Origin: Diacronema lutheri
Lineage: Eukaryota > Haptophyta > Pavlovophyceae > Pavlovales > Pavlovaceae
Reading direction: 5' to 3'
NCBI GenBank assembly: GCA_019448385.1
Contig: JAGTXO010000009.1
Span: forward strand, 372,001-436,000
Length of the DNA stretch: 64,000 nucleotides
The notes below the pieces were generated by a model. The model saw nothing but the letters and a program-made list of their open reading frames with translations, was not told where the DNA came from and searched no databases. Made by a program: the position numbers and the translations under genes. Positions 1-64,000 of this stretch are shown in pieces. Position 1 is the first letter of the stretch, and every line of letters begins with the position of its first letter.

Positions 1-2615
1 CGTGCGATGGCGCGACGGTCGGCGACGCGACGTGCCTCGCGCTCGTCTCGTCCGCCGACGGGCGGCGCGCGCCGTGCGCTGCCGCGCTCGGACTCGGGCT
101 GCGTGCCGCTGGAAATGCCTCGAGGCATTCAACCTGCAAGCTCCCGTCCTGGTTGGCAAAGACGGTGTGCAGCGAGCCGAGCACAGGCAGGGGCCCGCGC
201 AGCTGCATGCCAGCTGCTGCGCCAACCGCATCGGCCACGCCGCGGGACGAGCCAACTCGCCACCTTGACGCGCCGCCGCTCCCCGGCTGAGACGAGCGCC
301 GAAGCGCCGATGCGCGCGCGCTCGCGCCGGCGGCGCCTGCGGCGACGCTGGGCGAGGCCAGCGCGCCGGGCGCGGCGCGCCGCCCGTTGCCGCGCGTGCG
401 GCACGCGCCCAACGCGCCGCCCGCGCCCACGCCCGCGCCGGGCACGTCGGGCGCGTCGTCATGCGGCCGCTCGTCCGTGGGGATCGGCTGGAGGGCGAGG
501 ACGATTTCAAATTGGGCGCCCATCTGCGGCCCGGCGCTTGTGATGACGAAACGCGAGTCGGAGTGGAGGCGGAGGATCCTGCGCGCAATGGCGAGGCCGA
601 GGCCCGTGCCCGTCGAGCCGCCGCCGCCACCGAGCGAGCCGTGGCCGACGCGGCCAAAGGCGTCGTCGTCGTCGTCGTTGAGCGCGGCGAGCGCTTGTGC
701 GTCGAGCCCGAGGCCGGTGTCGTGCACGGCGATGTGCACCGACGCGAGGCCGTCGTCCACGTCGCCTGGCGCGTCGGCGGGGCGCATCGCCTCCCACGCG
801 ACGATGCGCACCTCTCCGCCCGCTTCTGTGAACTTGATCGCATTTGAAATCCCACTGTTGAGGCATTGCTGCAGCCGGCGCACGTCACCGATGAAGAGGG
901 TGCGCGCGAGCTCGTGCGGCGGCGGCTCGGCGACGAGCGCGATGCCCTTGCTGCGCGCGAGGGCGGAGAAGGCGGCGAGCGCGGCGTCGAGCAGCTGCGG
1001 CACGCGGAACGCGTTGGGCACGAGCACGAGCCTGCCCGAGTCGATCCTTTCAAAATCGAGCATGCCCGTGAGTGTCTGCTCCATCAATGTGACGCAGCTC
1101 GTCAGGGCGTTGATTTGCGCCTGTACGCCACCGTCGACGAGCTGCGTGCGGCCGTCGAGCGCGTGCAGCTTGGCCGCGCTGCTCGAGATCGAGAGGAGCG
1201 GCGAGCGCAACTCGTGCAGCACCTGCTCGATTTTGAAAGGGTCGACGGGCGCCGCGCCAGGAGCGGCAGGCACGATGGAGTCGCGGAGGGAAGGGGAGGG
1301 GGGGGGGGGGGGGGGGGGGGGCGAGCCGTCAGCGGGCCGGGCGCAACGCCGGAGCGCGAACCGCTCGCGCGCGGTGCCGCCGCCACGCGACGCGCGCGCG
1401 CGGCATCGACGCGCATCGCCTCACCATTCGCAGGAGGCGCGAGCGCGCGTGTCGCGCGGCCTTTGCGCGCGTCAGCCACTGCTGCTGGCCTGCACGCGCG
1501 CGCTCATGCAGCCTGCGCTTCTGTGCCTCGTCGGAGGCGGCACGGATGAGGAGGTAGCGCGCACGCTTGCTCCGGCCGACACGCCAGCTCCCGCCTGTCG
1601 TCACGATGACCAGCACGAGCAGCACGCCGAGGTTTGTGAAGACGTCGCGCGGCTCGCGCTCGACGGGGACCGTGAGCTCGAACGCGAGCGTGCCAGCCAG
1701 CACGGCGCTGGCGAGCGCGGCGAAGTGGACGGCGTAGTAGGGCACCCACACGCCGACGGCTGCAAGCACCGCGAACGTGCGCAGCACCGCCGGCGAATTA
1801 GAATAGAGCGGCCCCATTGCCCAGTGCATCTCGGCCAACTCCGCAGCCGACGGCTGCGACGGCTGCGATGGCGCATGCCTCGGCTCGCCGCCTTCCGGCG
1901 CGAGCTCGAGGAAGGCGAGCGGGTGGTAAATTGCATACCAGCAGACGATGGTGAGCGCGAGCCACGCGCAGCCGAGCGCCTCTACGAGGCCGAGCGGCAG
2001 CATCGCGGCGCGCGCGACCGCCGAGCCGAGCGCGTATACGCCGAACGCGCCGCTCACCGCGAGCTGCGCGCGCAGGTGGAGCGAAAACGCGACGCCTTTC
2101 GGATCCGGGCCATCCCTGCTCGCAAAGTGCGCGAGCGTGTCAAAGAGGCTGAACGCGGCGCACGCCGCACCGACGACCACCGCTTGACGCTCCAGCATTG
2201 GGCGCAGGTAGCGCGCTCTGAAGTGCCACTCGTCGTCCGCGTCGCGCAGCCGACCGAGCCACGTCAGGTCGACCATATCGTGCGGCGCGCCCTCCTCGTC
2301 GGCCACGGCGGACGCGTCGTCGATCCAGCCGTCGGCCGGCAATAGGTGATCGGCGATCGGACCGCTCGCATCCGAGCCCTCCATGCCCTCCTCGTGCGAC
2401 GCGCGCACGCGCATCGCCTCGCGCTCGTGCTGGGCCTCGTCGTGCTCCTCGGCCCACGGCATCGCGCTCATCGCCTCGGCATGGCTCGAAGCCGCGGGCG
2501 CGGCGGCGGCGCGCCAGTGTGGCATGTGCGCGAGACGACGGAGCAGCGCGCTGCGCGGCCTCGCGGCGGCGCCGAGGGGGCGCACGACCGCAGCCCTGTT
2601 CGATCCGCTACTCAT
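1..2615 (-). CDS. Membrane-bound sensor histidine kinase (3' end beyond window)
   Basis: Two exons seen: 2615-1425 and 1222-<1 (intron GTGAGG...CAG containing a 24-nt C run on the sense strand). The first exon (397 aa) carries about five or six hydrophobic helices between residues ~125 and ~345 and no recognised ligand domain. The second exon starts at the kinase core: H-box VLHELRSPLL with phospho-acceptor His, N-box QQCLNSGISNAIKF, G1 DTGLGL and G2 GTGLGLAIARRI. These are the HisKA and HATPase_c signatures of two-component kinases, which autophosphorylate on His and pass phosphate to a receiver Asp. The frame stays open to the window edge, so a receiver domain (hybrid kinase) may follow but is not visible. 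The ATG at 2615 is the first Met in frame. The signal sensed is unknown. Confidence 0.85.
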
Positions 2616-2742
2616 CAAGTTGCGGACATCCTCATCAATCGTAGTCTCAACGCGGTCAACGAATCCGAGACCGGGTCGCTCGCTAGGTGAGTACCCATAG
2701 GCCTTTAGGGGCGTCGCCTAAAAAAAAAATAAAAGTACGACG
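2616..2742. promoter_or_regulatory. Shared divergent promoter, histidine kinase / hydrolase
   Basis: This 127-bp spacer separates two divergent start codons. It is locally AT-richer than its surroundings and holds an A-rich tract near 2720-2732 just before the plus-strand ATG. No TATA box or factor site can be assigned with confidence. Confidence 0.4.
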
Positions 2743-3988
2743 ATGGGGGGACCTGTGTGGAGACTTGGGCTTGTCTTGTCGCTCGTCGTGCAGGCCGCGT
2801 GCGCGTCGGCGGGCGTGCGCGCGGCGCGCGCGGCGCGCGCGCGCACGCCGCTGGCTGCGCGTGCATTGGCCGGCGTCGCGCCCGCCGTCGAGACGGGCGC
2901 CGCGCCCGCACGGCTCGCCGACCGGACGTGGAATTGGAAGTCGTACAACGTTCGCTACCAGGCGGCGGGCGAGGGCAACGCGGGGCCGTCGGTACTGCTG
3001 GTGCACGGCTTCGGGGGCAACGCTGATCACTGGCGCGACAACACGGCCGCGCTTGCTTCGGCCGGCCTGCGCGTCTTCGCGATTGACCTGCTAGGGTATG
3101 GCAAGTCGGACAAGCCGCCGCCCCTCGACATGGGGGCGGCGTGTGGCGAGGTGCGGCGCGGCGGCGTGGTGAGTGGGACGGACCGGCACCCGCTTGGCTC
3201 GGGGTACAACTTTTACACGTGCGCGCCACGCGCAGGCGCGCCGCACGCCCGCGCGCCCGCGCGCTCGCGCGCCGCGACCGGTGATCCGCGCCGTGGACCC
3301 ACGTCGGGCGCGCGCGCGCGGGCACGCCCGCCGCAGTTGGGCCGACCAGCTCAACGACTTTGTGGCGGAGGTAGTGGCCGACACGCGCGGTGTGCTGTGC
3401 GTCTGCAATTCGGTCGGCGGCGTCGCCGGCCTGCAGGCCGCGCTCGACAACCGCGAAGCCATTCGTGGCGTCTTCCTGCTTGACCCGTCCCTGCGGATGT
3501 TACACGTCCGACGGCAGAACCCGTTGCAGGTGCCGCTCACGTCGGCGCTGCAAACGATGCTGCGCGAGACGCCGCTCGGGCTTGCCTTCTTTGACGCCGT
3601 CGCGACGCCGCGCGCCGTCGGCAATGTGCTGCGCCAGGCGTACGGAGTGAGCGCGCGAGTCGACGACGAGCTGGTCGACGCGATTCTTACGCCCGGCCGC
3701 TCGCCGGGCGCCGCGCGCGTCTTCTTGGACTTCATTTCATACTCTGGCGGGCCGCTGCCTGAGGACCTTGTCGAGCGGCTGGATGGCGAGAAGAACCCCG
3801 TCTGGGTCGCGTGGGGGCAGGAGGACCCCTGGGAGCCGTTTGCGCAGGGGCAAAAGTACGCCGATTTCCCGGCTGTGCGCCGCTTCATCCCGCTGCCCGG
3901 CGTGGGCCACTGCCCGCAGGACGAGGCGCCGGAGCGCATCAACGAGCTCGTGCGCGAGTTTGCGGCCGAGGTCTTCGGCTCGTTCTGA
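2743..3988 (+). CDS. Alpha/beta hydrolase, probably plastid-targeted
   Basis: Exons 2743-3218 and 3337-3988 give 375 aa. The junction restores the family sequence YNFYTWADQLNDF, which fixes the splice. The catalytic set is visible: oxyanion region VLLVHGFGG, nucleophile elbow CNSVGG (first Gly of GxSxG replaced by Cys), acid GQEDPWEP and base VGHCPQDE. It resembles the plant/cyanobacterial hydrolases related to pheophytinase-like and At4g36530-type proteins; the substrate cannot be told from sequence. The N-terminus (hydrophobic residues 5-22, then an Arg/Ala-rich stretch) suits a bipartite secondary-plastid leader. An 18-residue insertion after DKPPPLD is unusual for the family. It is convergent with the FolD-like gene, 26 bp apart. 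Confidence 0.85.
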
Positions 3989-4014
3989 CGAGCGGCCCGG
4001 CGGACGGGAAGATT

Positions 4015-5294
4015 TTAAGTGCAGTCGGCGCCAGATTCTGCCCGCCCAACCTCGAGCCGTTGCCGAAACTTCCACTCAGGCGAGGCCAGGGGTGAGCTGA
4101 ATGAATGGCTGCCCGCGGCCGATGGCTGCTCGATGAGCTCGGGCAGAAGCTCGTCAAGACTTGCGCGTGTGCAGTCGAGAACATTCCGAGCGAGCATCGG
4201 CAGCAGCAGCCGTTCGACGCCGTTGGGTGACGGCGCGACGAAGCTCGCGACCGTCATCGCCTCATCCAGCCGCACGTCGCCCAGCTTGGGCGTGCCCGTC
4301 GGCGCGCGCTCCGAACCGGCGCCTCCCTTGCCCACATCGATGACGGCCACCCCTCGCTTCAGCCATGCGCCTGCTCCGCCGGGTGCGATCGCAGCAAAGA
4401 GCGCGCGCAGTGAGCCGAGCGCGCGAGAGCAGGAGAAGCGAGCGCGCGCGCAGTTGCATCTCCGGCCACGGGCAGAGGCGCGGGCAGAGGCGCACGGCTC
4501 CGCTGGGCCGCGCGCGCGCGCGCACCGCGCACGCTGTTTGGCACGTTGGTCGTGGCGACGAGCACGTCCGCCGAGCGGACGATCGCGGGCACGTCGGCGG
4601 CGGGCGTAAAGCTTGTCACGACGGTGACGGTGGCGTTACTGCGCATGAGCAGCTGCGCGATCGGGCCGCCGACCGTGCTCGAGCGGCCCAGCACAACGGC
4701 TCGCCTGCCCTCGAGCGCGACGGTGCCGCGCCTGAGCGCCTCGAGCACTGCCGCAGCAATGGGCGGCACGGCGATCGGCCGTCCGAGCTTGAGGCAGAGC
4801 TCGCGGTAGTTGAGCGCACCGAGGCCCTGCGCGTCCTTCTCGGCGCACAGCGCGGCGAAGACGCGCGGCGCGTCGACGGCTGAGGGGAGCGGCAGGTGGA
4901 TCGAGATGGCCTGCACCGTCGGGTCCGCGTTGAGCGTCCGAACAATGTGGAGGAGCGCGTCGGTCCGGATCGAGGCTGGCAGCTGCCGCTCACTCGTGAG
5001 CAGACCTGGCAGCTCGCGCGCGAGCACGCTGCGCTCCCGCGACGCGTACCCGCGCGCCGTCTCGGTCGCGGTGAGGAAGATAAGGTGCGGCGAGACGGCG
5101 TGCTCCGCCGACATGTGCGCGAGCTCGTCCGAGAGTTCGTCCCAGAGCTCGCGCTCCACATGGTCGCCACGCATGATGACGGCGACGCTCTCGAGCGAGC
5201 GCTCTGGCCGTGCGGCGCCGTGGCGTTCCAACCACGAGAGAGTGAGGACCGACGACAGGGCGACCGTTAACGGACATAAGAGAGCCTCCGCCAT
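4015..5294 (-). CDS. FolD/MTHFD-like protein with altered active site
   Basis: Exons 5294-4526 and 4370-4015 give 374 aa. The splice gives VPNSVRGAWLKRGVAVIDVG, aligning with the family stretch ending VIDVG/VIDCG. The fold is that of bifunctional methylenetetrahydrofolate dehydrogenase/cyclohydrolase: IHLPLP, the NADP-site motif VLGRSSTVGGPIAQLLM, and GDV near the end. Key residues differ. The YxxxK catalytic pair reads YASRE (Lys to Glu), KDVDG reads KDAQG, and PCTP reads AVPP. I infer it may lack the normal folate chemistry or have another role. The start at 5294 was chosen because upstream in-frame sequence overlaps the divergent SFT2 coding region. A hydrophobic N-terminus (residues 4-18) could be an organelle leader. 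Confidence 0.8.
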
Positions 5295-5345
5295 TGCAGG
5301 AAGGGTCCTTTGACGGGCAGGCCGGCAAGGCGGGCGCCCTGCACC
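5295..5345. promoter_or_regulatory. 51-bp divergent promoter, FolD-like / SFT2
   Basis: Only 51 bp lie between the two start codons, so both 5' UTRs and any core promoter must be within it or overlap the coding sequence. No TATA-like sequence is present. Confidence 0.4.
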
Positions 5346-6095
5346 ATGCCGCTTTTGCGAGACATCCAGGTGAAGATGGGCGTGCACGAGCCGCCCTCGG
5401 CGATGGAGCGCGCGCAGGAGTCGGTGCGGCGCAACCCGACGCTCGAGAAGATGAAGATCAAGCTCGGCCTCCAGGAGAAGTCCGAGCTGCAGCAGATCCA
5501 GGAGAGCATGTGCCCGAGCCTCACCTACGAGCAGGTGCGCGGCGCCGTGCGGCTCGGGCGCGCAGCGCGAGGCACGCGGCCCGAGGCCGCGGGTGGCGCG
5601 CGCGTAGGACGACTCGCGGAGAGCCGACCTCTGATGTGCGTGCGCGTGCGCTCGCCTCCGGTCGGCCGGCCGGCGGTACGTCGCGCGCGCCGTACCCCGC
5701 AGCGCATGTATGGCTTTGGGATCTGCATCTGCGCGGGCATCCTGCTCTCGCTCTCGTCCATGTTCTCGTTCACCAAGCTCGTCCTTGGCCAGCCGCGCGA
5801 CTTTGCGATCAAGTACACATTTGGCAACGTGCTCGCGATCTGCTCGACTGGCTTCCTGATCGGGCCGGGCCGGCAGCTGCGAAACATGTCGGCTAGCAGC
5901 CGGTGGATCGCCGCGCTCATCTACCTGTTCGCGATGATCATGACGCTCGTCTCCGCGTTCAAGATCCAGATTGCGGGCATCACCGTCTTTTTCATCATCA
6001 TCCAGTTCTGCGCGATGGTCTGGTACTGCCTCTCGTACATCCCGTTCGGCAGGCAGATGCTCGCAAAGTGCTGCAAGGGCATGGTCGAGGGTTGA
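5346..6095 (+). CDS. SFT2: SFT2-family vesicle transport protein
   Basis: Exons 5346-5534 and 5703-6095 (GTGCGC...CAG) give 193 aa. A ~60-aa hydrophilic N-terminus is followed by four membrane helices: GICICAGILLSLSSMF, the segment around FGNVLAICSTGFLIGPG, WIAALIYLFAMIMTLV and ITVFFIIIQFCAMVWYCLS. The PG dipeptide after helix 2, the SYIPFGR motif after helix 4 and the length match SFT2/Got1-type Golgi proteins, which act in endosome-to-Golgi or ER-Golgi vesicle fusion in yeast. The in-frame ATG at 5310 would lengthen the N-terminus into the shared promoter, so 5346 is preferred. Confidence 0.9.
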   Translation: MPLLRDIQVKMGVHEPPSAMERAQESVRRNPTLEKMKIKLGLQEKSELQQIQESMCPSLTYEQVRGAVRLGRAARGTRPEAAGGARVGRLAESRPLMCVRVRSPPVGRPAVRRARRTPQRMYGFGICICAGILLSLSSMFSFTKLVLGQPRDFAIKYTFGNVLAICSTGFLIGPGRQLRNMSASSRWIAALIYLFAMIMTLVSAFKIQIAGITVFFIIIQFCAMVWYCLSYIPFGRQMLAKCCKGMVEG

Positions 6096-6246
6096 CGCAC
6101 GGGGGGGGCTCGTGCACCTGCCGCCGTGCGGAGGGTGGCCTCAGCCTCGCTCGCCTCCGCAGCAGGGGCATCGCATGGGTCAGCGTGACCCAAAAGAACC
6201 CCCCGAAAAATGTCCCCCGCAGTCTGCCCGGCCCAACGCCGCCCGA

Positions 6247-7967
6247 TCAGAGCGGGACTGGGACAACGCTGCGCGTGCGCGCCTGTGCGAGCAGCTGAAG
6301 CAGCCGGCGCACGTCGTCTGCGATCGGCATCGAGCTGCCGGCCGCGCGCGAGCTGCGCTGCGCGTACGGCGGGAGCGCACGCGACGCGCGCTCGAGCCAA
6401 GCGTTGTAGCGGCCAAGCTTGACCTGCGTGTCGACAAAGTCGTACATGGAGCGCGTACCCATGCGCTTGAGCTCCTCGGCCTGCGGCGTCGGCTTGAACA
6501 TGGCCGCGCGGCAGATGGCCTCGACGAAGTCGTAGTACGAGAGGGTCTCGAGCAGTGTCCTGCGCGTCTGCTCATCGGTGACGACCGTCTGCGGCGCGCA
6601 GCGCGAAGCGCGCAGCGCGAAGCGCGGAGCGCAAGGGCGGGGGAATCGAGAGGGGTGATGAACGCGACATCTGGCGCGGCATGCTCCACCGCCCCGACGC
6701 TCCCCAAATCTGGCTCCCTGCCGCACGCCGCTGTGCCGCCCTGCGCCCACCGGTGGGGCATGAGCGCGCGTTCGGGTGCCAAGCCAAGCCCCTCTCGACG
6801 AGCAGCGCGCGCGCGCACCTTGGCGTGCGCCGCGCAGAGCTTGGCGTGCTCGGGTGTGAAGCGCGTGTCGTACAGCGCGAAGCGCTCCCACATCCTGACC
6901 CACTCGCGCACACCCATCCGCGCGCCCTCGCCGCCGGCCACGGCAGGGCGCGCGCGCGCGCCGCCGTGCGCGCGCGCATGTTCGGCAAAAAGGGCGCGCA
7001 GCAGGCCGCGTTGCTCGCCGAGCGCCTTGTCCGTGCCCTCGGCGTAGAGCTGCGTCTCGCGAAAGTCGTCGACCGGCAGCACGGCGAGGCGCGGCGCAAA
7101 CCGACGCACATGCGCGCCGAGCAGCAGGTGCACAGCGCGCGCGCCGCCCGTGCCGGCGTCGCGCGCGGCGAGCACGGCGCGCGCGGCAGTGCGGTTGCTG
7201 CGCTCCGCCTTGCCGTCCTTGCTCTCGCGCGGCTCCGCGGCGCGTGCGCGCGCGCCGAGCGCGGGCGCGGGCGCGACCGGCCTGCTACGCCCATACTTGC
7301 CTGCGGCTGCGAGGGCGAGGAACGCGAGGAAGCCGGGCCGGTCGAGGAAGAGCGCCTTGCTGCTCAACTTCGACGAGCCGTCCGCTTGCACGCGCAGCGC
7401 GCGCGCCACCTCCTCGTCCTCGCTGTCGTCGGCGTGCGACGCGCCGGCCACGCGTGCGTTGGCCCTCGCGTGCGACAAGCGCCGCACGCCGACCTCGCCA
7501 ACCGGCGCGGCGAGCAGCTCGTCCGCGCGCAACGCCGCCGCCGGGATCGCGCCGCCCTCGCCGCCTGCAGCGCTTCGCGCGCCGGCGCGCCGCGCCTCGC
7601 GCCGGCGCGCGCCGACGGCGGCCGCTCGGAAAAGCGCGTCCACTTCCGTGCTCGTAAAATTGCGCCTACCCGCCTTGCGCTCAAACTCAGCCGCGACGGC
7701 GAGTGCGTCGGCGAGCTCGCGTTTGCGCGCGCGGCTGAGGCCGTTCGCCAGAAGCCGTTGCTCACCGCGCCCGCCTTCGAGCCTCGCGCTTTTGTCGACG
7801 GCGGGCTCGGCGAAGGCCATGTCGAAAAGGCCTGCAGCGCCAGCGGCGGCCGCGATGGTTGTCGAGCCCGCCGCGCCTGTGGTCGCGCAGCCCTGAGCCG
7901 TGCCAATGGCACCCGCGGCTGCGCCGCCCGCTGTCGCCTTGCCCTTGGGCGCAGCACCAACGCCCGT

Positions 7968-8010
<43 letters not shown>

Positions 8011-11000
8011 TCATGCGGTTCGAGCAGTCCTGCGGTGGGCACGGCCGCGTACATGGCCCTGAGCTCCGCCCAGTCCTCGGGTACACGCAGCGCGCCGCAC
8101 ACGAGCCTCACGTCGTGCGCGTATAGGACGGAGCCGTCGCCCACATGCGCGCGCGGCCCGCCGGTCCGATCGCCGCCGCCCTCCGCGCCGTCCGACCCAG
8201 GCTGGCTGTGCGCGTTCGCGGCGCCGTGCACCAGCAGCGCGGCGGACGCGTTGCGCGCGCGCTCCGCGCTGCTCGTCGCGCGCGATGGCGGCGCGGCCGT
8301 GGACTCGGCGGCCCCCGCACCGCCCTCCTCGACCGCGCGTGGCGCATGCAGCTCCGGGGCTGCGCCGAGGGAGAGGGTCGCAAGGCAGTTGAACAGGCGG
8401 ACGAGCAGTTCCGATTCCACCTGCGCGCGCGGGCGGGACGCGCGCGCGGCGCGGCAGCGTGCGCGGGCGAGGCGTGAGGCGAGGTGGCGTGCGGGGATCA
8501 ACGCGCGCGTTGGCGCGGCAAGGAGGGTGTGCGTTGCGCGCCGTCAGACCCCACCCCGCCCACGCGGCGGTGTTTGCAGCGCGGGCGAACTCACGAGGAA
8601 CTCGGCCTCGATGGCGCCGCACAGCGCGAGCGCAGCAAGGTCCTCCTCCTCCTTCGACGGAGCGTGCGCCGCGTGCGCGCCCGCGGCCGTGGCCTTGGCG
8701 GCGTCGCCGTCAAGTCCACCGCCGCCACTGCCCGCGCGCTCGGCGGCGAGCAGCGCGCGCATGAGCCAGGGCTGGCAAGCGCGCGCCCAATCGAGTCGCA
8801 CCGCCCGATCGCATGCGGCCTTTGTGTCAAAGTAACAGCCACTGTCCGTGACGCCCGACCGGCCCGCGCACACCGAGCGCGCGAACCACGCGAGCGCAGG
8901 TGGGCGCGCGTGCGCGTGCGCGTCGAGGCCGCGCGAGGAGCTCTTCGCCGCCGCGATGCGAGTGGGCGAGGGCGGCAGCGCGTGGCGCTTCCCACGGCCG
9001 GCGCCCGCGCTGGCGTCGGCGCCGAGCGCGAGCGCCTCGTCCGCCGCGCCGCCGGTCGGCCGCGCGGGAACGATCGCGCTCGGCTTGGGCGCGGCCGCCT
9101 CGACGCGCACAGGCAGCAGCGCGCGGGGCAGCCGGCCAATGTGAGGCGGCTCGACTCCGCTGCGGCGCGCCTCCGCCCCGGCCGCAGCTGCTGCGCCGAG
9201 CTGCTGCGCCGCGCGCGCCTCCGAGCCACCTCCGACCGCCGCGCCGAGCGGCGGATGCAGCGCGCGCGCGCCGCCGACCAAGCCGCGATGCACGCGGCCG
9301 CCGGCCGCGCCTCGCGAGGCGCCCGCCGCGTGTGCGCCCGCCTGCCACTCCGGACCCCATGGCAGGTGCAATGTCGCTCGTGCCGGCTGCGCGCACGTTA
9401 CAAAGATGAGGTGACGCATCGGCGGCGAGTCGCGGTACGAGAGACGCGGCGCGCCCGGCCCGAGCGGCAGCCACATCGCCACCTCGGCGAGCCCGAGCGC
9501 GGCCGCGCCCACGCGCAGCCACGCGTCGAACGCGGGCGCGCTGCCGCTCGCGAGCTGCGCGGCGGCAACGGCAGACTGCCGCGCGGCGCCTGGCTCAATC
9601 CACTCGATGTGCACGGGCGGCGGCAGCTCGGGCTCGGGCGCGGGCAGGCTCTCGTGCCGGCGCGTGCCCACGTGGTGGACCCGAAGGATCTGACCGTCGT
9701 CGTCGTCATCACCGCCGCGCGCGGCCGTGCGGCCGTGCGCCGCGAGCGACGGCGGGAGCGCCACGAAGGCGTCCGCTTCAAAGACGCCGTGCGCGTACCG
9801 GCTCTTCTTCGACGCGCGCCACACGACGAGCGAGCCGGCGCCGCCGCGCGCCGCGCGCTCGTCGCGCGCGTGCATGCGCTCGGTCGAGTGCGAATGGGCG
9901 TCGAAGAGGAGGAACCGGTTCGTGACGAGGCCCGCGTCGAGCTTGATCACGAGGGGCGTCGGCTTGGGCTTGTGCATGAGGACAAGCTCCTTGGCGAGAC
10001 GCTGGCCGAGCGCGCCGGGCACGCGCATGTGCGGCCGCGCGGCGAGCATCGAACCCTGTCGCGTGAGCTGCGCCGTCCTCAGGCGCGCAGCCTCGACCTT
10101 CTCGATGTGAGGCCGCCATGGCGATTCAAAGTCAGTGCTGCTCGAGAATGCGCTGTGCGTCGCGGCGGCCAAGCCGTGCGGCGCGCTCTGCGCGTGCGCG
10201 TCCGCCAGCGGCCGCGCGGCGGCGCGACTGGCGCCGGAGCCGTCAAAGGCTATCGCGTCGCCCGTAACGTACGCCGCGCCGGGCGCGCCGCGGAACGCGC
10301 GGTGCAGCGGCTGGCAGAGAAGCGACGGCAGCGTCGTGCCGCTTCGTGTGCGCGCGCTGCCCTTGGCCTGCGCGCTGCCGTCGCCGGGTGCGCCACCCCC
10401 GCTGCCGCCGCCGCCGCCGCCGCCGCTCGCCTCCGCAGCCGCCGCCCCGCCGTGGCGCCTCGCCGTCCTGAGAGTGGGCGCGGACGCGGAGGGTCGGATC
10501 GCGCCGCCTCCGCTTCGCCCGCCCGTGCCGCCGCCGATGGCGGGCAAGTGCCGCGCGGCGGAGCCGCGGCCGCCGCCGCCGCGCGTCGCGTTGCCGCGCG
10601 CGCGCGCGCGCGCCGCGGTGCCGCGGGCGGGCGGCACGGCGTCGGGCAGAGACGCGCGGCTCGCGCGCGCCGCGTCCTCGAGAAGCGGATCGTCTTCGCC
10701 ATCGGCCGCGCCAGACGGCGGCGACACATACGAGTCCTCCTCGACCTCGCCGGCGCGCGCGTCGACGCTGTACTCCGCACGCATCGGATCTTCGGGCGCC
10801 TCGTCGGCGCTCATCGCGAGTTGCTCCGTAACGGTCGCCAGCCATTCGAAATACCGCTCTGCGGCGGCCGCATGCTCGCCGCCTCGACCCGCGCCGACTC
10901 CTGCGCGCGCGCGCGCACGCACGCCGTCGGCGGCGTAGCCGTCAGCTGCAGCGCTCGCCGCGCCGCCTCTGCCGCCCGCGTCGTGCGCGGGCGGCCGGTC

Positions 11001-13172
11001 CGCCCACTCCTCGGCGCGCAGCCACAGCTCGGCGTGGTAAAGATGCCGTCGGTTGTGCGGGTTCGTCGCAAGGTTGGCGAACGCCGCGCTCGCGAGCCGA
11101 CCGATCTGCGGCGTGGGCGGCTCGCGGAGGAGCTTTGCCAGGGTCCACAATCCACCGTGCAGCAGAGCCTTGTGATTCTCAGGCTCGGCGGACAGGTTGA
11201 GCACGAGGCGGCACGCGTCGGTCAGGAGGGGCAGCTCCGACGCGCGACTTGGCTCGATCGCCTGGATCACGCGCAGGGCCGCGCGCACGCCGCCCGCTTC
11301 GCCGACGAGCCGTTTCGCCGCGCCGCGCCCAGCGGTCATCGCCGTCAGCCGGCGGCATCCGACCGCGTGCAACGCCGGCTCGCCTTCGCGCTCGAGCATC
11401 GAGCAGAGCAGAGCGCGCAGCGCTGCGCTGTCCACCGTCGATGCACGCCGCGCCGCACCGGCCGTGGTCGCCTCGCTCGATTCGCGCGCCTCCGCCACCT
11501 CGGCCGCGCCGGCCGCGGACGACTGGGCGATGGCGGCGGCGTTCTCTGCGAGCATCGCCGCCTCCGCCGCGTCCTTGGCCAAGGCTTGCGCCGCGTGAGC
11601 GCGCGCGTCCGCTTCCGTGCCAGCCGTGCCAACGCCGGCCGCACCCCCCGCCGCGCTCGCCTCGGCTGCGAGGCCGGCCGACACCTGCGCGAGCGCCGCG
11701 GCCTGGGCGGCGCTCGTCTCCGCGTCTGCATCCGCGTCCGCCGCCGCCTCGCCGATCAGCCGGATCGCCTCCGCCTCGACCGCATCAGCCACGCCGAGCG
11801 CGCCGGGCGCGCCGGGCGCACGCACGACGGTCGCAAAGTGCAACGCGTCGGCCGCCAGCAGCTGCTGCAGCGCGCTTGCATCGGGCGCGTTGCCCGCAAC
11901 GGCGAGCGCCTCGGGCACGCGCGCCGCACGCAGCAGCGCAAACCACGCGCCGTCCGCTTTCACGTCCTCCGGGTCCGCTCCGCACGAGGAGGCGAGCGCG
12001 GCGATGGCGTCCGCAGCGCTCGGCGGCGGTGGCGGCTGCGGCGCGCGCGCATGCGAGCGGTGCGGCGGCCGCTGCGGGCGTGGCAGCGCGTGCAGCGCGC
12101 CCTGCGTCAGCACGTTGAGCAGCCCGAGCACGACGGTCACGACGCACCCGTCCGCCGCCGTGCGCGTCTCTGCCTTCTCGGCCGGCGCGCGCGCGCCCGC
12201 ACGCACGCGTGCGCCCTGTAGCGGGAGAGGTTCGGCAAGCGCATACGCGGAGAGGAGCGACACGGCGCCCGGCAGCGCGCACAGCTGCGCGCGCAGCGGC
12301 CCGCACTCGTCCTGCGCACACAGCAGCCACAGAGCGCCGCCCGCCCACTGCGCGAGCACGCGCAGTGACGCTCGCGTGAGCGGCGGCGGCGCGCCGGGCG
12401 CACCGACCGGTTCGCCCGACTGCTCACCGGCGCCGCCGTTGCCGTGCGGCGTGGCGCTCGTCGACGCGCAGAGCGCCCTGAGCGCGCGCTCGAGCGCCAT
12501 CCACACGATGGGCACCGCGCCCGCCCTACCGAGCGCGACGGCATTCCGCGCGTCGCGTGCGAGGGCCCATACTGCCGCGGCCGCGTGCGCGGCGGACCTG
12601 CCCGTGCCGACGGCGCAGTGGCGCAAGATGCTCCGCAGCCGGCGCGCGCCGAGCGGCGGCGTCTTGCCCGCCGCGCCGACGCCCTCTGTCGACGTTGTCC
12701 GCTCGCAGAGGAGCTGCAGGGCGTATGTCAGGTGCCACTCGCAGCGCAGTGCAGCGCCAGACAGAGCTTCACCGCCACCGCCACCGCCACCGCCACCGCC
12801 GCCGTCGGCGAAGCGGCACGCCCTGCGAGGCAGCGCGTCGAGCACGTCGACAAGCAGCAGCAGCACCGAGGTCGATGCGGCACGCCGCATCTGCCGCAGG
12901 GGTGAGTGGACCGAAGGCCTGCGCACCACAATCTGCTGCACGTCCATGCCGCGCACGCGCGCCAGCGCGCCTGCCGCCGCGCCGCCGCGCGCTTGCGCCG
13001 CAAAGTGCGCGGGCGCAAGCGTGTCGCCTTCATCTTCGTCGCCCGTGCGCACAGACAGGCCGGCGTGCGGGCGCGCGTCGCCCACATGTTCGGCGCCGCG
13101 AGTGTCGGGTGCGTGCCTGCCGTCGTGTGCGCCATCGTGACCGTCACCACGCGCGGCATCAGTACCCGCGTT

Positions 13173-13210
<38 letters not shown>

Positions 13211-14570
13211 TGTTGTTGTCGTCGTCGGCATCCTCACCCGCGGTGCCGCCGAACGCGCCTCCCAGCAATTGTCGAGGGTCCGCGCCACCAAGCGCGTGCC
13301 GCAGGGCCACGGCGGGCAACACGCGCACGCACGCGTCGCGCTCGGCGTGCACGTCACTCAGCGCGCGCGCGAGCGCCGCCGCGATGCACTCCGCCCGGCG
13401 CGCGGCGTCCGCGCCGAGCGGCGGCGGCGGCGGCGCGTACGCGGCGCCGCCGTTGCCGCCGGCCGCGTCGACGCTCGCGCGTGCGTGCGCGCTCGCCGGT
13501 GTGAGCGCCTGGATGAGGTGACGGGTGAGCGTGAGAGAAATGGGGGCGACACGCGCGAGCCGCTCGCGCGCGCGCTCGGTTGCGGACACGTGCTGCTCGG
13601 CCGTGATGCTCCCGCCGCGTGTGGACGTACGGCGATCGTCCCGTGCGCGCGCAGTGGAGAACGGGACCGCGCCGCGCGGGATGTCGTCGTTGGTATCGCC
13701 CGTCTCGTCGTGTGCCCACGAGAAGGCGGGCTGGGCGGGGTGGCCGCTGCCTGGCGGGAAGACGGGCGCATCCCAACCGCCCTCATCGCCGTCGTCCGCG
13801 CCCTCACCGCCCAGCTCAGCAACGAGCTCCGCCTCCGCCTCGGCCGCGAGCGCCTCGGCGCGCGCGGCAATCGCAAGCCGCTCCCGTTCAGCCTCCGCCG
13901 CGCCCTTGCCCGCGTGCGCCGTCTCAGCGAGGGCGCCAAAGCCACGCGCCGCCTGCGCCGCGCGGTGCAGCGGCGTCGGTGGCACGCGCGCGCGCGGGCT
14001 CTCCGCCAAAGCCGCGCTGCTCGCCTCGACGCCCGCCAAGCCGCCGCCGGCCGCGCGGGGCCAAGGCCGCTTGCTTGTCGTGCGCGCGCCCGGCGCGAGC
14101 GCCGCGTGCGCGCGCAGCGGCGTCTCCGCAGCAAAGCGGCGCGCGCTCGGCGAGCGGGCGGGCGAGCGAGCGGGCGATCGAGCGGGCGAGCGCGCCGGCG
14201 ACCGGCCTGGCGAGCGCGTGTGCTCGGCCGTGCTGAACGGCGCGTCGATCGGTGCGAGGCCCAACTGCCCGCCCGTAGCCGCCGCCGCGGCCGAGGCGAC
14301 GAGCGCCGCGTGCCGCTCCGCCATCCGCGCGCGCTCGGCGTCGGTGCGCGGGCCGGCGCGCCGCGGCGAGAGAGGGCCGCCGATTGCAGACGCGTCGCGC
14401 CGCGAGGCGACAAACGGCGGCGACGCGACGCGCTCGTCCACGCCGCCGTCTTGTTCTCCATCCACGACGACGTGGCCCGCGTGCGAGCCGCGCGCCGCTC
14501 GCTGCGTCGGCGCGTGGGCAGCGCCAATCAATGCGTGCGGCCGTGTTGCTCCACCGCCGCCGCCGCCGAA

Positions 14571-14601
<31 letters not shown>

Positions 14602-16388
14602 TCCGCGCCCAAGGCGGCGCGCGCGCCGGCCTCGTCCGCGTCGTCGCGTGCGCCGCGCGCGTTCAGCCGCCGCGCTCGCGCCCTGCGCGCCCTCGCGCGC
14701 GCGGAGCGCACGGGCGCATCGGGCGGGAACGCAAGCTGCGCGAGCGCGCCCGCGCATAGCGTCGCGCAGACCGCGGGCTCACGCGGGTTACGCTCGCAGA
14801 AGGACGACGCGTCGAGGAGGACGAGAGCAATTTCGTATGCGCGGCTCATCGGCACGCCCGGCTGCGACGCGCGCATGCACGCGAGCAGCGCCCATAGCGC
14901 ACAGAGCAGCACGCCGAGCGTCGAGACGCTGCCGCTGCCGCCGCCCGCGCTCCTCGCGTCGTCGGCCGGCCGTGCGCCGCCGCCCCCCGCCGGCATGGGT
15001 GCGCCCTCGAGGTGCTGCACGATCGATCGCATGACGGTGTGCACGAGCGGCTTGAGCTCGAGCGAGCGTAGCACTTCGAGGCCGTGTTGAGGCCCGCCAG
15101 CGCCGCCGGCGTGCGCGCCGCGCGCGCCACCGCCCGCGCCGGCGCCGGCGGCACGAGCCGCCAACCTTCCGCCTGGCTGGCTGGCGGTTTGAACGACATC
15201 CTGCAGACAGAGGCATGTGAGCAGCAGCGCAGCATGGCGCACAGAGCTCGCGTTCTCGAGCGAGTCGGTGAGCCGCAGCAGGCGCGCAACGCCCGGACCC
15301 GCGAGCAGCTGCGCGCGCGCCTGCGCAGACGAACCACATACGGCCCACAATGCCCCAGTCGTCGCACGACGGAGGGGCGCGGAGACGTGGCCGAGCAGCG
15401 GCACGAGCGCGACCTCGCCGCGCGCCGCGACGAAGGCGTGCAGCGCGGCGGGCTCGGCGACGAACGCGGCAAGCGCGCCGGTGAGCGTCACGACCCAGTG
15501 GTCGGGCAAAAAGCTGGGCCGCGCGCGCCGTGCCGAGTCGTGTGCGCGTGTGTGTACGCAGGGTGGGGGCGCACGAGCGCGCGCGCGTGAGCCTCTCTCT
15601 CTCGCGCGCGCATGCGAGCGCACCGCGCGTACGGCCGTTGCTTCCCACCGCGCGCGCATGACGCGTGCCGCGCACCTCTCATGGCCATCGAGGATCCCGT
15701 CTTCGTCGTCGGTCGTGTGCGCCCTGATGTACGCAACGGCGCACGCACACAGGTCGTCGCACGGCACGCGCGCGCGCAAGGTGGACGAGATCTCGCAAAG
15801 CGCCCAGGCGGCAGAGCAGACGAGCGTGATGAGCTCGCCGTCGTCTGCTGCAACCGCCGCGCGCGCCGCTCCGCTGAGCGCGACGAGCACGTCGTCAGGT
15901 AGCGCGGACGCGTGCTCACGCGCCGTCGCAAACTCCCACACCGCGTGCGCGGCCAGCTTGCGCGCGCCGAGGCCACCGGCGCCGCGAAGGCCGGCGGAAA
16001 TGCGCGCGCACGCAGTCGCAAACGCATCCGCGTGCCGCAGCGCCTCGCCCGCCGCCCACTCGCCCAGCCACAGTTCGAGCTCGGCTGCGTCCGTAGGCAG
16101 CGGCGCAAGCGTGAGCGCGTGCTGCGCGTACGCGGTGCCGTGCGCGTACCCAAACGCGTCGGCGGCCGCGCGCTTGATATCGCGCAGCCCCGCGTCCGCC
16201 TTGAACGTCACCGCCGCCGTGCGCTCCGTCGTCGCGTCCATGAGAAGCAGCGTGAACGCACGCGGCCTCTTGGCTTTCGAAGCACCGCCCGCCACGGCCG
16301 ACGCCGCCGGCGGCGGATGCTCTGCGAGCGGGTCGACCTTGGATGTAAGTGCGGCGCGTTTCAGGAGCGCGCTCAGTCTAGAGGGCAT
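6247..16388 (-). CDS. Giant armadillo-type protein with paralogous C-terminal module
   Basis: I join four exons: 16388-15676, 15513-8595, 8420-6819 and 6588-6247, giving about 3191 aa. Two apparent separate genes (stop near 8544, start near 8501) become one, because GTGAGT at 8594 and CAG before 8420 join in phase. Residues ~120-520, ~1100-1330 and ~1590-1745 are Ala/Leu-rich helical repeats of armadillo type. Between them lie disordered stretches with Ser-Pro-Ala-Arg repeats (~675), poly-Gly and poly-Asp (~1005). Residues ~2080-2330 look beta-rich. The last ~650 residues contain a second poly-Asp tract, then REWVRMWERF and SYYDFVEAICRAA, motifs shared with the gene ending at 29223. No enzyme motif is seen. 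A scaffold or flagellar role is a guess only. Confidence 0.75.
7968..8009 (-). repeat. (GAC)n trinucleotide repeat coding poly-Asp
   Basis: About 14 GTC units on the plus strand read as Asp codons on the coding strand of the giant armadillo-type gene. An uninterrupted microsatellite in an exon, likely length-variable. Confidence 0.9.
13172..13228 (-). repeat. (GAC/AAC)n repeat coding poly-Asp/Asn
   Basis: A second GTC/GTT trinucleotide tract in the same giant gene, coding Asp broken by three Asn. Flanking sequence does not match the tract at 7968, so only the acidic character is shared. Confidence 0.9.
14150..14220 (-). repeat. Tandem Ser-Pro-Ala-Arg coding repeats
   Basis: Twelve-nucleotide units coding RSPA/RSPG are repeated about five times inside the armadillo-type gene. 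Such SP-R motifs are typical targets of proline-directed and SR-type kinases, so this linker may be phosphorylated (inference). Confidence 0.75.
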
Positions 16389-17190
16389 CGCGCCGGGCAG
16401 CTGGGCGCGCTGGCGCGCGTCTCGCGCCCGCTCGCGAGCTGGCAGATAGGGTGCCGTTCACCAAGCGAAACGGCGGGACAGGCCAGCGAAATGTACTCAG
16501 GGCTACGTGATATCCTAAAACAATGAACATTCTCATATCCGCTTTAATAAGCTAGTATAAATACTAACGACGCTTCCGACGGGTCAGGAAGTGCGGGGTC
16601 AGGAAGTGCGCAGCGAGGCGCCAGGCGAAGCAGGCCCAAAGGCCCACACGCGCCTAGCCACCGCGCGCCGCCGCCCGCGCGCCGCCGCACCGGTGGCCGC
16701 CGTCAACCACACCACCGGCCGACCCGCACGCGCACGCCGAGGCCCGAAGATCGTCGACGACGACCGCCACCCCCGAGCCGCCGCCTGCCACGTCGCCAAG
16801 CCGCCCGCCGCCGCTGCAGAGCGCGACGCCCGCCGCCAGCGAGCCGCCGCCCTCCCCGCCGCGTCGCAGCCCCCTGCCACCGCCGCGAAGCGCACCGCCA
16901 CCCGCCGCCAGCGTGGCAAGCGCCGCGATGCTGGCCGCGTGGCCGCGCACGCGCGCCCCGCCGCCCCCAAACCCACCGACCGGGGCGAAATGTGTGTGTT
17001 TCGTGGTGCCGGCGCAGTCGATGGGCAGGGGCGGCGGGGCGCGCGGAGCGCGGCCATCAGAGCGCGAGGGCGCAGCCGTCGCAAGCGAAGGTTTCGTCGT
17101 AGAGAAGGTCACGGTCACGAGTATAAATGAGCTAATATTCCCATGGTACTCAAGATACGGACCCCGCGCCCTGAGTACATTTCGCCTGGC
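16389..17190. other. Intergenic spacer holding an inverted-repeat-bounded segment
   Basis: About 800 bp between the start of the armadillo-type gene and the stop of the RING gene. The ends are AT-rich islands (16506-16570 and 17115-17155), each with an AGTATAAAT sequence on the plus strand. The middle is GC-rich with a doubled GGTCAGGAAGTGCG unit near 16578-16607. Gly- or Arg/Ala-rich open frames on both strands look like composition artefacts. No gene is supported. Confidence 0.6.
16480..16503 (+). repeat. Left arm of ~24-bp inverted repeat
   Basis: AGGCCA-GCGAAATGTACTCAGGGC, matching the reverse complement of 17168-17192 with a single 1-nt gap. It lies about 90 bp upstream of the armadillo-type start codon. 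Confidence 0.85.
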
Positions 17191-17192
17191 CT
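17168..17192 (-). repeat. Right arm of ~24-bp inverted repeat, overlapping a stop codon
   Basis: Inverted partner of 16480-16503. Its outer end overlaps the TAG stop (17191-17193) of the RING gene, so the repeat arm supplies part of that stop codon. Confidence 0.85.
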
Positions 17193-20100
17193 ACGCGCCC
17201 ATCGCGTGCGCGAGCTCAGCGTCGATGGCCCGCTGCACATCGCGCGCGCCCACGTCCTGCTCGCCGTCCTCGAGCACGGAACGGCCTGCGTCGCTCGCGC
17301 CGCCCCCGCTCTCGTCAGCACTCGGCTGCACGCTGTCACCGTCGCCGTCGGACAAACCCAGCTGCGCGGCGCGTCGCGCGCCGTCCCCGAGCGGTGACGG
17401 CCCACCGCGTGCGCGCGCGTGTGCGCGCGTGTGCGCCCTGCGGTGTGCAACGGGCTGGCAACCGGGCAGCCCGTCCACGATCGCGTCCTGTCGCGCACAC
17501 CGCGCGCACGCCGATGCGGCGCGAGGCGACGCGTGAGGGCGGTAGAGGCTTTGTGCCTTGTGAGGGCGGTAGAGGCTTTGTGCCTTTGAGGGCGGCAAAG
17601 GTGTGAGGGCGGTAAAGGCGTGGCGACGCGTGAGGGCGGTAGAGGCTTTGTGCCTTGTGAGGGCAGCAAAGGTGTGAGGGCGGTAAAGGCGTGGCGTCGC
17701 GTGAGGGTGGGTGGTGCGCGGCTCGGCGGCGCGCGTCGAGCGGCTCATCACGTGCGGCGCGCGCCACGCGCGGCGCAACCCAGCGCGGCGCCGCGCGTCT
17801 CACGAGGATCGCCTCTTCAATCTCGCGCCCGACCGCATCGCCAAGTGCATCGACGCTCTCGTCATTATCCGCAGCCGCCCTGGCCTCAGCTGCAGCGGAC
17901 GCACCGTGCGAGGAGGCGCGCGCACCGACAGCCGCGCCGACGGCGAGCGCGCCGCGTGAAGCTCGCGCGCTCACCTGCACCTCGCCCGCCTCCGCGCTCG
18001 CGCCCGTGCCGTGCGCGCCGCCGCGCGCGTCTGCGACGGCCCCGTCGCGCTCGGCGCCCGTCGTGCCGTACGCGCGCAGCGCCAGGCCGTCGTCCTCGCT
18101 GTCCGCGTCGAGCTGCGTCGCAACGGCCAGGTCGATGAGGACGCCGACGCGCGCAGCCTCGTCGGCGTCCGCCGCGTCGAGCCGCGCGCGGGCGCGTGGG
18201 CTGCCTGCGTTGGGCCCGTGCGCGCTGGAGTATGGCCCGCGCTCACCCGCGCGAGACGCACGCACCGCGCGCTCGGAGCCGAAGCGCGGAGTGGAGCTGC
18301 GCGCATCGCCGCAGTGCCTCGGCGCGAGCTGCGTCCCGTCGGCCTCCGCCTCCGCCCCCGCCGTCGCGAACCCGCCCGCCATCGCCTCCGCATCCGCGTC
18401 CGGCGCCGGCGCCATGCCTGGCGCTGGCGCGGCGAGGGGCACGAGCTCGCGCGTCGCCGCGTCGGCGACAGCGGCCTCGATGCGCCTGGCCAGCGCCTCC
18501 TCCTCCGCCTCGAGGAGCTCGGTGCCGTCCTGTGCGTCGTCGGCGCGCTCGGACGCACCGGACGCGTTCCAGCCAACGCGCGCGGCGCGCGCGGTGCTGT
18601 CCGAACGCGCCGCGCCGCGGGGGATGCGCCACGCGCGCGCGTGAGCCCCGCCGCCATCATCGACCGACTCCGCGCTCTCGCTCTGCTCGTCGCCGCCGTT
18701 CAGCGCGCGCGCGCCGTCTGCCGTGCCGCCATGCGCGCCGTCGCCGTCGCCGTCGCCGGCCGCCGCGCCGCGCGGCAGCAGAGGCTGCGCGCCGCCGTTT
18801 GGTGCGTACAGCTCGGCCGCGCCCGCCGCGCGCACCGCGTCCGACTCCGCGGCGGCGAGCGCCGCGAGCCTGTCGAAGGCGCCCGCCGAGCCGTAGGCGC
18901 GCCGCGCGCCGTCCGCAAATTCACCCACCGCCGTCGCGAGCACTCCACGCATCGCGTCGATGAGCGCGTGGTGCCGGCGGTCGAGACGCTCGCGCAGGCC
19001 CGCCATGCTGTGCACGCTCGCGCTGCCGCACGTCAGCCGCCAGCCGGCGTGCGCCATGGCGCTCCTCGTCAGCGTTGGACGCAACGCGTGCGCGGCCGGG
19101 TCGTGCGCGGCGCTGCCGAAACGGCCAGCGACGAGCCGCGCACGCCGGCCGCACAAAGCCGGTGGCGCCGCGCGCGTCGCAGCCCACCTGGCGCAGCGCG
19201 GGCAGAGCCCAAATGGCTGCGCCATCGCCTGCGCAGCGCCGCGCGCTGCCCCGGGCGTGGCGAGCGCGTTCGGCTCAGCGGCCGCGCACACACCAGCGCC
19301 TGCGATGTCCGGATCGTCGGCCGGCGCGCGCCCGGCGCCCTCCGCCGCCGCGACATCGGAGGCCTCAGCGGCAGCCGCGGCGCACTCGACGCACTCAGCG
19401 AGCACGCAGTCCACTCCGCCCCACTCGGCCGCGCGCGTCCCATTGGGCAGCGCGGGCAGAAGGCCGCACCCGTCACACCCGCGCACGCACCGCACGCCGC
19501 TCGCCGCCACGGCGGCGCGCGCGGCTGTGTCGCGCAGCGTGGGCGCGCCGCCCATGCCTGATGCTCCGCCGCGCTGCGCGCCGGACATCGGTAGCGGGCG
19601 CGCGTACGCCACCGCTCGTGGGCTGCGCCCGGACTCCAGGCCTGACGGCGCAACGTGCGCGGCGCGGAACGCCACCTCCGACAAGCGCGCGCGCACGCGC
19701 ATCGCAGCGGGCGAACGCACGGCGCCCGCCGGCGCGACCTCGGACTCGGCACATGCTTCGATGCTCTGTGCGGATGCACTGGTCGGCGGCGAAGCGTCCG
19801 CCAAGCGCAACGCGTCGGCCAGCCAGCCGCTGAGCAGAGAGCACGCGCCGCGGGGCACGGATGCCGGTGCGGCTGCGCACGCCGTGCAACACACGGCGCG
19901 CAGCGCGCTCGGCAGCGCCCAGTCGCCGTTGGCGCGCGTGTCCGCGCACGCCGCGCACAGCAGGTGGCCGCACGGCATGCAGCGCGGCGCGACGAGCGCC
20001 GGGCCGGCGCAGCGCCCGCAGTCGAGCAGTGGCGCAAGGAGAGGGCCAGACGTCCCGCGTTCCGTGTCGACGGCGTGCGCCACCTCGTCCGGGGGCGCGA

Positions 20101-20419
20101 TGTGCGCACCCGGCACCGCGATAGCCTCGGCTTGCGGAGCCGCCACCGCTGCGGGCCGCGCCGCCTGCACGAGGGCGCAGAGCGTGGCCGACGGGCGCGG
20201 CAGGTGCTCGAACGGCGCGCGGCACACGGGGCACGCCGCGACGCCGGCGCGCGCGGCTATGGAGCGCACGATGCAGCTCGAGCAGAACGTGTGGCCACAG
20301 GGCAGCGCGGCCGGCAGGTGCATCACCTCGAGACACACCGCACAGCCCAGGTCCTGCAACGGAGCCACCTCAAGAAGCGAGCGGATGAGCTCATCCGCTC
20401 GTCGGAGGCGGTCTTCCAT
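17191..20419 (-). CDS. RING-finger protein, putative E3 ubiquitin ligase
   Basis: Exons 20419-17804 and 17361-17191 give 928 aa. A C3HC4 RING opens the protein: CAVCLEVMHLPAALPCGHTF then CSSC and CPVC, residues ~25-75. A second Cys-rich segment (CGRC, CGHLLCAAC, CCTAC) follows at ~135-190 and a third (CDGCG, CVEC, CPRC) near ~300-400, suggestive of extra zinc-binding or B-box-like folds. The remainder is acidic, Ala-rich and probably disordered. RING domains bind E2 enzymes; the substrate is unknown. The intron contains a minisatellite of ~20-50 nt units. The stop codon sits in an inverted repeat. The gene lies 82 bp downstream of the next minus-strand gene's stop. Confidence 0.8.
17533..17710. 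repeat. Minisatellite in RING gene intron
   Basis: Interspersed copies of GTGAGGGCGGTAGAGGCTTT and GTGAGGGCGGTAAAGGCG alternate with TGTGCCTT joins, about seven GTGAGGGC starts in all. It lies wholly inside the intron 17803-17362. The unit order is not strictly periodic. Confidence 0.85.
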
Positions 20420-20501
20420 CGTTCACCCGGCCCCCTCCTTCCGCAACTGCTGCTCCGGTTCAAGGCTGCAGTGTCATCAGTGTCGCGCACCGTCTCAAGT
20501 C

Positions 20502-21311
20502 TCAACCCGCGTCCGCTTCGCCCGTGCCGTCCTCGCCCTCGTCCTCGTCCGCTGCCTCCGCCAAAACCGTGTCCTCACGCGCGCTCTCCCCTTCGGAAGA
20601 GCTCAGGCCCTTGCTCCTCAAGAAGAGCGCGACGCGCGACGCGTTCCAACCCGACGCCATGCACGCCTTCGCCGTGCTCGCGCGCGCGAGTGCGAGCCAC
20701 GGCACCGTCCGGCCGGCGAGCCGCGCGCTGCGCGCCTGCACGTTATGCAGCGAGCAGACCGTGCTGCTCGACGCGCTTCGGCAAACTCTGCGCGTGCGGC
20801 CGTCGCGCGGGCCCGCATCTTCGGGCGTCGCCGGCGGCAGCCAGACTACGCCGCGCTTTACCGCCGCGCTCATCATGTAGCAGCGGTTCTTGCGCCACTG
20901 CTTGCAGCCACGCGCGCCCGGCCGCACGCACGCCCACAACTTGGCGCCGCGCGGCGGGCTGAGGCCGCGAGGGAAGCCGGGGCGGCACACGCGCATGCGC
21001 TGTTTTCGAAAGAGCAAGGAGACGGTGCGCAGGCTCTTGCCCGCATCGGCCTTGATGACAACGCCCCTTTGCATGCGGTGCGACGGAGCGAGCGCCGCTT
21101 GCCCGAGCCACTTTGAAAGGGGGACCTCGCCCGAGCACAGAACGGCCAGCGTCGGCTTGACCGCGTCTGCGTCGACGTCGCCTGCACCCGCGTAGCACGT
21201 GTTCGAGCAGTTGAGCGGCAGCCACACGCGCCACGCGCTGCACAGCCGCACGCCCGCCCACCGCGGCGGAAGCGATCGGCGTGGGTGAGGCGTGCCGGGG
21301 GCGGGGCGGGG

Positions 21312-21360
<49 letters not shown>

Positions 21361-22320
21361 CGGGGGGGGCATCAGAGGTGGGCGGGGGGGGGGGGGATCA
21401 GAGGTGGGCGAGCGCAAGCGAGCGAGACGGGCGAGCGTGTGCGCGCGCTCGGCTCGATCGCATCACGCTAACCGCCGCCCGTCACCCCGCCCGACCCCGC
21501 CTCTGCCCCTTGCCGCGCCGCGCCACGCCGCGCCACGCCACGCGCGCGCGCACGCAAAATATTGCGCAGCAGCATCGGCTGACATGATCGCACCGAGGTC
21601 GTACACGAAGCGGCCGCCCGTCACGAGGTCGGCCTCCGAATCGGCGACGAGCGTCCGCCGCGGCAGCGCGACTCCACCGCGCAGGTCCGGCGCGCAGAAG
21701 GCCATGTCCAGCCGCGCGCGCACGTACGCGCGCGCGCCGGGCGCGAGCGCGACAGCCCATTCGTACGCACGGCCGAGCGCGACGGTTTGGATTGTCGCGC
21801 GGTCGACGTTGGGGACGACGGGCGCGGCCCCCGTGCACGCGTGCGGACGGACCTGCGTGAACCACTGCCGGCCGAGCACCAATCGGCACGCGCTGCCGCT
21901 GCCGCGCGCGACCTGCTCGAAAAGCTGCGCGCACGCCTCAAAGCTGTCGGGCAGTTTCTCGTATCGCTGCCCGCCCATCCACGAGGCGCTCGCCGGGAAG
22001 TGGCCGGCGTCGTAATGCTGGAGCACTGCGACGACCGATGCACGACCGGCGACGCAGTCCGCTAGCGCCTCGCGCACCACGTGCGGGCTCTCGCACCGCC
22101 GCGTGAGACCAGCGAGCACGATGACGGCCGGCGCATCGATCGCGCCGGCCTGGCCGGCCCCGGCGGGCGAGATGTCGAGAACTAGCTCCTCCCGCAGCGT
22201 GACGCCCGCACTGTTAAGCACTGCACCCATGTCCGCGCTTACCGCAGGCGGTTGCGCTGGGCTGGTCGCGCAGCGCATCGCTAACAAGCCGAGGAGCGCG
22301 ACCGCCAACCGGCCTCCCAT
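20502..22320 (-). CDS. Secretory-pathway protein, glycosyltransferase-like
   Basis: Exons 22320-21554 and 21237-20502 give 500 aa. A short hydrophobic N-terminus (residues 4-15) suggests a signal peptide or type II anchor. The middle region has YVRARLDMAF and later GGRFVYDLGAIMSADAAAQYF-like sequence, recalling nucleotide-sugar transferases in which an R-x-R-x-D motif is followed by a G-x-[RQ]-F motif. The second exon has several cysteines (LNCSNTCYAG, RNRCYM) consistent with a lumenal fold. The family is not firmly recognised; the function is inferred from these motifs only. The intron holds a 48-nt C run on the sense strand. Confidence 0.6.
21313..21360. repeat. 48-nt G homopolymer in intron
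   Basis: Unbroken G run (C on the sense strand of the minus-strand gene), followed at 21361-21412 by further G tracts and a doubled ATCAGAGGTGGGCG unit. Located 75-125 nt upstream of the acceptor at 21238. Confidence 0.95.
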
Positions 22321-22514
22321 TTTTTTGGTCGTTGTCGTCGTGCACAGTCAACAGGACAGGGCCATTGGAGCCAGGTTCGGACTTCGGAGTTGAGAGCCAG
22401 ACGCACGCGGACGCCGCTGCGGCTCGCCTCTGCCGCCGCCGCTTGCGATCATCGATGCGTGCGCAGCACCGCACGCGCCACGCCCATGCGCGCGCGCGCA
22501 CGCCGGCGCGCCGC

Positions 22515-24001
22515 TCAGGTGAGCGAGTCGCCCCCCTCCTTGAGCGCCTGCTTCACCTTCAGCAGCATGCTCGTCTTCCAGCTGTCGAGCTTTGAAATTT
22601 GGTCGTACTCAAACACAGCCTGAGTGAGCTGCTCGGCGTCAAACGCCTCGCACGCAACGAGCAGGTCCTTGACGAGCTTGGCCTCGCGGCTGTCGCTAAA
22701 GGACGGGTCCATGCCCTCGTATTGCTCGAGCTTTGCACGCGCCTGAGAAACGATGACGCGCCGCCGCACGCCGCACGCCGCCACATCCCCGGGGGTGTGA
22801 GCGAGCGCGAGCGGCTTTGGCCGAGGCAGGCGTGGGCGCGCACCTTGGCGAAGGAGGCCTCGTCGCCGCCCGCAAGCTGGCAGAAGAGCGCGCGCTGGAA
22901 GTAGTCTTTGACGCTCCACTTGAGCAGGTTGTTGTCAAGAGCAGCAGTGGCGACCTCGTCAAAGATCGTGATCGCGCGCTCAAGGCGGCCAAGCTGCGCG
23001 CTCAGGTTGGCCACCTGCGCGGGTGAGTGGGCGGGCGCGTGCATGCAACGGGAGGCGGCTGAGCGGCCGAGCCATGTTCGGCGCGTGTGGCGGGCGCGCG
23101 CGCCCGGACGGCGCGCGCGCAGCCGCGCAGGGAAGCGTCAAAGGCGCGCGCGCGCGCCTTGAGGAGGCACTGATTGGCTGAGGAGGTCGAATCCTCGCCC
23201 TGATAAAAATCAGCGGCGAGCTGCAGGTGCTCGCACGCGCCCTCAAAGTTCTCCTCCGCCTCGAGCATCTCACCAATGTCTTTGTGGTGCTTTGCGACCT
23301 GCGGCGCGAAGGCCGTGTCAGCGGCGCGTCCACAGATCGCGCGCGCGCGCGCGCGCGCACGGCCAATCAGGAGCGAGGCGTGCGCGGCGCATCCGGAGGC
23401 CGATGCAGGCGAAAGAGCCGCCCTGACGAAGACCTCGGTGAGGCGGCTCACTCGCGAGCGGCACGGCCACAGCGCGCCGCTCGCGCGGAGGGCTGACCTG
23501 CGAGAAACGGCCGAGGTCAGAGAGGATGTCGATGGTGAGCTGAAGCATGGCAACGGCCTGCGCGCTGTCCACCTTCTTGTATGCATTGCCCGCCTCCTGG
23601 AACGCTGTCGCCGCCTCGTGCTGGCTCGAGATCTTTTGGAAGCAGCCCGCGGCGTTTTTGAACGCGTCGCCCGCCTCCTGAAAGTTTTTGGAGACCTTGA
23701 ACGCGTTGCCGGCCTTCTGGTACAGCTCGGCCGCATCCTCGTACTTGGCGTCCTTGGAGCCGATGAGTGGCATCACGAACGCCTTGAGCCGCTTCTCCGC
23801 CGCTTCAACCAGCTCATACGCCTGCGGCGCGCGCGGCGCGCACACGCGCGTGCGCCGCGGCCGCGCCCCAAATCGTGAGGCGGGGCGCTATGGCTCGCGT
23901 CACCCGTCGGGCAGGATGCGCGCGCGGGCTGGGCAACACGCGCCGACGTGTGCGTCCGTGGGTTTCGTCACCTTGGACTCCGTGCGAGCGGAGGTCGACA
24001 T
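22515..24001 (-). CDS. SEC17: Alpha-SNAP (soluble NSF attachment protein)
   Basis: Five exons: 24001-23972, 23821-23498, 23298-23158, 23014-22844 and 22742-22515, giving 297 aa against ~295 in animals. Conserved stretches are AYELVEAAEKRLKAF, SSQHEAATAFQEAGNAYKK, VAKHHKDIGEMLEAEENFEG, SSANQCLLK and VANLSAQLGRLERAI. The protein recruits NSF to SNARE bundles for their disassembly after membrane fusion. The third intron must start with GCGCGC directly after AAG, because CLLK|VANL is conserved and no GT lies at the border; it is a GC-AG intron. The 10-residue first exon was chosen for its ATG and phase-0 join to AYELVEAAE. Confidence 0.92.
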
Positions 24002-24208
24002 GCTGGTTGCCGGTAAGAAGGAAGTCCCCCCGCTGTCCGATGTCCTGCTGCTGTTCCCGACGTTACGGACGTGGGCGTCAAAAAATTGTCAGCAAATCTG
24101 CTCCAGCAGCATTGCAAGCAGCTCGAGCAGGTCGCTCAGGCAGAGCCGCTGGCGCTGCGGCACGCGCCGCGGCCGGCGTGAATCAAGAGCCGGGGCACGC
24201 CGCGTGTG
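24002..24208. promoter_or_regulatory. Divergent spacer, alpha-SNAP / unknown gene
   Basis: A 207-bp spacer between opposite start codons. No TATA box is recognised; an ACGTTACGGACGT segment near 24060 contains two ACG/CGT cores. Confidence 0.3.
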
Positions 24209-25254
<1,046 letters not shown>

Positions 25255-25525
25255 CTCGGTATGCGAGGCTGACCCCGGTGTGCGAGGCTGACCCCGGTGT
25301 GCGAGCCTGCGAGGCCGAGGCTGACCCCGGATTGACACGTTGTCAAACGGGCAGTTGACACCTTTAAGAATTTAGAGTGTATTTGGAGTGTACAACGTTT
25401 CCCCCTTTGAATGTGCAAATTATTGTGGGAGGCTCGCCGTTTCTAACTCGATATCCCCGCCACAACTGACTTTAATTGAGTACACACCTCCGCAGGGCCT
25501 CGAGCTCTGCGCCAGATCCTGGCAA
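25255..25525. promoter_or_regulatory. AT-richer spacer with short tandem repeats, probable 5' region of next gene
   Basis: Starts with three to four copies of GCGAGGCTGACCCCGGT (25263-25330), then shifts to low GC with AAGAATTTAGAGTGTATTTG (25365-25384), the most TATA-like stretch here. An in-frame reading continues upstream from the ATG at 25526 to about 25388 but has foreign composition, so it is treated as untranslated. Confidence 0.4.
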
Positions 25526-28500
25526 ATGCAGCTGACGCTCGCGCGAGACGGCGACGATCGCGACGCTGGCGCGGGTGCGCGCTCGATGTACGACACGCTG
25601 CAGCGCAAAGCGACGTGCACGTCGCAGGCGGCCGAGCTGGCCGCCGCGGAAGAGCGCATCGCGACGGATGCGGCGACCGCGGCCAAGCGCGAGGCGAGCG
25701 CGCTCAAAACTGCCGCATATGCGCGGGAGCTTGGCCTTGATGGGCCTCGCATGTCGTACGGGGCTTTGAGCAACGGCCACGCGACCTACGTTCCGGGCTG
25801 CGAGCTCAGCGCGGCGATCGGCCCGGGCGGCGCGCTCGAGGCAGGCGCCGCGCAGTTGGCCGCGGGGCCGACGATGGAGCGCGGTCTGCACGCAACGCTC
25901 GGCGGCGCGCTCATGCCCTCCGCGTCTACTGCTTCGTTGAGCAGCGCGCGCTCTGAACTCGAAGCCGTGTGGCGCGAAAGAGCGCTGGTGCGTGCGGCGA
26001 GGGCCCGGCGCCGCCCCGGGCCCGGCGGCGACACGCGCCGCTGCGCGTTGCACCGTTTGCGTGTGGCGTCTTTGGGTCACACTCCGACGATCGCCTCTCT
26101 GCGCCGCGCGCTTGTTTGTCCCCTCCCCTCCCTTCCCCTCCCCCCCCCCCCCCCCCCCCCTCCCCTTCCTCCACCGCGCGTGCGGGGTGTGTGGCCGTCC
26201 TCGCTTGTCCGCACGCTCGGCGCAGCACGTGACTCTCGACCTGCACCCGACACGCTCCTCAGGCTTGGCGCCGCTCAGGCAGCTCAGACGCCCCAGGCCG
26301 CTCGTCGGCCTGCACAAGGTGCCCGCACTCGTCCGCACGCACCTGAGTTCCAGCGGTGCGCACGAGCAGCCGGCAGCGTTGCAGCCGGCGGCCGCTGCGC
26401 TCGCCGCTGCTCCGCCCTCACTGACGCAAGGCCCGCCGCCACACTCGCCGCCGCCCGATGCTGAGGACATGCGCCCGCCCGAACCGCTCGCCGACCTGGC
26501 GTGGATCGACGCGGTCGAGCTCCGCGCGGGCGGTCAGGGGGAGCGCGAGCGTACGTTTGACCGCACCGCACTCGCGAGGCTGCGCCACGTGCTCGGCACG
26601 CGGCCTCCGTCGGCAAGCCGCTCGCCCAGATCGCTCCACCAACGCGAGCGTATGCTGCGCGAGTGCCTTGGCGAGCCCGCTGCCGCCGAGCGCCTCGAGC
26701 GCGCCGCGCAGGCGCAGGCGCGCGCGAGTTTGGCGGCCGCCGCGCGGCGCGCACGCGCGGCGGAGCGCGCGAGGGTGAAGACGGAGATGGCGGCGGCAGC
26801 GGCGGAGGCGGAGGCAGCGGGCGTGCCCACATTGGACGCCGCCGGCATCGCCGCGGGCGCGCGCGCCGCGGCCGACGCGGCGGTCGTCGTGGCGGAGGCG
26901 GCAACCACGCGCGTCGCCGCGCTCGAGGCCGTGCGGAGTGGGGGCGCGCACGGCTCGGCGGAGAACGCGGATGCGACGGCAAAGAGCCTTGACGCGGCGC
27001 GCACCGCTGCGCGGCTCGCGCGACGCGACGCAGACGCGCTCCTCGTCGTTGCCGACGAGGCCGCGGCGATCGCGCGCAGTGCGGACGGCGCTGCGGACGG
27101 CGCGGACGCGGCGGCCGAGGCGGTCGCCGCGGCGGACGCGGCGCGGCGCGCGCAACTCGCGCAGCTGCTCTCCGAGCGCACGCCATCGGCGGGTGCGGGC
27201 GCGCTGCTCCGCGCGGAGGCCCTACTCCGCGCCAAGGAGTACGCCGTCGCGGGCGCGGCCTACGCGCGCGCGTGCGAAGAGCACGGCCAGGTGCGCGAGT
27301 CTGCTGAGCGCGGCCTGCGGCTCACGCTCGCGCTGCTCAGGCAAGAGTACGCGCGGCCGCTGATGGAGGAACGGCGCGAGGTCTTCGTGCGCACGCGCAG
27401 GCTCGAGCCCATCAAGGTCGGCGCGAGCGGCGCGGACGGGCGCACTGTGGCCGACGGCGACGACGGTGGCGGCGACCGTGGCGACGGCGGCGCGCTCAGC
27501 GCTGACAACGCGCGCTACGACGGGTATGCGCTCGTGACCGACCCGCGGACGGGGCAGCTGATTGCGCCGTTCGACCGTCGGCCCATCGCCGCTGCGAAGG
27601 ATCGGAACCTCGCGCCCACTCCCGCCGTCGCGAGCGAACCTCGCGTGCCCCGCCGGCGGCGGCCGTCGGCGGGCAAGGCGCGCGCACGGCTCTCGCGCGA
27701 ATTTGAGCTGGCGTATGGCCGGCTGGACATTGGTGACCTCGTGCCGCGCGCCATCCAGGGCGCCGAGCGCGCCGCTGAGGTGCGCGCGCCGCGCGCCGCG
27801 CGCGGCGCGCCTCGTCCACGCCGCACGCGCCGATCACCGCGTGCACACCCCGCGGCGCGCGCAGCTGCGCGAGGTGGGCGCCGTGCTGCGGCGTCACTTC
27901 GACGCGATCAAGCGCGTGATGACCACCTACTCGATGCTCGGCGCGGTGGACACGACAGGCGGCGCGGGCGGCGCGGGCGAAGAAGCGTTCACGATGGACC
28001 GCGAGGAATTTTGGCGGCTTGTGATGGACATGAAAGTTCTCGGCAAGGACCTGCCAAACGTGCGCGGGCGCGGCGCCGCCGCCGCCGCGCCGAGCGCGCG
28101 GCCGCGCACGCTCACCCTCCCTCCCCCCCCTCCCCCCCCCCCCCCCCCCCCCCCCCCCCCGCGCGCGCACATCCGCGCCGACCCGGCCGTGCCAAAGGGC
28201 GTGGTGGACGTTGCTTTTGTGCGCGCCAATTGGGCGCGCGACCCTGCGACGGGCAAGCTGCTTGACGAGCCGGGGAACCTTTCGACAGAGCTGCTCGCGC
28301 ACGAGCTGCTCGGCGCGCTCTGCCGCCTCGCCGCCGCAAAGTACGCGCGTGGGCGCGACACGCTCGCGCAAAAAGTGGAACGGCTTCTGCTCGAGCACCT
28401 GCCGCTGGCGACCACGTTTGATGACGACGCGTTTTTGGACGCGTTCGAGACGGTGCCCGTCGACCAGCTTCTCGACCGGCACGCCGCCGCGCTGCGCGAG

Positions 28501-29222
28501 CTCCACGCCCACTACGCGGCGCTCATGCCGCCCGTCGCGAGGGCCAAGGCAGCCGCCGCCGCGCGCATGCGCAAACCAGCGAGGCGCGCGCCGAGCGCGG
28601 AGGGCAACGGAGCGGACGCGGGCGACGAGGGTGGGAACATCTTGCTGCGCGAGTGGCTCGCATTCCTTGCCGACGTGCGCCTGCTTGGCGAGCACGCGAT
28701 CACGATGGTGCAGGCGCAGCGCATTTTCGTGCTCAGTCAAGTCGAGGACACGACTACAGAGGCACATGCCAAGCTCGTCGAGCTCGGCGGCCTCGCCAGC
28801 CTGCCGCAGCACGACACGGCGATGAACGTTGAGGAGTTCGCCGAGGCCGTCTGCCGCGTCGCCTTCGAACTGTGCACCGCCGCAATGCCGGGCGCCCACA
28901 AGCCGATGCCGCTCGGGCTCGGCGACGAGGACGGCAGCTGGCGCGCGCTCGTGCCGGACGACGCGCCGCAGCTCGCGTTCGCGCTCGAGCAAATGATGGG
29001 CGTCGTGCTCACACGCTGGAAGGAGACGGATGTCGTCGGCTCGCGCACACCCGCCGGCCGGCGGATGAAGGCGGCGCTCTCGGCGGCCGCCGCCGCGCGC
29101 AACGCGGCCATCGACGTCGCGCGCCTGCGCGGCGTCGATGCGGCGACCGAATTTCTCATCGTCAAGGCGCCCGCGCTGATCGCAAAGGCGCGCGTTGGCA
29201 GCCGCGTCGCCACGAACGGCTG

Positions 29223-29223
<1 letters not shown>
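25526..29223 (+). CDS. Large protein with C-terminal module shared with the armadillo giant
   Basis: Exons 25526-25987, 26226-27779, 27865-28059 and 28198-29223 give about 1078 aa. The N-terminus is charged; residues ~250-480 are an Ala-rich heptad-like region (probable coiled coil), followed by a TPR-like segment ALLRAKEYAVAGAAYARA. The last ~400 residues carry EEFWRLVMDMKVLGK, ELLGALCRLAAAKYARG, LLREWLAFLADVRLLG and VEEFAEAVCRVAF. The REW...F[V/A]EA[I/V]CR[A/V]A order recurs in the gene ending at 6247. The F-x-E-A-x-x-R-x-A motif occurs in several protist flagellar proteins as I recall them, so an axonemal role is possible but unproven. Introns 1 and 3 hold sense-strand C runs. A 59-nt C run follows the stop codon. 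Confidence 0.7.

Positions 29224-29282
<59 letters not shown>
29224..29282. repeat. 59-nt C homopolymer directly after stop codon
   Basis: Starts at the base following the TGA at 29221-29223. It marks the abrupt boundary between the coding gene and the anomalous 29.3-32.5 kb segment. Confidence 0.95.
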
Positions 29283-29283
<1 letters not shown>

Positions 29284-29296
29284 CGCGGACGGGCAT

Positions 29297-29418
29297 CTAA
29301 ATAGGGCGCGGTCCGGGCTGGTCCGCGTCTTTACTCGGTGGCCTGGCTGTCGACCGACGAGAGCTTGGGCGAGTTCGGCGGCACGTTGGCTCACTCGGGC
29401 TCGGTGCGCGGCTCTGCC

Positions 29419-29451
<33 letters not shown>

Positions 29452-30300
29452 CTTCGGACTCGCTGCCCGGCTCTGCCTGTGCGGGCGCGGTGCACTTGGA
29501 CTCGATGCCTGGCTCTACCTTCGTGGGCGCGGTCGCGGGCACGGGCGCGCCCTCGACCCCGTCGCGGTTGAAGACATCGATCTCGACGCACACGCCGTGG
29601 TCCTTGTAGTCGGTGGCCTCGCTGTCGTTCGCGAAACCTCGGGCAAACCCGCAACGAGCGACGATACCTCGGCGTGGAGCCAGCAGATCTCATGCTGCAC
29701 CGCGTGATCAGGTTCTTGAGCGCTCCGTTGAAAGAGTCAATTCTCTCGGAGGCCCTCGCTGCACCACACCAGATAGCCATCGAGCTTGTAGGCGTGCACG
29801 TGCGCCCGTGCGGGGTCCTTGGAGAGCGCATCGGCGCGCGCGCACATGCCGTCGCATGATCTGGCCGGTGTCATGCTGTGCTTCCAAGGCCTGGTGCTCG
29901 GCGTTGAGCGTGTCGTGATCCACGCGAACGAGCTGCAACCAGCTGCCGTAGCCGCGCGACGCCGCCGTCGCCGACGATGCGCTGAAGCACGTGGCCCATG
30001 AGGTGCGCGCGGCACGTGCCGAGCGCGACATTCTTGCGCAGCAGCGTGATGATCCGGGCGCCGCGCACGAGCCGGCCCGCGCACTTGAGCGCGTAGACCC
30101 GGCCTGCGGCCGCACATGCACGTGCCAACGACCAAGTCGGCGGGCCCGCCGTCAAGCCAAAAGTTGGCCTCGGCCGCATCGCGGCGGTGGGCGATGCGCC
30201 GCAGGATGCGCACGCGGTAGTGCCGGGCGACGGGCAGGTCGTCGCCACAACGTGCTCAACGACCGCGCGCACACATCGCTGCCGAACGCCGGGCAGTGCT
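29297..30300 (-). pseudogene. Frame-broken coding relic, unknown family
   Basis: On the minus strand, short stretches of ordinary protein-like sequence follow one another but in changing frames: ANFWLDGGPADLVVGTCMC, then VYALKCAGRLVRGARIITLL, then LVRVDHDTLNAEHQALEAQH, then HAYKLDGYLVWCSEGLREN, then QHEICWLHAEVSSLV, then KDHGVCVEIDVFNRDGVEG. At least four frame changes and one in-frame stop separate them, and no GT/AG pairs tidy all of them. I read this as one decayed gene. The family is not recognised. Its position beside the Fanzor relic suggests, without proof, that both belong to one dead mobile element. Confidence 0.45.
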
Positions 30301-30347
30301 CGCCCGGCGACGAGCTGCAGCGCCCAGACGACGAGCTCGAGGGCTAA

Positions 30348-32541
30348 CCCAAGGGCGAGGACGACGTGCGCAACCTGATCCGCCAGATCGAGCTGCCGCC
30401 CGACCAGAAGCGCCGCCATCCGCTCGGCGAGGCCAACGCGGCGCAGCGGGCGCGCAACCGGCGGCACATTGACCGGCTGTCGCAGGGCGACGCGCCGACG
30501 ACGCGCTCGCACCTTTCGCTCGACGGCTGCGTCGCGACCGAGGCGGAGCAGATCTTCACCGCGTACAAGGTGCACCCGCGCCGTGTCGCGTACAAGCTGC
30601 TGCGCGCGCTGCTGCGCGCGGCGGTCGACGCGGACGAGGCCGCCAAACCGCGCGGCACGCGCACGTCGAATGAGCAGCGCGACGCGGACGTCGCGACGCT
30701 GCTCAAGCTGCTGTGGTCCGGCGACACGGCCGGCGCGGCGCCGCGGCTGCCGCCCGCGCTCGCGCACCACGCCGACTGGCTCGTGCTCCCATGCGACTAC
30801 AGCACGGATGACCCCAAGGTCAGGCGCACGACCAACTACTTCCTGACGGTGGCCGCGTCGTCCGCGCGGCGCGCGCGCGTGCCGCGGCGCGCCCCGCTCG
30901 CGCGTGCTCCGCGGCGCGGCGCCGCGGCCAGGCATGGACGGGCGCGCACCGTGCGGACGACGTGCCGCGCGCGCGCGCAGCAGGGCCACGGCGCGCGGAG
31001 CGCCCGACGACGCTGATGGCGTGCTCTCCGACCCCCCCCCCCCCCCCCCCCCCCCCCACACCCCCCCCCCCCCCCCCCCCCCCTCCTTCCCTTGCGTGCG
31101 CCGCGCAGCCGGATAAGGCGGCGATGGGCGCGTCGCTTCTCGCGCGCCTCGGCATGCTCTACACGCACGTCACCGGAGAGCCGCCGCCGTACGCGCTCTG
31201 CCCCCGGCGCGGGAGCATGCAGCAGCGCTTTGTCAACCTGTCCGCGTCAGACCTGTACCTCCTGCTCGACGAGGACGACACGGCCTTCGTCCGCGAGTGG
31301 GTGTGCAAGCTGCAGACGGCCGACAGCGTGCCGCACAACGACCCGCGCACCTCGATCAGCGACCCGCGCGTCAGGAATTTGATCTTCGGCCACTTCATCA
31401 ACCTCGACGAGCGGGCAATGCGGTGGTCAGGCGAGGAGCTGCCCAGCAGCGACGTGACGGCGGAGGAGCGGCGCACGTATGTCGGCACCGCCGTCCCACC
31501 CGCGATCGCGTCCGCCGGACCGCAGCCGGCGGTGGACCTGCGCCACGACGGCAACACCTGGCAGGTGGTCGTGCCGGTGTTCAAACCGCCGCCGCCCGGC
31601 GGCAGCACCCCGGCTCCGACGGCTTCGTGACGTACGCGCCGAACGGCCGCGGGCTCGAGCCCACCTCGGTTCGCCTCACGCAGCGCGAGCGCGCCGCGCG
31701 CGCGGGGCACGCGCGCGAGCGCAGCAAGCTCGAGGGCGCGCGGCAACGGCCGCTCGTCGAGCCGGGCGCGCGCGCCGGCCCGTCGGGGCCGGGCGGCGCG
31801 CGGCCGCGCGCGCCGCGTGCTCCGCCGACGGCGGCCGCGCTCGAGGCGGAGCTCGGCGCGGCGCACGGCGGGCGCACCGCGCTTGGCGCGAACGACCAGG
31901 TCGCCTACGCGCGCGGGCACGAGTGCGACGGGCTACGCTGCCCGTGCACGGCGCGCGCGCGCGGCTGCGCGCGCGCAAGCGGCGCGGCGGCGCGAACCGG
32001 CGCGAGTGCGCGCGCGCGGCGGCGCGGATCGTGCGCGTGCACGCGACCGACGGAGGGCTGCGGCCAGACCAGCTGCTCGTGCCTTTCGGCGATTGGCTCC
32101 ACCGGTCGCGCGGCGGCGGCTGCGTGCGCGGCAAGCCGCCGGCGCTCGGCGTCGGCGTGCTCTGCGCGCTGCGCCGGCGCGGCGTCGCGGCGACGCTCGT
32201 GCCCGAGCCGCTCAGCTCCAAGTGCTGTTCGGAGCTGCGCGAGGTGCGGGGCGCGCCCGCTGCGAGCGCGGCGCTGGCCGCCGACGCCGGCGCAGGCGCT
32301 CCCGCCGACGACGGCGCGCCGACGACGGCGGACGAGGCGGCCGGGCAGCCGCGGCCGCTGCGGCGATGCGGAGGCACGCTGCATACGTACGCGCGCAGCT
32401 CGCCGAGCGGCCGCGGCGCGTGGCGGGCGACGCGGTGCGACGCGTGCGGCATCATCTACCACCGCGACTGGACGGCGGCGCGCTGCATCTACCACAACGA
32501 CCACCTGGCCCACATTCATTTGCAGGCAACCTTCGCTGTGA
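30348..32541 (+). pseudogene. Fanzor (eukaryotic TnpB-like) remnant
   Basis: The C-terminal frame (32040-32541) reads GDWLHRSRGGGCVRGKPPAL, then VPEPLSSKCC, RRCGGT, RCDACG and HRDWTAARCI: the GDW segment, alternative Glu plus TSK-type motif, zinc ribbon and RuvC-III of Fanzor/TnpB nucleases. Upstream in another frame, HPGSDGFVTYAPNGR followed by RLTQRERAARAG matches RuvC-I and the segment after it, but the catalytic Asp of DPG is His. Still further upstream, PPYALCPRRGSMQQRFVNLS fits the conserved pre-RuvC region. The 5' part opens after a TAA at 30345 with no ATG. Two frame switches (near 31580-31605 and 31925-31980) may be frameshifts or small introns. One intron with two C runs (31032-31083) ends at CAG near 31110. 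Family: RNA-guided DNA nucleases carried by transposons. Confidence 0.6.
31032..31083 (+). repeat. Twin C runs in intron of Fanzor remnant
   Basis: 26 C, then ACA, then 23 C, immediately upstream of a CTCCTTCCC stretch and a CAG acceptor. A polypyrimidine tract made of C. Confidence 0.9.
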
Positions 32542-32561
32542 CTGTCAGTGACCCGACAGTC
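32540..32561 (+). repeat. Short perfect hairpin 3' of the Fanzor remnant
   Basis: GACTGTC, 8-nt loop, GACAGTC. A 7-bp perfect stem just beyond the last conserved Fanzor residues and 38 bp before the next gene's ATG. It could be an element end, part of a promoter, or chance. Confidence 0.4.
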
Positions 32562-32598
32562 GGACAACGTCTACGACTTGGCTCCGCGACTGACGCCC

Positions 32599-34608
32599 AT
32601 GCCGGCGGACGTGCCGTCTGCGGTGCCCGTCCTCGCGGACGGCGCGGCGGGCGCGCTCGTGCTCGTCGTCGGCGCGGCGCTTGTAGTGTCGCGCCGTCGC
32701 GCGGGCCAGCCCGCGGCGGGTGACGTGCTCGCGGCCGCGTCGGAGGAGGAGACCACGCCGCTCGTCGGCGGTGCGTGCGCGCGCGCCGAGCGTGGCGGCG
32801 CGCGCGCGCGCGCGCCGCTGCTGCTGCTTCTCGTGGGCGGGCTGGCGCTGCTTGCCGGGCTCGGCGTGCGGCGGCGACTGTTCAAGCCTTCCGTCCGCCC
32901 GCCCGCGCCCTCCGCCCTCGAGCCGTCCGCGCGCTGCATGACGTCGGACGACGCGCTGCTGCGCGGCGCGTACGACGTGCCTGGCGTCGGTGACCTCGGC
33001 CTGCCGCCGCCAGGCACGGCCATGTGGGCGGTGCGCACGCGATCCGCGAGCGCGCAGCGGCTCTTTGACCAGGGTGTCCTCCTCCTCATGGGCTTCAACC
33101 ATCCCGAGGCCATACGCAATCTCGAGGCTGCGACGCGCGCTGACGGCGATTGCGGCATGTGCTGGTGGGCGCTCGCGTACGCGCACGGCCCGCACGTCAA
33201 CATGGCGCTCGACGCGGCGCACTCGGCGGCGGCGCGCCGCGCGCTCGAGCGCGCGCTCGCGCTCGCTGACCGGCTGCCTGCGCGCGAGGCCGCGTACGTG
33301 CGCGCGCTCGAGCCGAGGTACGCGCTCGACGAGGCGGAGTTTGGGCGCATGGCGCAGCGCGGGCGCGACGCCGCGTTCTCGCGCACGATGGCGGCGCTGC
33401 ACGCGGCGGAGCCGGAGGACGCGCACGCGGCGGCGCTGTACGCCGAGTCGGTGATGGACCTCTTCCCGTGGGACTACTACGAGGCGCGCGCGACGCAGGG
33501 CTTCCGCCCGCCAAGCGCGATGTTGCGCGCCGAGTGCGCGGCCGCGAAGAAGGCGCTCGAGCGCGCGCTGGCCGTGGCGCCGCACCACCCGCTCGCGCTG
33601 CATTTGCTCGTGCACCTGACCGAGCCGAGCGCCGACCCGGCCGCCGGCGAGCTCGCCGCCACGCGCCTGCTCTACGGCGCCGCCGGCCGCGCGAACGCGC
33701 ACCTGGTGCACATGGCAGGCCATACCATGCTCCTCATTGGCCGCTACGCGGACGCAATCGATGCGAATGCGCGCGCGATTGCGGTGGACGAGGCGTACGC
33801 GGCGCGCTGTTTGCAGCCCTACCTCCCGGGGCACCAAATCGCGCAGCTGCAGGCCGCAGCCATGCTCTCCGCGCGCGCCGCGCTCGCGCTCGAGCGCGCG
33901 GCGCCGGCGGCCACCGTCGACGCGCCGTCGCAGGCGGCGCACTTGCAGTCGCTCTTCGCGACGGCGCGCCCGCTCGTGCGCGCGCGGTTCGGGCAGTGGG
34001 ACGCCGTGCTCGGCGCGGACGCGCGCGAGGACGCGCCGCACGCCGCGTCGATCGCCTCGCGCCCGTTCACCGCGGCCGTGTGGAGCTATGCGCGCACGCT
34101 CGCGCTCGCGCACAGCGCGCGGCGCGACGACGCGGCTGTCGAGGCGGCGCGGCTCGCTGCGCACGTTGCGGCCGTGCCGGCGCGCACGGCGATGTCGGGT
34201 CACGTCTTCGACGGCTGCCACCACCAGCTGGGCACCCTCATGCTCCTCACTGTCCGCGCCGCGCTCGCGCTACCGGCCGACCCGGCCGCCGCGCTCGCGA
34301 GGATGCGCGAGGCGTCGGCAATCCAGGACGCGTTGCCGTACATGGAGCCCGAGCACTGGTACACGCAAGTGCGGCTGTGCGAGGGCGCGCTGCACTTGCG
34401 CGCGGGCGACGCGCGCGCCGCGCTGCGCGCGTTCGACGAGGACTTGCGCCAGCGCAACGAATCGGCCTGGGCGCTGCTCGGCCGGCGCGACGCGCTGCGC
34501 GCGTTGGGCGATGCGCGCGCGGCGGACGCGGACGTCGCGCTGGCGCGCGGCATGCGCGATGCGGACGTGCAGCTGCGCGGGCCGTGCTGTGAGCTCGGCC
34601 TCTGCTGA
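32599..34608 (+). CDS. Membrane-anchored TPR protein
   Basis: A 669-aa single-exon protein from the ATG at 32599. Two hydrophobic segments near the N-terminus (AAGALVLVVGAALVVS, and LLLLLVGGLALLAG near residue 80) suggest a membrane anchor. Next comes a region resembling bacterial-type TPR proteins: QRLFDQGVLLLMGFNHPEAI followed by ADGDCGMCWWALAYAHGP, then MAGHTMLLIGRYADAIDANA. Such repeats form helical binding surfaces. No catalytic motif is seen and the partner is unknown. The frame is open a little upstream to 32548 but without ATG. The Fanzor remnant's reading frame runs into this gene in another phase. Confidence 0.85.
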   Translation: MPADVPSAVPVLADGAAGALVLVVGAALVVSRRRAGQPAAGDVLAAASEEETTPLVGGACARAERGGARARAPLLLLLVGGLALLAGLGVRRRLFKPSVRPPAPSALEPSARCMTSDDALLRGAYDVPGVGDLGLPPPGTAMWAVRTRSASAQRLFDQGVLLLMGFNHPEAIRNLEAATRADGDCGMCWWALAYAHGPHVNMALDAAHSAAARRALERALALADRLPAREAAYVRALEPRYALDEAEFGRMAQRGRDAAFSRTMAALHAAEPEDAHAAALYAESVMDLFPWDYYEARATQGFRPPSAMLRAECAAAKKALERALAVAPHHPLALHLLVHLTEPSADPAAGELAATRLLYGAAGRANAHLVHMAGHTMLLIGRYADAIDANARAIAVDEAYAARCLQPYLPGHQIAQLQAAAMLSARAALALERAAPAATVDAPSQAAHLQSLFATARPLVRARFGQWDAVLGADAREDAPHAASIASRPFTAAVWSYARTLALAHSARRDDAAVEAARLAAHVAAVPARTAMSGHVFDGCHHQLGTLMLLTVRAALALPADPAAALARMREASAIQDALPYMEPEHWYTQVRLCEGALHLRAGDARAALRAFDEDLRQRNESAWALLGRRDALRALGDARAADADVALARGMRDADVQLRGPCCELGLC

Positions 34609-34728
34609 GTCCCAAATCCCGAGCGCCTAAACCCGGTTGGACTTCATTCGGGAAATTAAACTATTTGGTATGTCGTTCCTACCCGTGTTTGCAGCAAGGG
34701 GCGCAGAAGGGCCTCGGAGACCGGCCTC

Positions 34729-37700
34729 ATGATGAGGCGGATACGGTCAAATGCGCCGCGGGTGGTGCTGATCACCGATGTGGGGCCTGACCCGGACGAC
34801 GTGAAGGCGCTCCTATTGCTCGCGATGGCGCACCGGCATGCGCACATCCAGCTCGCCGCGGTCGTCGCGAACGGCGGGAGCCGGCCGGATCGGCGCGCGC
34901 AGCTCGCGCGGCTCATCCTCGACCGCGTGCACCAGCGGGCGGTGCCGGTCGGCATCGGCATGGCGGGCGCGCCCGTCGCCGAGCAACCGCACGAGTGCTC
35001 GATACGCGGCTTTGGCGCGGTCGACACCTCGCGCCTGCTCGACGGCAAGGCGCTGCTCGCTCGCACGCTCACGCGCGCGCCGCCGAAGAGCGTGACGATG
35101 CTGCTCATCTCGGGGCTGCGCGACTTTGCGGAGATGGTGCTCATGGATCGGGAGCTGGTGCTGCGCAAGGTGACCGCCGTGTCGATTCAGGGCGGCCTTG
35201 AGCCCGACCGCACCTCGCCATTTGGCTTCGTGCCAGACACGTCGCAGAACAACGCGTACGACCCGATCGCGGCCAAGATCGTCTACGACTTTTGCTTCGA
35301 CAACGGCATACGCATGAGCGTTGTCAGCCGAAACGCTGTGCCAGTGCGTCGGCCCTTGCCGCCTGGCCATTCGCGCCGCCGCGCGCACGCGCGCGCTCGC
35401 ACGCTCGTGTCGCGCCGCGCGCACGCCGCACCCTCACCCGCCCTCGCCGGCCGCCATGCCCGCCCTCTTTCACCCGCCGCGCGCAGCTGCTGCCAATGCA
35501 GCTCGCGCGCTCGTTCGCCATGCGCACCGAATCGGAGGTGATGAGATACCTCGCGAATGCGCAGTTCCTCGGCCTGGCGGGCCTGTGGCAGAAGCTGTGC
35601 GCCGGCCAGCTGCCCGCGCGCTGCGACAAGGCGTGGTACTTTGCGACCTTCTGCGGCGTCGACGGGGCGCACTTTGAGCGCAGGGAGCTGGGCGAGGTCG
35701 ACGAGGACGCCGACATCCTCGGCCACCTCAACGGCTTCGTCAAGCCGTACGATGGTACCTCGCACCGCGTGCCGCCCCTCCGCGCGCGAAGCCGCGCGTG
35801 CGACCCCGCCGTCCGCGATGGCCGCGTGCGCCGCGCCGCTCACGCGCGCTGCCCGTGCGCGCGCGGCGCGCGCGCCTGCAGTGATCGCGGCGATGACCGT
35901 GCTGCCCACCACCTCCGGCTGGTTCACGCCGATGGCGGAGGTGGTCGTGTGCGGCACGGCGCACCGGCTGCTGCTCCGCGCCGAGCACACGATCAACGTG
36001 CGCTCGGTGCACAACCTGCTGCGCGAGACGTACCACTCGGTCGCGCTCCTCGACGCCGACACGTACGACGTTCGCCGCGCCTCGTGCCTCTCGCGCCTGC
36101 TCGGTAACAGGTCGCCGCAGCAATCGCGACTGCGCTTGAGCGCGCGAGCGAACGATGGCCTCCTCGACGACGCGCGCGGCGTGACGCTGGGGAAATTGCG
36201 CACATCGCGCGCGCGCACATCTGCGGTGGCGCCGCTGCCGGGCGCGCAGAGGACGCTGCGCCGCAGCATGTCGACACCCGCTCTGAGCGGCAGCGCGTGC
36301 CGCTCGTCCGGCAGCCCGTCGATTTCTTCGTGCGCACTGGCAACGCACAGCTCGCCCGGCATGCTGCGCGGCAGCGCGTACGCGCCTCTCGTGCCGCCAT
36401 CGTTCGGTTCGCGCGCACTAGCCACGCACAGCTCGCCCGTCGACTGCGAGAGCCCGAGCGCGCCGAGCGTGCGCGAGCGCGCCGCGCCGCAGCGCGCGTT
36501 CGCGGCGCTGTGCGCGTCCGTCGGCATGAGCGCCACCGCCGCCGACCGCGCGCGCTCGTCGCCGACGCTCGATTCGGGCACGAGCGTCGTAGAGCTTCTG
36601 CACGCCGAGCGATTGCGCTCGGCGGACGGCACCGCGTCGGATGAGCTGACGGTCAAGCTGCTCGCCGTCGCGATCGCGCAGGCGCACGTGCGGCAGACGG
36701 CGGTCGCGCTGCGCATCCTCGCGGCCGCGGGCGCCGTGTGCGCGTGCACCGTCGCCATCTTTCTGTGCGTGAGCTTCCTGCCGTTGGGAGGGCAGGGCGC
36801 GTCCGCAGACAGCGACGAGGTCGCAAAGCTGCAAGCCAACCTCGTGCAGGAGAAGCTGCAGGACCTGATCATCTCTTTGACCCTCGGCGCGGGCGGCAAC
36901 CTTGTGCTCCTTGGCCTCCACCCGTCCGCCGAGCAGCGCCGGCTCGTCGTCGTGGCCGGCGTGTTTGGCGGCGTCATCAGCAGCGGCGCGGCTGTCCCGT
37001 CCGTCGCGCGGCTGCTGCAGCTGCTTCCAGACGCTGGCCGCCAGCGCGCGTCGTGCGATCGCCCTTGCATCATCTGGCACGCGCTCGTGCTCTCGTCGGC
37101 GGTTCAGATCTGCGCCAACGCGTGCACTTGCGCGATCCTCCTCACGTCGACGTGGCGCAAGCGCGCGAACCCGCAGGGCCTCGTCGCCATGCTCTTCAAG
37201 AGCATCGCGCTCGGCTACGCGGGCAGCGCGCTCGCGCAGGGGACGCAGTGCGTGGGCCACGCGGCGGGCGGCACGTTCACGCCGGCGACGGACGCCGAGC
37301 GCGGCGGCGCCGCTGTCCGCGCACTTGTCTCGGCTGCGCCCGTCATCTCCTTCGCCGCGTCATCCTTCTTCGCCGCGTCGCCACGGACGCAGCGACGTAC
37401 AAAGGCTCTCATTGCGTGGCCGGGCAGGGGCAGCGCGACCGCGATTGCGTCGCTCGCGCCGCTGCTCGGCTACGCCTCGGCGGAGGGCGAGCGCAACGCG
37501 GCCGAACTACACGTCGAGGCGCGCGATGCGCTGCGCGGCATCGTACTCGACGAGGCCGGGCTTGGCGCACTTGACGAGGCGCTCGCCGCGGCCGACGCGC
37601 TCCGCGAGGTGACACCGCCGGCGATTGTGAGCCGCGACCTACTGCGCGCGCTGTGTCGCCCGCGCCTCGTCGAGGTGGCGCGCAGCGACGAGATCGCCGA

Positions 37701-38616
37701 GACTTTGACCCGCGACTCCACCGCGTCGACTGCCGCATCCGCCGCGCACGGCGGGGCGCACGAATCGTCGTCGACTGCGCCGACGCTGCGCCGGCCCGCC
37801 GCGCAGCGCGATGCGCCGGCGCGCCAGCATACCAAGCTGCTGCTCGCGCTCGCGCGCGCGCACACGATCGGCGCGGTGTCGCTCGACTTCTACGTCGTGC
37901 ACGACGCGCGCGACTCGCCGCGCGACAAGATCGCGGCTCTCGGCCGCTTGGCGCGCGAATTTGCGAACAGCCACGGCCGGCCGCCCGTCGCCTTCATCGA
38001 CATCCTCTGCGGCATGCCACTCGCGCCCGCACCCGCGCCGAGAAGCAACGCGCTTGGCTTTGGGGCGCGGGCAGCGCGCCCGCGCGTCGCGCCGGCCGCG
38101 CCGGCCGACGACACATCCGCCCTGGCCGGCAGCGGGCCGCCGAGCACTATGGACACGGCAGGAGCGGCCGGTCCCGCGTTCACGACCGCCGCCGCTCCGC
38201 TCCGCTCGCTCGAGCATCTGCCCGTGCGGCTCGCGCGCTCATCGCAGCTGCTCGTCCTCGCATCGGCGCCGCTGTTCGAGCGGCTGATGCCGGCGCTCGA
38301 GATCTTTGCTTGGCGGCTCACGGGAGGCGGGCAGGACATGATCCGCGTGCTGCCGATCGGCACGGGCGAGGAGGAGGCGAGCGCGCTGCTCGCGGCCGTC
38401 GATGCTTTCCACGTGATGCACGCGAGGAGCGACAAGTATCTGCCGGTGGAAATACGGCGGCGGAGCGCGCGCGCCGTCGAGACGGCGGGCATGGCCGCGG
38501 TGAACGAGGAGGTGCGCGCGCTCTTCCCCGCGGTGCGCGACGAGCTCGTGGCCGCACGGCGGATGGCGATGGCGGATTCGGTAACCGACGAAGACGAGTC
38601 GCGCTCATCGTCTTAG
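34729..38616 (+). CDS. Nucleoside-hydrolase-like domain fused to multi-spanning membrane region
   Basis: Exons 34729-35343, 35487-35754 and 35882-38616 give 1205 aa. The N-terminal ~420 residues match inosine-uridine nucleoside hydrolase-like proteins: calcium-site motif ITDVGPDPDDVKALL (altered DTDxGxDD), RYLANAQFLGLAGLWQKLCA, YFATFCGVD, GHLNGFVKPYD and HTINVRSVHNLLRE. Joins NAVP|LLPM and YD|VIAAM restore the family sequence. The frame then continues through a Ser-rich linker (two ALATHSSP copies, ~550-580) into five to seven hydrophobic helices (~660-870) and an acidic C-terminus with no recognised domain. An Met near 36268 could instead start a second gene; no stop or promoter-like gap separates the halves. 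Confidence 0.75.
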
Positions 38617-38707
38617 AGAAAACCGCGCGACAGGCTTGACAGACCCGTTGTATAAGCGCTTGGCCGGGCGTGGTCGTGTCGCAGATCGGAGGTCACTGGT
38701 CAGGGCG

Positions 38708-41257
38708 TCAACAGCGCACCGTCGAACCGGGCGGTCGGACGGCACGCGCACGTGCGGCGCGCTGCTCCGAGACGAACCGTCCAATGGCCGCGCCCGCGCC
38801 CGGCGCACGCCGCGCCTCGCCGAGCGCGGCGGCGAAGCAGGCGAGCGCGACGATGCTCCAGCCGAGCACGAGCGTAAAGCCGACGCGCAGCTGCCGCCTC
38901 CGGTTGCCGCGCACCGCCGACATGACGCAGCCCGAGAGGAAGGACGAGAGCGCATACCCGAGCAGGTTGGACGTGAGCGTGGAGAGGGCGCTCGCGAGGG
39001 GGCGGAGCTCGCGCGGCGCGCTCGCGAGCATCGCGCCCGTCACAGGCGCGAGCGTTGCGCCCCCGCAGAAGAGAACGCACCACAGGCAGCCGACGACAAG
39101 GCGCCAGTCGTCGAAGACGCACGCGCACGGCGCGCACGCCGACGCGGCGGCCGCGAACGCGACGGCGACCTGCATCGACGCGAGGACGCGCACGCGACGC
39201 ACGGCGGCGGCCGAGGCCGTGCGCAAGGCCGCCTCCGACGCGAGCGATCTGCGCCCGCTCGTGCCATCGCCGCGCGCGACGAGTGTGCGCGCGGACGCCG
39301 CGCCTGCGCTCCGGAGCAGCTGGCGCGCGGCGATCCGGTCGACGGCAAAGCCGCCCGTCAGCACGCCGAGCACGGGCGCGGTGGCGGAGGTGGCGGCGTA
39401 GGTTGACATTGCGCTGATTGGGTCGACTGCGAGCACCTCAAGCAAGTATTGCGTCGCCCAGAACTGCACGCCGTTCACGACGAAGAAGAGCGCGCTCAGC
39501 CCGAGCAGCGCCGGCGCGTATACGGGCGTGCCCAGGAGCGTGCGCACGCCGGCCACGACACCGCTCCACGCGCCGGCGGGTAATACGGCGGCAGCGGCGG
39601 CGGCGCCGCCCGCGCCCGCGCCGAGCGCGCTCGCGCTCGCCCCGCCCGCGCCCACGCCCGACGCGCTTGCGCCGCCGCCGCTGCCGCCGACGAAAAAACC
39701 GCCAGCGTGCGCGCCGGCGCGGCCGCCCGCGTGCGCGCCGGCCTCGCCGGCGCGCGCGCCGTCGTCGGGCGGGTGGCGCGGTGGCGGGTGGGCGCACGGC
39801 ACCGCCCAACGGCCGCCATCGATGGCACCGCGCGAGTGTCTGCGCGGCGAGTGCAGTGGTGGGTCGAGCCCATGGCCCAGCTCGCGCGCGCCCGCAGACG
39901 GCAGCAAATCCGCCCATTCCGACGCCGCGATCCGCGCGCCCATGCACCGGCCGAGGGCGCCGTCCGCCGCGGACGCCGTGTCGCTGTCACACAAGTCACC
40001 GTCGCCAAGCGCGGCGTCGAGCGAGGATGCGGGCGATTGGGAGCGCGCCCGCACGTGCCCGTCGCCACCGCCGATGTGCGCGCCGTCGCCGCCGTCGCTG
40101 CGGGAGCGCATGGCGCTCGGCATTTCGCCATCGACCAGTTTCGGCTCCGCGCCGAGGGCGCGGGCGCAGTCGGGCGGAGGCGGGGCAGGGGTCGTGCGCG
40201 CATACTGCCGCAACGGCTCGGCGACGGCAAGCAGCAGCGACTCCTCGTCGTCCAGCTCGCCCACGCGCACGTCGAACGACGCGACCGACGCGCTCGAGCC
40301 AGCGCGCGACGCGCGGCTGACAAAAGACCCGTCGACGCATGCATACCGCCCCGCGGACAACGCCGTGTCCGCTGCGCGCTGCGCGAGGAGCGCGTCAAAC
40401 GCTTCGCTCGGGCGAACGCTTGGTGGCACGTAGCGCGACTCTTGGCCGCCGCCCGCTACCGCCGCACTCGCGCCTTCGCCGCCGCCGTCCGCGCGCGCGG
40501 CGTGCGTCGACTTGGCGCCGTCGGCCGCGCCCATGTTGCGCCGCGGCTCGACACTCGGCCCGCCCGTGCCGCCGCCCGCCGCGCCCATGTCGATCGTGAA
40601 GTAGGCGCGCGGCACGAGGAGCACGACGACGATGAGCGGGCACAGCAGCATCGCCTGCAGCACAAAGACCACCCACCATGCTGACGGCCCGAGCCGCGCG
40701 AGCACGGCGCCGGTTGACAGGTAGCCCGCCATGATGCCGAGCGGGACCGCCGCCTGCACGGACGCCATCCAGCGCGCGCGCGAGGTGGTCGGCGCGAATT
40801 CGTCGATCCAGACGGGCACGAAGATCGCCACGACGCCCTGGCATGCCCCCGCGCCGAAGCGCGAGAGCGCGAGCGGCCAGCGAAGCGGCGCGCGGCCCGG
40901 GCCGGTCGCGAAGCGCGTGACGGCGACGAGGCAGAGCGAGCAGCACTCGCCGAGCAGCGAGAGCGCGATCGCGGCGCGTGGCGCGCGCGAAAGCAACGGT
41001 GAGGTCACGAGTGAGACGAGGATCAGGCCAATGTACGGCGCCGCGCCCACCACGCCCTGCTCGAAGAAGCTCATGCCGAGCTCCGACGCGATCGGGCCGA
41101 GCGCGGCGGGCACCGCGCCGTGGTCTGCGTTGATCAGAAAGTAGAGGAGCGTCAGCGTGAGGAAGCAGCAGACGAGCTGCGGCGACGAGCCGTGCGTCGA
41201 GCCGCGCCGCACGCTCAGAAACGGCACCGCCTCCTCGCCCGGCGGCGAGGCGGCCAT
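38708..41257 (-). CDS. Major facilitator superfamily transporter
   Basis: A single-exon 849-aa protein. The N-terminal half has six helices starting at QLVCCFLTLTLLYFLINADHG. It includes the loop FAPTTSRARWMASVQAAVPL and YLSTGAVLARLG, typical of Spinster-like MFS proteins. A ~260-residue disordered, Ser/Gly-rich cytoplasmic loop separates it from six further helices (from YAPALLGLSALFFVVNGVQF to VLGWSIVALACFAAA). The long central loop is unusual. Transported substrate unknown. The start at 41257 was preferred over upstream in-frame codons because those overlap the divergent J-protein gene. Confidence 0.85.
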   Translation of the reverse strand: MAASPPGEEAVPFLSVRRGSTHGSSPQLVCCFLTLTLLYFLINADHGAVPAALGPIASELGMSFFEQGVVGAAPYIGLILVSLVTSPLLSRAPRAAIALSLLGECCSLCLVAVTRFATGPGRAPLRWPLALSRFGAGACQGVVAIFVPVWIDEFAPTTSRARWMASVQAAVPLGIMAGYLSTGAVLARLGPSAWWVVFVLQAMLLCPLIVVVLLVPRAYFTIDMGAAGGGTGGPSVEPRRNMGAADGAKSTHAARADGGGEGASAAVAGGGQESRYVPPSVRPSEAFDALLAQRAADTALSAGRYACVDGSFVSRASRAGSSASVASFDVRVGELDDEESLLLAVAEPLRQYARTTPAPPPPDCARALGAEPKLVDGEMPSAMRSRSDGGDGAHIGGGDGHVRARSQSPASSLDAALGDGDLCDSDTASAADGALGRCMGARIAASEWADLLPSAGARELGHGLDPPLHSPRRHSRGAIDGGRWAVPCAHPPPRHPPDDGARAGEAGAHAGGRAGAHAGGFFVGGSGGGASASGVGAGGASASALGAGAGGAAAAAAVLPAGAWSGVVAGVRTLLGTPVYAPALLGLSALFFVVNGVQFWATQYLLEVLAVDPISAMSTYAATSATAPVLGVLTGGFAVDRIAARQLLRSAGAASARTLVARGDGTSGRRSLASEAALRTASAAAVRRVRVLASMQVAVAFAAAASACAPCACVFDDWRLVVGCLWCVLFCGGATLAPVTGAMLASAPRELRPLASALSTLTSNLLGYALSSFLSGCVMSAVRGNRRRQLRVGFTLVLGWSIVALACFAAALGEARRAPGAGAAIGRFVSEQRAARARAVRPPGSTVRC

Positions 41258-41346
41258 CCGCTCCTGCGGCGAGCAAGTTGATGGACTCGCGGCAGGTGCC
41301 ACAGCGCCGTCGTGCTTCGTTGAAACAGTCGCGAGGGAGGTTTTGA
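41258..41346. promoter_or_regulatory. 89-bp divergent promoter, MFS / J-protein
   Basis: Spacer between opposite start codons containing TTGAAACAGTCGCGAGGGAGG before the plus-strand ATG. No recognised core element. Confidence 0.35.
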
Positions 41347-43062
41347 ATGGCCGATTCTGCTGTCGCGCTCGCACGAGCGGCGCTCGCGTCCGAGCCGCCG
41401 GACGTGGAGCGAGCGCAGCGCTTGTTCGCGCGCGCGCGCGCGCTCGCGCCCGACGATGCACTCGTCGCCACCGCGGCGCGCGATTGCGACACGGTCGCGG
41501 ACGCGCTGCGTGCGGCGAGCGCAGGCGATGGCGCCCTCACGCGGCTGCTTGGCGTCGCCGTCGGCGCGTCGGCGGCAGAGTTGCGCGCGGCGGCGCGCAA
41601 GCTCGCGCTGCGGCTGCACCCCGACAAGAACGTCTCGCCGTGCGCTGCGCACGCCTTTGCGGCGATGCGCGGCGCCGTGGATAGGCTCGTCCAGCGCAAA
41701 AGCGGCACAACCTGCTGGCCAGCGGACGGAGATCGCTGGCGCGCGCGCGCCGAGGATGCGAGCCCACTCGAGGCGCTGTGCGCCTCGTGCGCGCACACGG
41801 TCTCGCTACCCGCGCGCGCTGCGGACGCAGGGGAGCTTGGCGCCATCGCCGCATGGCGCTGCGGCCGGTGCGGCGCGAAAGGGAGCGCGCCAATCGCGGA
41901 CGTGCTGTCCGGCGCGCAGCGCACGCGCGCGCAGGCGGAGGTGGAGCGCGTGCGGCGCGTGGAGGCCCAGGCGCGGCACGCTGCGGAGGAGGCTGACGAA
42001 GCTCGCTTGCGCGCACTCGCGCGCGAGGCGCTGCTCCGCAGCGAGGCGGCCGCGCGCAGGCGGTCGACGGCCGCGCCGCCGGCCGCGCCGCCGGCACAGC
42101 CCGCGTGCGCTGGAGCGACGCCACTGCGAGCGCGCACTCCGTGCGAACCAGCGAACCGGCCCGCGTCGAGCGCTGTACACGTCGCCGTCTGCCGCGACGT
42201 GCGCGGCCGAGCCGCCGAGCGGCCAGCGCACGACGACGCGCCGCCTGAGTCGCGCGACCCACAGTCGCGAGACCCACAGTCGCGCGTCGGTGGGCGGCCA
42301 GCGGAGGCGGAGGCGCGCGCGCCAGAGCCCCCTCCGATCTCGGCCACGAGCAACGTGCACATCGCCGCGCTCTTTGACGCTGTCGACGCGATCAGCCGCT
42401 CCATAGGTTTCGGCACGTGGCAAGCGCAGCCGCCATCGCTCGCTCCGGCCAGGCCCGCGCACGCCGTGCACGCTTGTGCAACGGCGCACGCCGCGCGGCG
42501 GGCGAAGTTGCTCACGCCCGCGCGGCGCACATCGCGCGCGGGGGCTCGGCCTCCCCTCACGGGCTGCAAGCGCGCGTTCGGCCAAGACGCCAAGAGCGCG
42601 AGCCCGGCGCCGCGCAAGCGGCCTTGTGCACGGCTGCCGGATTGGCCTGCGCGGCTGCCGGACTGGGCTGCGCGGTTTCCAAGCGCCGGAGCAGCGCGCG
42701 CGGAGTTGCACTCGGGCTCGCCGCTGCCGACGGCATGCGGGACGGATGCTGCGCGCGCGAGCGCGCGAGAGGGCGCGAGGGAAGTGCGATTCCGCGCGAG
42801 CTCGTGGCCGCGGCCGCGAGCAGGGTCCTGCGCGCACAGCGTCCTCGTTGACGCCGCGGTGCGCGCGGCAGCGGCTGACGGCCGCGCATCGGACGAGGGG
42901 CGCGCAGGTCAATCATCACCATCCCGCCGTGCCGCGCCTCACATCGCTCACGCTTCCTTTGGCGGCGGACGCGGCACCGTGGGCGCCATCGCATCCGTTG
43001 TCGACTTGACCAGCTCCCCAAACTCTCGGATGGGACGCCTTGCTTCCATGGCGCCCCGATGA
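41347..43062 (+). CDS. J-domain protein with zinc-ribbon and C-terminal SIM-like motif
   Basis: A 571-aa single-exon protein. A J-domain core lies at residues ~68-118 (LLGVAVGASAAELRAAARKL, then HPD in RLHPDKN), so it should stimulate an Hsp70 ATPase. Two CxxC pairs follow (CASCAHTV and WRCGRCGAKG, ~143-180), forming a probable zinc ribbon, then a charged coiled-coil stretch. The C-terminal half is Ala/Pro/Arg-rich and disordered. The end has VVDLTSSP preceded by Ile-Ala-Ser, a SUMO-interaction-motif-like sequence, hinting at nuclear work. No membrane segment. The stop codon lies only 6 bp before the next ATG. Confidence 0.8.
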   Translation: MADSAVALARAALASEPPDVERAQRLFARARALAPDDALVATAARDCDTVADALRAASAGDGALTRLLGVAVGASAAELRAAARKLALRLHPDKNVSPCAAHAFAAMRGAVDRLVQRKSGTTCWPADGDRWRARAEDASPLEALCASCAHTVSLPARAADAGELGAIAAWRCGRCGAKGSAPIADVLSGAQRTRAQAEVERVRRVEAQARHAAEEADEARLRALAREALLRSEAAARRRSTAAPPAAPPAQPACAGATPLRARTPCEPANRPASSAVHVAVCRDVRGRAAERPAHDDAPPESRDPQSRDPQSRVGGRPAEAEARAPEPPPISATSNVHIAALFDAVDAISRSIGFGTWQAQPPSLAPARPAHAVHACATAHAARRAKLLTPARRTSRAGARPPLTGCKRAFGQDAKSASPAPRKRPCARLPDWPARLPDWAARFPSAGAARAELHSGSPLPTACGTDAARASAREGAREVRFRASSWPRPRAGSCAHSVLVDAAVRAAAADGRASDEGRAGQSSPSRRAAPHIAHASFGGGRGTVGAIASVVDLTSSPNSRMGRLASMAPR

Positions 43063-43068
43063 CACGGA

Positions 43069-44472
43069 ATGACCGGCCAGCTGTTCGCGGCGGTCCTCTC
43101 GCTCGCGGCGGTAGGCGCGGACGAGCGCGTGTGCGGCGCGCCCTCGCCGAGCAGCTGCGCCGCGCTTCGCTTTATCGACGTGCCCACCTTCTGGATCAAC
43201 GTGGACAGCGCGACCGGCCGCGCAGCGCGGATGCGCGCGCAGCTCGCGGCCCACCTCGCGGTCGGTGTCTGCGCGACGCGCGTGAGCGCGGTGCGGGTGG
43301 ACGAGGTGATCGAGGTGGCGCACGGCGAGTTGCTACCTCTGCTGCTCGCCCGCCGCGCGCCAAATGTCGAGGACGCCATCATGCTCTCGCACCTCAAGGC
43401 GATCTTCCTCGCGGCGCGGCGCGTGTCCGGGCCGTTCCTCATCCTCGAGGACGACGTCGACTTCATGCCGATCTCGCACTACCACGCCGTGCTGCCGCGG
43501 GCGAACATCACGAACGCCGCGCCGCTGCCGCCGCCCCCCTCTGTGCGCGCGCTTGCCGCGGGCGCGCCGCGCGGCTGGAGCCTGCTCCAACTCATGGTCG
43601 TAGCGGGCGGCGATGACTGGGCCGCGCTGCGCGCGCGCTGGAAGGCGGCGGGCGCGCCGCCGCTCGTCGAGCGCGCGAGCGTCGTTCGCCGCTTTAGCGC
43701 GCCGCGCCGCGCCTGCGAGGTCGCCTCGTACTCGGCCGGCGCGTACGTGCTTTCAGCGCGCGCTGCTGGGAGCGTGCTCGCGCGCTGGCCAACGGCCGTG
43801 GCGCCGCGCGCGCGCGGGGGGGTGCGCGTGCGGCTCGACCGCTCGTGCTTCACGCCAGCGTCGCGGTGGCCCGCGGCGTGTGCCGTTGCAGTGGCGGCGG
43901 GCGGCGCGGCCGCCGCGCCCGAGCCGGAGCTCGCCTTCTTCTCCGACCACTGCATCGTCAATTTCGAGATGCGCGGGCCCGCCATTTCCCTTGGCCGATT
44001 TGAAAAGGAGCGGCGCGCGCCCAACCGGTCGGCGGCCGTCGAGGAGCTCGACGCGCTCGCGGACAGCTGGCGCTCATACAGCGCGACGCCGCCGTGGTTC
44101 ACCGACTGCAACGAGCGCGCGCGCTCCGGTGAGAGCGCGCACGGCAGCGCGCAATGGCGCCTCTTTTTAACCTCGCAGGTCGAAACGTACGGCTGGTGGC
44201 GCAAGGCATGCAGGCTCGCCAAGCGCTCGTGCACGCGCGCGCAGCGCGACGCGCTGCGCGCGCTGCTGCCGCTCGAGAGCTTCGGCTTCGTGCCCAAGGC
44301 GGGCGGGCCCGTGCCCGAGGCGCTCACGCGGCCTGAGCGCGCGACGCTCTCGCCGCTCATGGAGCGCGTGTGCTCAGCCGCGGTGCGCCCCGCCTCTGCT
44401 CATTCGTGCGCGCGCACGACCATGCGCTTGATGCAAGGCGTGGAGGCGCATGCCCTCGGGCAGGGCCCCTAG
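43069..44472 (+). CDS. Glycosyltransferase family 25-type protein
   Basis: A 467-aa single-exon protein with an N-terminal hydrophobic leader (MTGQLFAAVLSLAAVG). GT25 features: FWINVDSATGRAARM near residue 40, then SHLKAIFLAARRVSGPFLIL followed by EDDVDF, the metal-binding acidic motif. A SAGAYVLSARAAGSVL segment follows, the conserved YlIs-type region. GT25 enzymes transfer galactose or glucose to glycans or collagen hydroxylysine; the acceptor here is unknown. The start is 6 bp after the previous stop on the same strand, so the two genes leave no room for a separate promoter. The last 15 codons and the stop lie inside a 53-bp minisatellite. Confidence 0.8.
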   Translation: MTGQLFAAVLSLAAVGADERVCGAPSPSSCAALRFIDVPTFWINVDSATGRAARMRAQLAAHLAVGVCATRVSAVRVDEVIEVAHGELLPLLLARRAPNVEDAIMLSHLKAIFLAARRVSGPFLILEDDVDFMPISHYHAVLPRANITNAAPLPPPPSVRALAAGAPRGWSLLQLMVVAGGDDWAALRARWKAAGAPPLVERASVVRRFSAPRRACEVASYSAGAYVLSARAAGSVLARWPTAVAPRARGGVRVRLDRSCFTPASRWPAACAVAVAAGGAAAAPEPELAFFSDHCIVNFEMRGPAISLGRFEKERRAPNRSAAVEELDALADSWRSYSATPPWFTDCNERARSGESAHGSAQWRLFLTSQVETYGWWRKACRLAKRSCTRAQRDALRALLPLESFGFVPKAGGPVPEALTRPERATLSPLMERVCSAAVRPASAHSCARTTMRLMQGVEAHALGQGP

Positions 44473-44585
44473 CGCACAGCTTGATGCAAGGCATGGAGGC
44501 GCATGCCCTCGGGCAGGGCTCCTGGCGCACAGCTTGATGCAAGGCATGGAGGCGCATGCTTTTTGGGCAGGGCACCTGGCGCACG
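44427..44585 (+). repeat. 53-bp minisatellite, three copies, overlapping a stop codon
   Basis: Units start CTTGATGCAAGGC at 44427, 44480 and 44533. The third has a TTTT insertion. The first copy encodes the end of the GT25 protein and the second begins after its TAG. Confidence 0.9.
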
Positions 44586-44747
44586 CTGTGGGTGTGGGTG
44601 CGGGGAGAGGGGGGAGGCGGGAGGGTAGCAACGGGGGTCGGGGACGCTTCTGCCTTCAAGTCCAGGCGAGACTGGGGCAGTTGCTGGCTTGCTGCCACTG
44701 AGGCACGATTCGAGCGACGGTACTTTTTTTGCAAACTTTCCCTCCGT

Positions 44748-46964
44748 TCAGCCGATTTCGGCGTCCGCTGCCCCTTCCGCCGGCGCAGCCGTCGCGTCCG
44801 GCGCGTCGACCGCCTCGGATGCCTCGCTCCGCCTCTCGCCCGCGGTTGCCTGGACCACGCTCACGGGCCTGTCCGCAGCTTCGCGCGAGTCGGCGATCGC
44901 CAGCGCGTCCGCCTCGGCCGCCTTGCTCATCGGCAGGTAGCTCGTGATGCCCGCTGGCAACTCCTTCGGGGGCTGCAAACCTCGAGCGCGCAGCGAGCGG
45001 CGCGAAGCGAGGGGCTGCGCCGGTGAGCGCGCGCGGGGGAGCTATTGGCACGTCTGGGGGGTAGGTTCGGGTGGGGCGGGGGGGAGGGGGGGGGGGAGGG
45101 GGGGGGGGGGTGATTTGACGATTGGCGAGCGCACAAATTCAAAGTGTGGCCCAAAGTGCGCGCGGACGGTGATGTCGCCGAACAGCGAGATCGCTGGATA
45201 GAACCACGCGCGGTCAATACCCTCAAAGGGCGCGCCCTGCAGCTCGCCGTTCTTATAAAAAGCGACCACACTGCCCTCGTTCGGGACGCGTTTCTGGTCG
45301 GGGTCGACGATAAGGTAACTGCCACTTTTCAAACTGAGTTGCGCGCGCTGCCTGCGGCACGGGGTCGCGCATGCGCGCGTGCGCGTCGGTTAGGTGTGGC
45401 GGCGTGCGCGCGCGGCATGACGCGACGCGACGCGACGCGGCGCGGCGCGCAGCGCGGCTGCTTGCCTGGGCAAGTGCGAGCGCTGCGGCAAGTGGAGGAG
45501 GCAGCCAATCACATCGCCCTGCCCGTACCCACTCCCGCCGAAACGGCGGCCAATTGATTGGTGGAACGCCGTGCCCGCCTTCGAGCGGTACGAGTACGAG
45601 TGCTCGTCGTACCCCGCCGGCGCGTCTGGCGTCGCAAGCTCAGTCGCCCAGCCCAGCCGGCATGCGGCGGGCGCAAGCCCGTCGTGTGTCTGCGCGTCGA
45701 TGACGCGTACCTCGTAGTACCACGTGCCGTGCCCGACGGCGTGGGTTGCGCAGACAGTGCGGTAGCCCTTGTGCCCTGTCGCGACGCGATAGTGCTCGCC
45801 AGCGTGCTCGCCGCTGCCCTTGGACACGCGCAGCTGTGACGCCTTGTGCGTGACGCTCAGCTGCACGACGGCCGGTTCCTGGAAAATTCCGACCATCTCC
45901 GAGCAGCGCACGACGGGCACCATGCGCGAGTTCTCGGGGACGATCTGCGGCTGCACGGGCGCGTCAAGCGCTCGACTCGACGGCTTGGGCCGGCCCTTGT
46001 CGCCTTTTGGTAAGCGCGCATCCGACGCGCCCGCTCCGCTGCCACGCCGTGCCTTCTTGCCCGCGCCGCCGCCCGCCGCGCCGCTCGCGGGCGCCGCGCG
46101 CTTGGCGCCGGCAGCGGCGGCGTCAGCGATGGCAGGCGCGCCGTCAATTGCGATGGCACCAGCCACCCGCTCGCGCACGTGCGCCGCGCGCGTCTCTGCC
46201 GCGCGCATCGCTTTGGTCCGAAGTGGTGTGAGGTCGAGATTGGCGGGGTTACGAAGGCCGACGTGTGACCGACCGACGCAGTCAAACACCTGGGCAACGG
46301 CCTGCGTGAAGATTCGCTTCTCAAGCGCGCTCTGCTTCTCGTCGAGCTTGACCAGCTCGCGCCCGTACCCGACCGATGCAAAGTGCTCGCGTATCCATGG
46401 CGTGATCTCGTCCTTGAGCGAGAAGCGCGTTGTCCGCCCACCGGCGTCTTCGGTGCGGAACGAGCGGCCGTCAGCGTTGAGCGCGAGGTTGAGAATCGCG
46501 GTCTCGGCCATGCCACTCCACGAGTTCTCGATAAGCTCCAGCCGCTCCTCTGCCTCCGCCACCGGGCCCACGCACATGCGGCACGTGAAGAGGTAGTTGC
46601 GCTGCAGGGGCATCATCTCTTTGACGGCAGGCGCGCGGATGCAGCGGCCGTGGAACCACTGATCGCACGCAGAACAGCGGAGCGCAACCTCACCGTACGT
46701 GCGCGACTCGCCGCAGTAGCAGTACACGCCCTCTGCGTTGAAGAAGTGGCGCTCATCCCACGTAAGCTCGGCCGCCACTGACGGCGCGCCGGACAATGCC
46801 AGCATGACCGACGCTGGCGCGTCGACCGCAATATCGGCCGCGGCGGCTGGCGCGGGCAACATGCGCCCGACATGCGAGCGCGCAGTCGGGCTTGCGCCGG
46901 CCGGCGCGCCGGCGGGTGCGAACGCGACGCTGCCCTCCAAGGGCGCTGGCGCGAGCTCGGGCAT
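44748..46964 (-). CDS. ASH2: ASH2, subunit of SET1/COMPASS histone methyltransferase
   Basis: Exons 46964-45466, 45333-45135 and 44972-44748 give 640 aa. A PHD-type zinc finger (VYCYCGESRTYG, CSACDQWFHGRC, CRMC; ~80-132) is followed by the ASH2 winged-helix region (ENSWSGMAETAILNLALN). A basic linker (KKARRGSG) leads to the SPRY domain: GTWYYEVRVID, YGQGDVIGCLLHLP, KSGSYLIVDPDQ, VVAFYKNGELQG, GPHFEFPPKELPAG. ASH2 binds RBBP5 through SPRY and stimulates H3K4 methylation. Intron 1 begins with AG|GCAAGC and is a GC-AG intron; phase 2 on both sides restores SLKSGSY. Intron 2 holds a G-run (C on sense). Confidence 0.92.
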
Positions 46965-47097
46965 GGGCGCTGGGTTTTCAATCTTGACGAGGTCAATACC
47001 CCCATACTCAATAATATAATTGTTTCCCCATAATATACTGCGCTTACGTCAGGACAGCGGGGTCAGCACCAGCTGCGGGTCCCATAATATCCCCATA
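46965..47097. promoter_or_regulatory. Divergent promoter, ASH2 / Sel1-MYND
   Basis: A 133-bp AT-rich island. It contains TTACGTCA at about 47044 (TGACGTAA on the other strand, a CRE/bZIP-type site), AATATAATAATTG-like sequence near 47010-47022 and repeated CCCCATAATAT/CCCCATAATG units, the last spanning the plus-strand ATG. Confidence 0.5.
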
Positions 47098-48399
47098 ATG
47101 GCCGAGGCCGCGCGCCTCCACCGCCACGCAGCCAACCGGTACATCGCCGTGCATCAAGTCATGTGGGGTGTTCGCTATGCGACCGGCCACGGCGTGCCGC
47201 AGAATTGGGTCAAGGCCGCACAACTCTTCCGCCTCGCGGCCGACCAGAAGCACGCAGAAGCGCAGTTCCAGCTCGGCGTTTGCTTCTGGCTAGGCAAGGG
47301 CGTGCCGCAGGATTTGGCGGAGGCCGCGCGCTTCTACCGTCTCGCGGCCGACCAGAAGCACGCAAGAGCGCAGTTCCTGCTCGGCACTTGCTTTGCGAGA
47401 GGCGAGGGCGTGCCGCAGGATGTGGCGGAGGCCGCGCGCTTCTACCGCCTCGCGGCCGACCAGAAGCACGCAGAAGCGCAATTCCTGCTTGGCGTTTGCT
47501 TCGTGGAAGGCATAGGCGTGGCGCGGGATGCGGCGGAGGCCGCGCGCCTCTTTCACCTCGCGGCCGACCAGAAGCACGCAAATGCGCAATGCCAGCTCGG
47601 TCTTTGCTTTGCGGAAGGCATAGGCGTGCCGCAGGATGTGGCGGAGGCCGCGCGCTTCTACCGCCTTGCGGCCGACCAGAAGCACGCAGATGCGCAATGC
47701 CAGCTCGGTCTTTGCTTTGCGGAAGGCATAGGCGTGCCGCAGGACGTGGCGGAGGCCGCGCGCTTCTACCGCCTTGCAGCCGACCAGAAGCACGCAAATG
47801 CGCAATTCCAGCTCGGTCTTTGCTTTGCGGAAGGCATAGGCGTGCCGCAGGATGTGGCGGAGGCCGCGCGCTTCTACCGCCTCGCGGCCGACCAGAAGCA
47901 CGCAAGAGCGCAGTTCCTGCTTGGCGTTTGCTTTGTGAAAGGCATAGGCGTGGCGCGGGATGTGGCGGAGGGCGCGCGCCTCTTTCACCTCACGGCCGAC
48001 CGAGGTTATGCAGCAGCCTGCGTCAGCTTCGGCGGTGCCCTTCTCAGTGAGTTTGCTGGCAGCGACCCCTCGCAGAAGCGCGAGGGGGCTCTCCTTCTTG
48101 CGCGCGCCACTCGGCAGCGCGAGGACTCGGCCAGCAGCGATGCTGCGCTCAAGCAGCTCGGCGAATTTGCGGGCGAGCGCGAGGTCGTGCGCGCGTGCTG
48201 CATCGGCTGCGGTCAGACCAAGGAGCTCAAGGTGTGCAGCAAGTGCCGCGTGGCCAAGTTTTGCGGCGCCGAGTGCGTGCGGCGCATGTGGCCCGTGCAC
48301 AAGGCAGGCTGCCGGCGCTTTGCCGCGGAGGATGCTGCCTCTGCCAGCGCGGGCAAGGCTGGGTCTGAGGCAGATCGCGCCGTTGGCCCCCTCCCCTGA
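47098..48399 (+). CDS. Sel1-like repeat protein with C-terminal MYND finger
   Basis: A 433-aa single-exon protein. Eight 36-residue Sel1-like repeats run from ~37 to ~325, typified by GVPQDVAEAARFYRLAADQ then a KHAxAQ segment and LGLCFAEGI. The DNA repeats are 108 bp and nearly identical, especially copies 5-7. A MYND zinc finger follows: CCIGCG, CSKC, FCGAEC, HKAGC (~368-405). Sel1 arrays are solenoid scaffolds and MYND fingers bind proline-rich peptides. This pairing is found in large families in some algae and protists; no enzyme is implied. The ATG lies in the CCCCATAATG unit at 47098. Confidence 0.9.
   Translation: MAEAARLHRHAANRYIAVHQVMWGVRYATGHGVPQNWVKAAQLFRLAADQKHAEAQFQLGVCFWLGKGVPQDLAEAARFYRLAADQKHARAQFLLGTCFARGEGVPQDVAEAARFYRLAADQKHAEAQFLLGVCFVEGIGVARDAAEAARLFHLAADQKHANAQCQLGLCFAEGIGVPQDVAEAARFYRLAADQKHADAQCQLGLCFAEGIGVPQDVAEAARFYRLAADQKHANAQFQLGLCFAEGIGVPQDVAEAARFYRLAADQKHARAQFLLGVCFVKGIGVARDVAEGARLFHLTADRGYAAACVSFGGALLSEFAGSDPSQKREGALLLARATRQREDSASSDAALKQLGEFAGEREVVRACCIGCGQTKELKVCSKCRVAKFCGAECVRRMWPVHKAGCRRFAAEDAASASAGKAGSEADRAVGPLP
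47190..48010 (+). repeat. 108-bp coding tandem repeat, about 7.5 copies
   Basis: In-frame DNA repeat of the Sel1 array. Copies at 47610-47930 differ at only a few positions, which indicates recent duplication or gene conversion. Confidence 0.9.
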
Positions 48400-48436
48400 C
48401 CTGCTGCCTTCACGCGGGCAGCTGCGCCTCCGCGCC

Positions 48437-50619
48437 TCAGCGCCAGCTGGGTGCGTGATACGGCACATAGCGCGGCTGCGCGGGGAAGTTGCGCTGGTGC
48501 GTGATCGGGTTGTACTCTGGCAGGCCGCCATTGCCGTACCGCTGCCGGCTCGAATGTGGCTCGGGCTGGCCAGGATGGAGGACGCTCACGCTGCTCCGGC
48601 CAGGCGCGCCATGCCGCACGATGCGCAGCTGCGCCGAATGCCCTTGCGGCGTGTACGGCACGAACGCGCCGCGGTTGTTGTTGTTGTGCACGCCTGCCCC
48701 CACGGAGGGCAGGTAGGGGAGGCGCACGTGCGGCGGCGCGGCCGCCTGCTGCTCGCCATACGGCGGAGGAATCCTGCGCCTGTTGCCGTTGTGCGCGATG
48801 GGGTAGGGCTGCTGCTGCTGCTGCTTGTACTCGGAGGAGGGCAGCTGCGCGGGGTGCATCGCCATCGGCTTGTACGCCGACTGCACGAGGTGGCCCCACG
48901 GCACGCGCGTGTCCGGCGCCGCGCGCGCGGCGGTTAGTGAGAGCGCGCGCGAAGGAGGGGGGGGGGGGGGGGGGGCGCACGGCCGCGAGCTCGCGCCGGC
49001 GCGCACCTCGGGCGCGGGCGTGCGGAAGACGGACGGCAGCTTGGCGTTGTGCGCATCGCGCAGCTGCTGCTGCCGCGCCTGCTGCCGCTTCGCGAGCAGT
49101 GCCGCCGTCGCGTCCTCGACGGGTGCAGTGGGCGCGTGCTGCGCCCTGGCGTCCATGGCCGGGTCGCGCGGCGGCGAGCCACCAAACGGCTGGCGCACAC
49201 GCGCCGGCTCGGGCGGAGCAACATTCGCATGAGCATGGCGAACGGGCCTGCCCACGTCGGCCGCTGCCGCCGCCTGCTGCTCGGCCGCGCCGCCTGGCAG
49301 CGCGGGCTTGAGCACGTCCGGCGCGCCGGAGCGCTTGGCCACGACGGCGCTCATTGCCACGGCGCTCTGGTGCCGGTTGGTCAAAGCGGCGGGCTGCTGT
49401 TGCCGGTTCGCGTCGGCGCGCGCCGAGTTGAGCGGCGTCTCGTACCGGCTGGGCGGCAGGTTCTGCTTGAGGTCGTTGAATTTGCGCGGCACGTGGATCG
49501 TGCGCACGATGTCAACCGACTCGTCGAGGGGCGGAGCGTCCGCGTCGAGGGGCGGGAGCAGGTCCAGGCGGCGCTGCACGGATGGCATGGCAAGGATCTG
49601 CTCGACGGTCGGGCGGTCGCGCTGCTCGACGACGAGGAGCTTCGCGACGAGCTCGTGCATGTCCGCTGAGTAGGCCGCGGAGATCGGCTCGAACTTGCCG
49701 CGCATCACCTTGCGCGCGAGACCGTCCATCGAATTCGAATCAAATGGCGGCTTGAAGGTGAGGAGCTCGTACAGGAGGCAGCCGAGCGACCAGACGTCGC
49801 ACTTGCCGTTGTACGGCTTGTTGCGCCAGACCTCGGGCGCCACGTAGTACGGCGTGCCCACCTGCGTGCGCGCGAGCGCGTCCGCCGTCTTGAGCACTTT
49901 TGCGACGCCAAAGTCACCGAGCGTCACGTGCCGGTCGGACATCATAAAGACGTTTGCAGACTTGAGGTCGCGATGGAGGATGTTGCGCTCGTGGAGGGAC
50001 TGGAGGCCGTAGCACATCTGGATGAAGAACGACCACACTGTCGCCTCCTTGAGCGCGCCGCGTCCCTTGCGCGCCTTCAGCCAGCCGAAGAGATCGCCAT
50101 GCGCGGCGAATTCAGTGACGATATAGAGCACGTCCGCGTCAACGAACGCCTCGAGGAAGCGGATGTTGAAGGGACCACCAACGGAGGCGAGCACGCGGAT
50201 CTCATTGACCGCCTCCTGCCGCTCCTTGATGTTCATGCGGCGCGTGTCCACCTTCTTGATCGCGTACCTGCGCGGCGCGGAGGCGCCGCACGCCCGCAGG
50301 CGCGGCGATGCGCGTCGGCTCGAGCACGACGACCCTGCGCGTGCGGAGCGCGCGCGCACGCACGCGAGGCGGTGCGCAGCGCGCACTGCTTCCCGTCTGA
50401 TTGCCGGAGCGCCACGTAGACCGAGCCATACGACTGCACGAAAACGGCGGCGCGGTGCGGCGTGGGTAGGAGCGCGTGCCACGTTACGCTCGCGCCGTAC
50501 CGCACGCGCGCGGCGCGCTTGGACGGAGGATCGTCCGGCGGCAGCGCAGGCACGCGTTGCGCCAAGGCGCGCACCCCCTTGCCGAGAAACTTCTTGAGCT
50601 GGAAGTCCCGGATGGACAT
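48437..50619 (-). CDS. NEK-type serine/threonine protein kinase
   Basis: Exons 50619-50575, 50433-50387, 50267-49007 and 48880-48437 give 598 aa. The kinase domain starts at residue 5. Motifs: glycine loop GKGSYGSVY split by intron 1 (residues 13-21), YAIKK with the catalytic Lys near 35, HRDLKSANV (129-137), DFG (149-151) and GTPYYVAPE (168-176). These and FKPPFDSNSM are typical of NIMA-related kinases, which act in mitosis and cilia. Splices restore GKG|SYG and GKQ|YAIKK. The C-terminal ~310 residues are disordered, Pro/Gln-rich. The last intron contains CTAAC as a possible branch point and a 19-nt C run on sense; its acceptor is less certain. Convergent with the Sel1 gene, 37 bp apart. Confidence 0.88.
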
Positions 50620-50813
50620 AGCACCCGCGCGCGCGACGCCCGCGTCGGGCAACCCCGCGACCAACTCCGAGCGGCTGCACACAGGCGGACAGATTTCAAA
50701 CGGTTGTCAATAAAATTGTTGCGACTTTAAAAAAAAATAAGTTGGGCCCGGCGTGCGGCGCTCCGCTCGCGCTCCGCTCGCGCAAGACGTGGAACATCGC
50801 GCGCGCCGCGCGG

Positions 50814-52437
50814 CTACAGCATGCGCACATAGCCACCCGATTCGCTGCCCACACCCGCCTCGTCCACATCGGCGCGCGCGGGTGCGGGCCGGCCGCCAAA
50901 CAGCGAGCCAAGCGCGCGCATGCGCTCGCTCACTGACAATTGCCCCTCCAAGCTGCCCGCGCCGCGCGCGGGGCCGGGCTTGAGCGCGCCGGCGGTGGCT
51001 CGGCTGCCAGCGGCGGCTTGCGCAATCGACTCGCGCGCGCCACCGAGCGCGCCCGAGAGCAGCGCGAGGATGTTGAACCACTGCTGGTCGAGAAAGAGCG
51101 GCATGTCATGGGGTTGCCACTCCTCGTTGGGCGTTGCAAGCTCGAGCACGTGCCAGCGGACGGCGGGCGCGCGCGCGAGCATCGAGGGCGAGGCCGCCGC
51201 GTCCACCGCCGGCTGCAGCCTCCCCGCCCGCTCCTCGCGCGCCAGCTGCTCGTAAAGCGACGCCCTCGCCACGTGGATAATGTTATCATGTTGGTGGTAC
51301 GTGACGATGCGCACCGCATGCAGCTTGCGGAAGCCGCGGAGCGTGCGGCCCTGCGGCGCGAGCAGCGCGCGGCGAGCGCGCAGGCGTGCGCGGCCGCATC
51401 GTCGGGCCCGGTCGCGCGCTGCGGCGCAGGGTGGCGCGGCGCGGCGCGGCGCGGCGGAGGGCGGCACGCGCCAGCGGAGGGCGGCACGCGCCAGCGGAGG
51501 GCGGCGGAACAACACGCACCTCCCAGCCAGTCGCAACGAGGATAAAGCCGACGATGGCGGCGAGCGTCTCGAGCGCGGCGCGAGAGAGCGCGCGACTGAG
51601 GCTCCTCCGGCAGCCCAGCTTCCCCGCCGCCGGCCTCGGCCCCATCGCAAACTCAACATACCCACCGAGTACGCGCGAAAGCGAGGAGAAAGGACGGTCG
51701 AGGAGGACCGGGCCGTGCTCTCCGACGGGTTGGCGCGCGCGGACGAGCGCGGCGATGCACGCGCCGATGGAGAGGCCGTGGATCAGGATGTGCCTCGGGT
51801 CCACCCCTTCGTCGATCAGCAGCCGCAGCGCCGCCGTCCCATCCGCGACAAGGTCGTCGATGCACGTGATGTACCCGTCTGAGTGGGCGACGCCGCGCCA
51901 GTTGAAGACAAGCATGCCGACCTTGGCCTCGCGGACGTAGCGGTGGAAGTAGAAGAACCACTCCTCGTACTTTTGCATGTTGGCGTTGAAGAAGATCACC
52001 CACCGCCGCCGGCTCGCGCTGCGCGGCGGCGCGTGCCTCGCGCCGTCGAGCCGCACGCCGTCGGCCGTTGTGAACCGCACGTGCTCCCAACCTTCCAGCT
52101 CGTAGCGCAGGCGGATGCGCTCGAGGCGAAGGAGGTTGGAGTCGACGCCACGCACGCTCATCTTGCGCGGGAACACGACCGCCGCTGATACAAAGTGCCA
52201 CACGTCGCCGCAAGAAAGCGAGCGCAGCGCGCCGAGCGGCTCGGCGGCGAGGTGGTCGACAAACCCGGCCACGTCGCCCGGGAGTTGCCCCATCAGAACG
52301 ATGAGGCCGACGACGCGCGAGAAGCGATAGCCGATCGCGCGTAGCACCACGAGTCCGGCCGCCACCAGCAGCGCCCACAGACCCCAGCGCACACGCTCGT
52401 CCGTGTGCCACGCGAGTTCTAAGCGGCCGAGCTCCAT
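50814..52437 (-). CDS. Membrane-associated alpha/beta hydrolase
   Basis: Exons 52437-51520 and 51323-50814 give 475 aa. A hydrophobic segment near residues 20-55 (WGLWALLVAAGLVVL, then VVGLIVLMGQL) anchors it. The hydrolase core has WVIFFNANMQKYEEWFFY, VFNWRGVAHS, the nucleophile elbow HGLSIGACIA (Gly-Leu-Ser-Ile-Gly), a probable acid in YHQHDNII (~319) and a possible base in WQPHDMPLF. It resembles the Legionella/Chlamydia-type DUF818 hydrolases rather than classical lipases. Substrate unknown. The intron (GTGCGT...AAG) contains GC-only short repeats at 51440-51505. Confidence 0.8.
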
Positions 52438-52483
52438 CGCGCCGGGTTCTCCGCGGTACCGCGGTGGCCGCGGATACGGAACA
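52438..52483. promoter_or_regulatory. 46-bp divergent promoter with perfect palindrome
   Basis: Contains the 14-bp perfect palindrome CCGCGGTACCGCGG at 52451-52464, near the centre between two opposite start codons. A symmetrical site is a natural candidate for a dimeric factor serving both genes. Confidence 0.45.
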
Positions 52484-53142
52484 ATGGCGGTGTTGTGGAT
52501 CGCGATGCTGGGCGTGACGGCATCGCGGGGCGGCTGCGGTGGGGCGTGGACCCGCGCGCGGCCGTGCGCATCGCCGCCGCGTCGCCAAAGCGTTCGACTG
52601 CTCGCCGCCGACGAGCAGCCGCAGAATGACGTCGCGCGCGTCAAACTCGACGGCGTCGGCCGACTCGGTCGAAGGACCACGCGCATCGACTTCACCTGCC
52701 AGGCATGCGGCTCGCGCACGAGCCGGATGATCAACCCGGAGGCCTACCGCACGGGTGTTGTCATCGTGCAGTGCGCCAGCCCGCCGTGCAGCAAGCATCA
52801 CGGTCCGTTTTCGCGCGCGCGCGTCGAGCCGCCGGTGCGACCGCTCACCGCCGGTGCGGCCCGCTCACCGCACGCGGCGGACGCACGCGGCGGCCTGCTA
52901 CGCATGCGGCCCGCGGTGTGTTTCGCTCCGCAGTGATTGCAGACAACCTCGACTACCTTGAACGCGGCTTCAAGAACATTGTCGAGTGGGGCAAGGCGAA
53001 CGGCATCCCCGGCATTCTTCTTAGAGGCGCCGCACAGCTGCCGCGATCCGAGGTCGTTGTGACCGAGGGCGAGGACACAGCAATTGTCACGGCTGCTGCG
53101 GACGAGCCAGGCCCACCGACTTCTACTGCTGGAGGCGGCTGA
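52484..53142 (+). CDS. ZIM17: DNL-type zinc finger protein (Hsp70 escort, Zim17/Hep1 family)
   Basis: Exons 52484-52802 and 52934-53142 give 175 aa. The DNL signature is present: RIDFTCQACGSRTSRMINPE, then AYRTGVVIVQCASPPC, KHH and VIADNLDYL, residues ~68-115. The splice in H|VIADNL restores the signature exactly. Family members keep mitochondrial or plastid Hsp70 soluble. The N-terminus (MAVLWIAMLGVTAS, then Arg-rich) suggests organelle import, with a signal-plus-transit layout pointing to the plastid (inference). The second zinc Cys pair reads CASPPC (four residues between) rather than CxxC, a small insertion. The C-terminal tail is acidic. Confidence 0.88.
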
Positions 53143-54843
53143 CCCGCGCATCACGGCGCATGACAAATTGACAAGACGCGTGCTGCATGTGCTCGTGACG
53201 CCACTGCGCGTGCGTCACAACGTGCGCGCACGGGGCGCGTGAGGGCGCGTGAGGATGCGTGAGGATGGGCGCGCGCCGCGCCGTTGAGCCCCGCGCGGCG
53301 CTGCGGGGAGCGCATCCTTCGCGCGCGCTGTTTGGCGTGCACCCCGTGCGCTCAGACATCCAAGGAAGAATTTCGCTTCCAGCTGCAGCTTGCACTGCGT
53401 CAAGGGGTCACTGCGAATGTTTGTTGCATCATCACAGCGCACGCGCCCTAGCCCACACACACAACCAGCCGCGCACTCGCAACCAGCACCCGCAGCCCGC
53501 GCCCACACGCAACAGCGCGCACTCTGGCATCGTGTGTCCCGCATGCCGCGACCCCACTTCCCTCCCACCACCTCCCCGCCGCGCGCCGCGTCCGAGTGCG
53601 TCGGTCTTAAAAAGCTCGTGATGTTTCTGTCGGCACTGACCGGGGGAACGTGCCCCCCGATACGAGTAGGATTTCGGACATGCTTGATCGTCAGCCGCAC
53701 TCGGCACGCTCGCCCCGCACCACACCTCTCCTCAGCCCGCCCGCCCACCGCCACGCGCACGCGCGCGCGCTCGTGTGCCCAGCCGCTGCTGCGCGCGCCC
53801 GCGAGCGCGCGCGCCCCAGAAAAGAAGGCAAAGCGCGGGGCAAACGGGTCGCGCGCGCGCGCGTGCGTACCGGAGTGGCCGGAGCGAGGGCCCTGGAACG
53901 TCGCGCACATTGCCAGTGGAGGTAGGGGCGACGCGGCGCGCGGGCGCGCGGGGAAAGCGCGCGGCAGAGGACTCCAAAAATACGCGGGGGGGGGGGGGGG
54001 GGGGGGGGGGTGCATACGCGGCCCTGTCGCGGCGCGGCGCGGCGAGGCATGGGGGGGGGGGGGGGGGGCAAGCAGCGAGAGGGCAGGTGAGCGCGCGCGC
54101 GCGCGCGCACGGTGGCACGGCATGCGCCCAGATCTGTCGCGCGCGCTGGCTGGAAGGAGTGTGCTCGCCGTCCGACACACGCAGGGCCACGCCAGGCCAG
54201 GACGGCCTCTGGCCCGCCTGCTTTAAAACAGCGACCGACTGTGCGGGAAGGACGGCCGCGGTGCTGCCCCCCGCGGTGGCAGGGAGGCGCGCCGCCGCGG
54301 GCGTTGCACGCCCTCCGCAAACGCGCGAGTGCGCGGCTCGCGTCGCAGCGCGCTGGCGAGGGGCGCGCGGTGCGTGCGCGGCGCAGTGCGGGGCGCGGTG
54401 CGTGCGGCTCTGGTGTGCGAGGCGATCAGTACCCGTGGCAGGCCACTGGCTAAAGAAGCCGCCCGGAGGGTGTGGAATCAGGGTCGATATTTCGGGGAAA
54501 GAGTGACATCACTTCGGACGCACACCAGAGCTGCGTGCGTGCGAGGGCAGCGCGCATGCGCGCGCGGCGCGCGGCGCGGCGCGGATCGCGCGCCCCCTCT
54601 CGCGCGGCACATGGGTCAGCGAATTGTAGTTTGTGGTATGCAGAATCAACAGCAAGGTGTCTGTAGCCAAGCGTGATATCATCCCCGATGTGCCGCGCGA
54701 GGTGTGCGCGCGCGTGCAGGTGGAGGAGCGGCAGGGGCATGCGCTGGACCCACCGTAGAACCCTTGGACACGTCGGCATCGCCGTAGCGAGGAATCCGGC
54801 TGGAATAAAGAAAGTCCGGGAGGTGCGTCGCCGTGTGTCCGCG
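53143..54843. other. 1.7-kb spacer without recognised gene
   Basis: No convincing coding frame on either strand: the open frames are Arg/Ala/Pro shadows of GC content. It contains GTGAGGATGC-type short repeats (53236-53270), two G runs (53986-54010 and 54051-54068), an alternating CG tract (54095-54110), and two lower-GC patches (53590-53690 and 54480-54690). GTGATATCATCCCCGAT near 54673 is the least GC-biased sequence just upstream of the eIF3L gene. No tRNA, rRNA or snRNA was recognised. It probably holds the eIF3L promoter and possibly an unseen non-coding gene. Confidence 0.5.
53986..54068. repeat. Two G homopolymers (25 and 18 nt)
   Basis: Runs at 53986-54010 and 54051-54068 separated by 40 bp of GC-rich sequence, in the gene-free spacer. 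Confidence 0.95.
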
Positions 54844-57334
54844 ATGGACTACGACGAGATCGACGGCAGTCTGGCGAGCGACCTGCCCGCCTTTCATCTC
54901 GCGCCCAGCGGAGCTGGGGAAAGCGGCTTCGATGCCACCGCCATCGATGCGGACGCCGGCCAGTCGGCGCCGTACGGCGGCGGCGACGGCACGGACGGGA
55001 GCGCTGAGCTCTACGTGCCCGAGATGATCCAGAGGTTTGTCGTCTACTTCCATAAGCAGGTGCGCGAGCGGAACGTGACGGAGGTGCACTTTATCTACGA
55101 GAACACGTACCACAAGCTCACTGACCGCTTCTACAAGACTTCGCCCTGGCCGCCGGCCGAGGCGATCGCGCCTCTCGTCGACGAGGATCCAACGTTCGTG
55201 ATGCTCTACAAGGAGCTCTACTACCGGCACATCTACGCCAAGCTGCAGCCGACGCTCGACCAGCGCTTCGAGTCATGGGAGAACTACGGCGTCATCTTCG
55301 ATTACCTCCTCACGCAGCCGCCGCCGTCGGCCGCGCCATCGACCGCCCTCGACCTGCCCAACCAATGGCTGTGGGACATTGTCGACGAGTACATTTACCA
55401 GTTCCAGGACTTTTGCCGCTGGCGCTCGCGGCTCAAGACCAAGACGGCGGACGAGCTCGACCAGCTGCGCGAGAACGACCAGCTCTACTCCCCCGTCACC
55501 GTCCTCCGCACGCTGCAAAAGGTCGTCGCGCGCTCGGGCGTGCTCGGCGCGCTCGCCGCCGACGGCTCATGCTCCGCCGCGGCTGCGGAGCACGTGGCCA
55601 AGGTGGCGGCGGGCGGCGTGCCGCCAAAGGGCGAGGCGGACGGCGCGTACGCCGCGTCCAACCTCTACCGGATGCTCGGCTACTTTGCGCTCGTCGGCCA
55701 GCTGCGCGTGCACGTTCTGCTCTGCGACTACAGGTGCGCGCTCCGGTGCGCGGCGGTGATCGACGTCTCGAAGCAGGGCCTCTTCACGCGCGTGACGGCG
55801 TGCCACATCGCCGTGTGTTACTACCTGGGCTGGGCCTACCTGATGAGCAGGCGCTACGTCGACGCCAGCCGCGCCCTCTGCTCGTGCCTCGTCTACCTGC
55901 AGCGCACGCGCGCCTACCTTTCGCGTTCCTCGCAGGTACGAGGGAGGGAGGAGGGGGGGGGGGGGTTGTGCGTGCGTGTCGTGTCGCCCGCTCGCGCCGT
56001 CGCTGCGCCGGTCGGCCGCGCGCCGAGGAGCGCGAGCGCGAGCGCTCGGCACCGCGCGCGTGCCGCCTGGCCATGTCGAAGGGCGGGCCTCAAAATGCGA
56101 ACACGCGCCCTCTCTCGTGCACCGCGGACCCTCTGCGCGTGCGTCCCGCTGCGAACTGCGGCGCGCGCACCGCGCCGCAGTTCGACTCGATGCAGAAGAA
56201 GAACGAGCAGATGTTTGGCGCGCTCGCGCTGTGCCTATGCCTGTGCCCGCAGCCCGCCGTTGACGAAACGCTCGTCTCCGCACTCAACGACAAGCTCGGC
56301 GACAAGATCGCACGGATGGGTCGCGGCGACGAGAGCGCATACGAGGACCTCTTCTCCTTCGCGTGCCCAAAGTTCGTCTCGCCGTGCGCGCCCGACTACG
56401 AGAGTGTGTCGGAGGGGTCGCCCTTCGAGATGTACAAGCTGCAGCTCTCGCTTCTGCTAAACGAGGTGCGCCAGGTCGCGCAGCTGCCCACCGTCCGCAC
56501 ATACCTCGCGCTCTACTCCGCGATCGACGTGCGCAAGATGGCCGCGTTCGTCGAGGCGACGCCCGACGCGTTCCACGCGCAGCTGCAGACAGTCAAGCAC
56601 AAGGCGCACCAGGTGCACTGGCATGGCGGCGAGCCGCTCTCCGGCACGCGCGCCTCGTCCCTGTGCGATCTCAACTTTGGAATCTGCGACCAGCTCGTTC
56701 ATGTCTCACTCAACCGGCCAGTCAAGAGATACAGTGCGCGCGCACGCCACGAGCCGCGCGGCCGGACCAACGTGGATGCGCGCAGCTCCCGGACCAACGT
56801 GGATGCGCGCAGCTCCCGGACCAACGTGGATGCGCGCAGAGCGCGCGGCGCGCGGCGCGCGGCGGCGGGCAGCCGCGCGAAGGGGCCAGCCGCGCGACGG
56901 GGGCAGATGCGCACCGGCGGCGCGCGTGCGAGCGCCGCGCGCGAGCGACCACCCCCGCACGACGGTGCGCATGCGCGCCCAGCGTGGGCGCGTGTGTGTG
57001 CGCCTACACGGCGCAGTAGCTCGATGCGAACAGCCCCCTCCTCGAGGCACCCCTACCTACGCCACGCTTGGAGGCCGCACGGCCAATGAGCGGTGTGGAA
57101 CCAAAAAGGGGCACACGCGCGGTCGCTCGGGTGCCTTTTCCGAGCCGACGACGGCAGAGTCGACGCGTGGCGCGCGACGCGCTGCCTGCCGCCCACTCGT
57201 TTGGCGCTCACGTGCCGCGCGCGCACCGTCGCCGGCGCACAGGCGACTTCTTCATCCGGCAGTACAAAAAATTTGACGAGCTACTGGCGACGCTCCAGCC
57301 GCCCAAGGCCGTGACGCCATGCCCACCGGCGTAG
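54844..57334 (+). CDS. EIF3L: Translation initiation factor eIF3 subunit L
   Basis: Exons 54844-55935, 56181-56733 and 57243-57334 give 578 aa, near the usual ~560. Family stretches: VPEMIQRFVVYFHKQV, YKELYYRHIYAKL, RFESWENYGVIFDYLL, PNQWLWDIVDEYIYQFQDFC, LGYFALVGQLRVHVLLCDY, HIAVCYYLGWAYLMSRRYVD and the C-terminal DFFIRQYKKFDELL of the PCI/PINT end. It is a core or near-core subunit of eIF3 in the cytosol. At the last splice, KRY|SDFF has Ser where relatives have Gly. Intron 1 has a 13-nt G run on the sense strand, the only such case here. Intron 2 contains a 27-bp minisatellite. Confidence 0.93.
56764..56840 (+). repeat. 27-bp minisatellite in eIF3L intron 2
   Basis: Three copies starting at 56764, 56791 and 56818 of GGACCAACGTGGATGCGCGC plus AGCTCCC. 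The length is a multiple of three and the reading frame stays open, but it falls between the donor at 56734 and acceptor at 57242. Confidence 0.9.
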
Positions 57335-57409
57335 GGCGGGCATGTTCGGTGGCGGCCCCGCGAGGACTGCGCAACTCGCTTCAGCCCTGATGCAATGGGC
57401 GAGGCCACT

Positions 57410-58222
57410 TCATTTTGGCTTGGTTGCAACCGTGGTGTCGCCCGTGAGCACGGTCTGGCACGCGAGCCGGTAGGAGGCGGGCTTGCCCTTGAGCTTCGCC
57501 TCCTCGACCGCCGTGCGCGGCGAGCAGCCACCGCCGCTTATGTCGACGACGCACGTGCCGCACTGCCCCGCCCCGCCGCAGTTGGTCATCTTCCCGACCA
57601 TCGTGTAGACGTCCACCTTCGCCTTGAGCAGCTCTGTCCGGAGGATCGCGCCCTGCGGCATCGGCAGCCGCGTGTCGGGCTTGCCCGACTGCTGCACCGT
57701 CACGCTGACGGTAGCTGGCCCGCGCGGAGGGGCGGGAGCGGGTGGCGGCGGCGCCGGAGCAGCGCGTGGCGGCGGAGGCGGCGGCGGCGGAGTCAGCGGC
57801 GGCGCCACTGCCGCCGTTTGCCGGGCAGCCGGCGCGTCGGAGGTGAGCACGAGCCGCACGTCGCCCTCCGCCGCGACGATGAGGCTCATCGCCGGCTCCA
57901 GCTCCAATGTGGCGACGTCGTTGACGGACAAAAGGCGCATGCCCGTGCGGATCGCGCCGCTGCTCGCCGCCGAGCCCCCATCCACCACCTCCGCGACGAG
58001 CACGAAAGGCGCGCCGGCAGTGTCGGCGACCTCCTCGAGCACGAGGCCGAGAGGCTTGGGCAACGCGATCGCGACGGTGCCGGCGGCGTCGGCCGCGGAC
58101 GCGGCGACGCGCACTCGGCTCACGCGGCCGTGTGCGCTCGTCCAGCGGACGACCGCCGAGGTGTGGAATCCGTTGCACGCGCACAGCCCCGCGAGCGCGA
58201 TGATGAGCGCGCGCATCGGCAT
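57410..58222 (-). CDS. PDZ-2Fe-2S ferredoxin fusion, plastid-type leader
   Basis: A 270-aa single-exon protein. Leader MPMRALIIALAGLCACNG then FHTSAVVRW: a signal peptide ending before a Phe, the usual mark of secondary red plastid import. Residues ~50-125 look like a PDZ domain (PLGLVLEEV, VVDGGSAASSGAIRTGMRLL then SVNDV). A Pro-rich linker follows (8-Pro run). Residues ~165-265 are a [2Fe-2S] ferredoxin domain with Cys at ~215, 221, 224 and 255 (NCGGAGQCGTC ... RLACQT). This type resembles plastid/cyanobacterial ferredoxin-like proteins; electron partner unknown. I do not recall a common PDZ-ferredoxin pairing. Convergent with eIF3L (75 bp) and divergent from the ankyrin gene (24 bp). Confidence 0.85.
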   Translation of the reverse strand: MPMRALIIALAGLCACNGFHTSAVVRWTSAHGRVSRVRVAASAADAAGTVAIALPKPLGLVLEEVADTAGAPFVLVAEVVDGGSAASSGAIRTGMRLLSVNDVATLELEPAMSLIVAAEGDVRLVLTSDAPAARQTAAVAPPLTPPPPPPPPRAAPAPPPPAPAPPRGPATVSVTVQQSGKPDTRLPMPQGAILRTELLKAKVDVYTMVGKMTNCGGAGQCGTCVVDISGGGCSPRTAVEEAKLKGKPASYRLACQTVLTGDTTVATKPK

Positions 58223-58246
58223 TTTCTGGACGACTGCACCGACAAA
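58223..58246. promoter_or_regulatory. 24-bp spacer between divergent start codons
   Basis: The smallest intergenic gap between divergent genes in the window. Transcription starts must lie within one or both coding regions, or translation must start at a later Met. Confidence 0.4.
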
Positions 58247-59164
58247 ATGGCCGCACCGGAGATCACGACGGAGGCGCTGTCGGACGTCGCGCGCGCGATC
58301 CTCGAAGGCGGCGTCGCCGCGCTCCCGCGTCTGGTCCGTGACCCGGCCGACGCATCCACGACCGGTGCGGAGACGCGCGTGGATGCGCGCAGCCGCTCTG
58401 AGAACGGGCTGACGCTCCTGCACATGCTCGCCGTCTACGGGCTCGTCGAGCCGATGCGAGCTCTCGTCCGGCAGTACGGCGCCGAGGTGAACAGCGTGGC
58501 GGGGCACGGCGCGACACCGCTGCTCGCCGCGGTGACCGCGGGGCACATTGATGCCGCGCAGCTGCTGTTGCAGGAAGGCGCGCGCGCCGACGTGCCGGCG
58601 ACGGCCGACGCCGACGTCTTGCACGCGTCGCCGCTACTCAGCGCGACGCGTAACGGCAACCTGGCCCTCGTGCAGCTGCTCGCCGTGGCGCGAGCGCGCA
58701 TGGACGTGCGCGACCCGACGGGCCAAACGCCGCTCCTGCTCGCCGCCGCCGACGGCCATGCCGACGTGTGCGACATTCTGCTCCGGTTTGGGGCAAGCGC
58801 GAACGATGCCGACGCCGGCGGCAGCACGGCGCTAATGCGCGCGTCCGAACGGGGCCACGTCGTTGCCGTGCGCAGGCTCCTTGGCGCGCGCGCGGACCCC
58901 ACCCAGCCGCGCGCCGACGGCGCCACCGCGGCGCTCCTCGCGATGCAGGCAGGCCACGCGCACGTCGCGCGGCTCTTGATCGCGGCTGCAGACGGTGCAG
59001 AGCTGCCGGCCGAGGGCGCGCCCGCTGCCGCCGCGGACGACGCCGAGCTAGGCCGCGCTGTGCTGCAGGCGACACTTCCGGATGGCGCTGGTGGCGGCGA
59101 GGGCGCGACTTCCGAGGAGCTGAGCGCCTTCGCGAGTACGCTCGCCAAGAAGCGCGCTCACTGA
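58247..59164 (+). CDS. Ankyrin-repeat protein
   Basis: A 305-aa single-exon protein. Five to six ankyrin repeats run from ~50 to ~250, e.g. GLTLLHMLAVYGLVEPMRAL, GATPLLAAVTAGHIDAAQLL, GQTPLLLAAADGHADVCDIL and GSTALMRASERGHVVAVRRL. The C-terminus is acidic and ends in KKRAH. A protein-binding adaptor with no catalytic domain; partner unknown. The start at 58247 is the first ATG after the divergent neighbour. Confidence 0.9.
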   Translation: MAAPEITTEALSDVARAILEGGVAALPRLVRDPADASTTGAETRVDARSRSENGLTLLHMLAVYGLVEPMRALVRQYGAEVNSVAGHGATPLLAAVTAGHIDAAQLLLQEGARADVPATADADVLHASPLLSATRNGNLALVQLLAVARARMDVRDPTGQTPLLLAAADGHADVCDILLRFGASANDADAGGSTALMRASERGHVVAVRRLLGARADPTQPRADGATAALLAMQAGHAHVARLLIAAADGAELPAEGAPAAAADDAELGRAVLQATLPDGAGGGEGATSEELSAFASTLAKKRAH

Positions 59165-59287
59165 GCGGCAGACGAGTCTGTGAGAAGATGACCGCGCGTC
59201 TCGCTTTGTTCCACCCGCTGCTCCGCGGAGATCCCGCACCCTTCCCTCCCTCTTCCCTTGCCTCGTCACTTGAACGTCGCGCGCCGC

Positions 59288-62200
59288 TCAATAGATCTCG
59301 GCCAGCGCGAGCAGCACAAGCGTCGTCCACCCGTTGAAAGGGCGAGTGCGCTGGCCCTTGCCGCTCGTTTCGTCATACTGCTCGAAGAGAAAGCCCGTCC
59401 GCTCAAACTCGCGCAGCACCGTGCGCACCACGTTGACGCGCAGCGCGTCGTACGCGGCGCGCGCTTGCGCGGCGTACGGGCCGGGCGTGGTGGCTGCGCG
59501 CGCGCGCGCGCGCACGGCAGGGCGCGCGCGGCGCGCGCGCGCTCAGCCCAACGCGCGCGATCGCACGCGCGCCGCCCGCCTCTCCTCGGCGGCACGCACC
59601 ATAGTGGTGGAGCCCGGCGAGCGCGAGGTAATTGAGGTTGATCCAGATAGCCCCTCGCCAGTACGGCGCGTCGCCGGGCGCGTTCTCGACGCCGTGCAGC
59701 GGGTCGGCGCGTGAGAGCGACCGCAGCCCATGCGGTGTCCACAGGCGCGCCTCGTCCGTGAGCGCGCCAATGGTCGCGCCGAGCGCGGCCGAGTCGGCGG
59801 GTATGAGCCGCAGCATGAGCGGGAAGAGCGAGACGTACCCCGTGTGGCGCACGAACGTCACCTTGGCGCCGCCACGCCCCTTCCACCGGCGGCGCGTGAG
59901 CAGACCGCCGCGGCCATCTCCCAGCGAGTACAGGTAGACGGGGTGGCTACGCGGACACGGCGAGCGCGCCGCGCGGAGCGCGTGCTGCAGCTTCTCGAGC
60001 GGCACGTCCGCCTCGAGCTGCTCGGCGGAGCGGCCCGCCGCCGCGTCGCGCGCTCGCTCGCACTTGATGACGACGTGCTCGACGAGTCTCCCATCGTTGG
60101 TCGTACGGCCCACATCCGCGTATTGCACGCCGTCCGGGTCCCAGTGCCTCGCAGCGAGCGCGCGGACGAGCGCCGCGTGCAGCTCAGCGTAGTGCGCGGC
60201 GGAGCGGAGCGAGGCGGAGGGCAGCGCAGCAGCCGCGCCACCGAGCGCGCGCGCGCCCGCCGCGAGCCAGCAGATGAGGTCGACGTGCCGCTCGGCGGCG
60301 TCCGCCTCCGTCGCGCGCGGGTAATCGTCGAGCCCGCTCGCGAGCGTCATCGCGTTCAAACGGCCGTCCGCCGCCGAGCGGCCGCGCCAGTAAAAACCGT
60401 CGGCAACGCGCGACGCGGCGTGCTTGTACAGCCGCTCGGCGCGCGCGCGCGCAGCCGCCGCCGACGAGCTGCGCACGCCGCTGTCGGCGTCGGTGGCGTG
60501 TGCCGGGTCGTCGCGCGCAGGCAGCGCGGCGGCCGACTGTGAGGAGAGGAGCCAGCCAAACCAGCGCTCGAGCGCAGGCAGCGCGGCGGCGAGGGCGGCG
60601 TCGAGCGTGGCCGCCTCGGCCGCCGGCGCCACGCGCCGTCGCGCGACGAGCGCCTCGACGAGAAGCAGCAGCGTTGGCGGGTTGGCGACCTGGCGCGACT
60701 GGGCGACAAACTCGGTGGGTACTCGCGCGCGCGCCTCGTCGCCCAGAATCTGCTCGCGCGCGAGCCAGCCGTCGGGTTGCACGAGCGCGGCCCAGTGGAG
60801 CAGCACGTCTGCGGCAAGCGGCGCGTCGAAGCGCGCGACGACGAGCTGGTGGAAGCCATCATCCCACAGGAAGCCGCGCGGGAAGAAGGCACGCGACGGC
60901 ACCGCGCAGAAGAGCGGCGTCGCGCGCGCGTCCGACACGGCACCGCGCGCGTCGCGCACGCGCGACGTGCCGTACATGAAGGCGTGCGAGCCGAGAAGCA
61001 GTGAAAGCGCGCGTTTGGCGGCACTCAACTGCGCAGGCTGCAGTGGGCTGCCGCCGAGCGTCGCGTCATGAAGCCCGAAGGCGTCATCAAAGCGCGCGTT
61101 GAAGCGCGCCTCCGCGACGGTCGCCGCGCGGCGCACCGCGCCCGGTCTGAGCAGCGCGCTCGGCACGCCAGGCGTAGCTGCACCGACGCTCGCACCGCCA
61201 ACGGCGCGGCCGAGCGTGAGCTGCGCGCTGAAGGGCAGCACGCCGCTCAGCTGTACGACAAGCACGCGCGCGTCACCGCCGCCTTCATCCGCGCCCTCGT
61301 CCGCGCCGCGCGCGGGCAGCGAGCCGCCACCGGCCTCGAGCAGGGCACGCATTGTCGTGCCGAGGGTGGCAAGGGGAAGAACGCGGCTGCTGTGCCATTC
61401 GCGCAGCTCGAGCTGCCCGCCGCCGCCGTCGCTGCCGCCGTCGCTGCCGTCGCCGCCGCCCTCCGCCATCGCACCGCTGATCTGCAGCGCGAAACAGCCG
61501 ACGCCGCGCAGCTCGCCGGACGCGCGCACGGCCGGTGCGCCCGGCGCGCGCGTGAAGACGCGCAGCTGTGGTGAATCCGGCACCTCCGCGTTCACACCGT
61601 CACCGTCCGCACCGACGCCCATACCCGCGCCCGTGCCCGACACCTGCGCCGCCCTTCCCTTTTCAGCCTCCTCCTCGTCCCGCCCTCCGCCTGATGAGCC
61701 GCCGCCATCGGCTGTGCCGCCATCGCCAACATCGACCTCCGAATCAAGCGCGGCGTACAGAAAGACGCTCGCGCGCGCGCCGGCCGCGCCGCTCGCGTCG
61801 CCGCCGCCGCGGCCGGACGCATCGGGCTCAGAGGCATCGAGCGATTCAATCGTGACGTGCAGCGCCCACTCGTCCACGCCCACCTCGCCCGCATCCGCGC
61901 CATCCGCGGCCGCGCCTCCGAGGACGCGAACGTACGTCGTGTGCAGCCGCACGCGCGCAACCGGGTCGACGATGGTCTGCTCGCCGAGCGAGCGGCCGTC
62001 GTGCACGCGGTAGCCATACGTCAGCCCGTCCTCCTGGCTGCACTCGTGCCGCAGCGCGAACGGCTGCGTGCCACCGCCCGGCGATGGCGTGCCTCCCGGC
62101 CGGCCCGCGGGCCACATCATACCCGCAGCGAGCGCGTGCGGGTAGGTGCGCGACTTGACGCCCGCGTAGACGCCGGGTCGGTACGTGCCCCACAGTAGAG

Positions 62201-62402
62201 CCTCGTGATGCTCTGTCGGCAGCGCGGCGGGCAGCCGCTCAAAGTCGTACGGCGGCGATGCGAGCGGCTGCTCACGCGCCGCAGGCCGCCGCTCGGCCAC
62301 GCCGCCCGCCGGCTGCTCGGGAGCGCGCGCGCGCGAGCGCAGGGCGAGAGCGGCTGCAATCGCGACGGCCGCGACCGCGCAGGCGACGGCCACGCCGCGC
62401 AT
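59288..62402 (-). CDS. GCS1: Mannosyl-oligosaccharide glucosidase (glucosidase I, GH63)
   Basis: Exons 62402-59600 and 59493-59288 give 1002 aa. A signal-anchor (AVACAVAAVAIAAALAL, residues ~5-21) places it as a type II ER membrane protein. GH63 landmarks are HEALLWGTYRPGVYAGVKSR, GLTYGYRVHDG, FFPRGFLWDDGFHQLVVARF, DGWLAREQILGDEARARVP, ENAPGDAPYWRGAIWINLNY and FNGWTTLVLLALAEIY. The enzyme removes the outermost alpha-1,2-glucose from N-glycans in the ER. Acidic/Gly-rich inserts around residues ~195-265 make it longer than the ~830-aa animal enzyme. The divergent partner is an ER DnaJ. The start at 62402 was chosen since upstream Mets lie in that gene. Confidence 0.92.
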
Positions 62403-62520
62403 CGCGCGCGGCGCTCGGCCACCAGCCTTGGCCGCCGCGGCCTTGCGCGCCAGGTCGCCGGCGTCCTCCCGCGCTGGCCGCGATCGTTCTGTCAACGTTT
62501 TGTAGGCGGCACGTCGCACG
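62403..62520. promoter_or_regulatory. Divergent promoter, glucosidase I / ER DnaJ
   Basis: 118 bp between two ER-folding genes. Near the DnaJ ATG it contains TCAACGTTTTGTAGGC and GGCACGTCGCACG with ACGT cores. These are suggestive of bZIP binding but not a textbook ER-stress element. Confidence 0.4.
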
Positions 62521-63876
62521 ATGGCGCGCGGCGGGATGGGTCGAGGGTTGGCCCTCGCCCTGCTCTTTTCAGCGTTGGGCGCGGCGTCGGGCTTCGACTC
62601 CTTCTTCGGCAACATCTTTGGCGGTGGCATGCCTGGCGCCGCGGCTGGCGGCGACACGGAGTACTACGAGACGCTCGGCGTCGGCCGCGACGCGACGGAC
62701 GCTCAGCTCAAGAAGGCATACCGCAAGCTCGCGCTCGAGCATCACCCGGACAAGGGAGGCTCGCCCGACAAGTTCAAGCAGATTGCCGAGGCCTTCTCGA
62801 CCCTCTCCGACCCGCAGAAGCGCCAGATCTACGACCAGTATGGCAAGGAGGGCGTCCGGCGTGCGGACGCGGGCGGCGCGCCCGGCGCGGGCGTGGGCCC
62901 GAGCGCGGAGGAGATGTTCGGCATGTTTTTCGGCGGCGGATGGGGCGGCAGGCCCGAGGAGGCGGAGGACATACTCGCACCGCTCGACCTCACGCTCGAG
63001 GACATGTTTGTCGGCCGCAGCCGCAGCGTGCGCGTCGAGCGGACGCGCGTGTGCGGCGAGTGCCGTGGCAAGGGCGGCAAGGGCGGCGCCGAGGGCCGGC
63101 GGTGCGAGACGTGCGACGGGCGCGGGGCGGTGATTCGGATGCGCCAGCTGGGCGCGGGTATGGTTCAGCAGCTGCGCACGGCCTGCCCCGACTGCAAAGG
63201 CGAGGGCAAAGTTCTCAAGCCGTCGGAGCGGTGTGGCGCGTGCGGGGGGCGCAAGGTGACCAGCGAAGCTGCAACCGTCGCCGTGCCCGTGCCGCCGGGC
63301 ATCGAGCAGGGCGAGCGCATCGTGCTGCGCGGAGAGGGCAACGCCGAGCCTGGCCTTCGCCCCGGCGACCTCGTCCTCGTCGTGCGCGAGCTCGCGCACG
63401 CCACCTACCGGCGGCAGGGTCCGCATCTTGTAGCCGAGCTCGATGTGTCGCTGCGCGAGGCGCTTGGCGGCTTCGAGCGGCCGCTGCGCCGGCTCGACGG
63501 CGGCACGCTTCGCGTGCGCGTGTCGCGCGGTCGGCTCACCTCGCCCGGCTCTGTCAAGCGCGTGCGCGGCGAGGGCATGCCTGTGCGCGCCGGGGCGGCG
63601 TCCGGCGCGCGCGGCGATCTCTACGTGCGGCTGCGCGTGCGGCTGCCGTCGCCGCAGGTACTCGGCGAGACGCGGCTGCGCACGCTCGAAAGCCTGCTTG
63701 CCAAGGTCGAGGCGGAGCAGCGTGGCGCGGGCGCGGGCGACGGCGACGGCGCGGCCGCTGCCGGCGGCACGGGCACGAGCAGCGAAGGTGACGATGCTGC
63801 GGCCGCCGAGCCCGACGACGACGACGGCGCATGCAGAGACCTCGAGGACGTAGCACCCGCCGCAAGGATGACTTGA
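62521..63876 (+). CDS. Type I DnaJ chaperone with signal peptide (ER, Scj1/ERdj-like)
   Basis: A 451-aa single-exon protein. A signal peptide ([18 protein letters not shown]) is followed by a J domain (residues ~48-110; HPD in LEHHPDKGG). A Gly-rich region comes next, then four zinc motifs [24 protein letters not shown] and CGACGGRK (~178-245). The C-terminal substrate-binding domains include [20 protein letters not shown] and [18 protein letters not shown]. This architecture matches lumenal DnaJ proteins that assist BiP. No KDEL/HDEL is present; the tail is acidic and ends AARMT, so retention would need a partner. A plastid leader is less likely but possible. Confidence 0.9.
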
Positions 63877-64000
63877 CTTGATCACTTTCTAGTTGCGGAA
63901 CGGAGGCGGCCATCCTGCGGACATCCTCTCACGCGCCCGCCATGCATGGCCGGCGCGTGAGCCTCGTGGGCTCCTCGGCGCAGCAGCAGCAGCCAACGCT

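Follow-up and report, generated by a model that had tools for sequence, protein, structure and literature searches.

What is the Fanzor-like stretch in a chromosome of the marine haptophyte alga Diacronema lutheri (Pavlovophyceae), and what kind of element does it belong to? The window analysed here is a stretch of 64,000 nucleotides (GenBank assembly GCA_019448385.1, contig JAGTXO010000009.1, here C36; C36:372001-436000) in an assembly of 43.49 Mb and 103 contigs. A preliminary description, made from the sequence alone, had read positions 30348-32541 as an inactive relic of a Fanzor, a eukaryotic RNA-guided nuclease of the TnpB type, in an algal chromosome; that location holds. Fanzors described so far are stand-alone or transposon-borne nucleases whose role is unclear, according to the portions of the literature accessible to us, to which all papers cited below by PMC number are likewise limited. 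We consider it highly probable that the window contains what is left, inactive and internally deleted, of a giant Fanzor-carrying element, whose relatives bear a Pif1 helicase and a giant gene ending in Fanzor and would act by the mechanism proposed below. Beyond what the preliminary description had in view, the carrier is a giant element, present in well over 100 copies, in which Fanzor ends a giant open frame.

Extent and damage of the window relic

The motifs on which the preliminary description relied are present. GDW, PEPLSSKCC, CDACG and HRDWTAARCI follow one another in the claimed order in a single plus-strand frame (31458-32723), and HPGSDGFVTY and RLTQRER lie in a different frame (31117-32541). 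They exceed chance, as 20 of 20 paralogues match the same DNA. A genome search with the C-terminal frame of the window, in which 99 of 368 candidates were scored, revealed at least 25 close places besides the window (74-85% identity) together with more remote ones, so that the locus is not a lone copy. Twenty of the 25 close places were taken as loci L024-L043, each 9.0-9.5 kb long except L025 (6 kb). Eighteen of them match the window across 30247-32495, L026 matches from 30704, and L025, at a contig start, from 31097. Identity over the aligned bases ranges from 85.8% (L026) to 97.5%, the nearest copies being L031, L030, L027 and L029 (97.2-97.5%).

The relic extends over window positions 29327-32495 and comprises about 0.9 kb of the 5' part of an element and a partial Fanzor gene. 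Position 30348, previously given as the start, is merely the base after a stop codon; the matches to the paralogues set in at 30247, and 29327-30246 belongs to the same element family as a separate, second piece. At the other side, homology stops at 32495 and not at 32541. The matching segment of L050 (845-1758) comes from a 31.6-kb element on contig C4, in which it is about 0.6-1.5 kb from the 5' end. The features of the relic are as follows.

29327..30246, plus strand: 5' part of the element (blastn, 93% identity over 922 bp to L050 845-1758, contig C4)
30246..30247, no strand: internal deletion junction, at which the 5' part abuts the Fanzor part and the middle of the element is gone
30247..30848, plus strand: end of giant exon 1, the Fanzor N-terminal lobe, NVLNDRAHTSLPNAGQ... 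through NYFLT (18 of 20 paralogues match from 30247, in segments 86-94% identical)
30345..30347, plus strand: TAA stop in the exon-1 frame (Tyr at the same place in paralogue L038)
30849..31108, plus strand: remnant of a phase-0 intron, GT...AG, with a poly-C tract (GT in 19 of 19 copies with a locatable exon end, AG in 20 of 20)
31109..31606, plus strand: first part of exon 2, the Fanzor region preceding RuvC-I (paralogue alignment)
31606..31607, no strand: 109-bp deletion that takes out the RuvC-I Asp codon, with 'HPG' at its junction (paralogue alignment)
31607..32495, plus strand: RuvC and zinc-ribbon part of exon 2 (96.5-97.8% identity to the 20 paralogues)
32085..32096, plus strand: FGDW motif at the Fanzor GDW/GNW position (sequence alignment)
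32202..32228, plus strand: PEPLSSKCC, with the alternative RuvC-II Glu six residues ahead of the zinc-ribbon Cys (feature as defined in PMC10711439)
32367..32369, plus strand: second zinc-ribbon Cys, in RCGG (sequence alignment)
32436..32450, plus strand: CDACG, the third and fourth zinc-ribbon Cys (sequence alignment)
32460..32486, plus strand: HRDWTAARC, with the RuvC-III Asp; homology stops 9 bp further on, about 0.9 kb before the 3' end of the element

Compared with its six nearest copies, the window copy has lost the 109 bp and, after 31922, a further 4 bp, and it differs by indels in the intron remnant, among them a 65-bp gap placed after 30844. The catalytic Asp of RuvC-I (DPG) is absent. 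It had been described as replaced by His; instead, its codon was lost with the 109 bp that the paralogues have between 31606 and 31607, and the deletion junction happens to give CAC, which is read as 'HPG'. The switches of reading frame noted earlier are due to the 109-bp deletion, the 4-bp deletion and the phase-0 intron at 30849-31108. Since a 5' piece is joined directly to the Fanzor part, the relic is an internally deleted element, and both of its ends have also been cut off. With the TAA stop, the two deletions and the lost ends, the copy is inactive, as had been supposed, and the element mechanism proposed below is beyond its reach.

Identity of the nuclease core

Taken alone, the window copy falls under the Pfam cut-off: when the region and the adjoining one were translated in six frames and compared with profiles, one Fanzor-type match emerged, to PF07282 (E=0.016; 15.8 bits, where the cut-off is 26.3). 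The corresponding scores are 17.7 bits for exon 2 of the close paralogues (family A), 27.4 for exon 2 of a second family (family B, copy L044), which exceeds the cut-off, and 39.9 (E=4.7e-10) for a canonical Fanzor of the same genome (family C, L002). The Fanzor reading of the relic nevertheless holds through a chain of paralogues that leads to this canonical Fanzor and is significant at each link, from the window to family A (E=4e-80; 91% identity over 206 residues), from A to B (E=2e-35) and from B to C (E=2e-8). The Fanzor N-terminal lobes of families A and B can also be aligned (E=1e-14).

Both RuvC aspartates (RuvC-I and RuvC-III), four Cys and the alternative Glu typical of Fanzors are retained in the relatives, and the D, E, D, Cys and GxW positions are invariant across the three sequences compared (A, B and C). 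At RuvC-I, family A has DPG, the canonical L002 has FDPG and the family-B copy read has DPN. The alternative Glu six residues ahead of the zinc finger, a feature that marks Fanzors (PMC10711439), is found in PEPLSSKCC (window and A), PEPYTSMHC (B) and DESYTSQDC (C). In 19 of the 20 family-A loci, DPG shares one open frame with GDW, SSKCC, CDACG and RDWTAA, the exception being L024 with DPG in another frame; copies with an intact RuvC-I motif, which the preliminary description had suggested looking for, are thus present in the genome.

A different zinc-ribbon or RuvC protein that merely resembles Fanzor is a highly improbable explanation. It could draw on the low profile scores of the window and family A, on the DPN of family B and on the zinc ribbon of A and B, in which four Cys and the RD are retained and the first CxxC knuckle is opened. 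These points are set against the significant links to a Fanzor of the same genome, the invariant catalytic and structural positions, and the score of family B above the Pfam cut-off. In addition, the GNW and EHYTSQEC of Guillardia theta Fanzor1 line up in a PDB profile match, although the PDB profile matches are weak (Cas12f1, E=0.022; G. theta Fanzor1, E=0.033; OrfB zinc-ribbon protein 7wju, E=0.036). With NF040570 (guided_TnpB), the canonical Fanzor of this genome gave E=1.5e-5 and family B 0.085. Single-sequence PDB searches with the family-A and family-B exons found no Fanzor, and the same search with the canonical Fanzor reached the Spizellomyces Fanzor at E=0.51 only; in NCBIfam and PHROGs, family-A exon 2 had no match at the thresholds used. 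By analogy, the element-borne Fanzor would be guided by RNA.

The canonical Fanzor constitutes a second family in its own right, represented by L002:1-1758 (C1:153201-156428) with FDPGKNKHF, VGDWS, DESYTSQDCSKC and FDRDFNAARNIY. Twelve more places score equal to L002 (43.9 bits).

The predicted giant gene and the family-B chromodomain

Upstream of the Fanzor core, family A was read in a single copy on C36 (L045, L048). In this copy the Fanzor N-terminal lobe ends an open frame of 2645 codons, which is followed by a 322-bp phase-0 GT...AG intron and an exon of 801 codons that terminates near the 3' end of the element. From the sequence, the Fanzor core is predicted to be the end of a giant gene that would be translated as one protein. 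The giant frame has also been read by eye as an Ulp1-like protease and a PD-(D/E)XK nuclease; no Pfam match was obtained even to E 10, and these readings are a lead only.

A search with the N-terminal part of the giant frame gave at least 105 places (105 scored of 204 candidates), and for 61 of these the 40 kb downstream include a listed zinc ribbon (150 ribbons scored). In 58 of these 61 the distance is about 18.1-18.2 kb, after correction of the minus-strand rows by 900 bp, and in the remaining three it is greater; an apparent division of the distance into two size classes was a strand-coordinate artefact of about 900 bp. The first 18 rows of this search (85-100% identity, the query copy included) were taken as family A, and in nine of them the frame is 2645 codons long or longer.

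Family B was read over the last 4.5 kb of one copy (L044). Its exon-1 part contains a chromodomain (PF00385, E=8.9e-13, 48.4 bits, above the cut-off) in the frame of the Fanzor lobe; three family-A frame pieces that were scanned held no match to PF00385. A chromodomain search of the genome (150 scored of 260 candidates) showed that 90 of the 150 scored matches are followed, at a distance of 2447-2476 bp, by a listed zinc ribbon. When the four best-scoring matches are set aside as unlike the rest, 102 of the other 146 are contained in open frames that reach 4000 codons or more, and seven in frames that reach 5000 or more. Single frames of 5746 codons (on C48) and 6136 codons (on C11) contain both the start of the giant gene and the chromodomain. 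In 74 of 87 family-B rows the start of the giant frame lies within a frame of just 1345-1346 codons, and the giant frame is thus broken in most family-B copies.

Copies with this short first frame often have the chromodomain downstream in a frame of about 4500 codons. The short first frame may reflect a fixed mutation, a programmed frameshift or a homopolymer assembly error. At C69:981566-982417, a frame of 1421 codons contains two chromodomain matches that score above the element type.

The alternative to a giant fusion is a Fanzor gene of its own that starts within the long frame; the fusion would then be an apparent one, produced by the scarcity of stop codons in a genome of 73% GC, and the carrier would be an ordinary large multi-gene Helitron. 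We regard this as unlikely, albeit with real points in its favour. Stop codons are rare at such a GC content, antisense frames are also long (1106 codons), methionines occur shortly upstream of the Fanzor lobe, and the broken first frame of most family-B rows fits separate genes. On the other hand, open runs in 300 base shuffles reached 806 codons at most, as compared with the 2645 observed. The sense-frame order of codon-position GC (GC3>GC1>GC2) is unbroken across exon 1 of the copy read, where all 26 windows have GC3 as the highest and GC2 as the lowest value; in exon 2 the same pattern is seen in six of nine windows, and the intron and the Gly-rich tail do not show it. Indels among family-A copies tend to multiples of three in the exon-1 part within the loci (12 of 19, p=0.012) and in the Gly-rich tail (61 of 75), as against 11 of 45 in the intron (the other 34 are not multiples of three) and none of three in the exon-2 core. 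The frames of 4000 codons or more around most chromodomain matches, and the two frames that join the start of the giant gene to the chromodomain, also argue for the fusion, although such frame counts are not independent because the copies are near-identical.

Substitutions among family-A copies give a dN/dS-like ratio of about 1.0, with the three codon positions about equally changed, which suggests that the recent copies drift without visible constraint. Substitutions present in at least three copies lean towards non-synonymous changes (82 of 99, p=0.014; 55 of 66, p=0.053); the mutation model is crude, and positive selection is not claimed.

The carrier element

The Fanzor relatives sit at the 3' end of elements that are mostly 21-31 kb long and have discrete ends. 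Among the 20 family-A loci, L040 has lost its 3' end, and 18 of the 19 others stop at the same TATAC, beyond which the flanks are unlike one another; L026 differs. At the 5' side, eight of nine ends read TATATA[G/C]GGCGCGG, preceded by flanks that differ between copies or by the start of a contig, and the ninth reads CTATAGAGGGCGCGG (CTATAG). Exact tags were counted at 164 places for a 5' 27-mer and at 194 (family B) and 25 (family A) places for the 3' tags, the backwards controls giving none. On contigs C1-C46, a partner among the listed 3' tags was identified for 54 of 84 listed 5' ends, and the other 30 remained unpaired. The paired elements range from 12.7 to 37.8 kb (mean 28.0 kb), with recurring lengths of 21.4-21.6 kb (11 elements), 26-27 kb (8), 29.1-29.4 kb (7) and 30.9-31.1 kb (19). 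By a rough estimate (mean of 28.0 kb x 164), the elements may make up about 10.5% of the assembly.

At C1:1, C12:1, C8:187116-187138 and C32:47, the start or end of a contig coincides, to a few bases, with an element end. The repeats were therefore probably the cause of breaks in the assembly, and there may be more copies than were counted. A sub-telomeric location is not supported: contigs start at element ends, and L044, the one such end read at length, showed no telomere repeat.

A Pif1 helicase is encoded near the 5' end of the element (PF05970, E=3.7e-13; PF21530, E=5.6e-14), and all 150 scored Pif1_2B candidates (of 160) are above the cut-off. The giant gene lies downstream on the same strand, with Pif1 about 6.4 kb upstream of the giant frame in the four copies compared (C1, C4, C9 and C36). 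The upstream 3.6 kb of an A copy and a B copy (L045/L047) are 96.7% identical, so that the two families share the 5' part and differ in the giant gene. The start of the giant protein is just about 81-83% identical between A and B, as compared with 96.7% for the upstream 3.6 kb, a difference for which mosaic origin and fast evolution are both possible. Between Pif1 and the giant gene there is an ORF resembling a ubiquitin protease (L048:1-783, minus strand); its UCH match (E=0.064) is under the cut-off and the identification was rejected.

Hairpins are found near both ends of the element, and in family A the arms are shared (ACGACCC/GGGTCGT); no long terminal inverted repeats were seen at the element ends. 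In RNA folding, the 5' end and the family-A 3' end each did better than shuffled sequences (z -2.1), and the family-B 3' end did not (z -0.2). A guide RNA is not claimed from folding.

That these are canonical Helitrons or Helitron2 elements that captured a Fanzor, as in Chlamydomonas, is a serious possibility to which we give slightly less than an even chance. It fits the Pif1 helicase inside the element and the hairpins near both ends with shared family-A arms and no long terminal inverted repeats, since Helitron2 ends consist of two hairpins with short asymmetric inverted repeats (PMC3627910). Against it, the ends read TATATA... and ...TATAC, as opposed to the TC...CTRR of Helitron1 (PMC3627910), and the Rep domain was not found at the elements: Helitron_like_N (PF14214) had one match in the genome, on C63, outside the elements read, whose 5' third was covered except for about 3 kb. 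A divergent Rep is possible within those 3 kb. A search with PF20209 found no match, and its control matched nowhere. In view of the single PF14214 match and of none in the elements read, we describe the element as Helitron-like and not as a proven Helitron. The sole PF14214 match of the genome (L049, C63:35738-36019) is apart from the elements studied.

An endogenous fragment of a giant virus, in place of a transposon, has very little to commend it as a source. Viruses of algae, including those of haptophytes, do carry Fanzors (PMC3627910). The discrete ends, the more than 160 copies and the recurring lengths speak against such a fragment, and no relative turned up in two pattern-based scans of viral contigs, which used the canonical Fanzor and part of the giant frame, respectively.

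Proposed mechanism and significance

In the mechanism that we propose for the Fanzor-carrying element, the Pif1 helicase and a further nicking or recombining activity would start at the hairpin ends of the element and copy it into TATA-rich sites; replicative spread is suggested by the presence of a helicase in the element. The Fanzor module would take up RNA of the element 3' end and its flank as a guide. The guided Fanzor would then cut the matching empty site next to a TATA motif, and repair would copy the element back. This outline follows TnpB and Fanzor biology, in which the guide is RNA from the 3' end with its flank and cutting occurs beside a motif at the 5' junction (PMC10432273). 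In family B, the chromodomain suggests binding to marked chromatin and may keep the complex there.

The wider claim is one that we hold with even weight for and against. It would describe giant elements of about 31 kb with a helicase and no recognised transposase; their RNA-guided nuclease would be the C-terminal module of one chromodomain protein of about 5,000-6,000 residues, guided cutting would be coupled to chromatin reading, and the elements would occupy about one-tenth of a haptophyte genome. The near-identical copies with an in-frame chromatin-reading domain offer a natural test system for whether Fanzor aids the persistence of a transposon and for where in chromatin a Fanzor acts.

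In the D. lutheri genome paper, the annotated repeats are mainly LTR and LINE, and the string 'transpos' is absent from its main text (PMC8379373). An element class that may account for about 10% of the assembly thus goes unnamed in that text. The main text of PMC10711439 and PMC10432273 names neither Diacronema nor haptophytes, and the part seen of a review touching on Fanzor and haptophytes gave no haptophyte Fanzor. Fanzors of two haptophyte viruses, those of Emiliania huxleyi and Phaeocystis globosa, are already listed (PMC3627910), which bears on the earlier suggestion that a copy here would extend the host range. No Fanzor with a fused chromodomain was found in the accessible literature on that combination, and nothing was found under giant Helitron. 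Overall, such elements were not found in the literature on Fanzor, Helitron, haptophytes and D. lutheri, although earlier reports may exist.

Comparison with known systems

Among known systems, the Fanzor1 elements CRe-1, CRe-2 and CRe-3 of Chlamydomonas reinhardtii, which are non-autonomous Helitron2 (PMC3627910), are alike in having an intron-bearing Fanzor and hairpins at both element ends. The D. lutheri elements differ from them in their size (mostly 21-31 kb), the internal Pif1, the TATA-type ends, the lack of a detected Rep, the family-B chromodomain and a Fanzor core that closes a giant frame. Spu-1 of Spizellomyces punctatus, with its nuclease SpuFz1 (PMC10432273; PMC3627910), similarly has a Fanzor core in a multi-copy element, but it is about 2.1 kb long, has terminal inverted repeats and encodes a single 633-aa protein. 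The adjacent motif of SpuFz1 is CATA, to which the TATA at the edge of the D. lutheri elements is close; TATA would be the candidate adjacent motif here. Guillardia theta Fanzor1 (PDB 9cer) is alike in the aligned GNW and EHYTSQEC, with the weak profile match given above, and no inverted repeats are reported at its locus (PMC10432273). Finally, TnpB of the IS200/IS605 type is alike in its zinc-ribbon and RuvC-III positions, and the D. lutheri Fanzor is set apart from it by the alternative position of the Glu, a eukaryotic carrier and a predicted giant host protein.
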